The notes under the pieces are model-generated. The model was not told where the DNA came from. It saw only the letters and a program-made list of their open reading frames with translations, and ran no database searches. This document shows positions 1 through 64,000 of a DNA stretch of 64,000 nt, piece after piece. The first letter of the stretch is position 1. Each line of letters begins with the position of its first letter. The DNA comes from Saccharopolyspora erythraea NRRL 2338 (lineage in GTDB: Bacteria > Actinomycetota > Actinomycetes > Mycobacteriales > Pseudonocardiaceae). The translations under genes and the position numbers were made by a program. Where the stretch lies: NCBI RefSeq assembly GCF_000062885.1, contig NC_009142.1, positions 3,337,584 through 3,401,583 of the forward strand. Direction: 5' to 3'.

Positions 1-1
1 G

Positions 2-3000
2 CGTCTGCGGGCGGCGTGCGCGCGGCTGCTGCACCGCAACCCGAGCCTGCGCGCGGGCTTCACCAGCGACGGCCTGAGCCGCCCGGTGCAGTTCATCGGC
101 ACCGAACCGGCGATGCCGCTGGAGGTGGTCGACCTCGGCGACCTGCCCGAGGACGAGCGGGCGCGACGCGTCGGCGAACTGATGTCGGCCGACCGCAGGA
201 GCAGGTTCGACCTCGCCCGCCCGCCGCTGTGCAGGCTGCTGCTGATCCGGATGGGACCGGACCGGGACCGACTGGTCATCACCCACCACCTGGTGCTGTG
301 GGACGGTTGGTCGGAGGGGCTGTTCCTGCGGGAGCTGTTCACCCTCTACGACCGGCCGGACGCCGAGCTGCCGGCGCCCGGCTCCTACCGCGACTACCTC
401 GCCTGGCTCGGGCGGCAGGACAACGACCTGGCGGTCCGCGCCTGGCGGCACGCGCTGTCCGGACTGGACGAGCCCACATTGCTGGGGCCGTCGAGCAGCG
501 AGCCCGCCATTCCCGAACAACTGCGGGTCCAGTTGCCGGAGGAGCTGTGCGAGCGCCTGCGGCGCACCGCGCGGGAGCACGGGCTGACGCTCAACACCGT
601 GCTCAACGCGGTGTGGGGATTGGTGTTCTCCAGCGCCGTCGGCCGCAACGATGTCGTGTTCGGCAGCACCGTGTCGGGCAGGCCCGCCGACATCCCGGAC
701 GTGGAGAACATCATCGGGATGTTCCTCAACACGGTCCCGGTGCGCGTCACCCTCGACCCGACGGAGTCGCTGCTGGAGCTGTTGCGCCGCATCCAGTCGC
801 AGCGCGCCGAGCTGATGCCGCACGACTACGTGGGACTCGGTGTCCTGCAACGGGAAACCGGCCACGCGCGGCTGTTCGACTCGCTCTACGTGCTGCAGAA
901 CTTCGCCGACGAGAGCGGTTTCGAGCGGCTCCGGGAGAAGTTCGGCATCAGCTCGGTGGGCAGCGTCGACGCCACCCACTACCCGCTGACGCTGGTGGTG
1001 ACCCCGGCCGCGCGGCTGGGCGTGATGCTGGCCTACCGGCCCGACGTCATCGCGCACGGCGACGCCCAGGCCATGCTGGAGCGGTTCACCTCCCTGCTGG
1101 AGCGGCTGGACCTCTCGGCCGAGGTGGGCACCCTGGACCTGCTGCTGCCGGAGGAACGGCGCGAGCTGGAGCGGGACTGGGACGCCGGCCGCAACCCGAT
1201 GTCTGAGGAGACCGTCGCCGACATGCTCGCGGCCCAGGCGGCCCGCACACCCGACGAGGTGGCGCTGGTCTTCGGCGAGCAGCGGCTCACCTACGCCGAG
1301 CTGGACGCGCGCATCAACCGCCTCGCGCGGCTGCTGCTCGCGCGCGGCGCGGGCCCGGAACGCGTTGTGGCGCTGGGACTTCCGCGTTCGACGGAGATGG
1401 TCGTCGCGCTGTTCGCGGTGCTGCGCACCGGCGCGGCGTACCTGCCGCTGGACCTCGACCACCCGGCCGACCGGCTGCGGATGATGATCGAGGACACCGA
1501 GCCGGTGTGCCTGGTGTCGACGACCTCGGTCGCCCCGTCGCTGCACGGGGCCCCGGCCGAGCACCGGGTCCTGGTCGACGACCCGGCGGTGGCCGAGGAA
1601 CTGGCCGGGCTCTCCGGCGCCGGTCTCGCCGACGCCGAGCGCCCCGGCTTCGCGCCCGGCACGCCGGACCGCATGGAGCACCCGGCCTACGTCATCTACA
1701 CCTCCGGGTCCACCGGCAAGCCCAAGGGCGTGGTCACCCCGTACCGGGGGCTGACCAACATGCAGCTCAACCACCAGGAAGCGGTCTTCGGCCCGGCCAT
1801 CGCCTCGGCCGGTGGACGGCGGCTGCGCATCGCCCACACCGTGTCGTTCGCCTTCGACATGTCGTGGGAGGAGCTGCTCTGGCTGGTCGAGGGCCACGAG
1901 GTGCACGTCTGCGACGAGGAGCTGCGCCGGGACGCCGAGGCGCTGGTGTCCTACTGCGACGAGCACGGCATCGACGTGGTCAACGTGACCCCGACCTACG
2001 CCCAGCTGCTCATCGAGGAAGGACTGCTCGAGGGGTACCGGCCCGCGCTGGTGCTGCTCGGCGGCGAGGCCGTCTCCGAGGCGGTGTGGACGAGCCTGCG
2101 CGACACCGACGGCACCTACGGCTACAACCTGTACGGGCCGACCGAGTACACGATCAACACGCTGGGTGCGTCCACGTTCGACAGCGACAGCCCGACGGTG
2201 GGCCGCGCCATCTGGAACACCCGCGCCTACGTGCTCGACCCGTACCTGCGCCCGGTCCCGCCGGGCGTGCCGGGTGAGCTCTACATCGCCGGTGTCGGCC
2301 TGGCGCGCGGCTACCACCGCAGGTTCGGGCTGACCGCGGAGCGGTTCGTCGCCGACCCGTTCGGCGATCCGGGCGACCGGATGTACCGCACCGGCGACCT
2401 GGTGCGGCGGCGCGACGACGGCAACCTGGACTTCCTCGGGCGCACCGACGACCAGGTCAAGATCCGCGGCTACCGGGTGGAGCTCGGCGAGATCGAGTCC
2501 GCGCTGGACTCCCACCCCGGCGTCTCCCAGGCCGCCGTCGTGGCCGACACCTCCACCGCGGTGCCGAGGCTGGTCGGCTACGTGGTCGGGCCGGTGGCCG
2601 ACGGCGAGCTGCGCGAGCACCTCAAGCAGCGCCTGCCCGACTACATGGTCCCGGCCGCGCTGATGACCGTGGAGCGCCTGCCGCTGACGGTCAACGGCAA
2701 GCTCGACGTCAAGGCGCTGCCCGAGCCGGTGCCGGCCACCGCGCAGGACAGCCGTCCGCCGCGGACCGAGGCCGAACGCGTCCTGTGCGAGCTGTTCGCC
2801 GACGTGCTGGGCGCCGACCAGGTCGGCATCGACGACGACTTCTTCGACCTGGGCGGGCACTCGCTGCTGGCCACCCGGCTGATCAGCCGGGCCCGCACGG
2901 CGCTGGCCGCCGAGCTGGAGATTCGCGACCTCTTCGACGCCCCGACCGTGGCCGAGCTGGTCCGGCGCACCGGGGACCGGGAGGCGGTGCGGCCCGCGCT

Positions 3001-6000
3001 GGTCGCCCAGGAGCGGCCGGAGGAGGTGCCGCTGTCGTTCGCCCAGCGGCGGCTGTGGGTCATCCAGCAGATGGAGCCGGACTCCTCGGCCTACAACTTC
3101 CCCATCGTGGTGCGGTTGCGGGGCGAGCTCGACCTGGACGCGCTGCGCGCCGCGGTCGCCGACGTGGCCGCCCGGCACGAGGCGCTGCGCACGGTGTTCG
3201 GTGTGCGCGACGGTGTTCCGTTCCAGCGGGTGGTGCCCGTGGAGGAGGCACGGCCGGTGTTCGAGGTGGTCGCCGACCGGCCGGGGGTCGTGCAGGAGGC
3301 GATCGAGCGGCCGTTCGACCTCGCATCGGAGATCCCGTTGCGGGTCACCGTCGTCGAGGCCGGCGAGGACGAGCACGTGGTGGTGCTGCTCCTGCACCAC
3401 ATCACCACCGACGAGTGGTCGGACCGGCCGTTCCTGCGCGACCTCTCGCAGGCCTACGCGGCGCGGCGTGACGGCGGCGAGCCCGGTTGGGAACCGCTCG
3501 CCGTGCAGTACGCCGACTACGCGCTCTGGCAGCAGCGCACGCTCGGCGATCCGTCCGATGAGGACGGTCTGGCCGCGTCCCAGCTCGACTACTGGCATCG
3601 GACGCTGGCCGGGGCACCGGAGGAGGTTGAGCTGCCCGCCGACCGGCCGCGCCCGGCCCGCCCCACCTCCGCGGGCGGCACGGTGGAGGTCGAGCTGGAC
3701 TGCGACGGCATCCGGCAGCTCAGCCAGGACTCCGGCGCGAGCACCTTCATGGTGCTGCACGCCGCGGTCGGCGCACTGCTGAACCGGTTGGGCGTGGGGG
3801 AGGACATCCCGCTCGGCGCGCCGATCGCCGGACGCACCGACGAGGCGCTCGACGACCTGGTCGGCTTCTTCGTCAACACGCTGGTGCTGCGCACCGACGT
3901 CTCCGGCGACCCCGGGTTCGAGGAGCTGCTGGCACGGGTCCGCGAGCTGGACCTGGCGGCGTTCTCGCACGCCGACGTGCCGTTCGAGGCGGTGGTGGAA
4001 CGGCTCAACCCGGTCCGTTCGCCGGGCCGCAACCCGCTGTTCCAGGTGATGGTGAGCTACCACAGCCGCACCGCGGGCGGTTTCGAGCTGGCGGGGCTGG
4101 AGGTCGAGCCGGAGCCGTTCCAGACCCGGGCGGCCAAGTTCGACCTCGTGTTCAGCTTCACCGAGCACGCGGACCGGATCACCTGCTGCCTGGAGTACGC
4201 CGGCGACCTGTTCGACCGCGAGACCGTCGAGGCGCTCGGCCGCAGGCTGGCCGTGCTCGTCGACGCCGTGGTCGCCGACCCCGCCCGGCCGGTCGGTGAA
4301 CTGGACGTGCACACCGACGACGACCGCGTGCTGGAGGAGTTCAACACCACCTACCGGCCGGTGCCCGAGCTGTCGTTCCCCGAGCTGTTCCAGCGCCAGG
4401 TGCTGGCGGCACCGGACGCGGTCGCGCTGGTCGACGGCGACCGGCGGCTCACCTACTCCGAGCTGGACCGCCGCGCCGACGGCGTGGCGGGCGTGCTGCT
4501 GGCCGCGGGCGTGCGGCGGGGCGACGTCGTCGGTGTCGCGCTCCCGCGCTCGGTGGAGAACGTGGCGACGATGCTGGCAGCGCTCAAGCTCGGCGCCGCC
4601 TACCTGCCGCTGGACCTGTCGTACCCGCGGGAGCGGTTGTCCTACGTGCTCACCGACTCCGGTGCCGGCGTCGTGGTCACCACCCGCGCGGAGGCCGACC
4701 GGGTGCCCGCGGCCGACGGCGTCGAGCTGCTGGTGCTGGACGAGGTCGCCGACGAGCCCGGCGTGGCGCTGCCACCGCCGCCAGGGCTCGACGACGCCGC
4801 CTACGTCATCTACACCTCCGGCTCCACCGGCAGGCCCAAGGCGGTGGTCGTCCCGCACGACGGCATCGCGAGCCTGGTGGCGACCGCGGTCGACCGGGTC
4901 GGCGTCACAGCCGAGAGCCGAGTGCTGCAGTTCGCGTCGCCGGCGTTCGACGTCGCGGTGTTCGAGACGGCGATGGCGCTCTGCGTCGGAGGCCGGCTGG
5001 TGCTCGTACCGGAGCAGGCCCGCGTCGCGGGTGAGCCGCTGACGGATCTGCTGCTCGAACAGGGCATCACGCACGCGGCGCTGCCACCGGCGCTGCTGGC
5101 GGCCCTGCCCGCCCCGTGCCGGCTCCCCGAGGGGATCACGGTGCTGGTGGGCACCGAGGCGGTGCCGCCGCACCTGATCGAGCGGTGGGCAGGGCACGCG
5201 CGGCTGGTCGTCGCCTACGGCCTGACCGAGGCCACGGTGAACTCCACGCTGTGGACGGCCGAACCGGGAACCGGCACCGTCCCCATCGGACGCCCGGACC
5301 CCAACACCCAGGCGCACGTGCTGGACGCGAACCTGCGTCCGGTGCCGCTGGGCGTGCCCGGCGAGCTCTACATCGCCGGACGCGGCCTGGCCCGCGGCTA
5401 CCTGGGACGGCACGGGCTCACCGCGGAGCGGTTCGTGGCCTGCCCGTTCGGGGAACCCGGCACCCGCATGTACCGCACGGGCGACCGGGTCCGGTGGCGC
5501 CGCGACGGCACGCTGGACTTCCTCGGCCGGGTGGACGAGCAGATCAAGATCCGCGGTTTCCGGGTCGAGCCGGGCGAGGTCGAGGCCGCGCTGGTCGCGC
5601 ACCCGGCGGTCCGGCAGGCCGTGGTCGTCGCGGACGAGGGCTCCCGGCTGATCGGCTACGTCGTGCCGGAGGGACAGGTCGACACCGCCGAGCTGCGCAC
5701 GCACGTGAGCGGGCTGCTGCCCGAGCACATGGTGCCCGCCGCCGTGGTGGAGCTGGACCGCATCCCGTTGTCCCCCAACGGGAAGGTGGACCGGCGCGCG
5801 CTGCCCGCGCCCGACTGGTCGGCGATGACCGGCGACGACCGGCCGGCCACCGCGCAGCAGCGCGCGCTCGCCGAACTGTTCGCCGAGGTGCTGGGACTGC
5901 CCGAGGTCGGCGTGCACGACGGGTTCTTCGCGCTCGGCGGGCACTCCATGGCCGCGATGCGGCTGCTGGGCGCGATCCGCTCGGTGTTCGCCGCGGAGCT

Positions 6001-7381
6001 GACGGTGCGCGACGTCTTCGACGCGCCCACGGTGGCGGCGCTGGCCGGCAAGATCGCCTCCGCCGAGGCGGGCCGCGCGCCGCTGCGGGCGGGGGAGCGC
6101 CCGGCCGAGCTGCCGCTCGCTCCGCCGCAGCGCCACCGCTGGTCGCGGTACGGGGACTTCCCCGGCCACGACCACGCCCTGGTGCTGCGCACCTCGGGGA
6201 TGGACGCCGACGCGCTGGCGTCGGCGCTGCGCGACGTGGTCGCCCGGCACGAACCGCTGCGCACGGTCGTGGTGGAACGCGACGGGCAGGCGTACCAGCA
6301 ACTCGTGGACGGGCCGGAGCTGGAAGTCCTCGACGTCACCGGGGACCTGGACGAACGGGTCGCCGAACTGGCGCGCGAGGCGCCGGACCTGCGCGAGCAG
6401 TCGCCGTTGCGCGCCCGGCTGCTCGTCGCGCCGGACGGCGGCCAGCGGTTGCTGCTGACGATGCACTACCTCGGCATCGACGAGTGGTCGACCGTTCCGC
6501 TGTTCCGCGACCTGGCCGCCGCCTATGCGGCCCGGCGGGAGGGTGCGGTCCCGGACCGGGCCCCGCTGCCGGTGAGCTACGCGGACTACACGCGCTGGGC
6601 GTGGGAAGTCCTCGGCGACCCCGCCGACCCGGGTAGCAGGCACGCCCGCCAGCTCCGCTACTGGCGGGAGGCGCTGGCCGGGATGCCCGAGCTGCCGCTG
6701 CCGGTGGACCGGCCCCGGGCCGGATCACGCGGCGGCCGCGGCGACTTCGTCGAGTTCGTCATCGACGCCGAGGAGCACGAGGAGATCGACCGCCTCGCCC
6801 AGCGCAGCGGCGCCAGCATGTTCATGGTGCTGCACGCCGCGCTGGCCGCGCTGCTGACGCGGCTGGGAGCGGGCGAGGACCTGCCGATCGGCACGTTCAC
6901 CGCGGGACGGTCCGAGGACTCGCTGACCGACCTGGTCGGCTGCTTCTTCAACACCGTCGTCCTGCGCACCGACACCACCGGTGACCCGACCTTCGCCGAG
7001 CTCCTCGGCAGGGTCCGGGAGACCGCGCTGAGCGCGCTGGACCGCCAGGAACTGCCGTTCGACGACGTGCTGCGCGAGGTACCCTCCGCACGCGCCCCGC
7101 AGGTGCTGCTCGTGCACCACGAGCAGGCGAACCTGACCGCCCTCGACGAGGGCGGGCTCTCGGCGGTGCCGACGGGGACCACCCCCGCCGAGCTGGCGCT
7201 GAGCTTCTACGAACCGCGCGGCGGCGGGCCGGTGCACTGCGTGCTCGGCTACGACGCCGACCTGTTCGACGCCGAGACCGCCCGGTGGCTCGCCGACGGC
7301 GTGCTCGGCGCGGTGCGGGCCGCCGTGCGCGGCCCCGGCCGCACGATTTCCGAGATCGATCCGCCTAGGAGGACCTGGTGA
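2..7381 (+). CDS. etcD: Hydroxamate-siderophore NRPS, 3' part (C-A-T-C-A-T-C), likely EtcD
   Basis: The 5' end lies outside the window; the frame is open from base 2. Order by nucleotide position: partial condensation domain (to about 1150; motif near 281-310), adenylation domain (about 1210-2720; [10 protein letters not shown] near 1700, YGPTEY near 2135, NGK near 2695), carrier domain (GGHS near 2865), condensation domain with HHITTDE near 3400, second adenylation domain (about 4340-5820), carrier domain (GGHS near 5940), and a terminal condensation domain carrying HYLGIDE near 6465. Specificity residues read by eye are DMENLGLINK for the first A domain, the published code for N5-hydroxyornithine-type residues, and DVFALGAVNK for the second. 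There is no thioesterase, so the last C domain probably releases the product. The stop overlaps the mbtH start by 4 bp. Architecture and neighbours fit modules 3-4 of erythrochelin synthetase; the name is inferred from memory of that system. Confidence 0.9.
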
Positions 7382-7581
7382 CCAACCCGTTCGAAGACCC
7401 CGAGGGCCGCTACCTGGTGCTGCGCAACGACGAGGACCAGCACTCGCTGTGGCCGGCCTTCGTCGAGGTGCCCCAGGGCTGGACGCAGGTGTTCGGCCCG
7501 GAAGGCCGGGAGGCGTGCGTGGACTACGTCGAGCAGAACTGGACCGACCTGCGCCCGCGCAGCCTGCGCGAAGCCTCCTGA
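7378..7581 (+). CDS. MbtH-like NRPS accessory protein
   Basis: 67 aa, usual length for the family. MbtH proteins bind adenylation domains and are needed for solubility or activity of many of them. Conserved marks are visible: NPFEDPEG near the N terminus, the S-L-W-P segment, the P-x-G-W segment and W-T-D-L-R-P-R near the C terminus. The GTG start overlaps the NRPS stop (GTGA), so the two are translationally coupled, and the AGGAGG lying just upstream inside the NRPS end is a good ribosome binding site. The partner is almost certainly the NRPS it follows. Confidence 0.96.
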
Positions 7582-7598
7582 CGCCTCCGACGAGCGCG

Positions 7599-7651
7599 GC
7601 ACGAAGCCCCTGCCGGTGGTGGTCTCCCCACCGCGGGCCGGGCCTTCGTGC
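7599..7651 (+). terminator. Imperfect hairpin downstream of mbtH
   Basis: Outer arms GCACGAAG (7599-7606) and CTTCGTGC (7644-7651) are exact complements, and an inner GGTGG/CCACC pair lies between them. It sits 18 bp after the mbtH stop. There is no T run, which is common in actinobacterial terminators. Confidence 0.5.
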
Positions 7652-7928
7652 TGGGCCGAGGCCGAGCGTCAGGGGCAGGCCGGGCACCGCTCAGCCGGCC
7701 CGATGCGGGCGTTCACAGCGGGAAGTGGGCGAGGTGTCCTGACGCGACGTGCTCGCACTGGCTGATGACGGCTACTCGGCGGGTCCGCCTGTGCCGGCTG
7801 CGGCGTGGGTTTCGCCGTTGATGACCGCCGCTGCAAGGCTTCGCCGATGTCGAACGCGTGGCCGGGTTTCGTGGGTAACGGACGGGCGCTTTCCGATCGA
7901 CGGTTCCCACTCGACCCTCCAAGGAGCA

Positions 7929-7967
7929 GTGTCCGAACCGGACCGCTGGTCGGTCCGGTTCGGACAC
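7929..7967. terminator. Perfect 16-bp inverted repeat between convergent genes
   Basis: Arm GTGTCCGAACCGGACC (7929-7944), 7-nt loop, then its exact complement (7952-7967). Its position about 36 bp beyond the exporter stop codon on the minus strand, and downstream of mbtH on the plus strand, suits a bidirectional terminator. Confidence 0.7.
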
Positions 7968-8002
7968 CCGACGGCGTTGCCGGAGCCTCCGGCCGCCTGG
8001 GC

Positions 8003-9775
8003 TCAGACCGGCTGGCGGGTGTCGGACCACGCCTTCCACAGCGCCGCGTAGCGGCCGCCCGCCGCCACCAGCTCGTCGTGGGTGCCGGTCTCGACGACCT
8101 GCCCCGCGTCGAGCACGACGATCCGGTCCGCGGCAGCCGCCTGCGTCAGGCGGTGCGCCACCACCAGCGCGGTGCGGCCCTCCAGGGCCCGCGCGGCGGC
8201 GGTCTCCAGCTCCCGCGCGCCGCTGCTCCCCGCCTCGGCCGTGGCTTCGTCCAGGATCGCCACCGGCGGGTCGGCCAGCACGAGCCTGGCCAGCGCGAGC
8301 TGCTGCGCCTGGGTGGCGGTGAGCCGGTGGCCGCCGTCGCCGACCACGGTCTCGATGCCGTCGGGCAGCGCCTCGGCCCACTCCAGGGCGCGGACGCGCT
8401 CCAGCGCCGCGCGCAGGTCGTCGTCGGTGGCGCCGGGACGGGCCAGCCGCAGGTCGTCGGCCAGCCTGCCGGCGAAGACGTGCACCTCCTGGCTGATCAG
8501 CGCCACCGCCGCGCGGGTCGCGGTCGGGCCGAGCTCGTCGAGCGGGACGCCGCCGAGGCTGATCGACCCGGTCGTGGGCCGGTGCACCCCGGCCAGCAGC
8601 TTGGCCACCGTGGTCTTGCCCGCTCCACTGGCACCGACCAGCGCGACCTTCTCCCCGGCGTCGATGTGCAGGTGCAGGTCGCTGAGGATCTCGTGGCCCG
8701 GCACGTATGAGTGGGCGACACCGCTGGCCTTCACCGAGGTGTCCAGCAGGGCGGGCGGCGACTGCGGCTCGGCCGCGGCGGGCAGGTCGGCCACGCCCAC
8801 CAGGCGGGCGAGGCTGGCGCCCGCCGACTGGGCGTCGTCGGCCAGCGCGAGCGCGATGTTGACCGGCGTGAACAGGCTGTGGAAGTACAGCGCGGCGGCG
8901 GTCGCGGTGCCGATACTGACCTGCCCGTCACCGACCAGCAGGAACCCGGTCACCAGCACGGCGGCCAGGCCGACGAACTCGGCGAGGTTGAGCCGGGAGA
9001 AGAACCTGCTCAGCAGCCGGACCCCGCGCAGGGACAGCGCCACGGCCGCCCCCGAACGCTGCCGCACCTTCCCGACGTGCGCGTCGGAGAGCCCGAACGC
9101 GCGGACCGTGCGGGCGCCTCCGATGGTGTCGAGGAGCTGCTGCTGCTGGACTCCGACGGTGACGCGCTGCTCGGAGTAGATCGGCGGCGCGCGGCGGCCG
9201 TACCAGCGCAGCGTGTAAACCTGGATCGGCGCGGCCAGCAGCGCCGCGAGGAGGAAACGCCAGTCCAGCAGCGCGAGCCCGCCGAGCGTGAGCGCGATGG
9301 TCAGCACCGCCTGGGCGAGCTCCGGCAGCGGTTCCCGCACCGACTTGGCGATCATCGACACGTCGTTGGTGACCCGCGCGGTGAGGTCGCCGGAACCGGC
9401 GCGTTCGATGCGATCGAGCGGCAGGTGCAGCACCCGCTGCACGAAGACCTCGCGCAGCGTCGCGAGCAGCGTCTCGCCGAGTCTGCCCATCAGCGACAGC
9501 CCGCAGCCGGTGGCCGCGCCGCGGGCGACGGCGACCAGCCCGAGCAGCGCCACCGGCCAGGTCAGCGCGTCGGCGGGCTGCCCGGAGGCGATGACGTCGA
9601 CCACGCGGCCGAGCAGCGGCGCGGTCAGCAGGCTGATCGCGGTGGCCGCGAGCAGGACCGCGAACGCGGCCCCTGCCAGCGGCCAGTGCGCGCGGAGCAG
9701 GGAGCCGACCACGCCGCGGGTGCGGGCCGGGGTGGCGGTGGGGAGCAGGTCGCCCTGCACAGGTGCCTCCGTCAT
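8003..9775 (-). CDS. ABC exporter half-transporter (TMD-NBD), consensus Walker A, degenerate signature
   Basis: 590 aa: an N-terminal six-helix exporter domain (about residues 25-330) and an ATPase domain. Walker A GASGAGKTT lies near residue 380, Walker B with ILDEATAEAG near 505 and the H-loop AHRL near 540, all intact. The signature motif is LTATQ near 485 instead of LSGGQ. The ATG start overlaps the stop of the upstream gene (ATGA), so the two half-transporters are made together and presumably form a heterodimer. With the NRPS next door and an iron box before the operon, export of the hydroxamate siderophore is the likely role; the cargo is inferred from context. The stated start follows the ATGA overlap; the frame stays open further upstream but that is antisense shadow. 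Confidence 0.92.
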   Translation of the reverse strand: MTEAPVQGDLLPTATPARTRGVVGSLLRAHWPLAGAAFAVLLAATAISLLTAPLLGRVVDVIASGQPADALTWPVALLGLVAVARGAATGCGLSLMGRLGETLLATLREVFVQRVLHLPLDRIERAGSGDLTARVTNDVSMIAKSVREPLPELAQAVLTIALTLGGLALLDWRFLLAALLAAPIQVYTLRWYGRRAPPIYSEQRVTVGVQQQQLLDTIGGARTVRAFGLSDAHVGKVRQRSGAAVALSLRGVRLLSRFFSRLNLAEFVGLAAVLVTGFLLVGDGQVSIGTATAAALYFHSLFTPVNIALALADDAQSAGASLARLVGVADLPAAAEPQSPPALLDTSVKASGVAHSYVPGHEILSDLHLHIDAGEKVALVGASGAGKTTVAKLLAGVHRPTTGSISLGGVPLDELGPTATRAAVALISQEVHVFAGRLADDLRLARPGATDDDLRAALERVRALEWAEALPDGIETVVGDGGHRLTATQAQQLALARLVLADPPVAILDEATAEAGSSGARELETAAARALEGRTALVVAHRLTQAAAADRIVVLDAGQVVETGTHDELVAAGGRYAALWKAWSDTRQPV

Positions 9776-11454
9776 GCCAGTACCGCCGTGCGGTAGTTCT
9801 CGTCGTCGACCAGTTCGCTGTGGTGGCCGTGGCGCACCGACGTCCCGTCGAGCACGAGCACGCGGTCGGTGACGGCCAGCAGGGCCGGGCTGGTGGTGAC
9901 CAGGACGGTCGTGCGGGAGCGGCGGATCTCGCGGATCCCGGCGGCGATGCGCGCCTCGGTCACCGCGTCGACCGCGGTCGTCGGGTCGTGCACCACCAGC
10001 ACGGGCGGATCGGCGGCCAGCGCCCGGGCGAGGGCGACCCGCTGGCGCTGGCCGCCCGACAGCGAGTGGCCGCGCTCGGTCAGCGCGGTGTCGAGGCCGT
10101 CCGGCAGCGCCCGCGCCACCTCGTCGACCCCGGCGGCGCGGATAGCAGGTGCGCTGTCCCGTTCGGACTCGCAGCGCACGTTGTCCAGGACGGTGCCTTC
10201 GAACAGGTCGGCGTCGTGCGCGGCGACGAGCAGCGCGCGGCGGGCCTCGGCGGGATCCAGGCAGGACAGCGCGACACCGTCGAGCTCGACCGAACCGGAG
10301 GCGGGGTCCACGTCCCGGGCCAGGCATTCCAGCAGCGCGGTCGCGGTCGACGGGGACGTGGTGACCACCCCGACCAGCTCGCCGGCGGCGATGTCGAAGT
10401 CGGCACCGGCGAGGGCGGCGTGGCTGACGCCGCGGAACCGGACCCGGCCGCGGACCGGCTCCGGCAGCCGCTCGGCACCCGCCGCGACGGCGTGCGGGGC
10501 GGCGAGCACCGCGGCGACCCGCTCCGCCGAGGCGCGGCCCTGCGCCAGGCGGGCGTTGACCATGGTGAAGATCGACAGGGGGCCGAGCAGGAACTGCGCT
10601 AGTCCCACCGCGGAGACCAGCTCGCCGACGCTGAGGGCGCCGCCGGCGGCCAGCCGTCCGCCGACCAGCGCGACGACGGCGATGAACACGCCGTTCATGG
10701 CCAGGATCGCGCCGTTGTGCCAGGCGCGGGCACCTGCCGAGCGCACGCTGGCGTCCAGCGAGTCGCGGCTGGTGCGGTGGTAGCGGGCGATCGCCGCGGA
10801 CTCCGCGCCGATGCCCTTGAGGATCCGCAGCCCGCCCACCAGGTCGGCGGCGATGCCGGAGGCGTCGGCGGCCCGCTGCTGCTCCAGCCCGCTGCGGCGC
10901 TCCAGCGGTTTGCCGACCAGGTGGATCAGCCACAGCAGCGGCGGCGCGCCGAGCAGGATCAGCAGGCCGAGCGGGACCGACATCCGCAGCAGCACCACGG
11001 CCGTCACGGCCACGCCCGCCAGCGCCGAGACGCCGAACGGCACCGCCGAGGCGATCGCGCCGACGCGGCGCGCGTCCTCGGTGGCGATGTTCACCAGCGC
11101 ACCGGGCAGGTGGCCCTCCTCGGCGCCGCCGCGGGGGTCGAGGACCCGGCGGCTCAGCTCGGTCCGGAGGTCGTGCGCGGACTGCTCGGCGGCCCGCTCG
11201 GACGCGCGGACGGCGAACCGGTAGCAGCTCGACAGGGCCGCGAACGTGGCGGCCAGCGCGCCGAGCCACAGGGCGAGGTCGCCGACCGAGCCGCCGGCGA
11301 CGGCCTGGTCGATCACCACGCCGATGAGCACCGGCACCAGGGCCTCACCCGCCTGGTGGCCGCTCGCCAGCAGCGAGGACCCGACGAGGAACCGGGTCTG
11401 CCCGGACATGGCTTTCTTCAGCACTTCGCGGCCGGATGGCACCCCGGTGCGCAC
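9772..11454 (-). CDS. ABC exporter half-transporter, degenerate Walker A, intact LSGGQ
   Basis: 560 aa with an N-terminal exporter membrane domain and C-terminal ATPase domain. The Walker A position near residue 365 reads VVTTSPSTAT with no lysine, Walker B reads VLVVHDPTTAVD (canonical D-E replaced by H-D), and the H-loop position has no His (VTTSPALL). The signature LSGGQRQR near residue 466 is canonical. So this subunit cannot form a normal ATP site with its own Walker motifs but can complement its partner's. It is first in the operon, about 80 bp downstream of a 19-bp iron box. It is probably part of a siderophore exporter; other small peptides are possible cargo. Confidence 0.9.
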   Translation of the reverse strand: MRTGVPSGREVLKKAMSGQTRFLVGSSLLASGHQAGEALVPVLIGVVIDQAVAGGSVGDLALWLGALAATFAALSSCYRFAVRASERAAEQSAHDLRTELSRRVLDPRGGAEEGHLPGALVNIATEDARRVGAIASAVPFGVSALAGVAVTAVVLLRMSVPLGLLILLGAPPLLWLIHLVGKPLERRSGLEQQRAADASGIAADLVGGLRILKGIGAESAAIARYHRTSRDSLDASVRSAGARAWHNGAILAMNGVFIAVVALVGGRLAAGGALSVGELVSAVGLAQFLLGPLSIFTMVNARLAQGRASAERVAAVLAAPHAVAAGAERLPEPVRGRVRFRGVSHAALAGADFDIAAGELVGVVTTSPSTATALLECLARDVDPASGSVELDGVALSCLDPAEARRALLVAAHDADLFEGTVLDNVRCESERDSAPAIRAAGVDEVARALPDGLDTALTERGHSLSGGQRQRVALARALAADPPVLVVHDPTTAVDAVTEARIAAGIREIRRSRTTVLVTTSPALLAVTDRVLVLDGTSVRHGHHSELVDDENYRTAVLA

Positions 11455-11531
11455 CCCACCACCTCCTGACTCCGCTCATCGCCTGCCCCGCAGGCGGGGG
11501 CACCGAGGTCTCAGTGCACAAGGCCCAAGTG

Positions 11532-11550
11532 TTAGGTAAGCCTACTCTAA
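11532..11550. promoter_or_regulatory. Iron box (IdeR/DmdR-type) upstream of the exporter operon
   Basis: A 19-bp imperfect palindrome, TTAGGTAAGCCTACTCTAA, against the actinobacterial consensus TTAGGTTAGSCTAACCTAA, differing at three positions. It sits about 80 bp upstream of the first exporter gene on the minus strand in a locally AT-rich stretch. This predicts repression by Fe(II)-IdeR/DmdR and induction under iron limitation. Confidence 0.75.
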
Positions 11551-11700
11551 AAGATGTTGTCCACCAGGGCCCGGTTCGGGGCGCACCGCCCGATTCTGAC
11601 GCCCGCCGGACGGCGCCGCGCTTTCGGCCGGGTGGAGGAGCGGACGGGCGAGGCGGTGATCCGCGGCGGCACGCGGCGGCGGGGTGGTTAGTGTGTCGTT

Positions 11701-12366
11701 GTGGGCGACGCGGGCGGTGGAGACGGGATCGTGCGCCGGGCGACCGGGGTCGGCGTGCTCGACCGCGTGGTCGCCATCCTCGACGCGGTCGAGGCGCGGC
11801 CGATGGGGGCCAGCGAACTGGCCCGCCACCTCGGGCTGGCGGTGCCCACCGTGCACCGGCTGGCCGCCGCGATGGTCGTCCACGGCCTGCTGTTCCGCGA
11901 CGCCGAGGGCCGCCACCACGTCGGCTCCAGGTTCGCCTCCACCGCGCTGGCCGCCGCGGCGTCGCCGGTGCTGGAGGAGCTGCGGCGCGAGACCGGCGAG
12001 ACCGCGCAGGTGTGGGTGCCGCGCGGTGACTCGCGGGTGTGCCTGGCCTGCGTCGAGTCGACCTCGGAGCTGCGGGCGTCGCTGCCCGTCGGCACCGCGC
12101 TGCCGCTGTCGGCCAAGGGGTCCGCGGCGCAGGCGCTGACCGAGGAGCCGGGCGAGTCGTCGCGGCGGTGGTTCGAGAGCGTTTCCGTGCGCACGCCGGG
12201 GCTTTGCTCGGTGTCGGCGCCGGTGCACTACGCGACGGAGATCGTCGCGGCCGTGTGCGTCGCCGCGCCCGTCTCCCGCGTCCGCGCGGAAGGTCCCGGC
12301 GCGCAATGGGGCGCGCTCGTGGTCGCGGCGGCCGAACGGCTGGAGGAAGCACTCCTCAGCCGCTGA
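11701..12366 (+). CDS. IclR-family transcriptional regulator
   Basis: 221 aa, GTG start. The N-terminal winged HTH (about residues 15-75) has the pattern GASELARHLGLAVPTVHRLA followed by a G-L-L-F-R-D wing. The C-terminal effector domain is recognisable (L-R-x-E-T-G-E-T-A-Q-V-W-V-P, then S-A-K-G-S-A-A-Q-A-L, the usual site around small-acid ligands) but shorter than the typical 250-aa IclR protein. It precedes the catabolic genes at 12785-16371 in the same direction, separated by about 420 bp that carries an inverted repeat near the start of the next gene, so it probably controls them. Effector unknown. Confidence 0.9.
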   Translation: MGDAGGGDGIVRRATGVGVLDRVVAILDAVEARPMGASELARHLGLAVPTVHRLAAAMVVHGLLFRDAEGRHHVGSRFASTALAAAASPVLEELRRETGETAQVWVPRGDSRVCLACVESTSELRASLPVGTALPLSAKGSAAQALTEEPGESSRRWFESVSVRTPGLCSVSAPVHYATEIVAAVCVAAPVSRVRAEGPGAQWGALVVAAAERLEEALLSR

Positions 12367-12784
12367 CGGGGCGGCCGGCCTCGCGCGCACGGTGTTGAGT
12401 CCGACTGCGCGGAGGTTCCGCGCCCACCGGTGACCACGAGTGGGCGGAGTCGCGCAGTGCCCGAGTGGCCGAAGGTATCGCGCCCGTCCTGAGGCCGGCC
12501 GCCGCTGAGTCCAGGCGTCCGGAAGGCTTGCGCTCGCCGCGTCGCGGGTCCCGGCGCTGATGCACCCGGCTGCGAACCGCCTCGCGCCCGCCGCCCTGGT
12601 CGAACCCCGCCTCGTGCGGGGCGCCCCTTGCGTCCGCGCCGTGCCGCGCCCGCCCGTCCGCACGCGCCAGCCGCGCCCGCCTCGGAAACCGCCCCTTGCC
12701 CTCGGGGCCGTCGCACCGTACCTTCCTTCTCGTAAAACGAGCAAGCATTCTCGTTATTTGATAAACGACGCGAAGGGGCTGTTC
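12367..12784. other. Intergenic region before the CoA-transferase unit
   Basis: 418 bp. The CoA-transferase frame stays open upstream through most of it, but that part has poor codon use and no family match. The last 70 bp turn AT-rich and contain the inverted repeat at 12736-12755 and a ribosome binding site, so I treat this as promoter DNA. Confidence 0.6.
12736..12755. promoter_or_regulatory. Candidate operator AACGAG-N8-CTCGTT
   Basis: Perfect 6-bp arms separated by 8 bp, in a conspicuously AT-rich patch about 30 bp upstream of the GTG start of the CoA transferase. A natural candidate binding site for the IclR-type regulator encoded just upstream. Confidence 0.5.
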
Positions 12785-14068
12785 GTGGTCGACATCGAAG
12801 CCGAATGCGGAACCGGGGTGGGCGCCGGAATGGACGCCGGGCCCGCAGCCGGCCCAGGCGAGCCGGGACTGCTATCCGGCATCCGCGTGCTGGAACTGGG
12901 CAACTTCATCGCGGCACCGTTCGCCACCCGTTTGTTCGCCGACTTCGGCGCGGAGGTGGTCAAGATCGAGAAACCGGGCTCGGGCGACGAGCTGCGCGGC
13001 TGGCGGCGCCCGCGCGGGAGCACCTCGATGATGTTCCGGACCATGGCGCGCAACAAGAAGTCGGTGACCCTGGACCTGCGCACGCCGGAGGGCAGGGCCA
13101 TCGCGCTCGACCTGGTGCGGCGCTGCGACGTCGTCGTGGAGAACTTCCGCCCCGGGACGCTGGAGCGCTGGGGCATGGGCCCCGACGAGCTCACCGCGGC
13201 GAACCCCGACGTCGTGCTGGTCCGCATCTCCGGCTACGGCCAAACCGGTCCGTACCGCGAGCGCGCCGGGTTCGGCGGGGTGGCCGAGGCTTTCGGCGGC
13301 CTGCGCCAGATCACCGGCCACGCCGACCGGCCACCGGTGCGGCCCGCGGCTCCGGTCGGCGACGTGCTGGCCGGGCTGCACGGCGCGGTCGGTGCCCTGG
13401 TGTTGTTGCTGGCCAAGGAGAAAGGCCGTCCGCATCCGGGGCCGAGGGTCGCCGACGTCGCCCTGTACGAGTCGGTGTTCATGGCGGTGGAGTCGCTGGT
13501 GCCCGAGTACGACGCCTACGGCATGGTGCGCGAGCGCACCGCGGGCAACCTCCCCGGCGTGGTGCCCAGCGGTGTCTACCCGACCTCCGACGGCGCGTCC
13601 GTCATGATCGCGGGCAACTCCAGCGGCGCCTTCGCGCGGCTGATGACCGCGGTCGGCCGGGCGGACCTCGCCGCCGACGCGTCCCTGGCCGACGGCGACG
13701 CCCGCTACGCGCGCGAGCAGGAGCTCGACGCCGCCATCACCAAGTGGACGAGCGAGCGCACCGCCGCGGAGGCGGTGTCGGTGCTGGCCGAGGCCGGAGT
13801 ACCGGCGGGGCCGGTCTGCGATGCCCGCGCGATCGCCGAGGACGAGCACTACCGGGCGCGCGGGATGCTGCGCCCGATGCCCGTCGTCGTGGAGGACGAG
13901 CCGCAGGAGGTCAGGTTCCCGGGCGTGGTGCCGCGGCTGCCCGGCGCGCCGGGCCGGGTGCGCTGGGTCGGGCCGGAGCTGGGCGAGCACAACGACGAGG
14001 TGCTGGGGGGTCTGCTCGGCATCGACGCCGAGCGGCTCGGCGACTACCGGGCGCGGGAGGTGGTGTGA
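12785..14068 (+). CDS. Family III (CaiB/BaiF) CoA transferase
   Basis: 427 aa from GTG 12785, preceded by AAGGGG at a 6-bp spacing. This start is preferred to the longer open frame because it gives the family's usual length and places the promoter upstream. Family III signatures are clear: GIRVLELGNFIAAPFATRLFADFGAEVVKIE at the N terminus (shown by G-x-x-V-x-x-L and the A-x-x-G-A-E-V-V-K-I-E run), K-S-V-T-L-D-L near residue 95, and the catalytic Asp in RVADVALYES near residue 225. The enzyme transfers CoA between carboxylic acids. It is followed with 1 bp spacing by an HMG-CoA-lyase-like gene, so the likely scheme is activation of a dicarboxylic or hydroxy acid followed by lyase cleavage. The acid itself is not evident. 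Confidence 0.92.
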   Translation: MVDIEAECGTGVGAGMDAGPAAGPGEPGLLSGIRVLELGNFIAAPFATRLFADFGAEVVKIEKPGSGDELRGWRRPRGSTSMMFRTMARNKKSVTLDLRTPEGRAIALDLVRRCDVVVENFRPGTLERWGMGPDELTAANPDVVLVRISGYGQTGPYRERAGFGGVAEAFGGLRQITGHADRPPVRPAAPVGDVLAGLHGAVGALVLLLAKEKGRPHPGPRVADVALYESVFMAVESLVPEYDAYGMVRERTAGNLPGVVPSGVYPTSDGASVMIAGNSSGAFARLMTAVGRADLAADASLADGDARYAREQELDAAITKWTSERTAAEAVSVLAEAGVPAGPVCDARAIAEDEHYRARGMLRPMPVVVEDEPQEVRFPGVVPRLPGAPGRVRWVGPELGEHNDEVLGGLLGIDAERLGDYRAREVV

Positions 14069-14069
14069 C

Positions 14070-14936
14070 GTGGCGGTCACCATCACCGAGGTCGTGATGC
14101 GCGACGGGCTGCAGGACGAGCCGGTCGTGGTCGAGGTCGGCGACCGGGTCGCGATCGCGGCGGCGCTGGTGGCCGCCGGGCTGCGCGAGATCGAGGCGGG
14201 CTCGTTCGTCAACCCCGCGCGGGTGCCGCAGATGGCGGGCGCGGAGGAGGTGTTCGCCGCGCTGCCGCACCGGGACGCCGTCCGCTACAGCGCGCTCGCG
14301 CTCAACGCGCGAGGGGTCCGCAGGGCCGTCGCCGCCGGAGCGGGGGAGGTCACCCTGGTCGCGTCGGCGGGGCAGGGGCACAGCCGCGCGAACGCGGGTC
14401 GCGGCGTCGAGCAGGCGCTGGAGGAAGCGGCGGAGGTCGTCGCCGCGCACCCGCGGACGCGATTCGCGGCGGGGATCGCCACCGCGTTCGTGTGCCCTTT
14501 CGACGGCGACATCGACCCCCGTCGGCTGCTCGCCGTCGCGCAGCGGTTCGCGGGCACGGGCATCACCCGGATCGGGTTGGCCGACACCCTCGGCACCGCG
14601 AGCCCGCGGCAGGTGGTGCGCTCGCTGGACGTCGTCCGCGAAGCGCTTCCCGAGGTCGAGCTCTCCCTGCACCTGCACAACGCCCACGGCCAGGCACTGG
14701 ACACAGTGGACGCGGCGCTGGCGCTGGGCGTCGCGCGCTTCGACAGCGCGGCAGGCGGTTACGGGGGCTGCCCGTTCGCGCCCGGGGCGCACGGCAACAT
14801 CGCCACCGAAGAACTGGTCGCCCACCTGCACGCGCGCGGTATCCCCACCGGTGTCGACGAGCACGCGCTCGCCGAGGCGGTCGCGCTCGTGCGCGAGGCG
14901 CTGGCGCGCGGGCGAAGCTGCCCCACGCCCTCCTAG
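14070..14936 (+). CDS. HMG-CoA lyase-like protein (DRE-TIM family)
   Basis: 288 aa from GTG 14070, immediately after the CoA-transferase stop. The DRE-TIM signature MRDGLQDEP lies at about residues 9-17, the metal-binding HLHNAHGQ near 207, and the HMG-CoA-lyase loop GGCPFAPGAHGN near 231-242 keeps the catalytic Cys and the following G-x-H-G-N. Family members cleave 3-hydroxy-3-methylglutaryl-CoA or a related acyl-CoA to acetyl-CoA plus a keto acid. Pairing with a family III CoA transferase and a dicarboxylate carrier suggests catabolism of a branched dicarboxylic acid rather than leucine breakdown; that is inference. Confidence 0.92.
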   Translation: MAVTITEVVMRDGLQDEPVVVEVGDRVAIAAALVAAGLREIEAGSFVNPARVPQMAGAEEVFAALPHRDAVRYSALALNARGVRRAVAAGAGEVTLVASAGQGHSRANAGRGVEQALEEAAEVVAAHPRTRFAAGIATAFVCPFDGDIDPRRLLAVAQRFAGTGITRIGLADTLGTASPRQVVRSLDVVREALPEVELSLHLHNAHGQALDTVDAALALGVARFDSAAGGYGGCPFAPGAHGNIATEELVAHLHARGIPTGVDEHALAEAVALVREALARGRSCPTPS

Positions 14937-15078
14937 CCGCGCGAACCGGTCCCGCGAACCGATTCTTCGAACAAGCCCTTCGAACCACTCCTTTCGACCC
15001 CACCGCGAACAATTCCTACGTCAATGGTGACGTCGCCCGGCGCCCGGCCCGGGTTCGCGTGACCGGAACAGGTCGGCC

Positions 15079-16371
15079 ATGGTCCATGCGTTGTCGTTGC
15101 TCGTGCTCGCCGCCGTCTTCGTCGTGGCCACCACGACGCCGGTGAACATGGGGATAGTCGCCTTCCTGGCGGCGTTCCTGGTCGGCGGCCTGTCGGGGGT
15201 CGGGATCGAGGCGGTGCTGGGGTTCTTCCCCGGAGACGTCTTCGTGCTGGTCGTCGGTATCACGCTGCTGTTCGGGGTGGCCCGGGTCAACGGCACGATC
15301 GACCTGGTGGTGTCGGCCTCGCTGCGCCTGGTGCGGGGGCGCCGGTGGGCGGTGGTGTGGCTGATGTTCGCGCTGGCGGCGGTGCTGATGTCGCTCGGTT
15401 CGGTGCTGGCGGTCGGGATGCTCGCCCCGATCGCGATGCCCGTCGCCGAGCGCTACCGCATCAATCCGCTGCTGATGGGCATGATGCTCAGCCACGGCGC
15501 GCTGTCCGCCGCGTTCTCGCCCATCACCGTGTACGGGGCGTTCACCACGGGCATGGTCGCCCGCGCGGGGCTCGACGTGTCGCCGCTCCTGCTGTTCGCC
15601 GTGCCGTTCGCGCTCAACGTCGCGTTCGCGGTGGTGCTGTTCCTCGTGCTCGGGCGCGACCTGCTGAAGCGGGAGGACGACCGCGTCGGCCCGGTCGAGG
15701 AAGCCGAGCCGGCGGGCGGGGGAGGGGCGGCCACGCTCGCGCCTCCGGTGGCCGGTACCGCCGTGCTGCGCGCGGTTCCGGTGACTCCGCGACGGGTGCT
15801 GACGCTGACCGGGATGGCGGCGCTGCTGGTGTCGGGGTTGCTGGGTGCCGACGTGGGGGTCACCGCGTTCGTGGTGGGAAGCGCCCTGCTGCTGGTCTCG
15901 CCGAACCGGCACCAGGACTCGATGAAGGACGTCGCCTGGTCGGCGGTGCTGCTGGTGTGCGGGATGCTCACCTACATGGCGGTGCTGAAGGAGAACGGCA
16001 CGCTGGCGCTGCTCGGCGAGGGCGCGGCGGCGCTCGGTTCGCCCCTGCTCGCCGCGCTGCTGCTGTGCCTGGCGGTGGCGGTGCTCTCGGCGTTCGGCTC
16101 GTCCATCGGCACGCTGGGCATCGCGCTGCCGCTGGCGTTGCCGCTGCTCGAACTCGGCGGCATCGGCGCCGCCGGGTTCGTCGTCGCCCTCGGCTTCTGC
16201 TCGACCGTCGTGGACGTCAGCCCGTTCTCGACCAACGGCATCATCGTCCTGGCGCAGGCGAGGGTGGACGACAAGCAGCGGTTCCAGCGGCGGATGCTGG
16301 CCTACGGCGGGCTGGTCGTGCTGGTGGCGCCGGTGCTGGCCTGGTCGGTCGCCGTCCTGCCGACCTCATGA
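15079..16371 (+). CDS. MatC-type dicarboxylate/malonate carrier
   Basis: 430 aa, strongly hydrophobic, about 11-12 transmembrane segments with a Gly/Ala/Pro-rich cytoplasmic linker near residues 195-235. The N-terminal pattern PVNMGIVAFLAAFLVG and the S-H-G-A-L-S-A-A-F-S-P-I-T-V-Y-G segment fit the MatC_N / dicarboxylate carrier families, and the C-terminal half repeats the pattern (S-T-V-V-D-V-S-P-F-S-T-N-G). It follows the lyase by about 140 bp in the same direction and would import the acid processed by the two upstream enzymes. Substrate specificity cannot be read from the sequence. Confidence 0.85.
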   Translation: MVHALSLLVLAAVFVVATTTPVNMGIVAFLAAFLVGGLSGVGIEAVLGFFPGDVFVLVVGITLLFGVARVNGTIDLVVSASLRLVRGRRWAVVWLMFALAAVLMSLGSVLAVGMLAPIAMPVAERYRINPLLMGMMLSHGALSAAFSPITVYGAFTTGMVARAGLDVSPLLLFAVPFALNVAFAVVLFLVLGRDLLKREDDRVGPVEEAEPAGGGGAATLAPPVAGTAVLRAVPVTPRRVLTLTGMAALLVSGLLGADVGVTAFVVGSALLLVSPNRHQDSMKDVAWSAVLLVCGMLTYMAVLKENGTLALLGEGAAALGSPLLAALLLCLAVAVLSAFGSSIGTLGIALPLALPLLELGGIGAAGFVVALGFCSTVVDVSPFSTNGIIVLAQARVDDKQRFQRRMLAYGGLVVLVAPVLAWSVAVLPTS

Positions 16372-16383
16372 CCGGTCCCGCGC

Positions 16384-16887
16384 TCAGCGCAGGATCTCCA
16401 CCAGCAGCACCCAGGCGTTGAGCATCGCGGCCACGAGTCCGGCGATGAGGCCGACCGGCAGCCAGTAGAGGCCGCCGAGCGTGCCGGTCAGCACGCCGAA
16501 GCCGGACAGCGCGAGCGAAAGCGACAGCAGCGCTGACGGTGCCGCCTGACCGAGGAACCAGGCCACGAGGGACTGTTCCGGAGCGCGCAGCCACGGGCGG
16601 TTGAGCCGGAACAGCCACCCGCCGGTGACGACGCCGGTCGCCAGCTCCGCTCCCAGGGCAGCCGGATGCTGCTCGGGGATCAGCAGGAGCAGCGCGGTGA
16701 CCATGGGAACGCCGAGCAGGACCAGGGTGTGGGCCGCCCGCGCGGTGAGCCGGTTCCCGGCGAGGATGCGCTGGAGGTTGATCGACAGCGACACGAACAA
16801 CAGCCCCGCCAGCGCGGCGCCGGCGCCGGCCGTCGCGACCCCGAAGTCGCTCCATCCCTCGGACTGGTACGCGCTCACCCGCCGCAT
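16384..16887 (-). CDS. Integral membrane protein of unknown function
   Basis: 167 aa from ATG 16887; a longer open frame exists upstream but adds only a Pro/Arg-rich, non-hydrophobic stretch. About five transmembrane helices are visible, beginning with a Gly/Ala-rich helix after the opening MRRVSAYQSEGWSDF. It ends only 13 bp from the convergent carrier gene. No family is recognised. Confidence 0.7.
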   Translation of the reverse strand: MRRVSAYQSEGWSDFGVATAGAGAALAGLLFVSLSINLQRILAGNRLTARAAHTLVLLGVPMVTALLLLIPEQHPAALGAELATGVVTGGWLFRLNRPWLRAPEQSLVAWFLGQAAPSALLSLSLALSGFGVLTGTLGGLYWLPVGLIAGLVAAMLNAWVLLVEILR

Positions 16888-16989
16888 CGTCGCAGCAGGC
16901 GGTTCTGATCGCCGGACGCCGGAGCCGCCGTCCTGCCGACGTCGTGCCGCCCCCGGCTGAGGTCGTCGGGGCACCAGCAGGCACCGGGC

Positions 16990-17319
16990 TCAGCGCTTGA
17001 GCGGATCGTGGCCCCAGTTCATCAGCGAGTAGCGCCACCTTGTGCGGCTGACGTCTCCGGACGGCTGCTGCGCCAGGTGGCGCCGGACGTAACCGGTCAC
17101 CTCGCGCATGTGTTCGTAGTCGCCTTGCTCGAGGTCACCGGAGGGAGTGCACAGGATGTCCACGATCCAGCGGCCCGACCGGTGGCCCTTGGACTCGCCC
17201 GCACCCTCGCCGACCGACTTCGACTCGTCGGTTTCCAGCCAGTCCCCCAGCTCCTTCGCGGTCATGTTCACCGCCTGGCCGAAGTCGTCCTTGGCCCTGC
17301 GCCTTTCCTCGTCGTTCAT
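16990..17319 (-). CDS. DUF3140-like small conserved protein
   Basis: 109 aa from ATG 17319, preceded on its strand by GAGGGGG. The sequence carries the family's typical pieces: F-x-x-A-V-N-M-T-A-K-E-L-G-D-W-L-E-T-D-E-S-K-S-V-G, then S-G-R-W-I-V-D-I-L, Y-V-x-R-H-L-A-Q, and the ending R-W-R-Y-S-L-M-N-W-G-H-D-P. I recall these as DUF3140, a widespread function-unknown family. It lies 23 bp beyond the stop of the DUF5872-like gene on the same strand, so the two are probably co-transcribed. Confidence 0.85.
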   Translation of the reverse strand: MNDEERRRAKDDFGQAVNMTAKELGDWLETDESKSVGEGAGESKGHRSGRWIVDILCTPSGDLEQGDYEHMREVTGYVRRHLAQQPSGDVSRTRWRYSLMNWGHDPLKR

Positions 17320-17342
17320 GCGTTCCCCCTCGGGCGCGCCGG

Positions 17343-17909
17343 CTAGCGGTCGATCTGCTTGTCGAGCTGGCGCAGCACGGTCTTCCGCCCCTTGTGGCTG
17401 CTCTCGTGCTCGCGCGCGCGGCGAGCCTGTTGCGGACTGAGCTTGCGCGCCTGCTTGACGGCCTCGGCCGCGGGCAGGCCGTCCAGCTCGGCGGCCTTGC
17501 GGGCCGCCCGCGCGGCCGGCGGGTTGGCCGAGTGCTGGCGGCCCCGGCGATCGTCGCGCCGCTTGGCCTGCCGGGTTTCGCGCCGCTGCTGCGGAGTCAG
17601 CTCCTCCCACGCCTCACGCGGCAGGTAGCGGTCGGTGCCGTGCTCGCCGCGAGCGCGAGTGCCGCCCGACGCGGTCCGCCAGTCCTGCTCGGTCCAGCGC
17701 CGCAGATCCCGCTGGCTGCGGCTGCGGCGCTGCGGGTGCCGGTAGCCGCCGCCCTGCCGTTCGTACTCCTGTGCCAGCAGCTGGCTCTTGCGCGCCGACC
17801 ACCGCCCCGGCGCACCGCCCTTGTCCGATGCCTTGATCCGCTCCTTCAGCCGCTCCCGCAGCTGCGGGTCGGTGTAGTCGGCGCGGTAGTCGCTCGCCTT
17901 CTTGCCCAT
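17343..17909 (-). CDS. Basic DUF5872-like protein
   Basis: 188 aa from ATG 17909. N-terminal module (residues 1-85): D-Y-T-D-P-x-L-R-E-R-L-K-E-x-I-K, then K-G-G-x-P-G-R-W-S-A-R-K-S-Q-L-L-A-x-E-Y-E-R-Q-G-G-G-Y and W-T-E-Q-D-W-R-T, which I recall as DUF5872. The remainder is very rich in Arg, Lys, Ala and Gln with R-x-x-R-R-E-T-R-Q-A-K-R-R-D-D-R-R patches, suggesting nucleic-acid contact. Function unknown. It is first in a two-gene unit with the DUF3140-like gene. Confidence 0.8.
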   Translation of the reverse strand: MGKKASDYRADYTDPQLRERLKERIKASDKGGAPGRWSARKSQLLAQEYERQGGGYRHPQRRSRSQRDLRRWTEQDWRTASGGTRARGEHGTDRYLPREAWEELTPQQRRETRQAKRRDDRRGRQHSANPPAARAARKAAELDGLPAAEAVKQARKLSPQQARRAREHESSHKGRKTVLRQLDKQIDR

Positions 17910-18102
17910 GACACCGGTTACCCAGGTTCTCGCGGCGCATTGCACGAAAAAAGTCGTGGGCCTGCGGCGGTTTCCGGTGAATCGTTGAGCAGGAACGCAT
18001 CGATCATGCGGGTGCGGAACGGGAAGCGCAGGCTTGGAAGGCGTCAGGCGCCAACCGACGGCGTGGGCCTGCTGTGATGGGGGCCTGCACAGGGAGACGG
18101 CC

Positions 18103-19053
18103 ATGTTCTACCACGTGCAACGCATGATCAACGAAATCGTGCCGGACGAACCGGACCCGGGAGCGGCCAACGCGCTGCAGGAGGGACTGGGCGGCCAGTT
18201 CGGCGAGATGCGGACGATGATGCAGTACCTGTTCCAGAGCTTCAACTTCCGCGGGGCTGAGGCCAAACCGTACCGGGACCTGCTGCACGGCATCGGCACC
18301 GAGGAGATCAGCCACGTCGAGCTGATCGCCACCACGATCGCGCGCCTGCTCGACGGTTCGCCGCGCTACCAGGGCAATCCGACCGAGCTCGACGAACCCG
18401 CCGCCGGAGGCGGGACCCCCTTGTCCAACGCACTGTCGCAGGGCAACATCCACCACTTCCTCGTAGGCGCGCAGGGCGCGATGCCGGTGGACGCGGTCGG
18501 CAACCCCTGGTCCGGCTCCTACGTCTACAACAGCGGCAACCTGGTCCTGGACCTGCTGTACAACCTCATGCTCGAGTCGACCGGGCGGTTGCAGAAGTGC
18601 CGGATCTACGAGATGAGCTCGAACCGCACGCTGCGTTCCACCGTGTCCTATCTGATCGTGCGCGACCAGGCCCACGAGAACGCCTACGCCAAGGCGCTGG
18701 AGAGCCTCGGCGTCGACTGGGGCCGCACCCTGCCGATCCCCAAGACCCGCGCCGAACGCTACCCGGAAGTCGCGGCGCTGCTGGAACAGGGCCTGGAGAA
18801 CAGGCAGTACACCTTCAGCCTCGACAACCTCTCCGAAGCCGGGAAGCTGTTCCGCGCGACATCGCCGTCCGACGGTGACAAGACGCTCAGCACCGCGCAG
18901 GCCCCCGAGGGGGTGCCGATCGAGATCGCCGATCCGCGTCCCGAGGAGTTCTCCCCGGGCCTCGACCCGGCGCTGCTCGAGCTCGTGCAGGCCACCGCCG
19001 AGCAGGAACTGGCCGAAGCCGAGGAGCCCGTGCGGTACGGATCGACTTCCTGA
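18103..19053 (+). CDS. Manganese-containing (non-haem) catalase
   Basis: 316 aa from ATG 18103 with AGGGAGA upstream; an open frame further 5' is not family sequence. The ferritin-like four-helix fold that dismutates H2O2 at a dimanganese centre is indicated by the ligands in expected order: Glu near residue 34 (F-G-E-M-R-T-M-M-Q-Y), E-E-I-S-H near 66-70, Glu near 157 (M-L-E-S-T-G-R-L-Q) and His near 190 (D-Q-A-H-E-N-A-Y). The C-terminal tail after about residue 265 is acidic and variable. Transcribed alone, with a small hairpin about 45 bp beyond the stop; divergent from the DUF pair. Confidence 0.95.
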   Translation: MFYHVQRMINEIVPDEPDPGAANALQEGLGGQFGEMRTMMQYLFQSFNFRGAEAKPYRDLLHGIGTEEISHVELIATTIARLLDGSPRYQGNPTELDEPAAGGGTPLSNALSQGNIHHFLVGAQGAMPVDAVGNPWSGSYVYNSGNLVLDLLYNLMLESTGRLQKCRIYEMSSNRTLRSTVSYLIVRDQAHENAYAKALESLGVDWGRTLPIPKTRAERYPEVAALLEQGLENRQYTFSLDNLSEAGKLFRATSPSDGDKTLSTAQAPEGVPIEIADPRPEEFSPGLDPALLELVQATAEQELAEAEEPVRYGSTS

Positions 19054-19411
19054 GTCCTGGCCGAAACCATCCACAGTAGACATAAGTCGATGGTCCGACC
19101 TGGGTTGGAAACCCGGGCTGCGCACGCCATGCGGCGATGCCGGGAGCGTGTCACGGACACGTCCCGTCGCGACGACGTCGGTCATGGCGCCCGGCGACCA
19201 CCCTCGGCCGGGTGAAGATCGGTTGATGATCACTTGATCGGGTGCAGCCCTGTTTGTGCGCCCCCATCCGCTGTGTGATCATCCGCCCGCAGTCGGAAGA
19301 ACCGCGGGAGCCTCGCGGATGATTCCGGCCTCGTCGCGTCGCGTGCCCGGGACGTCGACATCTCCCCCGACCGATCCCATGCGGCAACGCGAACCGCGCT
19401 GGAGGACACCC
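19054..19411. other. Intergenic region after the manganese catalase
   Basis: 358 bp. It holds a short hairpin, CCTGGGTT-GGA-AACCCGGG (19099-19117, one G-T pair), plausible as the catalase terminator, and a GTGTC-ACG-GACAC palindrome near 19150. The rest contains no gene I can support, apart from the ribosome binding site of the 43-aa ORF at its end. Confidence 0.5.
19099..19117 (+). terminator. Short GC hairpin after the manganese catalase
   Basis: Eight-base arms CCTGGGTT and AACCCGGG around a 3-nt loop, with one wobble pair, 45 bp after the stop. No T tract, so a weak or Rho-assisted terminator at best. Confidence 0.35.
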
Positions 19412-19543
19412 ATGACCGAGACCGGCCACCCGGAGGACGCGAGCGCGATCGTCGGGGCGGCCTGCGGGCTCCTCGGCGCGACAGCGGATCTGCCGGGGAT
19501 GACGCCGGCCGGGCTCGCGCACGACAGCGGAACGGCGCGGTGA
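19412..19543 (+). CDS. 43-aa ORF translationally coupled to the SDR gene
   Basis: ATG 19412 has a strong GGAGGA five bases upstream, and the stop overlaps the next start as GTGA. The product (begins MTETGHPEDAS, contains a short Gly/Ala/Leu-rich core and ends SGTAR) has no recognised domain and no obvious signal peptide. The combination of a good ribosome binding site, GC-rich third positions and the stop/start overlap argues that it is translated, either as a small protein or as a leader that couples translation of the SDR. Confidence 0.55.
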   Translation: MTETGHPEDASAIVGAACGLLGATADLPGMTPAGLAHDSGTAR

Positions 19544-20664
19544 GCGTGGACCAGCGAGGTGTGGCGATCACCGGTGCCACCGGCTTCCTCGGCATCCACC
19601 TGGTGGCCGAGCTGATGGACCGGCACCGCAGACTGATCGTGCTGGCGCGCCGCGACCGCGCGTCCGTGCTGGACACCATGGAGCGGCGGTTGCGCCTGGT
19701 CGGCGTGCCCGAGCGCGTGCTGCGGGAACTGCCGGAGCGGCTGAAGGTCGTGCGCGTCGAGCTGACCCGCCCCCGGCTCGGGCTGATCCCGGCGACGTTC
19801 CAGCTGCTGGCCGACCGGATCGACCGGATATGGCACTGCGCGGGCGACACCACCCTCGACGGCGACCTCTCGCGGCTGCGCGAGGTCAACGTCGCGGGCA
19901 CCCGCCACGTGCTGGACCTGGCCGCCGCGGGTGAGCGGCGCCCGCTGGTGCACCACACCAGCACGATCGGGGTCGCCGGTTCGCGCCGCTACGGGCTGAT
20001 CCCGGCGCGGGTGCTCGACGACGATGCCGGCTTCGAGTGCAACTACGAGCGGTCGAAGTACGAGGCGGAGGCGCTGGTCCAGCGCTGGGCGGCCGACCGG
20101 GGACGCCCGGTCGTCGTGCACCGGCCGAGCGTGCTGATCACCGACCGGCCACACCGCGCCGAGATGCCGCTGAACCCGCTCACCACGATCGCCAGGCTGC
20201 TGCACCGGCACCTCACCCAGCTCGGGCTCGCGGGCGAGGTGCCCGAGCAGCTCCAGCCGGTGGTGCGGGTGCCCGCCGACAGCACCGCTTCGGTCAACCT
20301 CGTGCAGGCCCGGCACGCGGCCGCGGTGATGGCCCGGCTCGGCGACCACCCGCCGTCGGCGGGCGTGCAGGTGCACCACGTCGTCCACCAGCGCGACCTG
20401 CTGGTGCCGGACCTGCTCGCGGTGCTGGAGCGGATGGCTCCGGTGCGCCTGCGGGTCGTGCCCGCCGCGCCACCGGACACCTCGCCGCTGGAGGCGGTTC
20501 TGCAGGCGTACCCGGTGGTGCAGCGCTACATGCGCCATCACCGCCGGTTCGACAGTTCCAGCGTGCGAGCCCTGCTGGGCGAGCGCGCCGCGGCGGCGCC
20601 GATCGACGCCGACTACCTGCTGGCCGGACTGCGTTCGGTGTTCGACGCACCGGCGAGGTTGTGA
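19540..20664 (+). CDS. NAD(P)-dependent SDR of the thioester-reductase / male-sterility type
   Basis: 374 aa. The Rossmann nucleotide-binding motif GATGFLG is at residues 11-17, a second conserved stretch W-H-C-A-G-D-T-T-L near 107 and the catalytic YERSKYEAE (Tyr-x-x-x-Lys) near 169. This matches the extended SDRs of the NAD_binding_4 group, found as thioester reductase domains and fatty acyl reductases, though here it stands alone without a carrier or adenylation domain. The C-terminal 120 residues are divergent. Coupled by GTGA to the 43-aa ORF; no other pathway gene adjoins, so the substrate is unknown. Confidence 0.8.
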   Translation: MSVDQRGVAITGATGFLGIHLVAELMDRHRRLIVLARRDRASVLDTMERRLRLVGVPERVLRELPERLKVVRVELTRPRLGLIPATFQLLADRIDRIWHCAGDTTLDGDLSRLREVNVAGTRHVLDLAAAGERRPLVHHTSTIGVAGSRRYGLIPARVLDDDAGFECNYERSKYEAEALVQRWAADRGRPVVVHRPSVLITDRPHRAEMPLNPLTTIARLLHRHLTQLGLAGEVPEQLQPVVRVPADSTASVNLVQARHAAAVMARLGDHPPSAGVQVHHVVHQRDLLVPDLLAVLERMAPVRLRVVPAAPPDTSPLEAVLQAYPVVQRYMRHHRRFDSSSVRALLGERAAAAPIDADYLLAGLRSVFDAPARL

Positions 20665-20813
20665 CGCGGCCGCGCGCTCTCCGCCCGGTGGGCGGGGTTT
20701 GTCCTACGTCCAAAGTGGATGGTTGATGGCCCTGATGTGTCCGCGAGGTGCGGCGCGCAACGCGGTCCGGTGTGGACAGAATGCGTTTAGCACCTCGGCG
20801 GGCGCCCAGCGGG

Positions 20814-21977
20814 TCAGGCGCTCGCACGGCGTTCGACGGCGGTGCGCAGGCGTCGCAGCATCTCCTCGAGGATCGGTCCCGAGGTCGCGAAGTTGAGCCG
20901 GGCGAACCCGTCACCGCCGGGGCCGAACGAGGGGCCGGAGCTGAGCATGACCTCGGCGTGGGTGAGGAAGAACGCCGCCGGGTCCGAGCCGAGCCCGAGT
21001 TCGCGGCAGTCGAGCCACGCCAGGTAGCCCGCCTCGGGGCTGTGGTGGCCGATGCCGCCGGGCAGCGCGTCGGCGACCATCCGCCGGTTGCGGTCGAGCG
21101 TCGAGCGCACCTGCGCCAGCCACGGGTCGCCCTCCAGCCACGCGGTCCGGGTGGCCAGCACGCTCAGCGAGCTCACCTCGCCGAACAGCATCGGCGGCTG
21201 CTCGGCCAGCGCGCGGCGGATGCGCGCGTCTCCGATGTGGGCGACCGAGCAGCGCAGGCCCGCCAGGTTGAACCCCTTGCTCGCGGAGGTGAGCGTGACC
21301 GTCCGGGACGCGATCTCCGGTCCGAGCGAGGCGATCGGGACGTGCCGGTGCGGTTCGTGCACGAGGTCGGAGTGGATCTCGTCGGAGATGACGAGCAGGT
21401 CGTGGCGCACCGCGATGTCGGCGATCGAGGTGAGCTCGGCGCGGGTGAACACCCGGCCCGTCGGGTTCTGCGGGTTGACCAGCACCAGCGCCCGGCAGCC
21501 GCGGGCGGCGACGTCCCGGGACAGCCGGTCGGCGTCGAAGCCCCAGCCGCCGTCGGCGTCGACCATGGGAATCGGCACCAGTTCGCGCCCCATGTCGGTG
21601 AGTGTCTGGAGGAACGGTGGGTACGTCGGCGTGTGCATCGCCACGGCGTCGCCCCGGGCGGTCCCGAGGTGCAGCACGACCTGCAACGACTGGATCAGCT
21701 CGGTGAACACCCGCACCACCGCCGGGTCGACCGCGAAGTCGTGGCGCCGCCGCATCCGCTCGGCGAAGGCCTCCCGGAGCGGGTGCAGGTCGGGCCGGTC
21801 GTCCCACCAGGGGTAGCCGAGTTCGGTGTCCAGCTCGCGGCGCAGCACCTCGCGCACGGGCTCGGCGGTGGGGAAGTCCATGTCCGCGATCCAGGCGGGC
21901 AGCACGCCGGGACCGGCCGCGGACCACTTGACCCCCGATCGCCGGCGCAGGGAGTCGAGGTCGAGGTCGTCGAACAT
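20814..21977 (-). CDS. MalY/PatB-type PLP-dependent C-S lyase / aminotransferase
   Basis: 387 aa from ATG 21977, preceded by AAGGGGG; the longer open frame adds non-conserved residues. Fold-type I PLP features are clear: W-I-A-D-M-D-F near the N terminus (characteristic of MalY/PatB), N-P-Q-N-P-T-G-R-V near 165, S-D-E-I-H-S-D near 195 and the PLP-lysine motif SASKGFNLAGLRCS near 235. Members are usually cystathionine beta-lyases or cysteine desulfhydrases. It is convergent with the SDR gene and transcribed alone. The exact substrate cannot be told. Confidence 0.9.
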   Translation of the reverse strand: MFDDLDLDSLRRRSGVKWSAAGPGVLPAWIADMDFPTAEPVREVLRRELDTELGYPWWDDRPDLHPLREAFAERMRRRHDFAVDPAVVRVFTELIQSLQVVLHLGTARGDAVAMHTPTYPPFLQTLTDMGRELVPIPMVDADGGWGFDADRLSRDVAARGCRALVLVNPQNPTGRVFTRAELTSIADIAVRHDLLVISDEIHSDLVHEPHRHVPIASLGPEIASRTVTLTSASKGFNLAGLRCSVAHIGDARIRRALAEQPPMLFGEVSSLSVLATRTAWLEGDPWLAQVRSTLDRNRRMVADALPGGIGHHSPEAGYLAWLDCRELGLGSDPAAFFLTHAEVMLSSGPSFGPGGDGFARLNFATSGPILEEMLRRLRTAVERRASA

Positions 21978-22084
21978 GGCCGGTGCCCCCTTCGTGCCGT
22001 GTGACCGCGCCAGGCGATCGCCTGCGGGCATGCTACGCGCCGACCCGGAACTAGTCATTGACAAGTTGGTGGCCCCGGGTGCAT

Positions 22085-22099
22085 CTTGACAGGGTCAAG
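22085..22099. promoter_or_regulatory. Palindrome CTTGAC-AGG-GTCAAG before the DoxX gene
   Basis: Perfect 6-bp arms with a 3-bp centre, 28 bp upstream of the DoxX start. It overlaps one TTGACA and lies 21 bp after another (22058-22063), so it sits where a repressor or MerR-type activator would act. Confidence 0.45.
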
Positions 22100-22127
22100 T
22101 TCGCCTCTTCGGAACAGAGGTCATCCC

Positions 22128-22610
22128 ATGGCTCCCCTGGTCGCCCTGGTCCTTGTCACGTTGTTGCTGCTGGCGGCGGGAGCCGCCGGCGTGCGCCCGC
22201 TGAGGCGCTGGCCGGTCGCGGTGCGCGGCGGACTCGCCGCGATGTTCGTGCTGACCGGCGGCGCGCACTTCATCGGCATGCGCGAGCAGCTGATCAGCAT
22301 GGTCCCGCCCGGCCTGCCCGCGCCGGGACTGCTCGTCACCGTCACCGGGGTCCTCGAACTGCTGGGCGCCGCCGGGTTGCTGTGGCACCGCACCGCGCCG
22401 TGGGCGGCGGCCGGGCTGAGCGTCCTGCTCGTCGTGATGTTCCCGGCCAACGTCCACGCCGCTGTCGCGGGAATCCTGCCCGGCGCGGAGGACCAACTGC
22501 TCCCGCGCACCGCGATGCAGGTCGTCTTCCTCGCGGCCACCCTGTCCGTCGTGGTGCACCACCTGCGAGCCCGGCGTCGCCCGGTCTCCGGGCGCGCCGC
22601 GGCCGCCTGA
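22128..22610 (+). CDS. DoxX-like integral membrane protein
   Basis: 160 aa from ATG 22128 with AGAGG upstream. Four transmembrane helices; the motif M-F-V-L-T-G-G-A-H-F-I-G-M-R-E-Q-L-I-x-M-V-P-P near residues 36-60 and T-G-V-L-E-L-L-G-A-A-G-L near 75 fit the DoxX/DoxD-like family. These small membrane proteins have been linked to quinone or thiol oxidation, but the role of stand-alone actinobacterial members is not established. Divergent from the MalY-like gene, with a palindrome in the shared promoter region. Confidence 0.8.
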   Translation: MAPLVALVLVTLLLLAAGAAGVRPLRRWPVAVRGGLAAMFVLTGGAHFIGMREQLISMVPPGLPAPGLLVTVTGVLELLGAAGLLWHRTAPWAAAGLSVLLVVMFPANVHAAVAGILPGAEDQLLPRTAMQVVFLAATLSVVVHHLRARRRPVSGRAAAA

Positions 22611-22746
22611 CCGGTTACCGCGGTCCGGCAGTCAAGCCCAACGGACTACTTGCGCACCGTCCATGATGGTCACGCTTCTCGAAGTCGGATGACGATGCCC
22701 GCCGCCTCGCCTGCCGAACGTCCGGCCCGGCCTGGCGGTGTGGCGC

Positions 22747-23502
22747 TCACCCCAGCGGGTCCTCGGCGTTGCGCAGCGCTGCCCGAACATCGCCGTGGAA
22801 CGGGTCTCCGTGGCCGAAGCACGCGACGTCGACGTCCAGCTCCGCCAAGCGGCGCAGCGAACGCCACGCCCGCTCGCGGTCGACGTCGAAGCCGCCGAGG
22901 ATCGGCGGGCCTCCGGCAGAGCCGGCCACGGTGTCCCCGGTCAGCAGCACCCGTTGACGCGGCAGGTGCAGTCCGATGCTGCCCGGTGTGTGGCCGGGGA
23001 TCTCCAGCACCGTGCAGCCACCGGCGAACGGCAGCGAGTCGCCTTCGGACACCTCCCGATCGACCCGGCACGGCGGGCCCTGCGGCGACTTGCCCTCCGG
23101 CGTCGCCTGCTCGAAAAGCGGTCGCTCGGCGTCGGTGAGCACCGGTGGTGGGCCGGGCAGCTCACCCCGGACGAAGGGCGCGTCGGCGGCACCCGCCACC
23201 ACGGTCGCACCGGTCGCCTCGGCGAGCTCGGCCGCCGCACCGGTGTGGTCGACGTGGAAGTGGGTGAGCACGATCCGGCGCAGCTCCTCCGGGGACCGCC
23301 CGACCCGCTCCAGCGCCGACAGGATCTGCGGCCCGTGCCCGAGGTCGCCGGCGTCGATCAGCGTCACCTCCCGTTCGTCCAGCCAGAGGTAGGCGTTGAG
23401 CAGGTAGGCGGGCGTGCCGGACAACCGGATGCGGTGCAGCCCGGGAACCACTTCGACGATGTCCACCACCGCACGGTAGAGCGGTTCCCGGTTGCCGCAC
23501 AC
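22747..23502 (-). CDS. Metallo-beta-lactamase-fold hydrolase
   Basis: 251 aa from GTG 23502; GTG codons at 23469 and 23466 are alternative starts and would remove 11-12 residues. The complete dinuclear metal motif THFHVDHTGA is near residue 80, followed by H in G-H-T-P-G-S near 168, the bridging Asp in L-T-G-D-T-V near 188 and a terminal G-H-G-D near 230. This is the glyoxalase II-like / quorum-quenching branch of the superfamily; no substrate can be assigned. It lies about 80 bp beyond the acyl-CoA synthetase gene on the same strand, so the two may share a transcript. Confidence 0.9.
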   Translation of the reverse strand: MCGNREPLYRAVVDIVEVVPGLHRIRLSGTPAYLLNAYLWLDEREVTLIDAGDLGHGPQILSALERVGRSPEELRRIVLTHFHVDHTGAAAELAEATGATVVAGAADAPFVRGELPGPPPVLTDAERPLFEQATPEGKSPQGPPCRVDREVSEGDSLPFAGGCTVLEIPGHTPGSIGLHLPRQRVLLTGDTVAGSAGGPPILGGFDVDRERAWRSLRRLAELDVDVACFGHGDPFHGDVRAALRNAEDPLG

Positions 23503-23583
23503 GGGCTTTCACAGTGGGCGTAAACGAATCCGCCCTGTCCCGGCTCGCGCCGGAGCCCCGGCCGACGAGGGTCAGGATCGGGG

Positions 23584-25110
23584 TCAGTGGATCTGGCGCT
23601 CCTGGCCCCGCCAGAACGGTTCGCGGAGCTTGAACTTCTGGATCTTGCCGGTCGCGGTGCGGGGCAGCTCGTCGATGAAGTCGACGCGCTTGGGGCACTT
23701 GTACCCCGCGAGGTGCTCGCGGCAGTGGCCGATGAGGTCCTCGGCGGTGGTGGTGTCGTCTTCGGTGACGACGAGCGCGGTGACGAGCTCGCCCCACTTC
23801 TCGTCGGGGATGCCGATCACCGCGACCTCCCGCACGGCGGGGTGGGAGGTGAGCGCGTCCTCGACCTCGATGGACGACACGTTCTCGCCGCCGGTGATGA
23901 TGACGTCCTTCTTGCGGTCGGCGATGGTCAGGTAGCCGTCGTGCACCGTCCCGCCGTCCCCGGTGTGGAACCAGCCGCCCTCCTGGACGCGCGCGGTCTC
24001 CTGCGGGTTCTCCCAGTAGCCGTCGAGGTTGTGGTTGGACTGCGCGAGCACCTCGCCGCCGTCGTCGACGGCGATGCGGACCCCGATCGCCGGGGCCCCG
24101 GCACGGCCGAGCAGGCGAGCCTGCTCGGTGCCGTCGAGCTCCGCCCACTCCGAGCGCATCCGGTTGACCGTCAGCAGCGGCGCGGTCTCGGTGAGCCCGT
24201 AGATCTGGATGAACTCCCACCCCAGCTCCTCGCGCACGCGCTGGATGGTCCTGGTGGGCGGTGGCGCCCCGGCCACGACGATGCGAACCCGGTCGCGGCC
24301 GGGGATCTCGCCCTCCCAGTCCTTGGCGGCGTCCAGCGCGGCGGTGACCACGGCAGGGGCCGCGCACAGGATCGTCACGCCGTGGTCGCGGATGCGGCGC
24401 AGGATCTCCGCACCGTCGACCTTGCGCAGCACGACGTGCCTGCCGCCGAGCCCGGTGAGCGCGTAGGGCATTCCCCAGCCGTTGCAGTGGAACATCGGGA
24501 GCGTGTGCAGCAGGACGTCGTCGTCGTTCAGCGTGGTGTGCAGACCGAAGACCGTCGCGTTGATCCACAGGTTGCGGTGCGTCAGCTGCACGCCCTTGGG
24601 GCGGGCGGTGGTGCCGGAGGTGTAGTTGAGCGTCGCGGTGGCCGCCTCGTCGCCGTCCCAGCGGGCCGGTTCGGCGGTGCTGCCGAAGACGGCGTCGTCG
24701 TCCTCGCCGAGCACGAAGGTGTGCTTGGCGGTCGCGGTGTCGAGCAGGTGCCGCAGGTCGGGGTCGACGAGCAGCACGTCGGCGCCGGAGTGCTCGACGA
24801 TGTAGCGCACCTCGGCAGGCGCCAGCCGGAAGTTGACCGGGACCAGGATGCGTCCCCACCCGGACACGCCGAAGAACGACACCAGCAGCCGGGCCGCGTT
24901 GTGGGACACGATCGCCACCCGGCCGCCGACCGGCACGCCCAGCGCGTCCAGTCCGGCCGCCTGCGCGCGGGCCAGCCGGGCCATGTCCCGGTAGGTGAGC
25001 GACCCCCACGACGGGGCGGGCTGGTCGGGCTCGTCGACCACCGCCACCCGGTCGGGGTAGACCAGCTCGGCCCGGTCGAGGAAGTCGCGGATCGTCAGGT
25101 CGAAGAACAT
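23584..25110 (-). CDS. Acyl-CoA synthetase (AMP-binding)
   Basis: 508 aa from ATG 25110, preceded by AAAGGGG at a good spacing. ANL-superfamily motifs: LNYTSGTTARPKGV near residue 168, Y-G-L-T-E-T-A-P near 315, T-G-D near 395, D-R-K-K-D-V-I-I-T-G-G-E-N near 410 and the C-terminal P-R-T-A-T-G-K-I-Q-K lysine. It resembles medium-chain or aryl acid:CoA ligases and would supply an acyl-CoA for beta-oxidation. A GAF-LuxR regulator gene lies just upstream on the same strand, with a perfect inverted repeat between them that is a candidate operator. Confidence 0.92.
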   Translation of the reverse strand: MFFDLTIRDFLDRAELVYPDRVAVVDEPDQPAPSWGSLTYRDMARLARAQAAGLDALGVPVGGRVAIVSHNAARLLVSFFGVSGWGRILVPVNFRLAPAEVRYIVEHSGADVLLVDPDLRHLLDTATAKHTFVLGEDDDAVFGSTAEPARWDGDEAATATLNYTSGTTARPKGVQLTHRNLWINATVFGLHTTLNDDDVLLHTLPMFHCNGWGMPYALTGLGGRHVVLRKVDGAEILRRIRDHGVTILCAAPAVVTAALDAAKDWEGEIPGRDRVRIVVAGAPPPTRTIQRVREELGWEFIQIYGLTETAPLLTVNRMRSEWAELDGTEQARLLGRAGAPAIGVRIAVDDGGEVLAQSNHNLDGYWENPQETARVQEGGWFHTGDGGTVHDGYLTIADRKKDVIITGGENVSSIEVEDALTSHPAVREVAVIGIPDEKWGELVTALVVTEDDTTTAEDLIGHCREHLAGYKCPKRVDFIDELPRTATGKIQKFKLREPFWRGQERQIH

Positions 25111-25181
25111 GTCCAGCCCCTTTCTGCCCCGGTCGGGTACCGCCACCGGAGGCCTGATCATGGCTCCGGGGCACCTGCCCC

Positions 25182-25203
25182 GCTACCCCACAAAGGGGGT
25201 AGC
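25182..25203. promoter_or_regulatory. Perfect 8-bp inverted repeat GCTACCCC-N6-GGGGTAGC
   Basis: Lies between the stop of the GAF-LuxR gene and the start of the acyl-CoA synthetase, both on the minus strand, about 72 bp upstream of the latter. Either a terminator for the regulator or, because LuxR-type proteins bind such dyads, the regulator's operator at the synthetase promoter. Confidence 0.5.
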
Positions 25204-25223
25204 GCCGCGGGGGAGCGGCGGGC

Positions 25224-26081
25224 TCAGCCGATCAGTCCGGCCTGGCGGGCCCGGTTGACGGCCTGGACGCGGTTGGTCGCGTCCAGCTTCTTCATGGCGC
25301 TCTTCAGATAGGACTTCACGGTGTTGGGCAGCAGGCCGAGGCGCCGCGCCACCGCGTCGTTGGTGCAGCCGGTCGCCACCAGCGCGAGCACCTCGGTCTC
25401 CCGCGGCGACAGCGCGGGCCGGGTGCCGTGCCGGTACCTCCCGTCGTGCGCCTTCACGCGGCGGCACACCTCGAGCAGCCGGCCGCGGGTGCCCTCGTCC
25501 TCGATGGTCGCGGCGATGGCCAGGAGCTCGGTGCAGAGCTCGTCGGCCTCGCCGGGGGAGAGCGCGGTGCGCGGTTCGGTCGCGGGGGCGGTCATGCGGG
25601 CCAGGCGGCGCAGCACTTCCTGCTCCACCGCGATGTCGCGCTCGACCCGCCGCACGACCCGTTCCGCCGCGCGCAGCACGTCGTCGCCGAAGTGCGTGCG
25701 CTGCCGCCCGGCCGCATAGAGGACGGCGTGCGTGCCGTCGCCGACCCGGATCGGCAGGGCGAGCATCGCGCGCAGACCCTCGGGTGCCACGGCGGCGTCG
25801 TAGCGGTGGGTGATCTCCTCGGCGGTGAGGTAGTCGGCGACCGCGGAGGGGCGGGCCAGCGCGAGCACCTTGCCGCCGAGCCCGGCGCCGGAGCTGACGG
25901 TGAGGTTCAGCAGCGACCGGGTGGCGGTGCCGCTCAGCTGGTCGATGACGAAGCGGCGCCGGTCCGCCGAGACCGCGCCGCCGAAGGCGACCGGCAGCTC
26001 GGTCGCTTCCCGCAGCGCCCGCACACCTCGCGCGAGCAACACGCCCAGGTCCGGTGGGGACTGGTCCGACGGCGTTGTCAT
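25224..26081 (-). CDS. GAF-domain LuxR-family transcriptional regulator
   Basis: 285 aa. The N-terminal two-thirds (about 20-160) reads as a GAF-like sensor with the segment G-A-G-L-G-G-K-V-L and L-A-L-P-I-R-V-G-D, followed by a helical linker. The C terminus (about 222-285) is a LuxR HTH: LSPRETEVLALVATGCTNDA, then A-x-R-L-G-L-L-P-N-T-V-K-S-Y-L-K-S-A-M-K-K-L. No phosphoacceptor domain, so it probably senses a small ligand. It sits upstream of the acyl-CoA synthetase on the same strand and next to a symporter operon on the other side; regulation of acid uptake and activation is a reasonable inference. Confidence 0.9.
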   Translation of the reverse strand: MTTPSDQSPPDLGVLLARGVRALREATELPVAFGGAVSADRRRFVIDQLSGTATRSLLNLTVSSGAGLGGKVLALARPSAVADYLTAEEITHRYDAAVAPEGLRAMLALPIRVGDGTHAVLYAAGRQRTHFGDDVLRAAERVVRRVERDIAVEQEVLRRLARMTAPATEPRTALSPGEADELCTELLAIAATIEDEGTRGRLLEVCRRVKAHDGRYRHGTRPALSPRETEVLALVATGCTNDAVARRLGLLPNTVKSYLKSAMKKLDATNRVQAVNRARQAGLIG

Positions 26082-26219
26082 GGAGCGTCCTCGCAGGTCA
26101 CAGCAGTGCCGACACCGGCCCCTAGCCTGCCGGCGCCGGCGAGCTGCCTTGTGTTGCGGAGCACACTACTTCAGCGGGACGCCGAACGCCTCGCACCCGG
26201 CGAGCACGCCTGCCTCTGT

Positions 26220-26357
26220 CTAGGGCAGGTGGCGGACGGACTCCTGGTGGGCGCGCACCTCGTCCGGGGTGAACAGCACCGGCTTGTTCCGGAAGGACAG
26301 TAACAGCTCGCGCTCCTCGCTCCTGGATTCATCGCTCGGTTCCGACGAGAGCGGCAC
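26220..26357 (-). CDS. Possible 45-aa ORF downstream of the symporter, containing a TTA codon
   Basis: The open frame has strongly GC-biased third positions across its last 35 codons (ending FTPDEVRAHQESVRHLP), which no annotated gene explains. The start is uncertain: GTG 26357 lies inside the symporter's last codons, in a different frame, and has only a weak ribosome binding site. One leucine is encoded by TTA (complement of 26301-26303), rare in high-GC actinobacteria. Could also be the end of a decayed gene. No family recognised. Confidence 0.4.
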   Translation of the reverse strand: MPLSSEPSDESRSEERELLLSFRNKPVLFTPDEVRAHQESVRHLP

Positions 26358-27843
26358 GTTCGATCTCGTCGAAGGCGGTGGTGTTCTCGTCGCCGCGGTC
26401 GCGCCCACACCAGGAACCCGCGACGGCGAGCACGAACGCCGCGGGCACCGACACCAGCGCGGGGATGGTCAGCGGGAACAGCGGTGCCACGCCGGTGACC
26501 AGCCCGGTCGGGCCGAGGACGTTCGGGCTCACCGCGACGAGGCCGAGGCTGACCAACAGGCCGCCTGCCAGCGCCCAGCTCGCCCCGGTCCGGTTGAACC
26601 CGCGCCAGTAGATCGACAGCACCAGCACGGGCATGTTCGTGCTCGCCGCGACCGCGAAGGCCACGTTGGCCAGGAACGCCAGGTTGAAGTGCTTCGCCGC
26701 CAGCGCGAGCAGCATCGCCACCAGCGCGATGCCGACCAGCGACAGCCGTGCCGCCCGCAGCTGCCCGCGCGGTGACACCGCGCCGCGCTTGACGACGTGG
26801 GTGTAGAGGTCGTGGGCGAACGCGCCGGAGGTGGCGATGGCGACACCGGCGAGCACCGCCAGGATGGTGGCCAGCGCGACGCCGACGACGGCCGCGCGCA
26901 GCGCCTCTCCGCCGAGCACCTCGGCGAGCTGCACGGCGGCGAGGTTGCCCTTCTCGTGCGCGGCCTCGATGCCGGGTGCTCCGACCGCGCGCAGCGCGCC
27001 GTAGCCGAGGAACGGCAGGACGAGGTAGAACGCGCTGAACACCCACAGCGCGACCAGCCCGGAGCGGCGCGCGGCGGGGGCGTCGCGGACGGTGAGGAAG
27101 CGGACCATCACGTGCGGCAGGCCCATCACGCCGAGGGCGAGGGCCAGCTGCTGGGAGATGGTGTCGGCGGTGCCGGTGATCCCGAGCGGCTCGGCGACCA
27201 CGGCCGCCGCGGGCAGCCCGCGCACGACGCCGAGCGGGTCCGGCCCGTACTCGGCCAGCACCAGCAGCAGGACCGTCGCCGTGCCGCCGAGCAGCAGCCC
27301 GGTCTTGAGCACCTGCACCCACGTCGTGGCCAGCATGCCGCCGAACGTGGTGTAGACGACCATGAGCACGCCCAGGACGAGCACCGCCGCGCTGAACTCC
27401 ACTCCCAGCAGCGCCTGCACCAGCAGCCCCGCGCCGACGAACTGGATCACCATGTACATCGCGGAGATGACGATCGTGGTGACCGCCAGCCAGCCGCGCA
27501 GGCCGCGTCCGCGGAAGCGCGCCGCGACGGCGTCGGCGAGGGTGAAGCGGCCGAGGTTGCGCAACGGCTCGGCGATGACCAGCAGCACCAGCAGATAGGC
27601 CAGCGGCACGGCCGATGCCAGGTAGAAGCCGTTGAATCCGGTCAGCGCGATGGCGCCGCTGATGCCGAGGAACGAGGCCGCCGAGACGTAGTCGCCTGCG
27701 ATGGCCAGCCCGTTGCCGACGGTCCCTACCTGTCCCTCGGCGACGTAGTGCGACGAGGCCGAGGTGTTGCGCCTGGCCGCGACCCAGGTGATGGCCAGGG
27801 TGAGCGCGAGGATGCCGGCGACGATCGAGACGCTGAGGATCAC
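26329..27843 (-). CDS. Sodium:solute symporter (ActP-like acetate/short-chain acid permease)
   Basis: 504 aa with about 13 transmembrane helices. SSS-family features: A-G-D-Y-V-S-A-A-S-F-L-G-I-S-G near residue 50 and G-G-M-L-A-T-T-W-V-Q-V-L-K-T near 170, the classical signature region. The GTG start overlaps the DUF485 stop by 4 bp. The DUF485-plus-SSS pair is the yjcH-actP arrangement known for acetate and pyruvate uptake. Together with the neighbouring acyl-CoA synthetase and regulator it suggests carboxylic acid uptake and activation. Confidence 0.92.
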   Translation of the reverse strand: MILSVSIVAGILALTLAITWVAARRNTSASSHYVAEGQVGTVGNGLAIAGDYVSAASFLGISGAIALTGFNGFYLASAVPLAYLLVLLVIAEPLRNLGRFTLADAVAARFRGRGLRGWLAVTTIVISAMYMVIQFVGAGLLVQALLGVEFSAAVLVLGVLMVVYTTFGGMLATTWVQVLKTGLLLGGTATVLLLVLAEYGPDPLGVVRGLPAAAVVAEPLGITGTADTISQQLALALGVMGLPHVMVRFLTVRDAPAARRSGLVALWVFSAFYLVLPFLGYGALRAVGAPGIEAAHEKGNLAAVQLAEVLGGEALRAAVVGVALATILAVLAGVAIATSGAFAHDLYTHVVKRGAVSPRGQLRAARLSLVGIALVAMLLALAAKHFNLAFLANVAFAVAASTNMPVLVLSIYWRGFNRTGASWALAGGLLVSLGLVAVSPNVLGPTGLVTGVAPLFPLTIPALVSVPAAFVLAVAGSWCGRDRGDENTTAFDEIERAALVGTER

Positions 27844-28145
27844 CCCCGCTCACCCCGCTGCTTCCCGGCTCGCACCAGCGCGTCCATCCGCCGCGCCCAC
27901 CGCGCGTAGCCGTGCGCGACCGCGAGGATGACGCCGAAGATCGCGAAGCCGGCCCAGTAGGCGGTGCCGAGACCGGCGATCCGGCCGGAGAGCACCGTCG
28001 TGGACGTGGTGAGCGCGACGTAGCCGAGGAATCCGGCGAGCAGCACGCCCGCGCTGCCGAGGGCGAGCGACCGGCGGCGCTTGGCCATGACGAGCACCGC
28101 GTCCTCGTCGCTTCCGGTGGGACGGTCCGGCGATGGAGCAGCCAT
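27840..28145 (-). CDS. DUF485 (YjcH-like) membrane protein
   Basis: 101 aa from ATG 28145; upstream in-frame codons are not conserved-looking. Two transmembrane helices, A-L-G-S-A-G-V-L-L-A-G-F-L-G-Y-V-A-L and Y-W-A-G-F-A-I-F-G-V-I-L, followed by a basic tail with Y-A-R-W-A-R-R-M-D. Family members accompany ActP-type symporters; the exact role is unknown. Translationally coupled (GTGA) to the symporter. Confidence 0.85.
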   Translation of the reverse strand: MAAPSPDRPTGSDEDAVLVMAKRRRSLALGSAGVLLAGFLGYVALTTSTTVLSGRIAGLGTAYWAGFAIFGVILAVAHGYARWARRMDALVRAGKQRGERG

Positions 28146-28535
28146 GAGCCCTCGCAGTCGGTGAGATGGCCTGAACGGCGACGAGATAGTCAAACATTGG
28201 ATTGATGCGAGAGAGTAGTGACGCACCGCACAGCTCACAAGGAGGGTTGCCCACTTACTCGGTCAAGGCGCTGGCTCGGGCTGGCGCGGACTTCGGGGGG
28301 CGGGTGAACGGGCGCTCGCAGCCAGTTCGATGAGCTGTTTTGGAAGAAGTGCCGGTCTTTTGCGAGCCGAGGCGGGCTGGGGGATCAGGTATCGCCGTGC
28401 GGCAGTCGGTCGCTATGGGGGACCGCTGGCTCTGTCCGGGCGAACTCACGCCGGAGCCTTCCGTCGTCGCGTTGCTTGACTTAGTGTGCGGCACCACAGT
28501 TGACTAGTAAAAGCTTTGATCGAAGTGGAGAAGTC
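28146..28535. other. Intergenic region between divergent operons
   Basis: 390 bp separating the symporter operon and the MBL/monooxygenase operon. An AAGGAGGG at 28239-28246 is not followed by a usable start codon at proper spacing. Near the plus-strand gene are two direct repeats, TTGACTTAGT (28476-28485) and TTGACTAGT (28500-28508). I see no gene. Confidence 0.5.
28476..28508 (+). promoter_or_regulatory. Direct repeats TTGACTTAGT / TTGACTAGT before the MBL gene
   Basis: Two near-identical copies 24 bp apart flank a GTGC-G-GCAC palindrome, 28-60 bp upstream of the start. They may be regulator half-sites or -35-like elements; no matching -10 is obvious. Confidence 0.35.
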
Positions 28536-29498
28536 ATGGGTGCGAAGCCGTTCGCGTCGTCGGGAGACCTGGCCGACAAGGAGCAGACGCTGGAGGTGCT
28601 GGCCGACGGCGTGTACGCGCTGACCGCCGAGGGCGATCCGAACGTCGGTGCCGTCGAGGGCGAGGACTTCCTGGTCTGTTTCGAGGCCCTGGCCACGCCC
28701 ACCGCCGCCCGGGAGTGGCTGGCCAGGCTGCGCGAGCACACCGACAAGCCGGTCAAGTACCTGGTGCTGTCGCACTACCACGCGGTGCGGGTGCTGGGCG
28801 CGAGCGCGTTCGACGCCGAGGTCGTCATCGCCCACGACGACACCCGAGCGTTGATCGCCGAACGCGGCAAGCAGGACTGGGAATCGGAGTTCGGGCGGAT
28901 GCCGAGGCTGTTCAAGGAACCGGAGTCGATCCCGGGTCTCACCTGGCCGAGCGTGACGTTCAGCGACCGGCTGACGATTCCGCTGGGCGGCGACCGGGGC
29001 GAGTTGGAGTTGCGCCACTGCGGCCGGGGGCACACCGAGGGCGACATCGTCGGCTGGCTGCCGCAGCAGCGCATCCTGTTCGCAGGCGACCTGGTCGAGG
29101 CGCAGGCCGCGCTCTACACCGGCGACGCCTTCCACCTCGACTGGTCGACCTCCACATTGGACTCCGTGGCGGCTCTGGACGCCGAGGCGCTGGTCGGCGG
29201 ACGGGGCGCGGTCGCCCGCGGTCGTGACCGAGTGCGCGCCGCGATCGAGCAGACCAGGCATTTCCTGGAGGTGATGATCCGAGAGGTCCGCGCGGAGCAG
29301 GAGCGCGACGGCACGCTCAAGGGCGCCTTCGACGCCTGCCACGCCGCTCTGGTCGGCACCTACGGGCGCTGGCCGATCTTCGAGCACTGCCTGCCCTTCG
29401 ACGTGGCACGCCTGTGGGACGAACTGTCCGGTGTGGAGCGTCCGGTGATCTGGACCGCCGAGCGCGACCGCGAGGTCTGGGACCGGTTGCAGGGCTGA
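28536..29498 (+). CDS. MBL-fold protein with a modified metal site
   Basis: 320 aa from ATG 28536, with GGAGAAG upstream. The fold is recognisable from L-x-D-G-V-Y-A-L near the N terminus, G-R-G-H-T-E-G-D near residue 167 and L-F-A-G-D-L-V-E near 188. The usual HxHxDH reads HYHAVR: the Asp and third His are replaced, so a canonical dinuclear centre cannot form. The neighbouring FAD monooxygenase starts 21 bp after its stop, and such pairs often belong to aromatic catabolism. Substrate unknown. Confidence 0.82.
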   Translation: MGAKPFASSGDLADKEQTLEVLADGVYALTAEGDPNVGAVEGEDFLVCFEALATPTAAREWLARLREHTDKPVKYLVLSHYHAVRVLGASAFDAEVVIAHDDTRALIAERGKQDWESEFGRMPRLFKEPESIPGLTWPSVTFSDRLTIPLGGDRGELELRHCGRGHTEGDIVGWLPQQRILFAGDLVEAQAALYTGDAFHLDWSTSTLDSVAALDAEALVGGRGAVARGRDRVRAAIEQTRHFLEVMIREVRAEQERDGTLKGAFDACHAALVGTYGRWPIFEHCLPFDVARLWDELSGVERPVIWTAERDREVWDRLQG

Positions 29499-29519
29499 GC
29501 CGTCGCCGATTGGAGCCCG

Positions 29520-31163
29520 ATGAACGCGAGTCAGTCCCCGCCGGTGCTGGTGCTGGGCGGCGGTCCCGTCGGGCAGACCACCGCGCTCCTGCTGGCCCGG
29601 TGGGCGGTGCCGGTGGTGCTGCTCGACCAGCGTCCGCGGCGCGACCCGGTCGGTTCGAAGGCGATCTGCCAGCAGCGCGACGTCCTCGACGTGTGGAACG
29701 CGGTGGGAGCCGGGCGCCGGATCGCGGACGAGGGAGTCACCTGGACCACCGCGCGCACCTTCTACCGCGACCGCGAGCTGTTCGGGTACTCCTTCCAGGA
29801 ACGGGGCAGTCCGGCTTTCCCGCCGTTCGTCAACCTCTCCCAGGCCCGCACCGAGGAGATCCTGGACGAGCGCATCGCGGCCGAACCGCTCATCGACGTC
29901 CGGTGGGACCACCGAGTCACCGGGATCGAGCAGGACGGAGCCGGGGTCCGGCTCCGCTGCGACACGCCGGAGGGGACGGCCACCGTCGAGGGCTGCTGGG
30001 CGGTGGCCTGCGCCGGGGCGCGCGGTGACGCGGTGCGGCGGATGCTGGGCGTGGAGTTCGCCGGGCGGTCGTTCGACGACCGGTTCCTGATCTGCGACAT
30101 CCGCACCGACCTGCCGGACTGGGCGGAGGAGCGGCGCTTCTACTTCGACCCGGCGTGGAACCCCGGCAGACAGGTGCTCATCCACCCGTGCCCGGACTCC
30201 ACCTTCCGCATCGACTGGCAGGTCCCGGCGGGCTACGACCTCGACGCCGAGGAGGCGTGCGGAGCGCTGGACGAGCGGATCCGCGCGATCATCGGCGAGC
30301 GCCCGTACGAGATCGTGTGGAAGTCGGTGTACCGGTTCCACTCGCGGCTGGTGGACCGGATGCGGGCCGGCCGCGTCCTGCTGGCGGGCGACTGCGCCCA
30401 CCTGGTGTCCCCGTTCGGTGCGCGGGGCCTCAACTCCGGTGTGCAGGACGCCGAGAACGCGGCGTGGAAGATCGCCTTCGTCGTGCACGGCTGGGCGGGC
30501 GAACGGCTGCTCGACAGCTACCACGACGAACGACACGCGGCCGCGGTGGAGAACCTGGAGGTCACCGGCACGACGATGCGTTTCCTGGTCCCCGGTGACG
30601 AGCAGGAGCGGCAGCGGCGCACCGCGATCCTGGAGCGTGCCGCGCACGACCGCACGGCGTGGGCCGAGGTCGACTCCGGACGGCTGTCCGAGCCGTACTG
30701 GTACGCCCGCTCGCCGCTTACGACCCCGAGCGCCGCCCGTCCGCCCGCGTGCCGCCCGGAACGGGGGAGGACACCGCGACCCGGTCCCGGCGTGCTGGTG
30801 CCGGACGCGCCGGTGTCGGTTCCCGGCAGGGGCACGACCCGGTTCCGGGAACTGGCGCGGGACGGTGTGCTGCTGCTGGCCTGCGGTGGGGTCGACCAGA
30901 CCGAGGTGCGTGCCGCGGCCACCGGGATCGCGGCCCCGGTGCGTTGTCTCGACCTAGCCGCGATCGACCGCGCCGGCGCGCTCGGGGAGGCACTGTCGGC
31001 CGGGCCGGGCGAGCTGTGGGTGATCAGGCCGGATGCCCATGTCGCGGCCGTACTCACGCACCCGGACCGCACCGCCGTGCTCTGCGCCCTGCGCAAGCTC
31101 CTCGCCGCATCCCCGGCTCAGCCCATGCGGTCCGGGGCCGAAAGGCCGGCGTCCACTTCGTGA
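29520..31163 (+). CDS. FAD-dependent aromatic hydroxylase (MhpA/PheA-like)
   Basis: 547 aa. The FAD-binding GxGxxG motif is VLVLGGGPVGQTTALLLAR (residues 9-27), the second FAD motif GRVLLAGDCAHLVSPFGARG lies near 285 and G-L-N-S-G-V-Q-D-A-E-N-A-A-W-K follows it, as in class A flavoprotein hydroxylases. The C-terminal 150 residues correspond to the thioredoxin-like domain of larger members. It is the second gene of a two-gene unit with the MBL protein and is followed at once by a strong hairpin. It hydroxylates an aromatic or polyketide-like ring with NAD(P)H and O2; the substrate is unknown. Confidence 0.9.
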   Translation: MNASQSPPVLVLGGGPVGQTTALLLARWAVPVVLLDQRPRRDPVGSKAICQQRDVLDVWNAVGAGRRIADEGVTWTTARTFYRDRELFGYSFQERGSPAFPPFVNLSQARTEEILDERIAAEPLIDVRWDHRVTGIEQDGAGVRLRCDTPEGTATVEGCWAVACAGARGDAVRRMLGVEFAGRSFDDRFLICDIRTDLPDWAEERRFYFDPAWNPGRQVLIHPCPDSTFRIDWQVPAGYDLDAEEACGALDERIRAIIGERPYEIVWKSVYRFHSRLVDRMRAGRVLLAGDCAHLVSPFGARGLNSGVQDAENAAWKIAFVVHGWAGERLLDSYHDERHAAAVENLEVTGTTMRFLVPGDEQERQRRTAILERAAHDRTAWAEVDSGRLSEPYWYARSPLTTPSAARPPACRPERGRTPRPGPGVLVPDAPVSVPGRGTTRFRELARDGVLLLACGGVDQTEVRAAATGIAAPVRCLDLAAIDRAGALGEALSAGPGELWVIRPDAHVAAVLTHPDRTAVLCALRKLLAASPAQPMRSGAERPASTS

Positions 31164-31200
31164 GTCCTTCGGGTCGCCAGGGCAACCCGAAAGATTCACG
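31159..31200 (+). terminator. Long hairpin overlapping the monooxygenase stop
   Basis: Arms of 16 bases (31159-31174 and 31185-31200) pair with one wobble and one mismatch around a 10-nt loop. The stop codon is inside the 5' arm. It ends the monooxygenase operon before the hydrogenase locus. Confidence 0.65.
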
Positions 31201-31212
31201 GGTAGGTCTGCG

Positions 31213-31248
31213 CCGGACTCGTCGCCGTGTCCCCGGCGGCGAGTCCGG
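31213..31248. terminator. Second strong hairpin upstream of the hydrogenase operon
   Basis: CCGGACTCGTCGCCG (31213-31227) pairs with 31234-31248 with a single G-T pair around a 6-nt loop. It lies 13 bp after the first hairpin and 85 bp before the first hydrogenase gene. Either a tandem terminator or a leader structure of the hydrogenase transcript. Confidence 0.55.
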
Positions 31249-31332
31249 TCCGAGCGTGGTGCCCTGGTTGCGGGTGCGCGGGGCGGGACGGACACTGCGG
31301 AAGCCGTTGCGGCCGACGACCGGGGGAGACGC

Positions 31333-32247
31333 ATGGGTCTGGACAACGCTCGTGCCGTTGCCGATGCCGTCCTGTTCGAGGGATACCTGCTCTACCCGTA
31401 CCGCGCCTCGGCGTTGAAGAACCGCATGCGCTGGCAGTTCGGCGTGCTCGCGCCGAACTCCGGTGGCGCGGGCGAGCCCTCCCACGCGCGGACCGAATGC
31501 CTGGTCGAGCCCGGGGCGGAACCGGTGTTCGACATCCGGGTGCGCTTCCTGCACCTGCGCAGGCACGCGACCACCCCTTCGTGGGATGAGGGCGTGGTGC
31601 GCGAGATCCCCGTGGCGGCCAGCATCCGCGACGAGGGCACCCACGAGTTCCCCTGGGAGATCGGCGAAGACGGCGAAGCCGGGCGAGACGAGCGCACGTG
31701 TCGGCTCAACGGAGTGGTCCGCCTCGAGGTGCGCGGCGTCGAGGACGCCTCGGAACTGCGCAAGGTCGCGGTCACCGTGGAGAACCGGACTCCGTGGACG
31801 CCGCGTCCGGGCGACGGCCGCGACGAGATGCTTCGCCGCGCCATGGTGTCGGCCCACACCATGCTGGCCGTCCAGGACGGCGGATTCCTCTCGCTGCTCG
31901 ACCCGCCGCAACGGGCCCGCGCGGCGGCGAAGTCCTGTCGCAACGAGCACACCTGGCCGGTGCTGGTGGGCGAGCCGGGCTCGAACGACGTCGTGCTGTC
32001 GGCGCCGATCATCCTCTACGACCACCCGGCGGTGTCGGCGCAGAGCCCCGGGGACCTGTTCGACGCCACCGAGATCGACGAGATCCTCACGCTGCGCACC
32101 ATGACCCTGACCGATGCGGAGAAGCAGGAGGTCAGGGAGACCGACCCGCGTGCGGCCGAGCTGATCGAACGCACCGAGGGTCTGCCGCCCGAGATCCTCG
32201 AACGCCTGCACGGCACGGTGCGCTTCCCGCAGCGGGAGGGACGATGA
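31333..32247 (+). CDS. Hydrogenase-locus protein of unknown function (304 aa)
   Basis: 304 aa from ATG 31333 with GGGGGAG upstream; the open frame extends further 5' but that part spans the hairpins and is not coding. No catalytic motif is recognised. The N terminus has L-F-E-G-Y-L-L-Y-P-Y-R-A-S-A-L-K-N, and the C-terminal 60 residues are acidic and helical. Only two Cys are present. The stop overlaps the protease start (ATGA). Genes like this recur, as I recall, at the head of actinobacterial group 1h hydrogenase operons, so an accessory or assembly role is likely. Soluble, no signal peptide. Confidence 0.75.
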   Translation: MGLDNARAVADAVLFEGYLLYPYRASALKNRMRWQFGVLAPNSGGAGEPSHARTECLVEPGAEPVFDIRVRFLHLRRHATTPSWDEGVVREIPVAASIRDEGTHEFPWEIGEDGEAGRDERTCRLNGVVRLEVRGVEDASELRKVAVTVENRTPWTPRPGDGRDEMLRRAMVSAHTMLAVQDGGFLSLLDPPQRARAAAKSCRNEHTWPVLVGEPGSNDVVLSAPIILYDHPAVSAQSPGDLFDATEIDEILTLRTMTLTDAEKQEVRETDPRAAELIERTEGLPPEILERLHGTVRFPQREGR

Positions 32248-32765
32248 GCGGCAAGGTCCTCGTCGCGGGCATCGGGAACGTGTTCCTGGGCGACGACGGC
32301 TTCGGGGTGGAGGTCGTGGGCCGCCTGCTGGAGGAGGAACACCCCGCAGGCGTGCGGGTCGCCGACTTCGGCGTCCGCGGCGTCCACCTCGCCTACGAGC
32401 TGATGAACGGGTACGACGCCGTGGTGCTCGTGGACGCGGTGCCCCTGTCGGAGGAGCCGGGCACCGTCCAGGTCGTCGAGGTCGACCTGGACGCCGTCGA
32501 GCCGGCGGCCCCCGGCGCGGCCGCCCCGGTGATGGACGCCCACGGCATGACGCCCGACGCGGTGTTCGGCCTGTTCAGAGCTCTCGGCGGCAGCGTCGGC
32601 AGAGCGCTGGTGGTGGGCTGCCGGCCCCTGGACTGCTCGGAGCGGATGGGCCTGTCCGAACCGGTCGCCGGAGCCGTCGACCGGGCTGCCGGCCTCGTGC
32701 GCGAGCTGGTCGGCGAACTGACCGCCGCGCCGCGGGCGGAACCCGGTTTCGAACCGCGCCGCTGA
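32244..32765 (+). CDS. Hydrogenase maturation protease (HybD/HycI family)
   Basis: 173 aa from ATG 32244 (ATGA overlap with the previous gene). Family motifs intact: VLVAGIGNVFLGDDGFGVEV at the N terminus with the nickel-binding acidic residue in GDDGFG, the second Asp in ADFGVRG near residue 41, Y-D-A-V-V-L-V-D-A near 55, and D-A-H-G-M near 96 providing His. The enzyme clips the C-terminal peptide of the large subunit after Ni insertion. The large subunit here has a 21-residue tail after DPCLPCGVH for it to remove. Confidence 0.94.
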   Translation: MSGKVLVAGIGNVFLGDDGFGVEVVGRLLEEEHPAGVRVADFGVRGVHLAYELMNGYDAVVLVDAVPLSEEPGTVQVVEVDLDAVEPAAPGAAAPVMDAHGMTPDAVFGLFRALGGSVGRALVVGCRPLDCSERMGLSEPVAGAVDRAAGLVRELVGELTAAPRAEPGFEPRR

Positions 32766-32931
32766 GCCGCCGGGACTGTCGCAAGGGGACGATCACGTCG
32801 TCCACAACGGACGGAAGATCCCGCTGCGCGACACGGCCACCGGCTCTACCTTGGGAATCCGGACCCGCCGCAGCTCGGCGGTCCCCGCACCGAACGGGAC
32901 GCGGGGCCAGGCGACCAGGGGGAGGTGGCCG

Positions 32932-33972
32932 ATGAGCTCGACGCCCACGGCCTTCGACGAGGTCCACATCCTGTGGACATCCGAGGGGATGAGCTGTGAC
33001 GGCGACACGGTGTCGGTGACCAACGCGACGCTGCCCAGCATCGAGGACGTGGTGCTCGGCACGGTGCCGGGGCTGCCGAAGGTGCACCTGCACAACAAGG
33101 TGCTGGCCTACGAGACCGGCTCGGACTTCATGGCGGCCTTCCACCAGGCCGCCCGCGGCGAGCTGGAGCCGTTCATCTTCGTCGTCGAGGGCTCCATCCC
33201 CAACGAGAACATCAATCCCGAGGGCTACTGGACCTCGATGGGCAACGACCCGGACACCGGCGAGCCGATCACCCTCAACCAGTGGATCGACCGCCTGGCG
33301 CCGAAGGCGTGGGCAGTCGTGGCTGCGGGCACCTGCGCCACCTACGGCGGCATCCACGCGATGGCGGGAAACCCGACCGGCTGCATGGGGCTGGCCGACT
33401 ACCTCGGCCCGGACTTCCGCACCGCGGGCGGGCTGCCGATCGTCAACGTGCCGGGATGCCCGGTGCAGCCGGACAACTTCATGGAGACCCTGCTGTGGGT
33501 GCTGCACCAGGCCGCGGGGCTGGCTCCGACCATCCCGCTCGACGAGCAGCTGCGGCCGACGTGGCTGTTCGGCAAGACGGTGCACGAGGGCTGCGACCGC
33601 GCCGCCTACTACGAGCAGGCCGACTTCGCCAAGGACTACAACTCGCCGAAGTGCCTGGTGAAGGTCGGGTGCTGGGGGCCGGTGGTGAACTGCAACGTCA
33701 CCAAGCGCGGCTGGATGGACGGCATCGGCGGCTGCCCCAACGTCGGCGGCATCTGCATCGCCTGCACCATGCCGGGCTTCCCGGACAAGTTCATGCCGTT
33801 CATGGACGAACCGCCGGGCGGCACCCTGTCGGCCGGGCTGCTGCGGGCCTACGGCCCGTTCGTCCGGATGATGCGCGGTTTCACCAATCGCAACGTCGAC
33901 CGGGAACCGAAATGGCGCCACAACGGCCACGAGCTCACCACCGGCTACCAGCCGCGGTGGCCGAACCGATAG
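32932..33972 (+). CDS. hhyS: [NiFe]-hydrogenase small subunit, group 1h/5 type
   Basis: 346 aa from ATG 32932, preceded by GGGGGAGG; no Tat signal peptide, so the enzyme is cytoplasmic or peripherally membrane-attached. The proximal-cluster motif, canonically E-C-T-G-C, reads EGMSCDGD: the first Cys is Gly and an Asp follows the retained Cys, matching the three-Cys/one-Asp cluster described for the actinobacterial-type hydrogenase of Ralstonia. Further cluster Cys are visible in T-C-A-T-Y-G-G, V-P-G-C-P-V, H-E-G-C-D, K-C-L, G-C-W-G-P, G-G-C-P and C-I-A-C-T-M-P-G-F-P. Group 1h enzymes oxidise atmospheric-level H2 in air, supporting persistence of aerobic actinobacteria. Confidence 0.96.
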   Translation: MSSTPTAFDEVHILWTSEGMSCDGDTVSVTNATLPSIEDVVLGTVPGLPKVHLHNKVLAYETGSDFMAAFHQAARGELEPFIFVVEGSIPNENINPEGYWTSMGNDPDTGEPITLNQWIDRLAPKAWAVVAAGTCATYGGIHAMAGNPTGCMGLADYLGPDFRTAGGLPIVNVPGCPVQPDNFMETLLWVLHQAAGLAPTIPLDEQLRPTWLFGKTVHEGCDRAAYYEQADFAKDYNSPKCLVKVGCWGPVVNCNVTKRGWMDGIGGCPNVGGICIACTMPGFPDKFMPFMDEPPGGTLSAGLLRAYGPFVRMMRGFTNRNVDREPKWRHNGHELTTGYQPRWPNR

Positions 33973-33993
33973 TCCCCGAGGGAGAACGCACAC

Positions 33994-35784
33994 ATGGCCA
34001 CTCAGCGGACCAAAGCCGGTGCGCAGCAGCGCAACATCGTCGACGTCGAGTTCGACCCGATCACCCGGATCATCGGCAACCTGGGGATCTACACCAAGGT
34101 CGACTTCGCCAACAACGAGGTCGTGGAGTGCAAGAGCACCTCCTCGATCTTCCGCGGCTACAGCGTCTTCATGAAGGGCAAGGACCCGCGCGACGCGCAC
34201 TTCATCACCAGCCGGATCTGCGGCATCTGCGGTGACAACCACGCGGTCTGCTCGATCTACGCGCAGAACATGGCCTACGGGGTCAAGACCCCGCCGCTGG
34301 GCGAGTGGATCATCAACCTCGGCGAGGCGGCCGAGTTCATGTTCGACCACACCATCTTCCAGGACAACATGGTCTTCATCGACTTCTGCGAGAAGATGGT
34401 CTCGGAGACCAACCCCGGCGTCGTCCGGCAGGCCGAGCAGAAGGCCGCGCCGCGCGGCGACATCCACGGCTACCGCACCATCGCCGACATCATGCGCTCC
34501 TTCAACCCCTTCGAGGGCGAGATGTACAAGGCGGCGCTGGAGATGAGCCGGGTGACCCGGGAGATGTGCTGCCTCATGGAGGGCAGGCACGTGCACCCGT
34601 CCACGCTGTACCCGGGCGGGGTGGGCACGGTGGCCACGCCGCAGGTCTTCACCGACTACCAGGTCCGGCTGGTGCGGGTGCTGGACTTCATCAAGCGCGC
34701 CGTGGCGATGAACGACGACGTCTTCGACTTCTTCTACGAGGCGCTGCCCGGCTACGAGGAGGTCGGCAGGCGGCGCACGCTGCTGGGCTGCTGGGGCTGC
34801 TTTCAGGACCCGGAGGTCGTCGACTACGACTACCGCAACATGACCGAGTGGGGCCGGTCGATGTTCGTCACGCCCGGCATCGTGGTGGACAACGAGCTGG
34901 TCACCACCAACCTGGTCGACATCAACCTCGGGATGCGCATCCTGCTCGGCAGCTCCTACTACGAGGACTGGACGAGCGAGCACACGTTCGTCGACCGCGA
35001 CCCGCTGGGCAACCCGGTCGACCAGCGCCACCCGTGGAACCAGACCACGCTGCCCGCGCCGCAGAAGCGCGATCTCGACGGCGGCAACTACAGCTGGGTG
35101 ATGAGCCCGCGCTGGTTCGACAAGCGCACCGGCGACCACCTCGCGCTGGACACCGGCGGCGGACCGATCGCGCGGCTGTGGTCCACGGCGCTGGCCGGGC
35201 TGGTCAACACGCCCTACGTGCGTTCCACCGGGCGAAGCGTGGAGATCGACCTGCCGCGCGGCCAGTCGTTGCCCGACATGCAGCTGGAGTGGACGCCGCC
35301 GGCGTTCCCCAACACGATCGAGCGCAACCGCGCGCGGATGTACTTCGTCGCCTACGCCGCGGGGATGGCGCAGTACTTCCTGGACCGCGCGCTGGCCGAG
35401 GTGCGCTCGGGCAACACCAAGGTGTTCGCCGACTTCAACGTCCCGGACGAGGCCATCGGCGTCGGGTTCCACGAGGCCGTGCGCGGTGTGCTGTCGCACC
35501 ACCTGGTCATCCGCGACGGCAAGATCGCCAACTACCACCCGTACCCGCCGACGCCGTGGAACGCCAGCCCGCGCGACTTCTACGGCACGCCGGGGCCCTA
35601 CGAGGACGCGGTGCAGGGCCAGCCGATCTTCGAGGAGAACGGGCCCGACGACTTCAAGGGCATCGACATCATGCGCACCGTGCGCAGCTTCGACCCGTGC
35701 CTGCCGTGCGGGGTCCACATGTACCTCGGCGGTGGCCGGGTGCTGCAGAAGTCGCATTCGCCGATGTTCGGCGGCTCGGCGTGA
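33994..35784 (+). CDS. hhyL: [NiFe]-hydrogenase large subunit, group 1h/5 type
   Basis: 596 aa. The N-terminal L1 motif RICGICGDNHAVCS (residues 74-87) and the C-terminal L2 motif DPCLPCGVH (567-575) supply the four Cys that bind the Ni-Fe centre. After the final His a 21-residue tail ending in MFGGSA is the likely substrate of the maturation protease. It begins 21 bp after hhyS. Long inserts compared with classical group 1 enzymes, including C-W-G-C-F-Q-D-P near residue 264, agree with the group 1h type. Confidence 0.97.
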   Translation: MATQRTKAGAQQRNIVDVEFDPITRIIGNLGIYTKVDFANNEVVECKSTSSIFRGYSVFMKGKDPRDAHFITSRICGICGDNHAVCSIYAQNMAYGVKTPPLGEWIINLGEAAEFMFDHTIFQDNMVFIDFCEKMVSETNPGVVRQAEQKAAPRGDIHGYRTIADIMRSFNPFEGEMYKAALEMSRVTREMCCLMEGRHVHPSTLYPGGVGTVATPQVFTDYQVRLVRVLDFIKRAVAMNDDVFDFFYEALPGYEEVGRRRTLLGCWGCFQDPEVVDYDYRNMTEWGRSMFVTPGIVVDNELVTTNLVDINLGMRILLGSSYYEDWTSEHTFVDRDPLGNPVDQRHPWNQTTLPAPQKRDLDGGNYSWVMSPRWFDKRTGDHLALDTGGGPIARLWSTALAGLVNTPYVRSTGRSVEIDLPRGQSLPDMQLEWTPPAFPNTIERNRARMYFVAYAAGMAQYFLDRALAEVRSGNTKVFADFNVPDEAIGVGFHEAVRGVLSHHLVIRDGKIANYHPYPPTPWNASPRDFYGTPGPYEDAVQGQPIFEENGPDDFKGIDIMRTVRSFDPCLPCGVHMYLGGGRVLQKSHSPMFGGSA

Positions 35785-35799
35785 CGGGACGGGGACGCC

Positions 35800-36339
35800 A
35801 TGTCTTGGGACGATGAGCAGGCCAGGGAGCACGTCGGCCGGGTCGAGGCGCTGCTGTCGGCGCTGGAGTCGCGCCAGGACGCCGCGGGCGCGCAGGCGCT
35901 GGAGGCGGTGCGGGCGCTGGTCGCCCTCTACGGCGACTGCCTCGCGCGGGTGCTGGAGCGCGTCGAGCGCTCCGGCGACCGCGCACTGCTCACCGAGCTG
36001 GGCGAGGACGAGCTGGTCTCGCACCTGCTGCTGGTGCACGACCTGCACCCGGTGGACACCGAGACCCGGGTGCGGCGGGTCCTGGCCGAGGTGGCGCGCT
36101 TCGCGGGCGGCGGCGTGGAGCTGCTGTCCTTCACCGAAGGGGCGGTGCGCGTGCGGATCGGCTCGGGTGGCTGCGGTTCGACGTCCGGTCGCCTGCGGGC
36201 GGCCGTGGAGGACGCCCTGTCCCAGGCCGCCCCGGAGGTCGGCCGCGTCGAGGTGGTGGAGGAGCCGGCGCCGAAGGCGGCGGCGGTGATCCCGGTGGAG
36301 GCGCTGTTCGCCGGTGGAAGCGTTCCGGGTGGTGCGTGA
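35800..36339 (+). CDS. NifU-like protein with a degenerate Fe-S motif
   Basis: 179 aa. An N-terminal helical region (about 1-85) is followed by a NifU C-terminal-like domain (about 85-155). The Fe-S-binding C-x-x-C of NifU scaffolds reads GSGGCGSTSGRL: only the first Cys remains. It lies 15 bp after hhyL within the operon. A role in delivering or checking Fe-S clusters of HhyS is plausible, but as a single-Cys protein it would need to dimerise or act as an adaptor. Alternative: a structural protein that merely shares the fold. Confidence 0.82.
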   Translation: MSWDDEQAREHVGRVEALLSALESRQDAAGAQALEAVRALVALYGDCLARVLERVERSGDRALLTELGEDELVSHLLLVHDLHPVDTETRVRRVLAEVARFAGGGVELLSFTEGAVRVRIGSGGCGSTSGRLRAAVEDALSQAAPEVGRVEVVEEPAPKAAAVIPVEALFAGGSVPGGA

Positions 36340-36342
36340 GCG

Positions 36343-36999
36343 ATGACGCGTTCGTTCGCCGGTTCACCGCTGCGCCGGATGGCGCGGGGGCAGCCGACCG
36401 CGGGGGAGGCCGCCCCCGAGGAACGATGCGACCTGTGCTCCGAGCCGCTGCCCGGAGGCCACCGCCACCTCGTCGACCTCGAAACCGGTGAGATCTCCTG
36501 CGCGTGCCAGCCCTGCGGTGTCCTGTTCGACCACCGCGCCGCCGGCGGCGGCCACTACCGGCTGATCCGCACCCGACCGCGCCCGCTGGAGGACTTCCGG
36601 CTCGACGACCTCGGCTGGGCCGCCCTGGGAATTCCGGTGGACCTGGCCTTCTTCGTGCGCGGCGGCGAGTCCGACCGCGTCACCGGCTACTACCCGAGTC
36701 CGATGGGGACGATGCGCTCCGAGCTGGAGTTCGGCACCTGGCAGCAGCTCGTCGAGGACAACCCGGTGCTGGGCGGGCTGGAACCGGACGTGGAGGCGCT
36801 GCTGGCCAACCGCGTCGGCGGTGCGCGCGAGTACTGGCTGCTGCCGCTCGACGAGTGCTACCGGCTGGTGGCGGTGCTGCGCACCCGGTGGCAGGGCTTC
36901 AACGGCGGCGACGAGGTCTGGGAGCACGTGCGGCGGTTCTTCGCCGAGCTGTCCCCGGATGCCGGCCGGCGGGCCGGAACCTCAGGTGGGGAGGAATGA
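36343..36999 (+). CDS. DUF5947-like hydrogenase-locus protein
   Basis: 218 aa. An N-terminal four-Cys knuckle, ERCDLCSEPLP and C-A-C-Q-P-C-G-V-L-F near residues 29-60, looks like a zinc or rubredoxin-type site. The rest is a mixed alpha/beta domain with Y-Y-P-S-P-M-G-T-M near 115 and Y-W-L-L-P-L-D-E-C-Y near 165. I recall this family as DUF5947, typically found beside group 1h hydrogenases. A redox or metallochaperone role is possible but not shown. It starts 3 bp after the NifU-like gene. Confidence 0.8.
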   Translation: MTRSFAGSPLRRMARGQPTAGEAAPEERCDLCSEPLPGGHRHLVDLETGEISCACQPCGVLFDHRAAGGGHYRLIRTRPRPLEDFRLDDLGWAALGIPVDLAFFVRGGESDRVTGYYPSPMGTMRSELEFGTWQQLVEDNPVLGGLEPDVEALLANRVGGAREYWLLPLDECYRLVAVLRTRWQGFNGGDEVWEHVRRFFAELSPDAGRRAGTSGGEE

Positions 37000-37000
37000 C

Positions 37001-37210
37001 ATGGGTAGGATCAGAGTGGGCAGACCGGACGTAAAGGTCGACGGGCCCTCCCACACCCGGGGTGTGCCGGAGGGCAACACCGAGGGCAACTACGAGCGGC
37101 AGCGCGGTCACCTGCCCGACGGCACCTCGACAGCCGCGCGCTCCACCGGGATCCGGCCGAGGCGCAAGGGGCCGATCCTGCCGGGCATGCCGAACCTGTC
37201 GCCGTCGTGA
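37001..37210 (+). CDS. 69-aa hydrogenase-locus protein
   Basis: ATG 37001 with GGGGAGGA upstream; the stop overlaps the next gene's GTG. The product is small, basic and Gly/Pro/Arg-rich (begins MGRIRVGRPDVKVDG; ends ILPGMPNLSPS) with no Cys and no transmembrane segment. It probably lacks a stable fold alone and may be a peptide partner of another hydrogenase-locus protein. No family recognised with certainty. Confidence 0.7.
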   Translation: MGRIRVGRPDVKVDGPSHTRGVPEGNTEGNYERQRGHLPDGTSTAARSTGIRPRRKGPILPGMPNLSPS

Positions 37211-37932
37211 CCACCGGCGAGCAGGAGGTCCCGGCCGGCGCCCGCGCCGGTGCCGGTGAGCCGGACGGGCGGCAGGCGGCGCCGGAGCTGGCCTTCCAGG
37301 TCACCGGCGCGGCACCGGTGCGCTTCGCGGCGGTGCCGACGCTGTCGTTCCGGATCGGGGTGAGCAGGACCGGCGGTGGCCCGGTCCGCTCCATCACGCT
37401 CACCACGACCGTCCGGATCGCGGCGCCCCGACGGCGCTACCGGCCGGAGGAGCAGGCGCTGCTCACCGAGCTGTTCGGCACTCCCGACCAGTGGGCCCGC
37501 ACGATGCGTCCGCTGCCGTGGGCCCGGTCGACGACGGTGGTCGCGCCGTTCACCGACAGCACCGCGACCGAGGTGCCCGTGGCGTGCACGTGGGACGTCG
37601 AGCTGGCCGTGGCAAAGTACTTCCTGGCGGTGCGCGACGGCGGTGTCCCGCTGGACTTCATGTTCAACGGCACCGTTTTCTTCGAAGGCGAGGACGGGCG
37701 GCTGCGCACCGCGCAGATCTCGTGGTCGACCGACACGACGTTCTTGCTGCCCGCGGAGCTGTGGCACGAGGTGGTCGACGCCTCTTCGCCCGGCAACGCG
37801 TGGCTGCGCCTATCCCGGGACACCTTCGAGCGGCTCTACGCCCGCAGGAGCCGGTCCGCGGCAGGCGGGTGGGACGAGGTGGTCAACGCACTGCTCGACG
37901 ACGTCGAGCCGGATCCGGGACGACAGCCATGA
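37207..37932 (+). CDS. DUF6084-like hydrogenase-locus protein
   Basis: 241 aa, GTG start in a GTGA overlap with the preceding small gene. Beta-rich, with F-R-I-G-V-S-R-T near residue 48, the segment W-A-R-S-T-T-V-V-A-P-F-T near 105 and Y-F-L-A-V-R-D-G-G-V-P-L-D-F-M-F-N-G-T-V-F-F near 140. No Cys apart from one, no catalytic motif. I recall this as DUF6084, another companion of actinobacterial hydrogenases. Its stop overlaps the next gene (ATGA). Confidence 0.75.
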   Translation: MTTGEQEVPAGARAGAGEPDGRQAAPELAFQVTGAAPVRFAAVPTLSFRIGVSRTGGGPVRSITLTTTVRIAAPRRRYRPEEQALLTELFGTPDQWARTMRPLPWARSTTVVAPFTDSTATEVPVACTWDVELAVAKYFLAVRDGGVPLDFMFNGTVFFEGEDGRLRTAQISWSTDTTFLLPAELWHEVVDASSPGNAWLRLSRDTFERLYARRSRSAAGGWDEVVNALLDDVEPDPGRQP

Positions 37933-38648
37933 GCGCGGTGGAGCCCGCGGGCCGGGGCGTCGAGTTCCGCAGGGGCAGCCGGGTCCGGCTGCGGCCCGCG
38001 CAGCGCGCCGACATCGTCGACCTGACGCTGTCGGGCCGGACCGCGCGGGTGGACCGGGTGGAGGAGTACGAGGACGGCCGGATCCACGTCGTGGTCGCCC
38101 TCGACGGCGACCCCGCCTGCGACCTCGGCGCGATGAGCCAGATCGGGCACCGCTTCTTCTTCGCGCCCGAGGAGCTGGAACCGATCGGCGGCGAGCAGGA
38201 CGGCAGCGCGGTCCTGGTGGCCGCGGTCGGTGACGCGTTCGTCCCCGGTGGCGGGTTCGGCGCCTCCGTGGTCGAGCGGCTGCGGGCCCGGGAGCACCGC
38301 CACGACGTGCGCCTCAACGACTTCGGCATCCGGACGTCGGATCTCGTGCGCGCGGTGGCCGACGAGGACTTCCACGCCGTGTTGCTGGTCTGCGCGCTGC
38401 GGCAGGGCCGCCGGCCCGGTGCCGTGTCGGTGTGGGAGGCCGCCGCGGTGACCACTCCGGAGTCCGACGACGCGGCGTTCGTCTTCGCCCTCACGCGGCG
38501 GCTCCAGCGGCACTGCGGCCGGGTTCTCGTGCTGGCCGGTGAGCCGGCGCGCGGCGGCGCGGCCGAACACCTCGACGAAGCGGTCCGGGTCCTCGACACC
38601 CTGGTCGGGGACATCACGACGGCCCGCCAGGCACCGACAGGACGGTGA
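37929..38648 (+). CDS. Fusion of a small N-terminal domain with an inactive maturation-protease domain
   Basis: 239 aa, ATGA overlap upstream. The first 95 residues form a small domain of unknown type (R-R-G-S-R-V-R-L-R-P near the start, S-Q-I-G-H-R-F-F-F-A near 75). From about residue 98 the sequence parallels the true protease at 32244: VLVAAVGDAFVPGGGFGASV against VLVAGIGNVFLGDDGFGVEV, then L-N-D-F-G-I-R-T against A-D-F-G-V-R-G and H-A-V-L-L-V-C-A-L against D-A-V-V-L-V-D-A-V. The metal-binding acidic pair of GDDGFG is replaced by PGGGFG and the DAHGM His segment is absent, so it should not cleave. A chaperone or Ni-site checkpoint role is inferred. Confidence 0.8.
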   Translation: MSAVEPAGRGVEFRRGSRVRLRPAQRADIVDLTLSGRTARVDRVEEYEDGRIHVVVALDGDPACDLGAMSQIGHRFFFAPEELEPIGGEQDGSAVLVAAVGDAFVPGGGFGASVVERLRAREHRHDVRLNDFGIRTSDLVRAVADEDFHAVLLVCALRQGRRPGAVSVWEAAAVTTPESDDAAFVFALTRRLQRHCGRVLVLAGEPARGGAAEHLDEAVRVLDTLVGDITTARQAPTGR

Positions 38649-38655
38649 GTTCCCC

Positions 38656-38787
38656 ATGTGCGACGAAATCCACATCTCGCGGCGGGCGCTGCGCATCACC
38701 GCGGCCCTCCTCGCCGCCACCGCGCTGTTCGCGGTGCTGAAGCAGCTTCCGGAGATCCGGCGCTACATCAAGTCCGAGCGGATGTGA
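38656..38787 (+). CDS. 43-aa single-TM protein (DUF6893-like) of the hydrogenase locus
   Basis: ATG 38656, 7 bp after the preceding stop. Composition: a short polar N terminus (MCDEIHISRR), one hydrophobic helix L-R-I-T-A-A-L-L-A-A-T-A-L-F-A-V-L, and a basic end P-E-I-R-R-Y-I-K-S-E-R-M. Could anchor the cytoplasmic hydrogenase, which has no anchor of its own, to the membrane; this is inference. I recall similar small proteins as DUF6893. A hairpin follows directly. Confidence 0.72.
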   Translation: MCDEIHISRRALRITAALLAATALFAVLKQLPEIRRYIKSERM

Positions 38788-38812
38788 ACGACCGTCCAAC
38801 ATCGACGGTCGT
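38788..38812 (+). terminator. Hairpin between hydrogenase structural and maturation operons
   Basis: ACGACCGTC (38788-38796) pairs perfectly with GACGGTCGT (38804-38812) around a 7-nt loop, starting at the base after the stop codon of the 43-aa gene. It probably limits read-through into the SIS/hyp genes. Confidence 0.55.
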
Positions 38813-38906
38813 CACGCACGGGCGGGTCTGATCGATTTGTGGGCCCGCCGCACCGGACTTAGCTTGAGACCGCCCGCGAACACGGACCCATGGGAGAAGT
38901 GACCGC

Positions 38907-39530
38907 ATGCAACGGTCGTCCGACAACGGCGCCTGCGACGCGCTGGACGTGATCTTCGCGCGCCGCGCCGATCCCGTGGCCGAACTGCTGGACGACGCCG
39001 AGGCGGTCGCGCGGACCTGCCACGCGATGGCGCGCCGGTTCCACGCCGGCGGCAAGCTCGTCGTCTTCGGCAACGGCGGTCCCAGCACCGACGCCCAGCA
39101 CGTGGCGGTGGAGTTCGTGCACCCCGTGATCGTGGGCAAGCGCGCGCTGCCCGCCGTCTCGCTCACCTCCGACGTGGCCACCGTGACCGGCGTCGCCAGC
39201 GGCAGCGGCCTCGACGAGATCTTCGCCCACCAGGTGCACCACCTCGCCGACCCCGACGACATCGCGCTGGGCATCTCCACCGACGGGCGTTGCGCAAACG
39301 TCCGCCGCGGGCTGGAGGCGGCGCGCGCCCGGGGGCTGCTGACCGTCGGGCTGGTCGGCGGCGACGGCGGTTCGATCGCGGCGGGCGGGTTCGACCACGT
39401 GCTCGTCGCGCGGGCCACCGATCCCCGCGTCGTCAAGGAGGTGCACGTGACGATGTACCACGTGCTGTGGGAGCTGGTGCACGTGTTCTTCGACCACCCG
39501 GGCACGCTCGAGGCGGAGGCGGGCGCATGA
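38907..39530 (+). CDS. SIS-domain protein 1 in the hyp operon
   Basis: 207 aa. GmhA-like SIS domain: phosphosugar-binding loop VVFGNGGPSTDAQHVAVEF near residue 51, D-D-I-A-L-G-I-S-T-D-G-R near 119 and Y-H-V-L-W-E-L-V-H-V near 187. Classical members isomerise sedoheptulose 7-phosphate, but no heptose gene is nearby and the second loop, usually S-T-S-G-N-S, reads S-T-D-G-R-C, so catalysis is doubtful. The stop overlaps the HypC-like gene (ATGA). Placement in the hydrogenase maturation operon suggests a dedicated role with its paralog at 39754. Confidence 0.85.
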   Translation: MQRSSDNGACDALDVIFARRADPVAELLDDAEAVARTCHAMARRFHAGGKLVVFGNGGPSTDAQHVAVEFVHPVIVGKRALPAVSLTSDVATVTGVASGSGLDEIFAHQVHHLADPDDIALGISTDGRCANVRRGLEAARARGLLTVGLVGGDGGSIAAGGFDHVLVARATDPRVVKEVHVTMYHVLWELVHVFFDHPGTLEAEAGA

Positions 39531-39757
39531 GCGCCGGGCCGTCGCGGGAGCAGGCACCGGCGTGCACCGGTGAGCGCTGCGTGACGTGCTCGGACGAGGC
39601 GGTCGCCGTCGAGGTCCTGCGGCTGCTCGACGACGGGCTGGCGCTGGTGGCCACCGACGCGGGCGAGGAGGAAGTGAGCGTGGCCCTCGTCCCGGCCCGC
39701 GTCGGCGACACCGTGCTGGTCCACGCCCGCGAAGCCATCGCGATCATGAAGGGGTGA
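39527..39757 (+). CDS. Divergent HypC-like protein
   Basis: 76 aa from ATG 39527 (ATGA overlap with SIS protein 1; GTGA overlap with SIS protein 2). The HupF/HypC beta-barrel is visible in V-E-V-L-R-L-L-D-D-G-L-A-L-V, E-E-V-S-V-A-L-V-P and V-G-D-T-V-L-V-H-A. Unlike true HypC it does not begin Met-Cys; instead Cys occur internally in ACTGERCVTCSD near residues 12-22, a CxxC-containing stretch that could bind metal. The canonical hypC is encoded 700 bp further on, so this is a second, specialised copy. Confidence 0.8.
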   Translation: MSAGPSREQAPACTGERCVTCSDEAVAVEVLRLLDDGLALVATDAGEEEVSVALVPARVGDTVLVHAREAIAIMKG

Positions 39758-40434
39758 GCGACGTGGACTCCACTCGCGGCGAGGCTTCCGGGACCGAGGC
39801 GCTCTACCCGTTCCTCAGTCCCGCCCACACCGACGTCGGCGGCGTGCTGAACGAGGTCAGGCGGTCCACTCAGGACAAGGTCCGTGAGATCATGGCGCTG
39901 CGCGAGCAGGTCCGGCTGCGCGACGGCCGGAAGCTGGTCGAGTGCGCCGAGGCGATGGCCGAGCGCTTCCGCGCCGGGGCGCGGTTGTTCGCCTTCGGCA
40001 ACGGCGGAAGCTCCACCGACGCCCAGGACCTGGCGAGCCTGTTCCTGCACCCGGGGCCGGGATGGCGCGCGCTGCCCGCGTTCGGTCTCACCAGCGACAT
40101 CGCCGTGGTCACGGCGCTGTCCAACGACGTCGGCTTCGACGTGGTCTTCGCGCGCCAGATCGGCGCGTTCGGGCGTCCCCAGGACATCGCCGTCGGCCTG
40201 TCCACCAGCGGCAACTCGGCCAACCTCCTGCGCGCCTTCGACGAGGCCGCCCGCCGCGGGATGCTCACCGTGGGCATCGCGGGCGACCGGGGCGGCAAGA
40301 TGGCCGAGTCCGCCGGCATCCACCACCTGTTCGTGGTGCCCTCGGCCTCGGTGCACCGCATCCAGGAGGCCCAGACCACGCTCTACCACGCGCTGTGGGA
40401 GCTCACCGCCACGGCGCTGGGTCCCGCCGACTGA
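39754..40434 (+). CDS. SIS-domain protein 2 in the hyp operon
   Basis: 226 aa from GTG 39754 in a GTGA overlap; GTG 39763 is an alternative. SIS loop LFAFGNGGSSTDAQDLASLF near residue 75 and V-G-L-S-T-S-G-N-S-A-N-L near 148 are both intact, unlike SIS protein 1, so this copy keeps the phosphosugar-binding residues. Y-H-A-L-W-E-L-T closes the domain. It precedes hypC by 22 bp. The two SIS proteins may form a heteromer with one competent and one degenerate site; substrate unknown. Confidence 0.85.
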   Translation: MSDVDSTRGEASGTEALYPFLSPAHTDVGGVLNEVRRSTQDKVREIMALREQVRLRDGRKLVECAEAMAERFRAGARLFAFGNGGSSTDAQDLASLFLHPGPGWRALPAFGLTSDIAVVTALSNDVGFDVVFARQIGAFGRPQDIAVGLSTSGNSANLLRAFDEAARRGMLTVGIAGDRGGKMAESAGIHHLFVVPSASVHRIQEAQTTLYHALWELTATALGPAD

Positions 40435-40456
40435 CCGACCGACCTGAGGAGAGCAG

Positions 40457-40729
40457 ATGTGCCTGGCGATTCCGGGTGAGGTGCTCGAAGTCCTCGCCGA
40501 CCGGCCCGAACTGGCCAAGGTGGACGTCAGCGGCGTCCGCCGCAACATCAACATCGGCCTGCTGGGCGACGAGCCGCCGGAGCCGGGCGAGTGGGTGCTG
40601 ATCCACGTCGGCTTCGCGCTGTCCAAAATAGACGAGTCCGAGGCGCGGGCGGTCCTGGAGTTCCTGGAGAGCGTCGGCCAGGCCTACGCCGACGAGCTCG
40701 AAGCCCTGCACGACTCGCGCATCGACTAG
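40457..40729 (+). CDS. hypC: HypC hydrogenase maturation chaperone
   Basis: 90 aa, beginning MCLAIPGEV: the N-terminal Cys is the essential residue that, with HypD, carries the Fe(CN)2CO unit to the large subunit. The barrel continues with V-D-V-S-G-V-R-R-N-I-N-I-G-L-L and P-G-E-W-V-L-I-H-V-G-F-A. GAGGAGA precedes the start. hypD begins 10 bp after the stop. Confidence 0.97.
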   Translation: MCLAIPGEVLEVLADRPELAKVDVSGVRRNINIGLLGDEPPEPGEWVLIHVGFALSKIDESEARAVLEFLESVGQAYADELEALHDSRID

Positions 40730-40739
40730 GAGCCGCCCC

Positions 40740-41867
40740 ATGCGTTTCGTCGACGAGTACCGCGACGCGGCCAAGGCCCGCGCGCTGTCGGCCAAGATCA
40801 GGGACCTGTGCGAACCGGGCCGCCAGTACAAGTTCATGGAGGTGTGCGGCGGGCACACCCACACGATCTACAAGCACGGCCTGGAGGACTACCTCCCGGA
40901 GAACATCACGCTGGTGCACGGTCCCGGCTGCCCGGTGTGCGTGATCCCGATGGGCCGCGTCGACGACGCGATCCACATCGCAGGCCGCCCCGGCGTGCTG
41001 ATGACCTCGTTCGGCGACATGATGCGGGTGCCCGGCGGCAACGGCACCTTCTTCGACTCCAACGCCGAGGGCACCAACATCAGGATGGTCTACTCGCCGC
41101 TGGACTCGATCAAGCTCGCGCGGCAGAACCCCGAGCAGCACGTGGTGTTCATGGCCATCGGGTTCGAGACCACCGCGCCGTCCACGGCGATGACGCTGCT
41201 GCGCGCGGAGCAGGAGGGGCTGGAGAACTTCTCGGTCTTCTGCAACCACGTGACCATCATCCCGGCGATCAAGGCGATCCTGGACTCACCGGACCTGCGG
41301 CTGGACGGGTTCCTCGGTCCCGGCCACGTCTCGACGGTGATCGGCTGCCGTCCCTACGAGTTCATCGCCCGCGACTACGGCAAGCCGCTGGTGGTCTCCG
41401 GCTTCGAGCCACTGGACATCCTGCAGTCGGTCTACATGCTGCTGCTCCAGCTCGCCGAAGGCCGTTCGGAGGTCGAGAACCAGTACACCCGCGTCGTGCC
41501 GTGGGACGGCAACACCACCGCGCTGGCGGTCATCTCGCGGACCATGGAGCTGCGCCCGTACTTCGAGTGGCGCGGGCTGGGCTTCATCTCGCACTCGGCG
41601 CTGCGCCTGCGCGAGCGCTACGAGCGGTTCGACGCCGAGAAGCTGTTCGAGCTGCCCGGGGTCCGCGTCGCCGACCCGAAGGCGTGCCAGTGCGGCGAGG
41701 TCCTCAAGGGCGTGCTCAAACCGTGGGAGTGCAAGGTGTTCGGCACCGCCTGCACGCCGGAGACGCCGATCGGGACGTGCATGGTCTCGCCGGAGGGCGC
41801 CTGCGCCGCCTACTACAACTTCGGCCGCTTCAGCCGCGAACGCGTCAAGGAGGCGAGCAGGACGTGA
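40740..41867 (+). CDS. hypD: HypD, Fe-S scaffold for Fe(CN)2CO assembly
   Basis: 375 aa, standard length. Conserved motifs in order: FMEVCGGHTHTIYKHG near residue 31, GPGCPVCV near 60, G-F-E-T-T-A-P-S-T near 140, and the C-terminal Cys set (C-Q-C-G-E-V-L-K-G, W-E-C-K-V-F-G-x-x-C-T-P and G-T-C-M-V-S-P-E-G-A-C-A-A-Y-Y) that holds the [4Fe-4S] cluster. HypD works with HypC and receives cyanide from HypE. Its stop overlaps hypE (GTGA). Confidence 0.98.
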   Translation: MRFVDEYRDAAKARALSAKIRDLCEPGRQYKFMEVCGGHTHTIYKHGLEDYLPENITLVHGPGCPVCVIPMGRVDDAIHIAGRPGVLMTSFGDMMRVPGGNGTFFDSNAEGTNIRMVYSPLDSIKLARQNPEQHVVFMAIGFETTAPSTAMTLLRAEQEGLENFSVFCNHVTIIPAIKAILDSPDLRLDGFLGPGHVSTVIGCRPYEFIARDYGKPLVVSGFEPLDILQSVYMLLLQLAEGRSEVENQYTRVVPWDGNTTALAVISRTMELRPYFEWRGLGFISHSALRLRERYERFDAEKLFELPGVRVADPKACQCGEVLKGVLKPWECKVFGTACTPETPIGTCMVSPEGACAAYYNFGRFSRERVKEASRT

Positions 41868-43045
41868 GCAGCGATCAGGACGCCACCGCCGGCGTGGAGC
41901 CGGGGCGCACGCCGGGGTGGGTCGCCGACGCGATGGTCCACCACGAGCGGGAAGGGCAGCCGGGCTCCGGCCACGCCACGCGCGAGGAGCAGGTCCTCGA
42001 ACGCATCGACCGGGCGCGACGGCGCAAGGCGAAGGTCAAGGAGGACCGCGTCACGCTGGCCCACGGTTCGGGTGGCAAGGCGACCCAGACGCTGGTCGAG
42101 GCGATCTTCCTGGAGAGCTTCCGCAACCCGCTGCTGGAGCGGATGGAGGACGGCGCCGAGCTCGCGGTCAACGGATCCCGGCTGGCGTTCACGACCGACT
42201 CCTTCGTGGTCTCCCCGCTGTTCTTCCCCGGCGGCGACATCGGCGACCTCGCCGTCAACGGCACGGTGAACGACCTGGCGGTCTCCGGAGCGACCCCGCT
42301 CTACCTGTCGGCGGGCTTCATCATCGAGGAGGGCTTCCCGGTCGCCGAGCTGACCCGCATCGTCGAGTCGATGTCGGCGGCGGCTGCGCGCGCGGGCGTT
42401 CAGGTCGTCACCGGGGACACCAAGGTCGTGCAGAAGGGCAAGGCGGACGGCTGCTACGTCAACACCGCCGGCGTCGGCCTCATCGAGACCGGCCACCGGC
42501 TGGGGGCCGACACCGCCCGGCCCGGCGACGCGGTGCTGGTGTCGGGTCCGATCGGGGACCACGGCGTGACGGTGATGCTCGAACGCGGCGAGCTGGACAT
42601 CGACGCCGACATCACCTCCGACACCGCCGCCGTCAACGGCATGGTCGCCGGCCTGCTGGCGGCCGTTCCCGGCGTCCGGGCGATGCGCGACGCGACCCGC
42701 GGCGGCGTGGCCACCGTGCTGAACGAGATCGCCAGGGCATCGGACGTGTCGGTCGTGGTGGACGAGGCCGAGGTCCCGGTGCGCACCGAGGTTCGCGGCG
42801 CCTGCGAGCTGCTGGGCATCGACCCGCTCTACGTCGCCTGCGAGGGCCGGATCGTGGTGGTCGTCGACGGGGCGCAGGCCGAGACCGCGCTGGCGGCGCT
42901 GCGGTCGCACCCGCTGGGCGGCGGCGCGGCGCTGATCGGGCGGATCGGGGACGACCCGCCGGGGCTGGTGCTGCTCAACACCGCGTTCGGCGGCACCAGG
43001 ATCGTCGACCTGCTCGTCGGCGACCCGCTGCCCCGGATCTGCTGA
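41864..43045 (+). CDS. hypE: HypE, thiocarbamate dehydratase for CN ligand synthesis
   Basis: 393 aa from GTG 41864, set by the GTGA overlap with hypD. The conserved protein begins about residue 65 with V-T-L-A-H-G-S-G-G-K, so there is a polar N-terminal extension of some 60 residues not found in the E. coli enzyme. PurM/ThiL-type ATP-binding features follow (T-D-S-F-V-V-S-P near 110; V-N-D-L-A-V-S-G near 137; G-D-T-K-V-V near 184). The C terminus is DPLPRIC, whose last Cys is the carrier of the carbamoyl/cyano group. Confidence 0.97.
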   Translation: MSSDQDATAGVEPGRTPGWVADAMVHHEREGQPGSGHATREEQVLERIDRARRRKAKVKEDRVTLAHGSGGKATQTLVEAIFLESFRNPLLERMEDGAELAVNGSRLAFTTDSFVVSPLFFPGGDIGDLAVNGTVNDLAVSGATPLYLSAGFIIEEGFPVAELTRIVESMSAAAARAGVQVVTGDTKVVQKGKADGCYVNTAGVGLIETGHRLGADTARPGDAVLVSGPIGDHGVTVMLERGELDIDADITSDTAAVNGMVAGLLAAVPGVRAMRDATRGGVATVLNEIARASDVSVVVDEAEVPVRTEVRGACELLGIDPLYVACEGRIVVVVDGAQAETALAALRSHPLGGGAALIGRIGDDPPGLVLLNTAFGGTRIVDLLVGDPLPRIC

Positions 43046-43055
43046 GCGCGGCGAC

Positions 43056-43385
43056 GTGCACGAGCTGGGGATCACCCAGGGCATCGCGGAGGCGGTGCTC
43101 GACGCCGTCGCCGACGCCAGGGTCACCTGCGTGCACCTGGAGATCGGCAGGCTCTCCGGAGTGGTCGCCGACTCCGTGCGGTTCTGCTTCGACCTGGTGG
43201 CGGAGGGAACCGCGCTGGAGGGCGCCAGGCTGGAGATCGCCGAACCGGCCGGGTGGGGTGCCTGCCGCGACTGCGGGAACGAGTTCGACGTGACCGGCCC
43301 GATCGCGCTCTGCCGCTGCGGTGGGGGCGACGTGGCGGTGCTGGCCGGCCGCGAACTGCGGATCAGATCGGTGGAGGTGGAGTAG
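43056..43385 (+). CDS. hypA: HypA, nickel-delivery metallochaperone
   Basis: 109 aa from GTG 43056. Opens MHELG with His2 and Glu3, the nickel-binding residues. The zinc site is unusual: C-R-D-C-G-N near residue 70 as expected, but the second half reads LCRCGGGD, a CxC instead of the usual CPxCG. Partner of HypB encoded 4 bp downstream. The N-terminal domain (E-I-G-R-L-S-G-V-V-A-D-S-V-R-F-C-F) is typical. Confidence 0.94.
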   Translation: MHELGITQGIAEAVLDAVADARVTCVHLEIGRLSGVVADSVRFCFDLVAEGTALEGARLEIAEPAGWGACRDCGNEFDVTGPIALCRCGGGDVAVLAGRELRIRSVEVE

Positions 43386-43388
43386 ACG

Positions 43389-44285
43389 ATGTGCGCCACG
43401 TGCGGATGCTCGGACGACGCGGGCACGCGGATCAGCGGGCCGGACGCGGACGACCACGGCGACGGGCACGGCCACGGACATGGACACGGACATGGACATG
43501 GACATGGACATGGTGACGGGCACGGCCACGGTCATGGCCACGACAACGGGCACGGGCACGGCGACCGGGAAGACGCGCGGACGATCGACCTCGAACAGCG
43601 GGTGCTGGCCAAGAACGACCGGCTGGCAGAGCAGAACCGCCGATGGCTGTCCGGAAACGGGGTCCTCGCTCTCAACCTGATGAGCTCGCCGGGCTCGGGC
43701 AAGACCACGCTGCTCGAACGCACGCTGCGCGAGCTCGGCACCGAGGTCGGTGTCTCGGTGGTCGAGGGCGATCAGGAGACCCGCTTCGACGCCGAGCGCA
43801 TCCGCGCCACCGGCTGCCGGGTCGTGCAGGTCAACACCGGAGCGGGCTGCCACCTCGACGCCGGCATGCTCGGCGACGCCCTGCGGGCGCTGGACCCGCC
43901 GCGGCGCTCGGTGGTCTTCGTGGAGAACGTGGGAAACCTGGTGTGCCCGGCGCTGTTCGACCTGGGGGAGCGGTTCCGGGTCGTGATCGCCTCGGTCACC
44001 GAGGGCGCGGACAAGCCGCTGAAGTACCCGCACATGTTCCGCACCGCCGACCTGGTGGTGCTGAACAAGGTCGACCTGCTGCCGCACCTGGACTTCGACG
44101 TCGAGGCGTTCGCCGCGAACGTGCGGCAGGTCAGGCCGCGAGCGCGGATCGTGGAGGTCTCGGCGACCACGGGCCAAGGGCTGGACCGCTGGTACGGCTG
44201 GCTGCGCGACAGCCTGGCGGATCCGGGAGACGCGGTCAGCGCAGCCGGTCCCGCGCCCCGGCGACAACCGCCTGACCGAAGCTGA
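43389..44285 (+). CDS. hypB: HypB, nickel-binding GTPase with His-rich arm
   Basis: 298 aa. The N terminus MCATCGC is the high-affinity CxxCGC nickel site; residues about 23-58 are a His/Gly/Asp-rich metal-storage arm with repeated G-H units. The GTPase core follows: P-loop SSPGSGKTTLLE near residue 100, V-E-G-D-Q-E-T near 124, E-N-V-G-N-L-V-C near 178 and the guanine motif L-N-K-V-D near 224. It supplies Ni to the large subunit with HypA. The last 50 bp overlap the end of convergent hypF. Confidence 0.97.
   Translation: MCATCGCSDDAGTRISGPDADDHGDGHGHGHGHGHGHGHGHGDGHGHGHGHDNGHGHGDREDARTIDLEQRVLAKNDRLAEQNRRWLSGNGVLALNLMSSPGSGKTTLLERTLRELGTEVGVSVVEGDQETRFDAERIRATGCRVVQVNTGAGCHLDAGMLGDALRALDPPRRSVVFVENVGNLVCPALFDLGERFRVVIASVTEGADKPLKYPHMFRTADLVVLNKVDLLPHLDFDVEAFAANVRQVRPRARIVEVSATTGQGLDRWYGWLRDSLADPGDAVSAAGPAPRRQPPDRS
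43444..43566 (+). repeat. Short tandem repeats encoding the His-rich arm of HypB
   Basis: Repeated 6-bp units of the type GGACAT/GGACAC and GGCCAC run through this stretch, encoding alternating Gly-His with some Asp. Such runs are prone to slippage, so arm length may vary between strains. Confidence 0.8.
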
Positions 44286-46494
44286 TCCCGCCGTCGTTGG
44301 CGGGCACCCGGGAGTGGGTCAGGGTGCGGAAGCCGCGCGACTCCAGCCGGGCCACCGTTCGTTCCAGCAGCAGCATGTTCTGGAACACCCCGCCCGAGAG
44401 GGCGACCGCGTGCAGGCCCGTCGAGAGCCTGATCCGCTCGCACGCTTCGGTGACCAGCCGCGCCAGTCCGTTGTGGAACCTCGCCGACACGACCGGTGGC
44501 CGCACACCGGCACGCACGTCGTGGACGGCGGCACGCACCAGGTCGGTTGCCGGAATGGCTCCGCCCCGCGGGTCTCCCGTCCGGTACGCGCCGGGTTCGT
44601 GCCGGTCGGCGAGCTGTTCGAGCTCGATGGCGGCCTGGCCCTCGTAGCTGACCATGTCGCGGACGCCGAGGATCGCGGCCACCGCGTCGAAGAGCCTGCC
44701 CGCGCTCGAGGTCAGCGGCGAGTTGAGGCCGTGCTCGACGAGCTGGGCGACCTCCGGCCAGCTCGGGTTGCGGCGCAGCACTTCGTCCTCCGCCAGCTCC
44801 CCGCATGCGATCAGGTGGGAGACCGCCATCCGCCAGGGCTGGCGGATCGCTGCCGCGCCACCGGGCATGGGGACCGGCGCGAGGTGCGCCGCGCGTTCGA
44901 AGTCGGCGAGTCCGGCCACCAGGAACTCCCCGCCCCACAGGGTGCCGTCGGTGCCGTAGCCCAGCCCGTCGAAGGCGACGCCGATCACCGGTCCGGTCTC
45001 GGTGTTGTCGGCCAGGCAGGAGGCGATGTGCGCGTGGTGGTGCTGGACGCCGGTCAGCTCGACGCCGGTCAGCTCGCGGGCGTACTTGGTCGACAGGTAC
45101 TCGGGGTGCAGGTCGTGCGCCACGATCGCGGGCCGCACGTCGAACAGCTTGCGGAAGTGCTCGACGCCACTGGTGAACGACTTCAGCGTCTCGTAGTTCT
45201 CCAGGTCCCCGATGTGGTGGGAGACGAAGACGTGCCGCTGCTTGGCGACGCTGAAGGTGTTCTTCAGCTCCGCGCCGCAGGCGAGCACGGGACGCGGGAA
45301 CTCCCAGGGCACCGCGAGTGGTTCCGGGGCGTAGCCGCGGGACCGGCGCACCAGCATCGGCCGGCCGCGGAACGCGCGCACCACCGAGTCGTCGGTGCGG
45401 ACGTGGATGGGTCGGTCGTGGGTGAGGAACGCGTCGGCGATGCCGGAAAGCCGTCGCAACGCGTCGTCGTCCTGGTGGGCGATCGGTTCGTCGGAGACGT
45501 TGCCGCTGGTGAGCACGATCGGTGTGGCGCATCGGCGCAGCAGGAGGTGGTGCAGCGGCGTGTACGGCAGCATGAGCCCCAGACGCGGGTTGCCCGGCGC
45601 CACGGCGGGGGCGATCGGCCCCGTGCCGGACCGCAGCCGCAGCAGCACGATCGGGCGACGGCGCGAGGTCAGCAGCTCGGCCTCGGTGTCGTCGAGGGTG
45701 ACCAGCTCGCGGGCGTGGTCCACAGTGGCCACCATCACCGCGAACGGCTTGTCCTCGCGCAGCTTCCGCTTGCGCAGCGCCAGCGCCGCGTCCTCGTCGG
45801 TGGCGTCCACCGCGAGGTGGTAGCCGCCGAGTCCCTTGACCGCGAGCACTTCGCCACGCGCGAGCACCGCCGCGGCCTCCTCGACCGGGTCGCCCCCGCG
45901 CGGAGCACCGGAGGCGTCGAGCAGGGCGAGCGTCGGCCCGCACGCCCGGCAGCACACCGGCTGCGCGTGGAAGCGCCGGTCGGCGGTGTCGCCGTACTCC
46001 GCGGCGCAGGCGGCGCACATGGCGAAGCCGGCCATCGTGGTCAGCGGACGGTCGTAGGGCACGTCGCGGACGATGGTGAACCGCGGACCGCAGTTGGTGC
46101 AGTTGACGAAGGGATAGCCGAAGCGCCGGTCGCCGGGGTCCGACAGCTCGCGGAGGCAGTCGTCGCAGGTGGCGCTGTCGGCCGACACGAGCGCTTCGCG
46201 GTGGCCTGCCGAGGAGCTGGCGACGATGTGGAAACCGGTGTCGCCCAACGGCTCCACCGGCACCGCCGCGACGTCCTCGACCACCGCCAGCGGCGGGGCC
46301 TGCGGCCGCAGGGACGCCACGAACAGCTCGACGGCTTCCTCGGTGCCCTCCACCTCGATGAACACGCCGTGCAGGTCGTTGCCGACGTGTCCGGCCAGAC
46401 CGAGCCGGGTGGCCAGCGAATGGACGAAAGGGCGGAAACCCACGCCCTGCACCACACCCTGGACCCTGACCCGCACCCGGACTCGCCCGTTCAC
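44236..46494 (-). CDS. hypF: HypF carbamoyltransferase
   Basis: 752 aa from GTG 46494, giving the family's usual length; ATG 46530 is an alternative adding 12 residues. Domains in order: acylphosphatase (V-Q-G-V-V-Q-G-V-G-F-R-P-F-V near residue 11), two zinc fingers (C-D-D-C-L-R-E-L..C-T-N-C-G-P and C-A-A-C..C-C-R-A-C-G-P, about 105-185), YrdC-like (about 200-380) and a Kae1-like domain with HHHAHIASCLADN near 480 and L-S-G-G-V-F-Q-N near 700. It makes carbamoyl-AMP from carbamoyl phosphate and passes the carbamoyl group to HypE. Convergent with hypB and overlapping it by 50 bp. Confidence 0.96.
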   Translation of the reverse strand: MNGRVRVRVRVQGVVQGVGFRPFVHSLATRLGLAGHVGNDLHGVFIEVEGTEEAVELFVASLRPQAPPLAVVEDVAAVPVEPLGDTGFHIVASSSAGHREALVSADSATCDDCLRELSDPGDRRFGYPFVNCTNCGPRFTIVRDVPYDRPLTTMAGFAMCAACAAEYGDTADRRFHAQPVCCRACGPTLALLDASGAPRGGDPVEEAAAVLARGEVLAVKGLGGYHLAVDATDEDAALALRKRKLREDKPFAVMVATVDHARELVTLDDTEAELLTSRRRPIVLLRLRSGTGPIAPAVAPGNPRLGLMLPYTPLHHLLLRRCATPIVLTSGNVSDEPIAHQDDDALRRLSGIADAFLTHDRPIHVRTDDSVVRAFRGRPMLVRRSRGYAPEPLAVPWEFPRPVLACGAELKNTFSVAKQRHVFVSHHIGDLENYETLKSFTSGVEHFRKLFDVRPAIVAHDLHPEYLSTKYARELTGVELTGVQHHHAHIASCLADNTETGPVIGVAFDGLGYGTDGTLWGGEFLVAGLADFERAAHLAPVPMPGGAAAIRQPWRMAVSHLIACGELAEDEVLRRNPSWPEVAQLVEHGLNSPLTSSAGRLFDAVAAILGVRDMVSYEGQAAIELEQLADRHEPGAYRTGDPRGGAIPATDLVRAAVHDVRAGVRPPVVSARFHNGLARLVTEACERIRLSTGLHAVALSGGVFQNMLLLERTVARLESRGFRTLTHSRVPANDGGISFGQAVVAGARDRLR

Positions 46495-46653
46495 CCGTCC
46501 AGTGTCGCGCCGGTACGCGGCCACAGCCATCCGGCGGAACCGGCGCCGATCCGCGTTCTTCCTTGCACCGACGGTGTTTTCGCGCTGCCGGTAGCCGCGA
46601 ACTGTCCTCCAGTCGGTGGCGTCCTGCCGCCCGGATGTGCTAAGTCGGGAGGC

Positions 46654-47394
46654 ATGGTCATCCGGATCCCCACGCCCAGTGATGTTCTCGGCCTGGCGAA
46701 GTCCACGGTCGGGTGGGCAGTCGAGTCGGCCACCGCGGTCGCCGCCTTACCGGGCCGCGTGCTCGGGCTGGTCGACGGGGCGGAGGCCCTGCTGACCCGC
46801 GTGCAGGCGGTCGTCGACCGCGCCGACGAGCTCGTCCAGCGCACCACGAGGACCGCCGAGGACGCCGAGGCGCTGCTGCGGGACACCCGCGCGGTCGCCG
46901 ACGCGGCCCGCGCGGCGGTGGCCGACGCGGGGCGCATCGCCGCCTCCGCCGAGGGCCTGGTCAACCGCGCGGGTGGTGTCACCGACGAGGCGGCGAAGAC
47001 GATCGTCGTGGCCCAGCGCGCGACCTCCACCGCAGACGGGCTGCTGGCCGCCTACGCGCCGACGGCGCGGCGGTTCGCCCCGCTGGCCGACCGGTTCGTC
47101 GACGAGCTCTCCGACAAGGAGGTCGAGGCCGCGATCCGGCTGGTGGACGAGCTGCCCGTGCTGACCGACCACGTGCTCCGGGACGTGCTGCCGATCCTGC
47201 GCACCCTGGACCGCGTCGGCCCCGAGATCCACGAGCTGCTGGAGGTCACCCACGACGTCCGGCGCGCGATAGTCGGCATCCCCGGCTTCCAGTTCTTCCG
47301 GCGCAGGGGCGAGGAGCGGGTCAGCGAGGAGGAGGTCGCCAAGCCGGAGGTCGACCACTACGGCCCCGGTCCGGCGGCGGACTCGCCGCGGTAG
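46654..47394 (+). CDS. Helical/coiled-coil protein of unknown function
   Basis: 246 aa from ATG 46654 with GGGAGG upstream; a much longer open frame in the same phase is antisense shadow of hypF. Residues about 40-135 are an Ala/Asp/Glu/Arg-rich heptad region (repeated A-x-A-L-L, A-V-A-D-A-A-R-A-A-V) suggesting a long coiled coil; the remainder has L-P-V-L-T-D-H-V-L-R-D-V-L-P-I-L near 170 and an acidic tail. No signal peptide. The N-terminal 30 residues are weakly amphipathic. No family assigned with confidence; divergent from hypF. Confidence 0.78.
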   Translation: MVIRIPTPSDVLGLAKSTVGWAVESATAVAALPGRVLGLVDGAEALLTRVQAVVDRADELVQRTTRTAEDAEALLRDTRAVADAARAAVADAGRIAASAEGLVNRAGGVTDEAAKTIVVAQRATSTADGLLAAYAPTARRFAPLADRFVDELSDKEVEAAIRLVDELPVLTDHVLRDVLPILRTLDRVGPEIHELLEVTHDVRRAIVGIPGFQFFRRRGEERVSEEEVAKPEVDHYGPGPAADSPR

Positions 47395-47414
47395 CCCGCC
47401 GCGGCGCGAAGCGC

Positions 47415-47473
47415 GCCGGCTCGGCGCCGACCGAGCCGGCTCGGCGCCGACCGAGCCGGCTCGGTACGGACCG
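47415..47473. repeat. 20-bp tandem repeat, about 2.9 copies, between convergent genes
   Basis: Unit GCCGGCTCGGCGCCGACCGA occurs exactly twice (47415-47434, 47435-47454), followed by a diverging third copy to 47473. Each unit is itself rich in short palindromes (GCCGGC, GGCGCC), so RNA from either strand would fold strongly. Possibly a terminator array. Confidence 0.8.
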
Positions 47474-47556
47474 CACCGCACGAGCCCTTCCGCCAGGCTC
47501 GCCGAGTTCTCGCCCCGCCCGGCGCGACACGGGTCGCCGCGCCGGAAGGCACGGCC

Positions 47557-48441
47557 TCAGGTTGACGCGCGCCTGCTCGCTTCCTGGACGTCGCGCAGCA
47601 GGGCCGCCGCGGCGGTGCTGGTCGGGTCGCTGGTGATGGCCACCGTCTCCCAGGTCGGCGCGGGGGAGGCGAGCGGGACGAAGCGCACCTGCCCGTTCTT
47701 GGCCGAGAACGACCGCGGCACCAGCGCGATGCCCAGCCCGCAGGCGACCAGCTCCAGCAGCGAGTGCACGTCGGTGACCTCGAGGGCGACCCGCCGCTCG
47801 ACCCCCGTTTCCGCCAGCACGCGGTCGACCACGTCGCGTGTTCCCCAGTCGGGGTGGAAGTCGACGAACGGCTGCTCGCCGAGCTCGCGCGGGTCGACCC
47901 GGTCGCGCTCGGCCATCGGGTGGTCACCGGCGCAGGCCAGGACCAGCGGCTCGGTGTCGAGGCTGTGCACCAGCACGCCGTCCGGGCAGCGGGCGGGCCG
48001 GACGGCGAACGCGAGGTCCAGGCGTCCGGCACGCACTTGCTCCGCGAGGTCTCCAGAGCCGCCCTGGCGGAGCCGGACCTCGATGCCGGGGTGCGCGGTG
48101 ACGAACCCGGCCAGCACCGGGGGCAGGTCCACCACGTGCAGGCACTGCAACGTGCCGATGGACAGCTCACCTCGCAGCAGCCCGCGTACGGCCGCGACGG
48201 CGTCGCGTGCCGAGTCGACCGCGCAGAGTGCCCGCCGGGCCTCGTGGAGCAGGGCGTGACCGGCGGCGGTGAGCGTGACGTTGCGGGTCGTGCGGTGGAA
48301 CAGCCGTGCGCCCAGCTCCCGCTCCAGCGACCGGATCGACGCCGACAGCCCGGACTGGGCGACGTGCAGCCGCTTGGCGGCCCGGGTGAAGTGGCACTCC
48401 TCCGCGACCGCGACGAAGTACTCCAGTTGCCGCAGCTCCAT
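47557..48441 (-). CDS. LysR-family transcriptional regulator
   Basis: 294 aa from ATG 48441 (a TTG three codons earlier is also possible). The N-terminal HTH matches LysR well: M-E-L-R-Q-L-E-Y-F-V-A-V-A-E-E, then F-T-R-A-A-K-R-L-H-V-A-Q-S-G-L-S, then L-E-R-E-L-G-A-R-L-F-H-R-T. The effector domain starts about residue 88 (G-E-L-S-I-G-T-L-Q). Divergently transcribed from the aldo/keto reductase with 111 bp between them, the classical LysR arrangement, so it probably controls that gene. Confidence 0.93.
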   Translation of the reverse strand: MELRQLEYFVAVAEECHFTRAAKRLHVAQSGLSASIRSLERELGARLFHRTTRNVTLTAAGHALLHEARRALCAVDSARDAVAAVRGLLRGELSIGTLQCLHVVDLPPVLAGFVTAHPGIEVRLRQGGSGDLAEQVRAGRLDLAFAVRPARCPDGVLVHSLDTEPLVLACAGDHPMAERDRVDPRELGEQPFVDFHPDWGTRDVVDRVLAETGVERRVALEVTDVHSLLELVACGLGIALVPRSFSAKNGQVRFVPLASPAPTWETVAITSDPTSTAAAALLRDVQEASRRAST

Positions 48442-48552
48442 TCGGATCAATCGCTCTCGTTGCTTGAATCGATCGTTTTCTTCTGTTGGACAGCTTAATC
48501 GGTCCAGGGCAGGCTTGGCCCGTCATCCCCGCACCCCGACTGGAGGAACCTG

Positions 48553-49599
48553 ATGGCGACCCGCGCTGACGAACCCGCCCCGGACCGCTACGAACGGATG
48601 CCCTACCGGCGCTGCGGCCGCAGCGGACTGCGACTGCCCGCGGTGTCGCTGGGCCTGTGGCACAACTTCGGCGACGACCGGCCGTTCGAGGTGGGCAGCC
48701 GGATCGTGCGCCGCGCGTTCGACCTCGGCGTCACGCACTTCGACCTGGCCAACAACTACGGCACGCCCTACGGTTCGGCGGAGCGCAACTTCGGCCGCAT
48801 GCTCGCGGGCGACCTGCGCGGACACCGCGACGAGCTGGTCATCTCGACCAAGGCGGGCAACGACATGTGGCCCGGGCCCTACGGCGTCGGCGGGTCGCGC
48901 AAGTACCTCACCGCATCGCTGGACCAGTCGTTGCGCCGCCTGGGGGTGGACTACGTCGACATCTTCTACTCGCACCGCTTCGACCCCGACACCCCGGTGG
49001 AGGAGACGATGGGCGCGCTGGCATCCGCGGTGCGCCAGGGCAAGGCGCTCTACGTCGGCATCTCCTCGTACTCGCCCGAGCAGACCCGCGAAGCCGAGGC
49101 CCTGCTGCGCGCCGAAGGCGTGCCGCTGCTGATCCACCAGCCCTCGTACTCGATGTTCGACCGCTGGATCGAACCGGAGCTGCTCGACGTCGTGGGCGAC
49201 GCGGGTGTCGGCTGCATCGCCTTCTCACCGCTCGCGCAGGGTCTGCTGACCGACCGCTACCTCGACGGCGTGCCGGCGGACTCGCGGGCCAGGAGAGCCA
49301 CCTCGCTGTCTTCGGACCTGCTCTCCGACGAGGTGCTCGCGCGGGTGCGCGCGCTCGACGGCATCGCCGGACGCCGCGGCCAGTCGCTGGCCGCGCTCGC
49401 GCTGACCTGGGCGCTGCGCGATCCCCGGATGACGTCGGTGCTGGTCGGCGCCAGCTCGGTCGAGCAGCTGGAGAGCAACCTCGCCGCGGTCGACGCGGCT
49501 CCGCTGACCGCCGACGAGCTCGAAGAGATCGACCGGTACGCCGCCGTCGCCGGAACGGACCTCCGCCGGACCCTCCAGGGGGTGCCCGCCGGGGCCTGA
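48553..49599 (+). CDS. Aldo/keto reductase (YghZ / glyceraldehyde-3-phosphate reductase-like)
   Basis: 348 aa with GGAGGAAC upstream. AKR tetrad residues: Asp in H-F-D-L-A-N-N-Y-G near residue 63-71 (Asp and Tyr), Lys in I-S-T-K-A-G-N-D near 98 and His in Y-S-H-R-F-D-P-D near 138. W-P-G-P-Y-G-V-G-G-S-R-K near 108 and the C-terminal NADPH loop V-L-V-G-A-S-S-V-E-Q-L-E-S-N near 300 are typical of the YghZ branch. Reduces small aldehydes or methylglyoxal with NADPH; the exact substrate is not evident. Flanked by two LysR genes. Confidence 0.93.
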   Translation: MATRADEPAPDRYERMPYRRCGRSGLRLPAVSLGLWHNFGDDRPFEVGSRIVRRAFDLGVTHFDLANNYGTPYGSAERNFGRMLAGDLRGHRDELVISTKAGNDMWPGPYGVGGSRKYLTASLDQSLRRLGVDYVDIFYSHRFDPDTPVEETMGALASAVRQGKALYVGISSYSPEQTREAEALLRAEGVPLLIHQPSYSMFDRWIEPELLDVVGDAGVGCIAFSPLAQGLLTDRYLDGVPADSRARRATSLSSDLLSDEVLARVRALDGIAGRRGQSLAALALTWALRDPRMTSVLVGASSVEQLESNLAAVDAAPLTADELEEIDRYAAVAGTDLRRTLQGVPAGA

Positions 49600-49606
49600 G
49601 CCGGGT

Positions 49607-50563
49607 TCAGACCGCCGGGTGGGTTTCCGGGTGTGCGCGCCACCAGCGGTGGAACACCGGGTTGTCGCCGACGTGGGCCAGGTAGGCGTGGGCGAGCTCG
49701 CGGTAGAGGGTGCCGGCCTGCTCGCGGGTCAGGTGGTCCTGCCGCCAGGCCACCACGAGCCTGGCCACCAGCGGCTCGCCGTCGAGCGGGAGCACGACCG
49801 CACCTTCGGGCGCCGGCCACGACGGGTCGACCAGCCGGATCGCGTGGCCGCCCGCGACCAGTTCCCGCGCGCCGCCGCTGGGCGCCTCGAACCGCACCCT
49901 CGGCTCGAACCCGGCGGCGAGGCAGGCCGCGCGCAGCGATGCCAGCGAGCCGTCGTCGGAGCCCGGCGGCCCGACCCACGACTCGTCGCGCAGGTCGGCC
50001 AGCCGGACGCGATTTTCCCGTGCCAGCCGGTGTTTCGCCGACAGCGCGACGAAGATCGGGTAGCGGGGGACCAGCGCGCGCCCGGTCACCGGTCGTTCAA
50101 GGGGCACGTCATGGCCTTCCATGTGGGCCACCAGCGCGGCGTCGTAGCGCCCGCTCGCCAGGGCGTCGCCCAGCACCGCCGCCGACGACTCGATGTGCAG
50201 CGTGACACCGTGGCCGGGCAGCGCGACCGGGGCGCGCTCGGCGATGCTGGGCACGCACGCCAGGTGCGCGCATCCCAGCCGCATCGGACGCGACGGCGGC
50301 GGTGCGCCCGGCAGGTCGCCGAACAGCGAGTCCACTTCCGAGAGCACGATCCTGGCCCGGTCGATGACGCGGCGCCCGAAGGGCGTCGGCGAAACTCCGG
50401 TGCGGCTGCGGAGGAACAGCGCGTCGCCCAGGGCCTTCTCGATGCCGCTGAGGTGGGTGCTCAGCGCGGGCTGGCTGAGCCCGACCCTGGCCGCCGCCCG
50501 CGTGATGCTGCCGGTCTCCGCGATGGCGCAGATCATGCGGAGCTCACGGATGTCGAGTGCCAT
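49607..50563 (-). CDS. LysR-family transcriptional regulator
   Basis: 318 aa. HTH: I-R-E-L-R-M-I-C-A-I-A-E-T-G-S-I-T-R-A-A, then L-S-Q-P-A-L-S-T-H-L-S-G-I-E. The effector domain begins about residue 95 (M-R-L-G-C-A-H-L) and the C-terminal 60 residues are more divergent. It ends 7 bp from the convergent aldo/keto reductase and lies divergent to the collagenase gene across about 170 bp. Target not evident. Confidence 0.92.
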   Translation of the reverse strand: MALDIRELRMICAIAETGSITRAAARVGLSQPALSTHLSGIEKALGDALFLRSRTGVSPTPFGRRVIDRARIVLSEVDSLFGDLPGAPPPSRPMRLGCAHLACVPSIAERAPVALPGHGVTLHIESSAAVLGDALASGRYDAALVAHMEGHDVPLERPVTGRALVPRYPIFVALSAKHRLARENRVRLADLRDESWVGPPGSDDGSLASLRAACLAAGFEPRVRFEAPSGGARELVAGGHAIRLVDPSWPAPEGAVVLPLDGEPLVARLVVAWRQDHLTREQAGTLYRELAHAYLAHVGDNPVFHRWWRAHPETHPAV

Positions 50564-50689
50564 AGCAGAACTCTATGGCTCCGCCTATGACTCCGGGCGA
50601 TCTTCCGCTGCCAGACTTCCCGCGGCGCAGGCACTTTTCCGGCCTCCGGCCGCGGATCGCGCGGCGAACCCGGGACGTGCGAGCGCCGG

Positions 50690-52675
50690 TTGGAGGCCCG
50701 CGCCGGGCCGTCGCCATCCTGGGAGGTACACCGTGCTGTTGAAACGCTTGCGCGCCAGGTACGACAGGCACCTGTCGCCGGTGCGGGTCGCTGGCCGCGT
50801 CTGCTCGTCCTCGCCGTGTCAGCGCTCGTCACGGCCACCGCCGCGCCGGCTTCAGTGACCGCCGCACCGCAAGCGGCGATCGACCCCGGCCCCGCCGTCG
50901 CGCGGACGGCGCCGAACCGGACCTGGCTGCCGCCCGAGGAACGACCGCCGCGTTCGGCCGACACCGCCGCGCTGCGACGTGAACACGACGACCCGGTGCA
51001 GAGCCCGCCGCGACCGTCGACGCACGCAGCCGACGAGCCGATGGCCTGCGATCCGGCGAACTTCACCGGCAACACCGGCGCCGAGCTCGTGCGCCAGATC
51101 CGGGCCGTCCCGACCGAATGCATCAACACGCTGTTCCGGTTGACGGGCAGCGATGCCCACGGCGCCTTCCGCGAGGAGCAGATGGTGACCGTCGCCAACG
51201 CCTACCGCGACAACGCCCTCGGCTACCCCGGGGACAACAGCACCGCCACCGCGCAACTCGTGCTGTACCTGCGCGCGGGCTACTACGCGCAGTGGAACCG
51301 GCCCGACGTGGTGGGGGAGTACGGGCCGGCGCTCAAGAGCGCGATCCAGGGCGCCTTGGACGCGTTCTTCGCCAATCCCCGCTCCGGCACCGTCAGCGAC
51401 GCCAACGGCGAGGTGCTGGCCGAGTCGGTGACGCTCATCGACAGCTCGCAGGAGAACGCCCGCTATCTGGCCGTCGTCCAGCGGTTGCTTTCCGACTACA
51501 ACAGTTCCTACGACCAGTACTGGTGGATGGTCAACGCGGTCAACAACGTCTACACGGTGCTGTTCCGCGGGCACCAGCTCCCCGAGTTCGTCGACGCGGT
51601 GCAGGCCGATCCCGCCGTGCTGGCGGTCCTGCGCGGTTTCGCGCTGGAGCACCTCGACCTGCTCGGCACCGAGCGCGCGTACCTGACCTCCAACGCCGGC
51701 CGCGAGCTGGCGCGCTTCCTACAGCACGAAGCGATGCGACCGACCGTGCGGCCGATGGTCCGGGAGCTGCTGGGCCGCAGTGAGATGACCGGGCCGACCG
51801 CGGCGCTGTGGGTCGGGGTGGCCGAGATGACCGACGCCCACGACCGGGAGAACTGCGCCGAGTACGGGACCTGCGACCTGCAACGGCGGCTGGCCGATGC
51901 CGTGCTGACCGTCCGGCACACCTGCTCCCCGAGCATCGCGGTCCGGGCGCAGCAGATGACCGCCGGGGAACTGGAAGCGACCTGCACCAGCCTGATCGGT
52001 CAGGACGCCTTCTTCCACGACAAGGTCCAGGACGGCGGCAGGCCAGTCGCCGACGACAACAACACCACGGTCGAGGTCGTCGCCTTCGACTCCAGCGCCG
52101 ACTACCAGACCTACGCGGGCGCCGTCTTCGGCATCGACACCAACAACGGTGGCATGTACCTGGAAGGCGACCCGGCCGCGCCCGGCAACCAGCCGAGGTT
52201 CATCGCCTACGAGGCCGAATGGCAGCGCCCGCAGTTCGCGATCTGGAACCTCAACCACGAGTACACCCACTACCTCGACGGCCGCTTCGACATGTACGGC
52301 GACTTCGCCGAGTCCACGAGCACGCCGACCGTGTGGTGGCTGGAGGGGATCGGCGAGTACATCTCCTACTCCTACCGCGATCTGCCCTACCAGGAGGCGA
52401 TCGAGGAGGCGGGCAGGCACACCTACCCGCTCAGCGAGCTGTGGAACACCACCTACGACGCCGACACCGCGCGCGTCTACCGCTGGGGCTACCTGGCCGT
52501 CCGGTACATGGCCGAGCGGCATCCGGCGGAGCTGGCATCGGTCCTCGGCCACCACCGCACGGGTGACTGGCAGGCCGCGCGGGACCTGCTGACCCGCACC
52601 ATCGGGACGAGCTTCGACCAGGACTGGCACACCTGGCTGGACCAGTGCGCCGCGGGAGCCTGCGCCCGGCCCTGA
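50690..52675 (+). CDS. Secreted M9 (collagenase-type) metallopeptidase with an apparent 5' frameshift
   Basis: 661 aa as an uninterrupted frame, but that frame has only a TTG start (50690). A better start, GTG 50733 behind GGGAGG, is in another frame and encodes M-L-L-K-R-L-R-A-R-Y-D-R-H; the hydrophobic signal core (R-L-L-V-L-A-V-S-A-L-V-T-A-T) is in the long frame, so one base seems missing near 50775-50800. The mature protein has a short Pro/Arg-rich propeptide, a helical activator-like domain, and zinc motif HEYTH near residue 523 with downstream Glu in WWLEGIGEY near 551. No PKD or collagen-binding domain follows, so it is the short form. A secreted protease of collagen or similar proteins. 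Confidence 0.85.
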   Translation: MEARAGPSPSWEVHRAVETLARQVRQAPVAGAGRWPRLLVLAVSALVTATAAPASVTAAPQAAIDPGPAVARTAPNRTWLPPEERPPRSADTAALRREHDDPVQSPPRPSTHAADEPMACDPANFTGNTGAELVRQIRAVPTECINTLFRLTGSDAHGAFREEQMVTVANAYRDNALGYPGDNSTATAQLVLYLRAGYYAQWNRPDVVGEYGPALKSAIQGALDAFFANPRSGTVSDANGEVLAESVTLIDSSQENARYLAVVQRLLSDYNSSYDQYWWMVNAVNNVYTVLFRGHQLPEFVDAVQADPAVLAVLRGFALEHLDLLGTERAYLTSNAGRELARFLQHEAMRPTVRPMVRELLGRSEMTGPTAALWVGVAEMTDAHDRENCAEYGTCDLQRRLADAVLTVRHTCSPSIAVRAQQMTAGELEATCTSLIGQDAFFHDKVQDGGRPVADDNNTTVEVVAFDSSADYQTYAGAVFGIDTNNGGMYLEGDPAAPGNQPRFIAYEAEWQRPQFAIWNLNHEYTHYLDGRFDMYGDFAESTSTPTVWWLEGIGEYISYSYRDLPYQEAIEEAGRHTYPLSELWNTTYDADTARVYRWGYLAVRYMAERHPAELASVLGHHRTGDWQAARDLLTRTIGTSFDQDWHTWLDQCAAGACARP

Positions 52676-52682
52676 CGACACC

Positions 52683-52718
52683 GCCCTGCCGGTCGGCCGC
52701 GGAGCCGACCGGCAGGGC
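52683..52718. terminator. Perfect 15-bp hairpin between convergent genes
   Basis: GCCCTGCCGGTCGGC (52683-52697), 6-nt loop, then the exact complement (52704-52718). It lies 7 bp from both stop codons and should end transcription in both directions. Confidence 0.85.
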
Positions 52719-52725
52719 TACGCGC

Positions 52726-53544
52726 TCAGCGGAACGAACCGGCGTTCTCCTCGGCCCACCGGGCGAAGGTCCGCGCCGGACGCCCGGTGACCCGCTCGAC
52801 CGTCGGCACGACGGTGTAGGCCGCGGGCGGCGGATCGGCGTGCCAGGCGATGACGAAGTCGACCACCTCCTCGGCGGCGCCCGTCGCGAGCAACCGCTCG
52901 CGGGCCCGCTCCCGGCTCAGCTCCTCGTAGCCGAACGGCCTGCCCAGCGCGGAGGACAGGACGCGGACCCGGTCCGGCACGGTCAGCGCCTCCGGACCGG
53001 TCAGCACGTACTCCTGACCGGCGTGCCCGTCCTCGGTAAGCGCCCTCGCCGCCACGGCGCCGACATCGCCCTCGTGCACCAGCGCGTTCCGCACCTGCGC
53101 GAACGGCTCCCGGACCACGCCTTGCGAACGCACCGACTCCGCCCAGCCCAGCGCGTTGGACATGAACTCGACCGGTTGCAGCGAGGTCCACCCCAGCCCG
53201 CTCGCGGCCACGGCTTCCTCCACGGGGCCGCGCCGGCCGCTCCACAGCATCGTCACGCGGCGGACTCCCGCCTGCTCGGCCAGCCGTGCGAGCTCCGGTC
53301 CGCTGCGCAGCGCGGTGCCGTCCGCGCCGTCGAAGGTGATCAGGTGCATCGCGGTAACACCGGCCAGTGCGGGCGCGAGCGTCGCGGGCTCGGACAGGTC
53401 GCCCGCCACCACCTCCACCTCTCCGGGCAGCTTCGCGGCGGCCGGGTTGCGGGACAGGGCGCGCACCTGATGTCCGCCGCGGCTCAGTTCGTCCACCACG
53501 TGGCGACCGACGTTGCCGGTGGCTCCGGTGACCAGGATCGTCAT
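52726..53544 (-). CDS. NmrA-like atypical SDR (NAD(P)H-binding)
   Basis: 272 aa. N-terminal Rossmann motif MTILVTGATGNVGRHVV, then A-L-S-R-N-P near 30 and V-V-A-G-D-L near 46. No Tyr-x-x-x-Lys catalytic pair at the expected place (about residue 130), so it is an NmrA/QOR2-type sensor or reductase rather than a classical dehydrogenase. Followed by a convergent terminator; its promoter region carries an ATTTGC/GCAAAT inverted repeat. Confidence 0.88.
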   Translation of the reverse strand: MTILVTGATGNVGRHVVDELSRGGHQVRALSRNPAAAKLPGEVEVVAGDLSEPATLAPALAGVTAMHLITFDGADGTALRSGPELARLAEQAGVRRVTMLWSGRRGPVEEAVAASGLGWTSLQPVEFMSNALGWAESVRSQGVVREPFAQVRNALVHEGDVGAVAARALTEDGHAGQEYVLTGPEALTVPDRVRVLSSALGRPFGYEELSRERARERLLATGAAEEVVDFVIAWHADPPPAAYTVVPTVERVTGRPARTFARWAEENAGSFR

Positions 53545-53610
53545 GCCTTTCCTCCCGTTGCAGGGGTTCCGGGCGCGACGCTATTTCTTCGAGTCAGGTG
53601 GAGGTCAAAC

Positions 53611-53635
53611 ATTTGCCGGCGCCACCATTGCAAAT
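53611..53635. promoter_or_regulatory. Inverted repeat ATTTGC-N13-GCAAAT upstream of the SDR gene
   Basis: Perfect 6-bp arms in an unusually AT-rich patch 67-91 bp upstream of the SDR start. A TTGACC (minus strand) lies just inside, so this may be promoter plus operator. Confidence 0.4.
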
Positions 53636-53665
53636 CGTGTGGTGCACCCGGAGGCAGGCGTTTGC

Positions 53666-54448
53666 TCACTCCGGGCTTTCGAAGGAGCCGTGACGCCCGG
53701 CGCCCTCGGCGAAGCGGGCCGCTCCGTCGAGGCCGTCGCCCGACAGCGACGCCATGCCCCGGGCGAACTCGTCGGCCATCGCGGCCCGCTCGTCGAGACC
53801 TTCCTGCTCCAGCAGGGACATCCGGTCGTTGCGCATGCAGGGCTGGGGGAATCCCGCGATCTGCCGGGCGAGGCGCTGCGCCTCCGGCAACGCCTGCCCG
53901 GCCGCGACCACGCGGTTCGCGAGCCCGATCCGCAGCGCCTCGGCCGCGTCGACCGGCCGTCCGGTGAGCACCAGGTCCATCGCGGTGCCCGCCCCGACCA
54001 GCCGGGGCAGCCGGACGGTGCCGCCGTCGACGAGCGGCACGCCCCAGCGGCGGCAGAACACGCCGAAGACCGCGGTCTCGTCGGCCACCCGCAGGTCCGC
54101 CCACAGCGCCAGCTCCAGCCCGCCCGCCACGGCGTGCCCGGCGACGGCGGCGATCACCGGTTTCGACAGCCGCATCCGGGACACGCCCATCGGCCCGTCA
54201 CCGTCCGGGGCGAGCCGGTTGCCCCGCCCGGCGCTGATCGCCTTCAGGTCCGCACCCGAGCAGAAGGTCCCGCCCTCGCCGTGCAGCACGGCCACCGAAG
54301 CCTCTTCGTCGGCGTCGAAGGCCCGGAAAGCGGCCGCGAGCGCCTCGGCCGCGTCCCGGTCGACGGCGTTGCGGACCTCGGGACGGTTCAGGCTGATCGT
54401 TGTCACCGCGCTCTCGCGGTGGACCAGCACGGGCTCCTCGGAGGCCAT
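53666..54448 (-). CDS. Enoyl-CoA hydratase/isomerase family protein
   Basis: 260 aa. Crotonase signatures: N-R-P-E-V-R-N-A-V near residue 21, oxyanion-hole G-E-G-G-T-F-C-S-G-A-D-L-K near 57 and A-V-A-G-H-A-V-A-G-G-L-E-L-A-L near 100. Of the two catalytic Glu of true hydratases, Asp/Val-Asp-Gly-Gly occur instead near 138 (W-G-V-P-L-V-D-G-G), so it may be another crotonase activity. It lies 30 bp downstream of the acyl-CoA dehydrogenase gene, in the same operon. Confidence 0.92.
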   Translation of the reverse strand: MASEEPVLVHRESAVTTISLNRPEVRNAVDRDAAEALAAAFRAFDADEEASVAVLHGEGGTFCSGADLKAISAGRGNRLAPDGDGPMGVSRMRLSKPVIAAVAGHAVAGGLELALWADLRVADETAVFGVFCRRWGVPLVDGGTVRLPRLVGAGTAMDLVLTGRPVDAAEALRIGLANRVVAAGQALPEAQRLARQIAGFPQPCMRNDRMSLLEQEGLDERAAMADEFARGMASLSGDGLDGAARFAEGAGRHGSFESPE

Positions 54449-54478
54449 GGCGGTCCCTTCGTCCGATGTGGATGGTCG

Positions 54479-56122
54479 TCAGATTTCTCCTGCGGTGGCG
54501 GGGCGAGCACGGCGCAGGATGGCGGCGGTGTCGACCCCGCGCGGCAGCGTGCCGAACGCGACCCCCCAGTCCCCGTCGAGCCTGGAGGCGCAGAAGGCGT
54601 CGGCGACCGCCGGGTTGCCATGCCGGTGCAGCAGCGAGCCCTGCAGCACCACGGCCATCAGCTCCACGACCCGGCGGGCCCGGTACTGCGCGTCCTCGAG
54701 GTCACCGAGTTCCTTGCGCACCGACGCGATCGCGCGGTCCAGCCGCCCGTCGGCACCCGCCGCCTGCTCGACCTCGGTGAAGTAGGCCTGCACCGACTCA
54801 GGCTGCTTGGCCATGGCCCGCAGCGCGTCCAGCGCGGCCACGTTGCCCGAGCCCTCCCAGATCGAGGCCAGCGGCGACTCCCGGTACAGCCTCGGCATGC
54901 CGGACTCCTCGACGTAGCCGTTGCCACCCAGGCACTCCAGCGCCTCCGCCGCGTGGGCGGGCGCGCGCTTGCACACCCAGTACTTGGTGACCGCCAGACC
55001 GATCCGGCGGAAGCTCTCCTCGCCGTCGTCACCGGCCGCGGCGCGATCGACCGCGCCCGCCAGCCGCATCCCCGCCACGGTCGCGGCCTCGGCCTCCACC
55101 GCCAGGTCGGCCAGCACGTTGGTCATCAGCGGCTGGTCGACCAGCCGGTCCCCGAACGCCCGGCGGTGGGTGGCGTGGTGCACCGCCTGGACCACGCCCT
55201 GGCGCATGCCGGCGGCCGAGGCCACGGCGCAGTCGAGCCTGGTCAGGTTGACCATCCGGATGATGGTCGCCACGCCGCGGCCTTCCTCGCCGACCAGCCA
55301 TCCGCGCGCATCCTCGTACTCGATCTCGGAGGAGGCGTTGGAGCGGTTGCCGAGCTTGTCCTTCAGCCGCTGCAACCGGATCGCGTTGCGCGTGCCGTCG
55401 GGCAGCACCCTGGGCAGCAGGAAGCACGACAGACCGCCCGGGGCCTGGGCCAGGGTCAGGAAGACGTCCGACATCGGCGCCGAGGTGAACCACTTGTGCC
55501 CGGTCAGCGTGTAGGTGCCGTCACCGGCCGGAACGGCGCGGGTCGTGTTGACGCGGACGTCGGAGCCGCCCTGCTTCTCGGTCATGGACATGCCCGCGAT
55601 CAATCCGCGCTTGCCGGCCGGCTCGCGCAGGCCGAAGTCGTAGACGGGAGCGGCGAGCAACGGTTCGTACAGTTCGGCGAGCTCGGGTGCGGCGCGCAGG
55701 GCGGGGACGGCCGCGTAGGTCATCGAGATCGGGCACAGGTGCCCGGGATCGGTCTGCCCCCACACGTACATCTTCGCGGCCCTGGCCACGTGGGCGCCGG
55801 GACGCTCCTGCCGCCACGGTGCGGCGTGCAGGCCGTTGGTCACCGCGACGTCCATCAGGTCGTGCCAGTGCGGGTGGAAGTCGACCTCGTCGACGCGGTG
55901 GCCGTAGCGGTCGTGGGTGCGCAGCACCGGCGGATACTGCTCGGCCAGTCGAGCCCATTCCTGAACCCGGGCGCTGCCGGCGAGCGTGCCGAGAGCGTGC
56001 AGCTCCTCCTCGGCCCAGGCCGCGCCTTCCCGGCGCAGGCCCTCCAGCAGCGCCGGATCGCCGGCGACATCGTGGTCCACCAGCGGTGGGACCTGGTTGG
56101 TGACCTCATGCGTGACGGGCAT
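54479..56122 (-). CDS. Acyl-CoA dehydrogenase, AidB-like
   Basis: 547 aa, the longer AidB-type length rather than the 380 of classical enzymes. FAD-binding motifs M-T-E-K-Q-G-G-S-D-V near residue 178 and G-H-K-W-F-T-S-A-P near 207; the C-terminal half has E-C-L-G-G-N-G-Y-V-E-E near 390 and S-I-W-E-G-S-G-N near 410, typical of AidB/isovaleryl-type proteins. The first 17 bp overlap the end of the TetR gene. Could be an alkylation-response AidB homolog or a catabolic dehydrogenase; pairing with an enoyl-CoA hydratase favours the latter. Confidence 0.92.
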   Translation of the reverse strand: MPVTHEVTNQVPPLVDHDVAGDPALLEGLRREGAAWAEEELHALGTLAGSARVQEWARLAEQYPPVLRTHDRYGHRVDEVDFHPHWHDLMDVAVTNGLHAAPWRQERPGAHVARAAKMYVWGQTDPGHLCPISMTYAAVPALRAAPELAELYEPLLAAPVYDFGLREPAGKRGLIAGMSMTEKQGGSDVRVNTTRAVPAGDGTYTLTGHKWFTSAPMSDVFLTLAQAPGGLSCFLLPRVLPDGTRNAIRLQRLKDKLGNRSNASSEIEYEDARGWLVGEEGRGVATIIRMVNLTRLDCAVASAAGMRQGVVQAVHHATHRRAFGDRLVDQPLMTNVLADLAVEAEAATVAGMRLAGAVDRAAAGDDGEESFRRIGLAVTKYWVCKRAPAHAAEALECLGGNGYVEESGMPRLYRESPLASIWEGSGNVAALDALRAMAKQPESVQAYFTEVEQAAGADGRLDRAIASVRKELGDLEDAQYRARRVVELMAVVLQGSLLHRHGNPAVADAFCASRLDGDWGVAFGTLPRGVDTAAILRRARPATAGEI

Positions 56123-56717
56123 CGGCGACTCCTAGCGCTCGCAGGGTGAAGGTGACCAGGGCGGGGATCGTGTCCGGGCCGGAGGCACCCTCGGCCAGCG
56201 GGCCCACCAGGGCCTCCGCCCCGGCGCCCACCAGGGCCGCCGCCGTGACCTGGGGGTCCTGCGCGGGCAGGACGCCGCGGTCGACGCCCTCGGCGATGTG
56301 CTCGGCGAAGACGTCGCGGAACGCCCGGCGGAACACCAGCCGCTCGGCGTCGACGGCCGGGTCCACCGGCTCGGCCAGCAGCGCGTAGGCCAGCCGGGGA
56401 GCTTTGAGCGCCCGAGCGGCGAAGGTCTCGATCACCGCGACGATGCGCTGGACCAGGTCACCGGGCCGCCGGGACGCCTCGGCCACCGCCGCGACCTCGC
56501 GCGAGACCACGGTGCGGAACAGCTCGGCGGCCAGCTCGGCCTTGCTGGGGAAGTGGCGGTACACGCTGCCGGTGGCGATCCCCGCCTCCGCCGCCACCGC
56601 GGCCATCGAGCACCCGGCGTAGCCCCGCTCGGCGAGCAGGCCGACCGCGGCATCGAGGACGACCTGGCGCTGGGCGTCCATGCGGGCCTGCACGGCCGGG
56701 GTGCGTCGATAGGGCAC
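56106..56717 (-). CDS. TetR-family transcriptional regulator
   Basis: 203 aa. HTH: I-L-D-A-A-type start (V-V-L-D-A-A-V-G-L-L-A-E-R-G-Y), then M-A-A-V-A-A-E-A-G-I-A-T-G-S-V-Y-R-H-F-P-S-K-A-E-L. It is first in the operon and its stop overlaps the acyl-CoA dehydrogenase, so it probably represses its own operon in response to an acyl-CoA or related ligand. A GTGAA/TTCAC dyad lies just upstream. Confidence 0.93.
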   Translation of the reverse strand: MPYRRTPAVQARMDAQRQVVLDAAVGLLAERGYAGCSMAAVAAEAGIATGSVYRHFPSKAELAAELFRTVVSREVAAVAEASRRPGDLVQRIVAVIETFAARALKAPRLAYALLAEPVDPAVDAERLVFRRAFRDVFAEHIAEGVDRGVLPAQDPQVTAAALVGAGAEALVGPLAEGASGPDTIPALVTFTLRALGVADARHA

Positions 56718-57038
56718 GCGAAGGAGTGAACCACCGATTCATCACTTCACGCAATGGTCCGCCGACCCTGGGTGCCGTGGGTCTTTTCGGCCTTGGCGAA
56801 CGATCCGCGCGAGGCGTTTCCCTCGGAGGGGATTACGCGCCGCTCATCAGCACCACCCGCGTCGGTCGGGCTCTTCCGGCCCGGCGGCGGATACCCACGA
56901 AGCCGTTGACGTCCAGCGGCTCCGCAAGGGCTACGGCACCCTCGGCGAGCAGATCGGCTGCGAAACCGAACGCATGGGCGCCAGCGCCCCAGGCCGTTGC
57001 TCGCTGCCGAGGACGGCGATGGCCGCTACTCTGCCGTG
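56718..57038. other. Intergenic region between TetR and SnoaL-like genes
   Basis: 321 bp. The first 35 bp are the TetR promoter. Around 56896-56945 one plus-strand frame reads H-E-A-V-D-V-Q-R-L-R-K-G-Y-G-T-L, which resembles the opening strand of an ABC transporter ATPase, but the frame then degenerates and there is no Walker A. Otherwise nothing recognised. Confidence 0.35.
56726..56750. promoter_or_regulatory. Candidate TetR operator GTGAA...TTCAC
   Basis: GTGAA and TTCAC arms flank an inner TGAA-N7-TTCA dyad, 9-33 bp upstream of the TetR start. Typical position for autoregulation. Confidence 0.4.
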
Positions 57039-57449
57039 ATGACCAGCCCGCCGAGCCCGCACGCCTCCGACGACGCGGTGGCGAACGAGGTCGTGGCGGT
57101 CGCCGACGACTGGGCGGTCGCGATCGTGTCCAACGACGCCGCCCGCATCGGCGCCTTCATGGCCGAGGACTGGGTGGTCGTGTCGGAATCCGGCGTGTCG
57201 TCGAAGGCCGACTTCCTCGCGCTGGTCGACTCCGGCGACCTGAGGCACTCCGCGATGAGCAGGGTCGGCGCGGCGAGCGTCCGCGTCCACGGCGCCACGG
57301 CGGTGTACGCGGCGAGGGTGACAAGCACCGCCCACTACCGGGGCCGGCGCTTCGACGCCGACGAGTGGACCACCGACGTCTTCGTCCGGCACGAGGGCCG
57401 CTGGCTGTGCGTGCACAGCCACATCACACCCGCTGCGCAGGACGGATGA
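57039..57449 (+). CDS. SnoaL/DUF4440-like NTF2-fold protein
   Basis: 136 aa from ATG 57039. Cone-like NTF2 fold suggested by W-A-V-A-I-V-S-N-D-A-A-R-I-G-A-F-M-A-E-D-W-V near the N terminus and the closing W-T-T-D-V-F-V-R-H-E-G-R-W-L-C-V-H-S-H. Such proteins range from ketosteroid-isomerase-like enzymes to ligand binders with no known reaction. Stands alone. Confidence 0.85.
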   Translation: MTSPPSPHASDDAVANEVVAVADDWAVAIVSNDAARIGAFMAEDWVVVSESGVSSKADFLALVDSGDLRHSAMSRVGAASVRVHGATAVYAARVTSTAHYRGRRFDADEWTTDVFVRHEGRWLCVHSHITPAAQDG

Positions 57450-57721
57450 ACGCCCGCTAGCGCGGCTCCACTGAGGACGTTCGACTCCGCGGTCCTCCCG
57501 TCGCGGCGGGCGAAGGTCCGTCGGGCGGACGCGCGGCGCGTCGGTCCCGTTCCCGGTTTTCCCGACTCCACCGGCGGATTCTCACGTGGACGTCACGAAG
57601 GTCAAGATCTGTCTTCGATCAGGGTGAGTGCTGGTCCTGGTCGCCGCGCGCGTGCTTTGATCGCGCGAGGGAGCCCGAGCCGTGTTGGGAGACTCGCGGT
57701 GGAGCGGAGAAGGGGGATCCG

Positions 57722-59020
57722 ATGCGCGCGAATCCGGGTGCGGCGCCGGCGCGGTGGATCACGCGCTACCTGTTCGGGACCGTGGCGCGGGGCAGCGCGG
57801 CGCTGGCCGCCGACCTCGCTGTGGTGGCGGTGTTCTCGGCGACCCACGTGCTCGCCGTCGTTCTGGAACCGAGCGAGTCGGGCGAGTCGCAGTGGTGGCC
57901 GCTGCTGGTGAGCATCCCGGCCACCGCCGTGCTGCTCGGATGGCGGCGCATGCCGTGGCCGGCGTTGCTGGTCACCCTGAGCGCCACCGTGGCGCTCACC
58001 GCGGCGCACGCCTCGATCGGCGCGCTGAACCTGGTGATCCTCGTCGAGATGTACGCGGTCTGCCTGCGCACCTCGCTCGCGGGCGTGGTGCTGGCCGCGC
58101 TGGTCGCGATGGTCTACCCGGTGGTCGACGCGCTGGAGCTGCCGTTGGGCGAGGGATTCCTGCGGGTCTTCGGCGGGGCCGTCAACCTGGTGATGGTCAT
58201 CGGCTGGGGCCGGGCGATGCGGGTGGCGCTGCGGCGCGAGCGCCAGCTCGAGCACACCGTGGTGCTGCTCGACGAGGCCCGCGACCAGATCGCCGCCGAC
58301 GCGGCGGTGGTCGAGCGCGCCCGCATCGCGCGCGAGTTCCACGACGTGGTCTCCCACAACCTCTCGGTGGTCGCGCTGCGCGCCGGGGTGGCCCGCGCCG
58401 TAATGGAACGCGACCCCGACCACGCCCGCGGCACGCTGCGGGAGCTGGAGGAGACCTCGCGTTCGGCGCTGGACGAGATGCGCAACGTGCTCACCGCCTT
58501 CCGCGAAGGAGCGGTGGCGCCACCGCACGCCGGGCCGGCGCCGGGTGAGCTGGAGGAGGCCGAGCGCCAGCCCGCGCCGAGCCTGGACCGCGTCGACCTG
58601 CTGATCGACCGGGTGCGCAGCGCCGGGGTCTCCTGGCGGCTGGAGCGCCGCGGCTCCGTGCGGGAGCTCGGGCCGGGCGTGGAGATGAACGCCTACCGGG
58701 TGGTGCAGGAGGGGATCACCAACGTGCTCAAGCACGCACCCGGCGGTAACGCCCGGGTGCTGCTGGAGTACGGCAACTCCTCCCTGCGGATCGAGGTGAC
58801 CAACCGCGACGCCAACGCCGCCGCGCCGCGTCCGCCCGGCGTCGACGCCCCGGCGCGGGCGGGCAACGGCCTGATCGGCCTGCGCGAGCGGGTCGCGCTG
58901 CTGGGCGGGTCGCTGACGGCCCACCCGGTTCCCGGCGGGTTCCACCTGGCCGCCGTGCTGCCGGTGAGCGAGACGCAGGCCGGCGAGGCGCAGGTGGGCG
59001 AGGCGCCGGACGCGCGGTGA
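57722..59020 (+). CDS. Orphan sensor histidine kinase (HisKA_3 type)
   Basis: 432 aa. Five or six membrane helices in the first 170 residues, then the dimerisation/phosphoacceptor motif ERARIAREFHDVVSHNLSVV near residue 197 with the phosphorylated His in F-H-D. The ATPase domain has N-A-Y-R-V-V-Q-E-G-I-T-N-V-L-K-H-A near 322 and G-N-G-L-I-G-L-R-E-R near 379. NarL/DesK-type kinases normally sit beside a LuxR-type response regulator; none adjoins here. The C terminus carries a short repeated G-E-A segment. Confidence 0.93.
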   Translation: MRANPGAAPARWITRYLFGTVARGSAALAADLAVVAVFSATHVLAVVLEPSESGESQWWPLLVSIPATAVLLGWRRMPWPALLVTLSATVALTAAHASIGALNLVILVEMYAVCLRTSLAGVVLAALVAMVYPVVDALELPLGEGFLRVFGGAVNLVMVIGWGRAMRVALRRERQLEHTVVLLDEARDQIAADAAVVERARIAREFHDVVSHNLSVVALRAGVARAVMERDPDHARGTLRELEETSRSALDEMRNVLTAFREGAVAPPHAGPAPGELEEAERQPAPSLDRVDLLIDRVRSAGVSWRLERRGSVRELGPGVEMNAYRVVQEGITNVLKHAPGGNARVLLEYGNSSLRIEVTNRDANAAAPRPPGVDAPARAGNGLIGLRERVALLGGSLTAHPVPGGFHLAAVLPVSETQAGEAQVGEAPDAR

Positions 59021-59033
59021 CGGCGTGCGCCCA

Positions 59034-59833
59034 TCAGCGCGGCGGGCCGTCGTGCGCCGCGCCACCGTCGTCTCCGGCCAGCGACCACGCCCGGTCGGCC
59101 GCACGGCGGGCGACCGCCACCAGGTGCCGCCAGTCGTCGGCGTCGATGCCCGGCGCCGGGCCCAGCAGCCGGAGCGCTTCCGGCATGCGCCCGCCGGGCT
59201 CGCGCGGGTGCGCGGCGATCGATGCGAGCGGCGCACCGGCGGTGAACAGCGAACCCGCCTCCATTTCCACGACTGGCAGCCCGTCGCTCACGGCGGGGGC
59301 CGGTGGCTCGCCGCTGCGCTCGGCGCGCAGTTCGGCGAGGAGGTGGTCGCGGTCGCGGCCGCGCAACCGGGTGAGCAGGAAGGGATCGTCGTCCAGCGCC
59401 GTCGCCAGGACGTAGTGCACCGCGGTGGCGTGGGCGCACGGGTGCGCCCTGCCCGAGCATCCGCACGTCGAGCCGAGCTCGTCCCGGCGCGGGAACAGCG
59501 GCACGCCGGCCTCGCCCAGCGTGTCGTCGACGTCCTCGGGCAACCGCCCTTCGAGCAGCGCGACGGCGTGCCGGAGCCGCCCCGCCAGTGCGGTGACCGC
59601 GGCGGCCCACTCGTCGTCGCCGAACACCGGCAGGTGCAGGCCGACGTCGTAGGTGCGGGAGCCGTCGCGCACGCGCGCGGTGACCGCACCCGCTACGACG
59701 GCCATGTCCTCGACGGCGCCCTTGCGGGCCAGCGAGCGTCCCTGCGGGAGCCGCGGGTTGGGGTAGGTGGCGCCCAGCGACTCCAGCGCGCGCCGCCAGC
59801 GCCGTCCCCACCAGGTCGCGCCGAACTCCGGCA

Positions 59834-59834
<1 letters not shown>
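59034..59834 (-). CDS. SWIM zinc-finger protein
   Basis: 266 aa from ATG 59834, whose first base overlaps the SNF2 stop (TGATG). N terminus F-G-A-T-W-W-G-R-R-W is typical of this family; the SWIM motif CGCSGRAHPCAHATAVHYVL is near residues 124-143. SWIM domains bind DNA or proteins, and in actinobacteria this protein is regularly encoded next to a SNF2 ATPase, as here. Function of the pair is not established. Confidence 0.92.
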
Positions 59835-62704
<2,870 letters not shown>

Positions 62705-63258
62705 GCCGGGCAACGCTGGGCGGTCCGGTCCTGATCCGTCGAGGAGCAGGGCAGTCGAGGTCGGCGAAGCGGAAATGGGCGTCCCTCCGTTCTGGTGCGG
62801 CCGCACGAATCGGCAGCGGTCGGTGATTCGCCGGGCAGCCTGTTCACGGCACGGTTCGGCCGCGGGTGGGATTGGCGACCGCCGACAATACCCGAAATTC
62901 CGGCCGGATCGCGTCGGCGGATCGGAAATCCGGAATTTGACATCGCGCGGCGATTCTGTTCCAAGTCCCGCTCTGCCAGGGTCTTTCGTTGCGGTCGGGG
63001 GAGGTGCCGGCCTGCCCAAGTCGGCGAAGAATGATTTCCTGACAGTCGCCCAGCCGGGTTGTCAAGTGGATCGGAGAAAACAGGTCGAGGCGAATTCCAT
63101 CCCGAAGGTTCGCCGAGTACCGAAAACCGCACAGTCACCGTGGTGCGCCGTTGGCCGGAGTGCTCCCGCGGATCCCGCGATTAGGAACACGGCCTCGCGG
63201 GTAGTCCGCGAAGGCACCGGCTGACCGCTACGACCACCACGAGAAAACGGGTGCGCTG
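62705..63258. other. Intergenic region upstream of the SNF2 and xanthine-dehydrogenase-type genes
   Basis: 554 bp, visibly lower in GC than the coding DNA around it. It holds a 9-bp inverted repeat AAATTCCGG (62894-62902) / CCGGAATTT (62929-62937) and a TTGACA at 62936-62941. This must contain the divergent promoters. No gene seen. Confidence 0.55.
62894..62937. promoter_or_regulatory. Inverted repeat AAATTCCGG-N26-CCGGAATTT
   Basis: Perfect 9-bp arms; the right arm overlaps a plus-strand TTGACA. Between divergent genes, so it may serve either promoter. Confidence 0.4.
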
Positions 63259-63765
63259 ATGGAAGCTGAGATCACCCTGGACGTCGACGGCGAACGGCAC
63301 CGCATCACAGCGGACACGCGCACGACGGTGCTCGACGCCTTCCGCGACCACCTGGGCATCACCTCGGCCAAGAAGGGCTGCGACCACGGGCAGTGCGGAG
63401 CGTGCACGGTGCTCGCCGACGGAAGGCGGGTCACCACGTGCCTGTCGCTGGCCGTGGCCAACCAGGACGTGCGGTTCACGACCGCGCAGGGACTGGCGCG
63501 CGACGGCGGGCACCCCGTGCAGCAGGCGTTCGTGGACCACGACGCCTTCCAGTGCGGTTACTGCACGCCCGGCCAGGTCTGCTCCGCGGTCGGCGTGCTC
63601 GACGAGTTCGGCCGGGGCTGGCCCAGCGCCGCCACATCCGACGTCAGCGCCGAGCCGGAGCTCGACGACGAGGAGATCCGCGAGCGCATGAGCGGCAACC
63701 TCTGCCGGTGCGGCGCCTACACCGGCATCGTCGCGGCGATCGGCGAAGTGGGAGGCAGGCGGTGA
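63259..63765 (+). CDS. [2Fe-2S] subunit of a xanthine-dehydrogenase-family enzyme
   Basis: 168 aa from ATG 63259. Two cluster motifs in family order: GCDHGQCGACTVL with downstream C-L-S-L (about residues 41-70), then FQCGYCTPGQV near 98 and LCRCGAY near 150. This is the CoxS/XdhC-like small subunit of a molybdenum hydroxylase, transferring electrons from the Mo subunit. The stop overlaps the next gene (GTGA). Substrate is set by the large subunit outside the window. Confidence 0.95.
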   Translation: MEAEITLDVDGERHRITADTRTTVLDAFRDHLGITSAKKGCDHGQCGACTVLADGRRVTTCLSLAVANQDVRFTTAQGLARDGGHPVQQAFVDHDAFQCGYCTPGQVCSAVGVLDEFGRGWPSAATSDVSAEPELDDEEIRERMSGNLCRCGAYTGIVAAIGEVGGRR

Positions 63766-64000
63766 ACCCCTTCGACTACCAGCGCGCCGAGGACGCCGAC
63801 AGCGCGGTGGCGGCGGTCGCGGGCCGCCCGGCGGCGGCCTTCCTCGGCGGCGGCACGAACCTGGTGGACCACATGAAGCTCGGCATCGCCAGCCCGGAGC
63901 TGCTGGTGGACGTCACCCGCCTCCCGCTGGGCGGTGTCGAACCGCTGGCGGACGGCGGGGTGCGCGTCGGGGCCGGGGTGCGCAACAGCGACCTCGCCGC
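63762..64000 (+). CDS. FAD-binding subunit of a molybdenum hydroxylase, 5' part
   Basis: Runs off the window; 79 codons visible from GTG 63762. Begins M-N-P-F-D-Y-Q-R-A and contains the FAD/ADP-binding loop AAFLGGGTNLVDHMKLG, as in CoxM/YagS proteins, followed by P-E-L-L-V-D-V-T-R-L. Coupled to the [2Fe-2S] subunit; the Mo-binding large subunit should follow. Confidence 0.93.
   Translation, partial: MNPFDYQRAEDADSAVAAVAGRPAAAFLGGGTNLVDHMKLGIASPELLVDVTRLPLGGVEPLADGGVRVGAGVRNSDLA

Follow-up and report, generated by a model that had tools for sequence, protein, structure and literature searches.

In the hydrogenase maturation operon of Saccharopolyspora erythraea NRRL 2338, two paralogous genes for SIS-domain proteins, here SIS1 and SIS2, each hold one half of a GmhA-type active site and, judged by the residues that they keep, neither holds a complete one. 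The reading that we prefer, with a probability of roughly two in three, is that the two products would make up a metallo-enzyme with one composite site, whose substrate would be a small phosphorylated molecule and whose place would be in Fe(CN)2CO assembly. It draws on five things read from sequence: residue losses that complement each other, natural gene fusions, the order of the genes, their tie to hyp genes, and the whole single-gene form of Proteobacteria; from these we infer a physical complex, metal binding, catalysis, a docking role for HCL, the HypC-like protein encoded between the two, and the step that is served.

Organization of the locus

The window, i.e. the whole stretch of 64,000 nucleotides under analysis, sits in a genome of 8,212,805 bases. 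According to the list of open reading frames, the trio SIS1-HCL-SIS2 has structural and accessory genes of the hydrogenase ahead of it and hypC-D-E-A-B directly behind it, the latter as had been claimed in a sequence-only reading of the same DNA. The features are given below in window coordinates, with residues numbered in the S. erythraea proteins.

Ending at 33972: hydrogenase small-subunit ORF (from the ORF)
33994..35784, + strand: hydrogenase large subunit (ORF; query of the survey), its "group 1h" label coming from the sequence-only reading alone
38907..39530, + strand: SIS1, GmhA-like SIS protein, metal-ligand half kept (PF13580, E 9.7e-14)
39099-39101, 39111-39113 and 39459-39461: predicted metal ligands H65, E69 and H185 of SIS1, equivalent to E. 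coli GmhA H61, E65 and H180
39276-39293: degraded loop 2 of SIS1, STDGRC (alignment and counts over 107 SIS1 rows)
39435-39437: K177 of SIS1, in place of the ligand Gln (alignment)
39527..39757, + strand: HCL, HypC-like barrel with N-terminal C-x4-C-x-T-C-x-D (PF01455, 30.2 bits)
39754..40434 (likelier start 39763), + strand: SIS2, GmhA-like SIS protein, phosphate and Gln half (PF13580, E 4.3e-15)
39997-40014 and 40201-40218: phosphate loops of SIS2, both kept (alignment, 107 SIS2 rows)
40027-40029 and 40039-40041: D92 and L96 of SIS2 (numbered from 39754), replacing the metal His and Glu
40363-40365: Q204 of SIS2 (numbered from 39754), the kept Gln
40457..40729, + strand: hypC, canonical (MCLAIPG; PF01455, E 6.5e-25; TIGR00074, 81.7 bits vs. 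a cut-off of 48)
40740..41867, + strand: hypD (ORF)
41864..43045, + strand: hypE, start approximate, product ending in PRIC (ORF)
43056..43385, + strand: hypA (ORF, synteny)
43389..44285, + strand: hypB, with a His-rich N-terminal stretch (ORF, synteny)
44236..46530, - strand: hypF, on the opposite strand (ORF, synteny)

Regarding the junctions, for which the sequence-only reading had proposed ATGA and GTGA overlaps, the ATGA at 39527-39530 is indeed common to the SIS1 stop and the HCL start. A GTGA is present at the HCL/SIS2 junction (39754-39757), but the overlap is uncertain there because the likelier start of SIS2 is the GTG at 39763, with AAGGGG 8 bases upstream. From this start SIS2 has 223 aa, the same as SACE_3071 in PMC3359211, and the lengths of SIS1 (207 aa) and HypD (375 aa) equal those printed there for SACE_3069 and SACE_3073.

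Complementary half-sites

Residues were compared, in E. coli GmhA numbering, over an alignment in which E. coli K-12 GmhA, four GmhA-like proteins and five single SIS proteins of Proteobacteria accompany 107 domains each of SIS1 and SIS2. In SIS1, H61 and E65 are kept in 107/107 rows and H180 in 106/106 with a letter at that place. The second loop, recognized as degraded by the sequence-only reading, reads STDGRC in S. erythraea, the first being altered as well (GNGGPSTD); S121 is absent from all 107 SIS1 rows (D in 83), S124 occurs in one row only (C in 85), and position 172 is K in 91, T in 11, R in 2, and A, Q and a gap in one row each. Remnants of the loop persist, with S119 in 92 and T120 in 24 of the 107 rows. 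The loss in SIS2 is complementary: both loops are intact (GNGGSSTD and STSGNS), as had been noticed, S55, D94, T120, S121, S124 and Q172 are found in 104/104 rows with a letter, and H61 and E65 in 0/104. As this absence of the metal-ligand His and Glu had been overlooked, the earlier picture of one intact and one degraded site gives way to one of two half-sites, with the metal ligands in SIS1 and the phosphate loops and Gln in SIS2.

One composite site is whole in 101 of the 105 loci having both SIS1 and SIS2, the four incomplete ones being gaps at the positions read (L046, L062, L095 and L201). Some rows were partial or left out, namely the SIS2 of L085, dropped for its split hits, and that of L095, in two pieces; L057 gave SIS1 only and L171 SIS2 only. 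The sole SIS1 row with Gln at 172 is the Thermus half, which counts against the preferred reading. At mycobacterial-type loci, the division of labour goes deeper, since SIS2 has mostly lost H180 (Y in 11/14) and SIS1 lacks both loops. As for the controls, E. coli GmhA, the four GmhA-like rows and nine other actinobacterial SIS proteins all keep H61, E65, Q172 and H180.

The named loci, i.e. the best 80 of 360 confirmed, were fetched by two SIS1 peptide patterns covering H61/E65 and K172, so that the constancy of SIS1 among them is partly by construction. Outside the pattern-selected loci, where the rows are mutually related and stand for non-independent events, the 27 SIS1 rows have H61 in 27/27, E65 in 27/27, H180 in 26/26 and Q172 in 1/26, the 28 SIS2 rows have the loops and Q172 in 28/28 with H61 and E65 in none, and the composite is whole in 26 of the 27 loci with both (one gap).

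Fit to the GmhA interface

GmhA takes its zinc ligands H61, E65 and H183 from one monomer and Q175 from the neighbour (PMC5387315). Likewise, zinc ligands come from two chains in GmhA inhibitor complexes, each active site using three chains (PMC11056994), and when substrate was docked into another GmhA, it was bound in the model by loops and Gln, with Glu supplied by the other monomer (PMC7705670). By alignment, the residue sets of SIS2 and SIS1 match the two sides of this interface. As each GmhA site uses three chains, which chain would supply the loops, i.e. that loops and Gln would come from one and the same chain, rests partly on the docking model.

By this comparison, SIS1 and SIS2 would correspond to subfunctionalized halves of one GmhA-type metallo-isomerase site, formed across their interface: SIS2 would hold a small phosphorylated substrate by its phosphate end and supply the Gln, and the catalytic metal, which is zinc in GmhA, would be bound by a His, a Glu and a second His of SIS1. 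With the reverse pairing of SIS1 and SIS2 dead, the heteromer would have half as many sites as GmhA. HCL, beside or fused to SIS1, would probably dock the enzyme to the HypC-HypD-HypE scaffold or pass the product on.

Genomic context and distribution

By tblastn, all 80 named loci obtained with the SIS1 query (best 80 of 360) have SIS1, 79 have SIS2 and 75 have HCL, which makes the trio more than a matter of chance. At least one hyp or hydrogenase subunit gene was detected in 77 of the 80; the other three are a 4.6 kb contig (L046), a contig ending about 1 kb after SIS1 (L072), and L042, where tblastn detected no hyp or hydrogenase subunit gene within 10 kb on either side of the trio, which speaks against the preferred reading. 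Among 394 genomes of the class, SIS2 is present in 27 (E below 1e-55), all 27 with hyp or hydrogenase genes in the stretch read; two further genomes, G081 and G132, with matches at 1e-42 to 1e-43, were set aside, the G081 protein grouping with GmhA in the tree. The trio is thus found mostly at hydrogenase loci and not away from them. In the class searches, up to eight first-look candidates (seven in some) were scored per genome, and up to three for the group 1h and HypX searches.

The link to group 1h hydrogenases as such, implied by the sequence-only reading, does not hold. A group 1h-type large subunit was found in 76/394 class genomes (E below 1e-140, G282 at 40% identity being set aside), 20 of them with SIS2; no SIS2 was detected in the other 56 of these 76, which counts against the preferred reading. 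Conversely, no group 1h large subunit was found in 7 of the 27 SIS2 genomes, three of the seven being only 81-88% complete, and a strict tie of the SIS pair to group 1h was rejected on these seven genomes. Several of them we take for group 2a, by their gene neighbours and PMC7735108. Two more observations go against the preferred reading: the gene list of the Parageobacillus group 2a hyp operon, in the part of PMC12976888 available, is without a SIS gene, and on a Pseudonocardia plasmid neither a SIS gene nor hypD is listed near an HCL-like gene.

Family membership and substrate

Both proteins belong to the SIS_2 family (PF13580), with 52 bits for SIS1 and 56.4 bits for SIS2 vs. a cut-off of 27. 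The nearest NCBIfam model of either is gmhA, yet at 118.7 and 127.4 bits they fall short of its equivalog cut-off (209.45 bits), and at 77.9 and 76 bits of that of DiaA (352 bits). Sequence matches in the PDB at E 0.001 are annotated as phosphoheptose isomerase or DiaA, with 15 distinct sequences each. Besides the fold, the SIS pair shares with GmhA (D-sedoheptulose 7-phosphate isomerase, PF13580) the loop motifs, the metal-ligand and Gln positions and a predicted cross-subunit site, but differs in the splitting of the active site over two paralogues and in its location in hyp operons. The full set of H61, E65, Q172 and H180 in one protein is missing from both SIS1 and SIS2 and present in 5/5 single SIS proteins.

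R69 of E. coli GmhA is replaced by P in 107/107 SIS1, 5/5 single SIS proteins and 97/102 SIS2 with a letter, and D169 by H in the single form and in 103/104 SIS2, a position that varies among GmhA-like proteins too. The replacement of both residues in the proteins linked to hydrogenase makes sedoheptulose 7-phosphate an improbable substrate. An ordinary heptose enzyme, with two gmhA genes lying in the operon by chance and serving cell-envelope sugar synthesis, would agree with the annotation as gmhA or phosphoheptose isomerase (PMC3359211) and with gmhA as best NCBIfam match; it is nevertheless very improbable, given scores far under the equivalog cut-off, no whole site in either protein, the replacement of R69 and the hydrogenase or hyp genes adjoining in 27/27 genomes.

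Single-gene form in Proteobacteria

The order hypF-hypC-SIS-hypD-hypE is met in Cupriavidus pHG1, Afipia, Bradyrhizobium, Sphingopyxis, Mesorhizobium and Novosphingobium plasmids, and hypF-SIS-hypD-hypE in Methylocystis. The five aligned proteins of this form, encoded before hypD, keep the whole residue set, with one S124A. The single SIS, such as H16_RS31885 between hypC and hypD on pHG1 of Cupriavidus necator, resembles the pair in its neighbourhood and in the Pro after the metal Glu, and SIS2 in the His at D169; unlike SIS1 and SIS2, it is one protein with a whole site, and HCL was not detected in the six proteobacterial single-SIS loci scanned. No description of a function for this gene was found in the literature searched. 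Of 94 SIS2-matching plasmid records, 12 were looked at: 10 are in hyp loci, one is without annotation and one, from an Azospirillum plasmid, lies among glycosyltransferases.

These proteins bear on whether the pair would be an enzyme or a non-catalytic sensor that binds a sugar phosphate and gates HypC/D/E assembly by metabolic state. Regulatory SIS domains are common, a near relative is DiaA, and SIS2 keeps both phosphate loops, all of which would suit a sensor. A sensor would have no need for H61, E65 and H180, though; the SIS1 triad is there in every row with a letter although phosphate-loop residues have gone, and the catalytic set is retained in the single protein of Proteobacteria. We consider the sensor unlikely, if the least so of the alternatives. 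The sequence-only reading had left the choice between a heteromeric sensor and a heteromeric enzyme devoted to hydrogenase maturation: residues, fusions and context bear out a heteromeric unit and the maturation link, and the enzyme is favoured since SIS1 would be the metal-ligand half and SIS2 the phosphate-plus-Gln half.

Fusions, phylogeny and structure models

SIS1 and SIS2 form one open frame in eight actinobacterial loci (L080, L083, L089, L091, L187, L188, L191 and L193), and a Thermus plasmid encodes them as a single annotated protein. The gene order of Sulfobacillus is that of Thermus, its SIS gene being broken into two frames. The Amycolatopsis fusion (L083) stands apart from the other fused rows in the tree. 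L075 was rejected as a SIS1-SIS2 fusion, an HCL gene lying between in another frame. In the surveyed genomes, 12 ORFs run through SIS1 and HCL in one frame, and a Mycobacterium intracellulare plasmid has the two as one annotated protein; the SIS1-HCL fusion occurs in one lineage. In L036, HCL and SIS2 share one open frame, a candidate fusion.

In a tree of 63 SIS rows, made by a quick method and with long branches flagged, SIS1, SIS2, the proteobacterial single form and the GmhA-like proteins each fall on one side of a branch (SH-aLRT 99, 95, 100 and 97). HypD proteins of SIS-linked loci score at least 587 against a SIS-type profile and the others at most 509 among the loci printed, the profile having been trained on SIS-linked HypDs. 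A single clade of SIS-linked HypD was rejected (AU test p 0.038 against), E. coli HypD lying inside on a long branch.

The SIS1:SIS2 pairing was modelled in one natural fusion, L083, predicted with pTM 0.81 from an alignment of four sequences. This model matches tandem-SIS GlmS-type proteins over both domains (420-437 columns, TMq 0.55-0.64, rmsd 4.6-6.7) and also gives single-domain matches to GmhA.

The HypC-like protein

HCL passes the gathering score of Pfam HupF_HypC (30.2 vs. 28.5 bits) and fails the NCBIfam hypC_hupF cut-off (15.6 vs. 48 bits). It is without the N-terminal Met-Cys and has ACTGERCVTC, both as described by the sequence-only reading; C18 and C21 are internal and invariant in a 42-row alignment, and CxTCxD occurs in 75/75 and C-x4-C in 68/75 HCL of the named loci. 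AlphaFold predicts a strand-only barrel (mean pLDDT 84, low over the first 20 N-terminal residues). A Foldseek search with this model gave no hit at E 0.001; HypC 3vyt_A was matched with TMt 0.85 and E 2.7e-3, and OB domains of proteasome ATPases score about as well by E-value. HCL is thus like the HypC/HybG/HupF chaperones in the predicted barrel and in passing the Pfam cut-off, 3vyt_A being from HypC-HypD-HypE crystals, but differs from them in lacking the Met-Cys start and, in the model, the C-terminal helix, in having CxTCxD and in scoring under the NCBIfam hypC cut-off. With neither Met-Cys nor helix, HCL as HypC sensu stricto was rejected.

The cysteine motif invites another explanation, that of a metal or iron chaperone in which the composite His/Glu/His/Gln site, together with the HCL Cys motif, would load iron onto HypC-HypD, with a phosphoryl ligand as gate. 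The metal triad and the constancy of CxTCxD would fit, as would the view in the abstract of PMC10847431 that the source of the iron has yet to be settled, although that paper's title favours the Isc machinery in E. coli. Metal transfer alone, however, leaves the strict phosphosugar loops and Gln unexplained, and HCL was not detected in the six single-SIS loci scanned, which makes this explanation improbable, a little more so than a sensor.

HypX and the supply of CO

Like the SIS genes, HypX (CO synthase, aerobic hydrogenase maturation) is an extra gene of some aerobic hyp sets, but its domains are unrelated to those of the SIS unit: neither a formyltransferase nor an enoyl-CoA hydratase domain of the HypX type was found in SIS1, SIS2 or HCL. 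A query HypX, recognized by its Pfam domains in a Streptomyces-like genome, has matches in 31/394 class genomes (E 1e-30). None was found in the S. erythraea genome at this threshold, the best match (E 6.1e-13) being to the hydratase part, with one weak match to the formyltransferase part (E 0.0014). The 76 group 1h genomes comprise 18 with SIS2 only, 22 with HypX only, 2 with both and 34 with neither (Fisher p 0.023, a test that ignores phylogeny); all 22 HypX-only genomes share one genus code. On C. necator pHG1, HypX closes the first hyp set, which is without SIS, and the second set has SIS, HypX being absent from the stretch read. Together with the genome counts, this is suggestive of alternation between SIS and HypX and no more; HypX as a strict alternative was rejected on the 2 genomes with both and the 34 with neither. 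In the dual genomes no hyp genes accompany HypX over the 6 to 20 kb read (L225-L228), so HypX may have another function there.

The substrate of HypX is formyl-tetrahydrofolate (PMC12134894). In hyp sets without HypX, the SIS unit might conceivably provide the CO ligand of the NiFe cofactor, or a C1 precursor of it, by another aerobic route, with metal-bound enediol chemistry on a sugar phosphate and delivery via the HypC-like carrier. This bolder proposal is improbable and stays speculative because 34 genomes have neither gene and the 22 HypX-only genomes amount to one genus code.

Earlier records and significance

The association of SIS genes with hydrogenases is already recorded, without explanation. 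HypD, HypE and GmhA cluster in Clostridium, which was called unclear (PMC3231954); GmhA is among the maturation proteins of a group 2a cluster (PMC7735108); a SIS gene cluster of 68 stands in a table (PMC12727194); MSMEG_2706 is listed as gmhA (PMC5445863); and both SIS genes of the S. erythraea operon are named gmhA (PMC3359211). In the available parts of PMC10657181, PMC13098282 and PMC6883350, neither "isomerase" nor "SIS domain" is mentioned. The statement of the sequence-only reading that it knew of no assigned function was fair, the association itself being in print. No paper on complementary half-sites was found in the literature searched, mostly outside subscription journals, in so far as its texts were available.

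The maturation factors given in the available part of PMC12134894 are HypA-F, HypX and the ancillary HoxL/HupF and HoxV/HupK, with no SIS protein among them. The SIS component adjoins hypC and hypD in Actinomycetota, Pseudomonadota, Thermus and, in broken form, Sulfobacillus. It is a candidate for a missing part of the maturation machinery, an enzyme-like component with a predicted composite site that is testable by single-residue changes. The two half-site genes point to an overlooked enzymatic step in building the H2-oxidizing catalyst, and this could matter when high-affinity hydrogenases are to be produced in foreign hosts, since failures there might be due to a maturation factor missing from the lists.

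Protease-like genes and other features of the window

Two hydrogenase maturation protease-like genes are found in the window:
37929-38648, hydrogenase maturation protease-like gene
32244-32765, hydrogenase maturation protease-like gene
While their products can be aligned with one another, an Asp and a His of the 32244-32765 protein, at what we take to be metal positions as placed from the M52 proteases, are absent from the 37929-38648 protein, which scores 33.5 bits and thus stays under the NCBIfam cut-off of 47.45. The 37929-38648 protein could perhaps be another half-dead partner.

Regarding the operon itself, HypB (43389-44285, +) exhibits an N-terminal region with a long His-Gly repeat, likely with a role in nickel storage. 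Between a small upstream ORF and the gene for SIS1, a roughly 8-bp hairpin (38788-38830; energy z-score of -1.66, with 13 of 200 shuffles equally good) faintly hints at a separate transcript. S. erythraea Px, which over-produces erythromycin, is reported to carry frameshifts in both SIS genes and a nonsense change in hypD (window 38907-41867) (PMC3359211).

Gene neighborhoods in other genomes

The SIS1-HCL-SIS2 trio is also present in Haloechinothrix (locus L042), where neither hyp nor hydrogenase subunit genes were found by tblastn within 10 kb. On a Pseudonocardia plasmid (L221, 8052-8228), an HCL-like gene, perhaps a remnant, adjoins an acylphosphatase gene, the nearby gene listing being devoid of SIS, hypD and hydrogenase genes.

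A glutaredoxin-like gene is flanked by a SIS gene and hypF in Thermus (L212, 10617-10877) and Sulfobacillus (L217, 6619-6846). In a published Parageobacillus operon, a GST-N gene separates hypE from hypF, and no SIS gene is listed (PMC12976888).

In Cupriavidus necator, the single plasmid pHG1 (L210, L223) carries two hyp sets, the extra gene being HypX in one and SIS in the other. Because hyp genes are absent from the stretches read (6 to 20 kb) around the HypX-like proteins of eight surveyed genomes (L225-L232), a HypX-like sequence by itself may be no sure marker of hydrogenase maturation.
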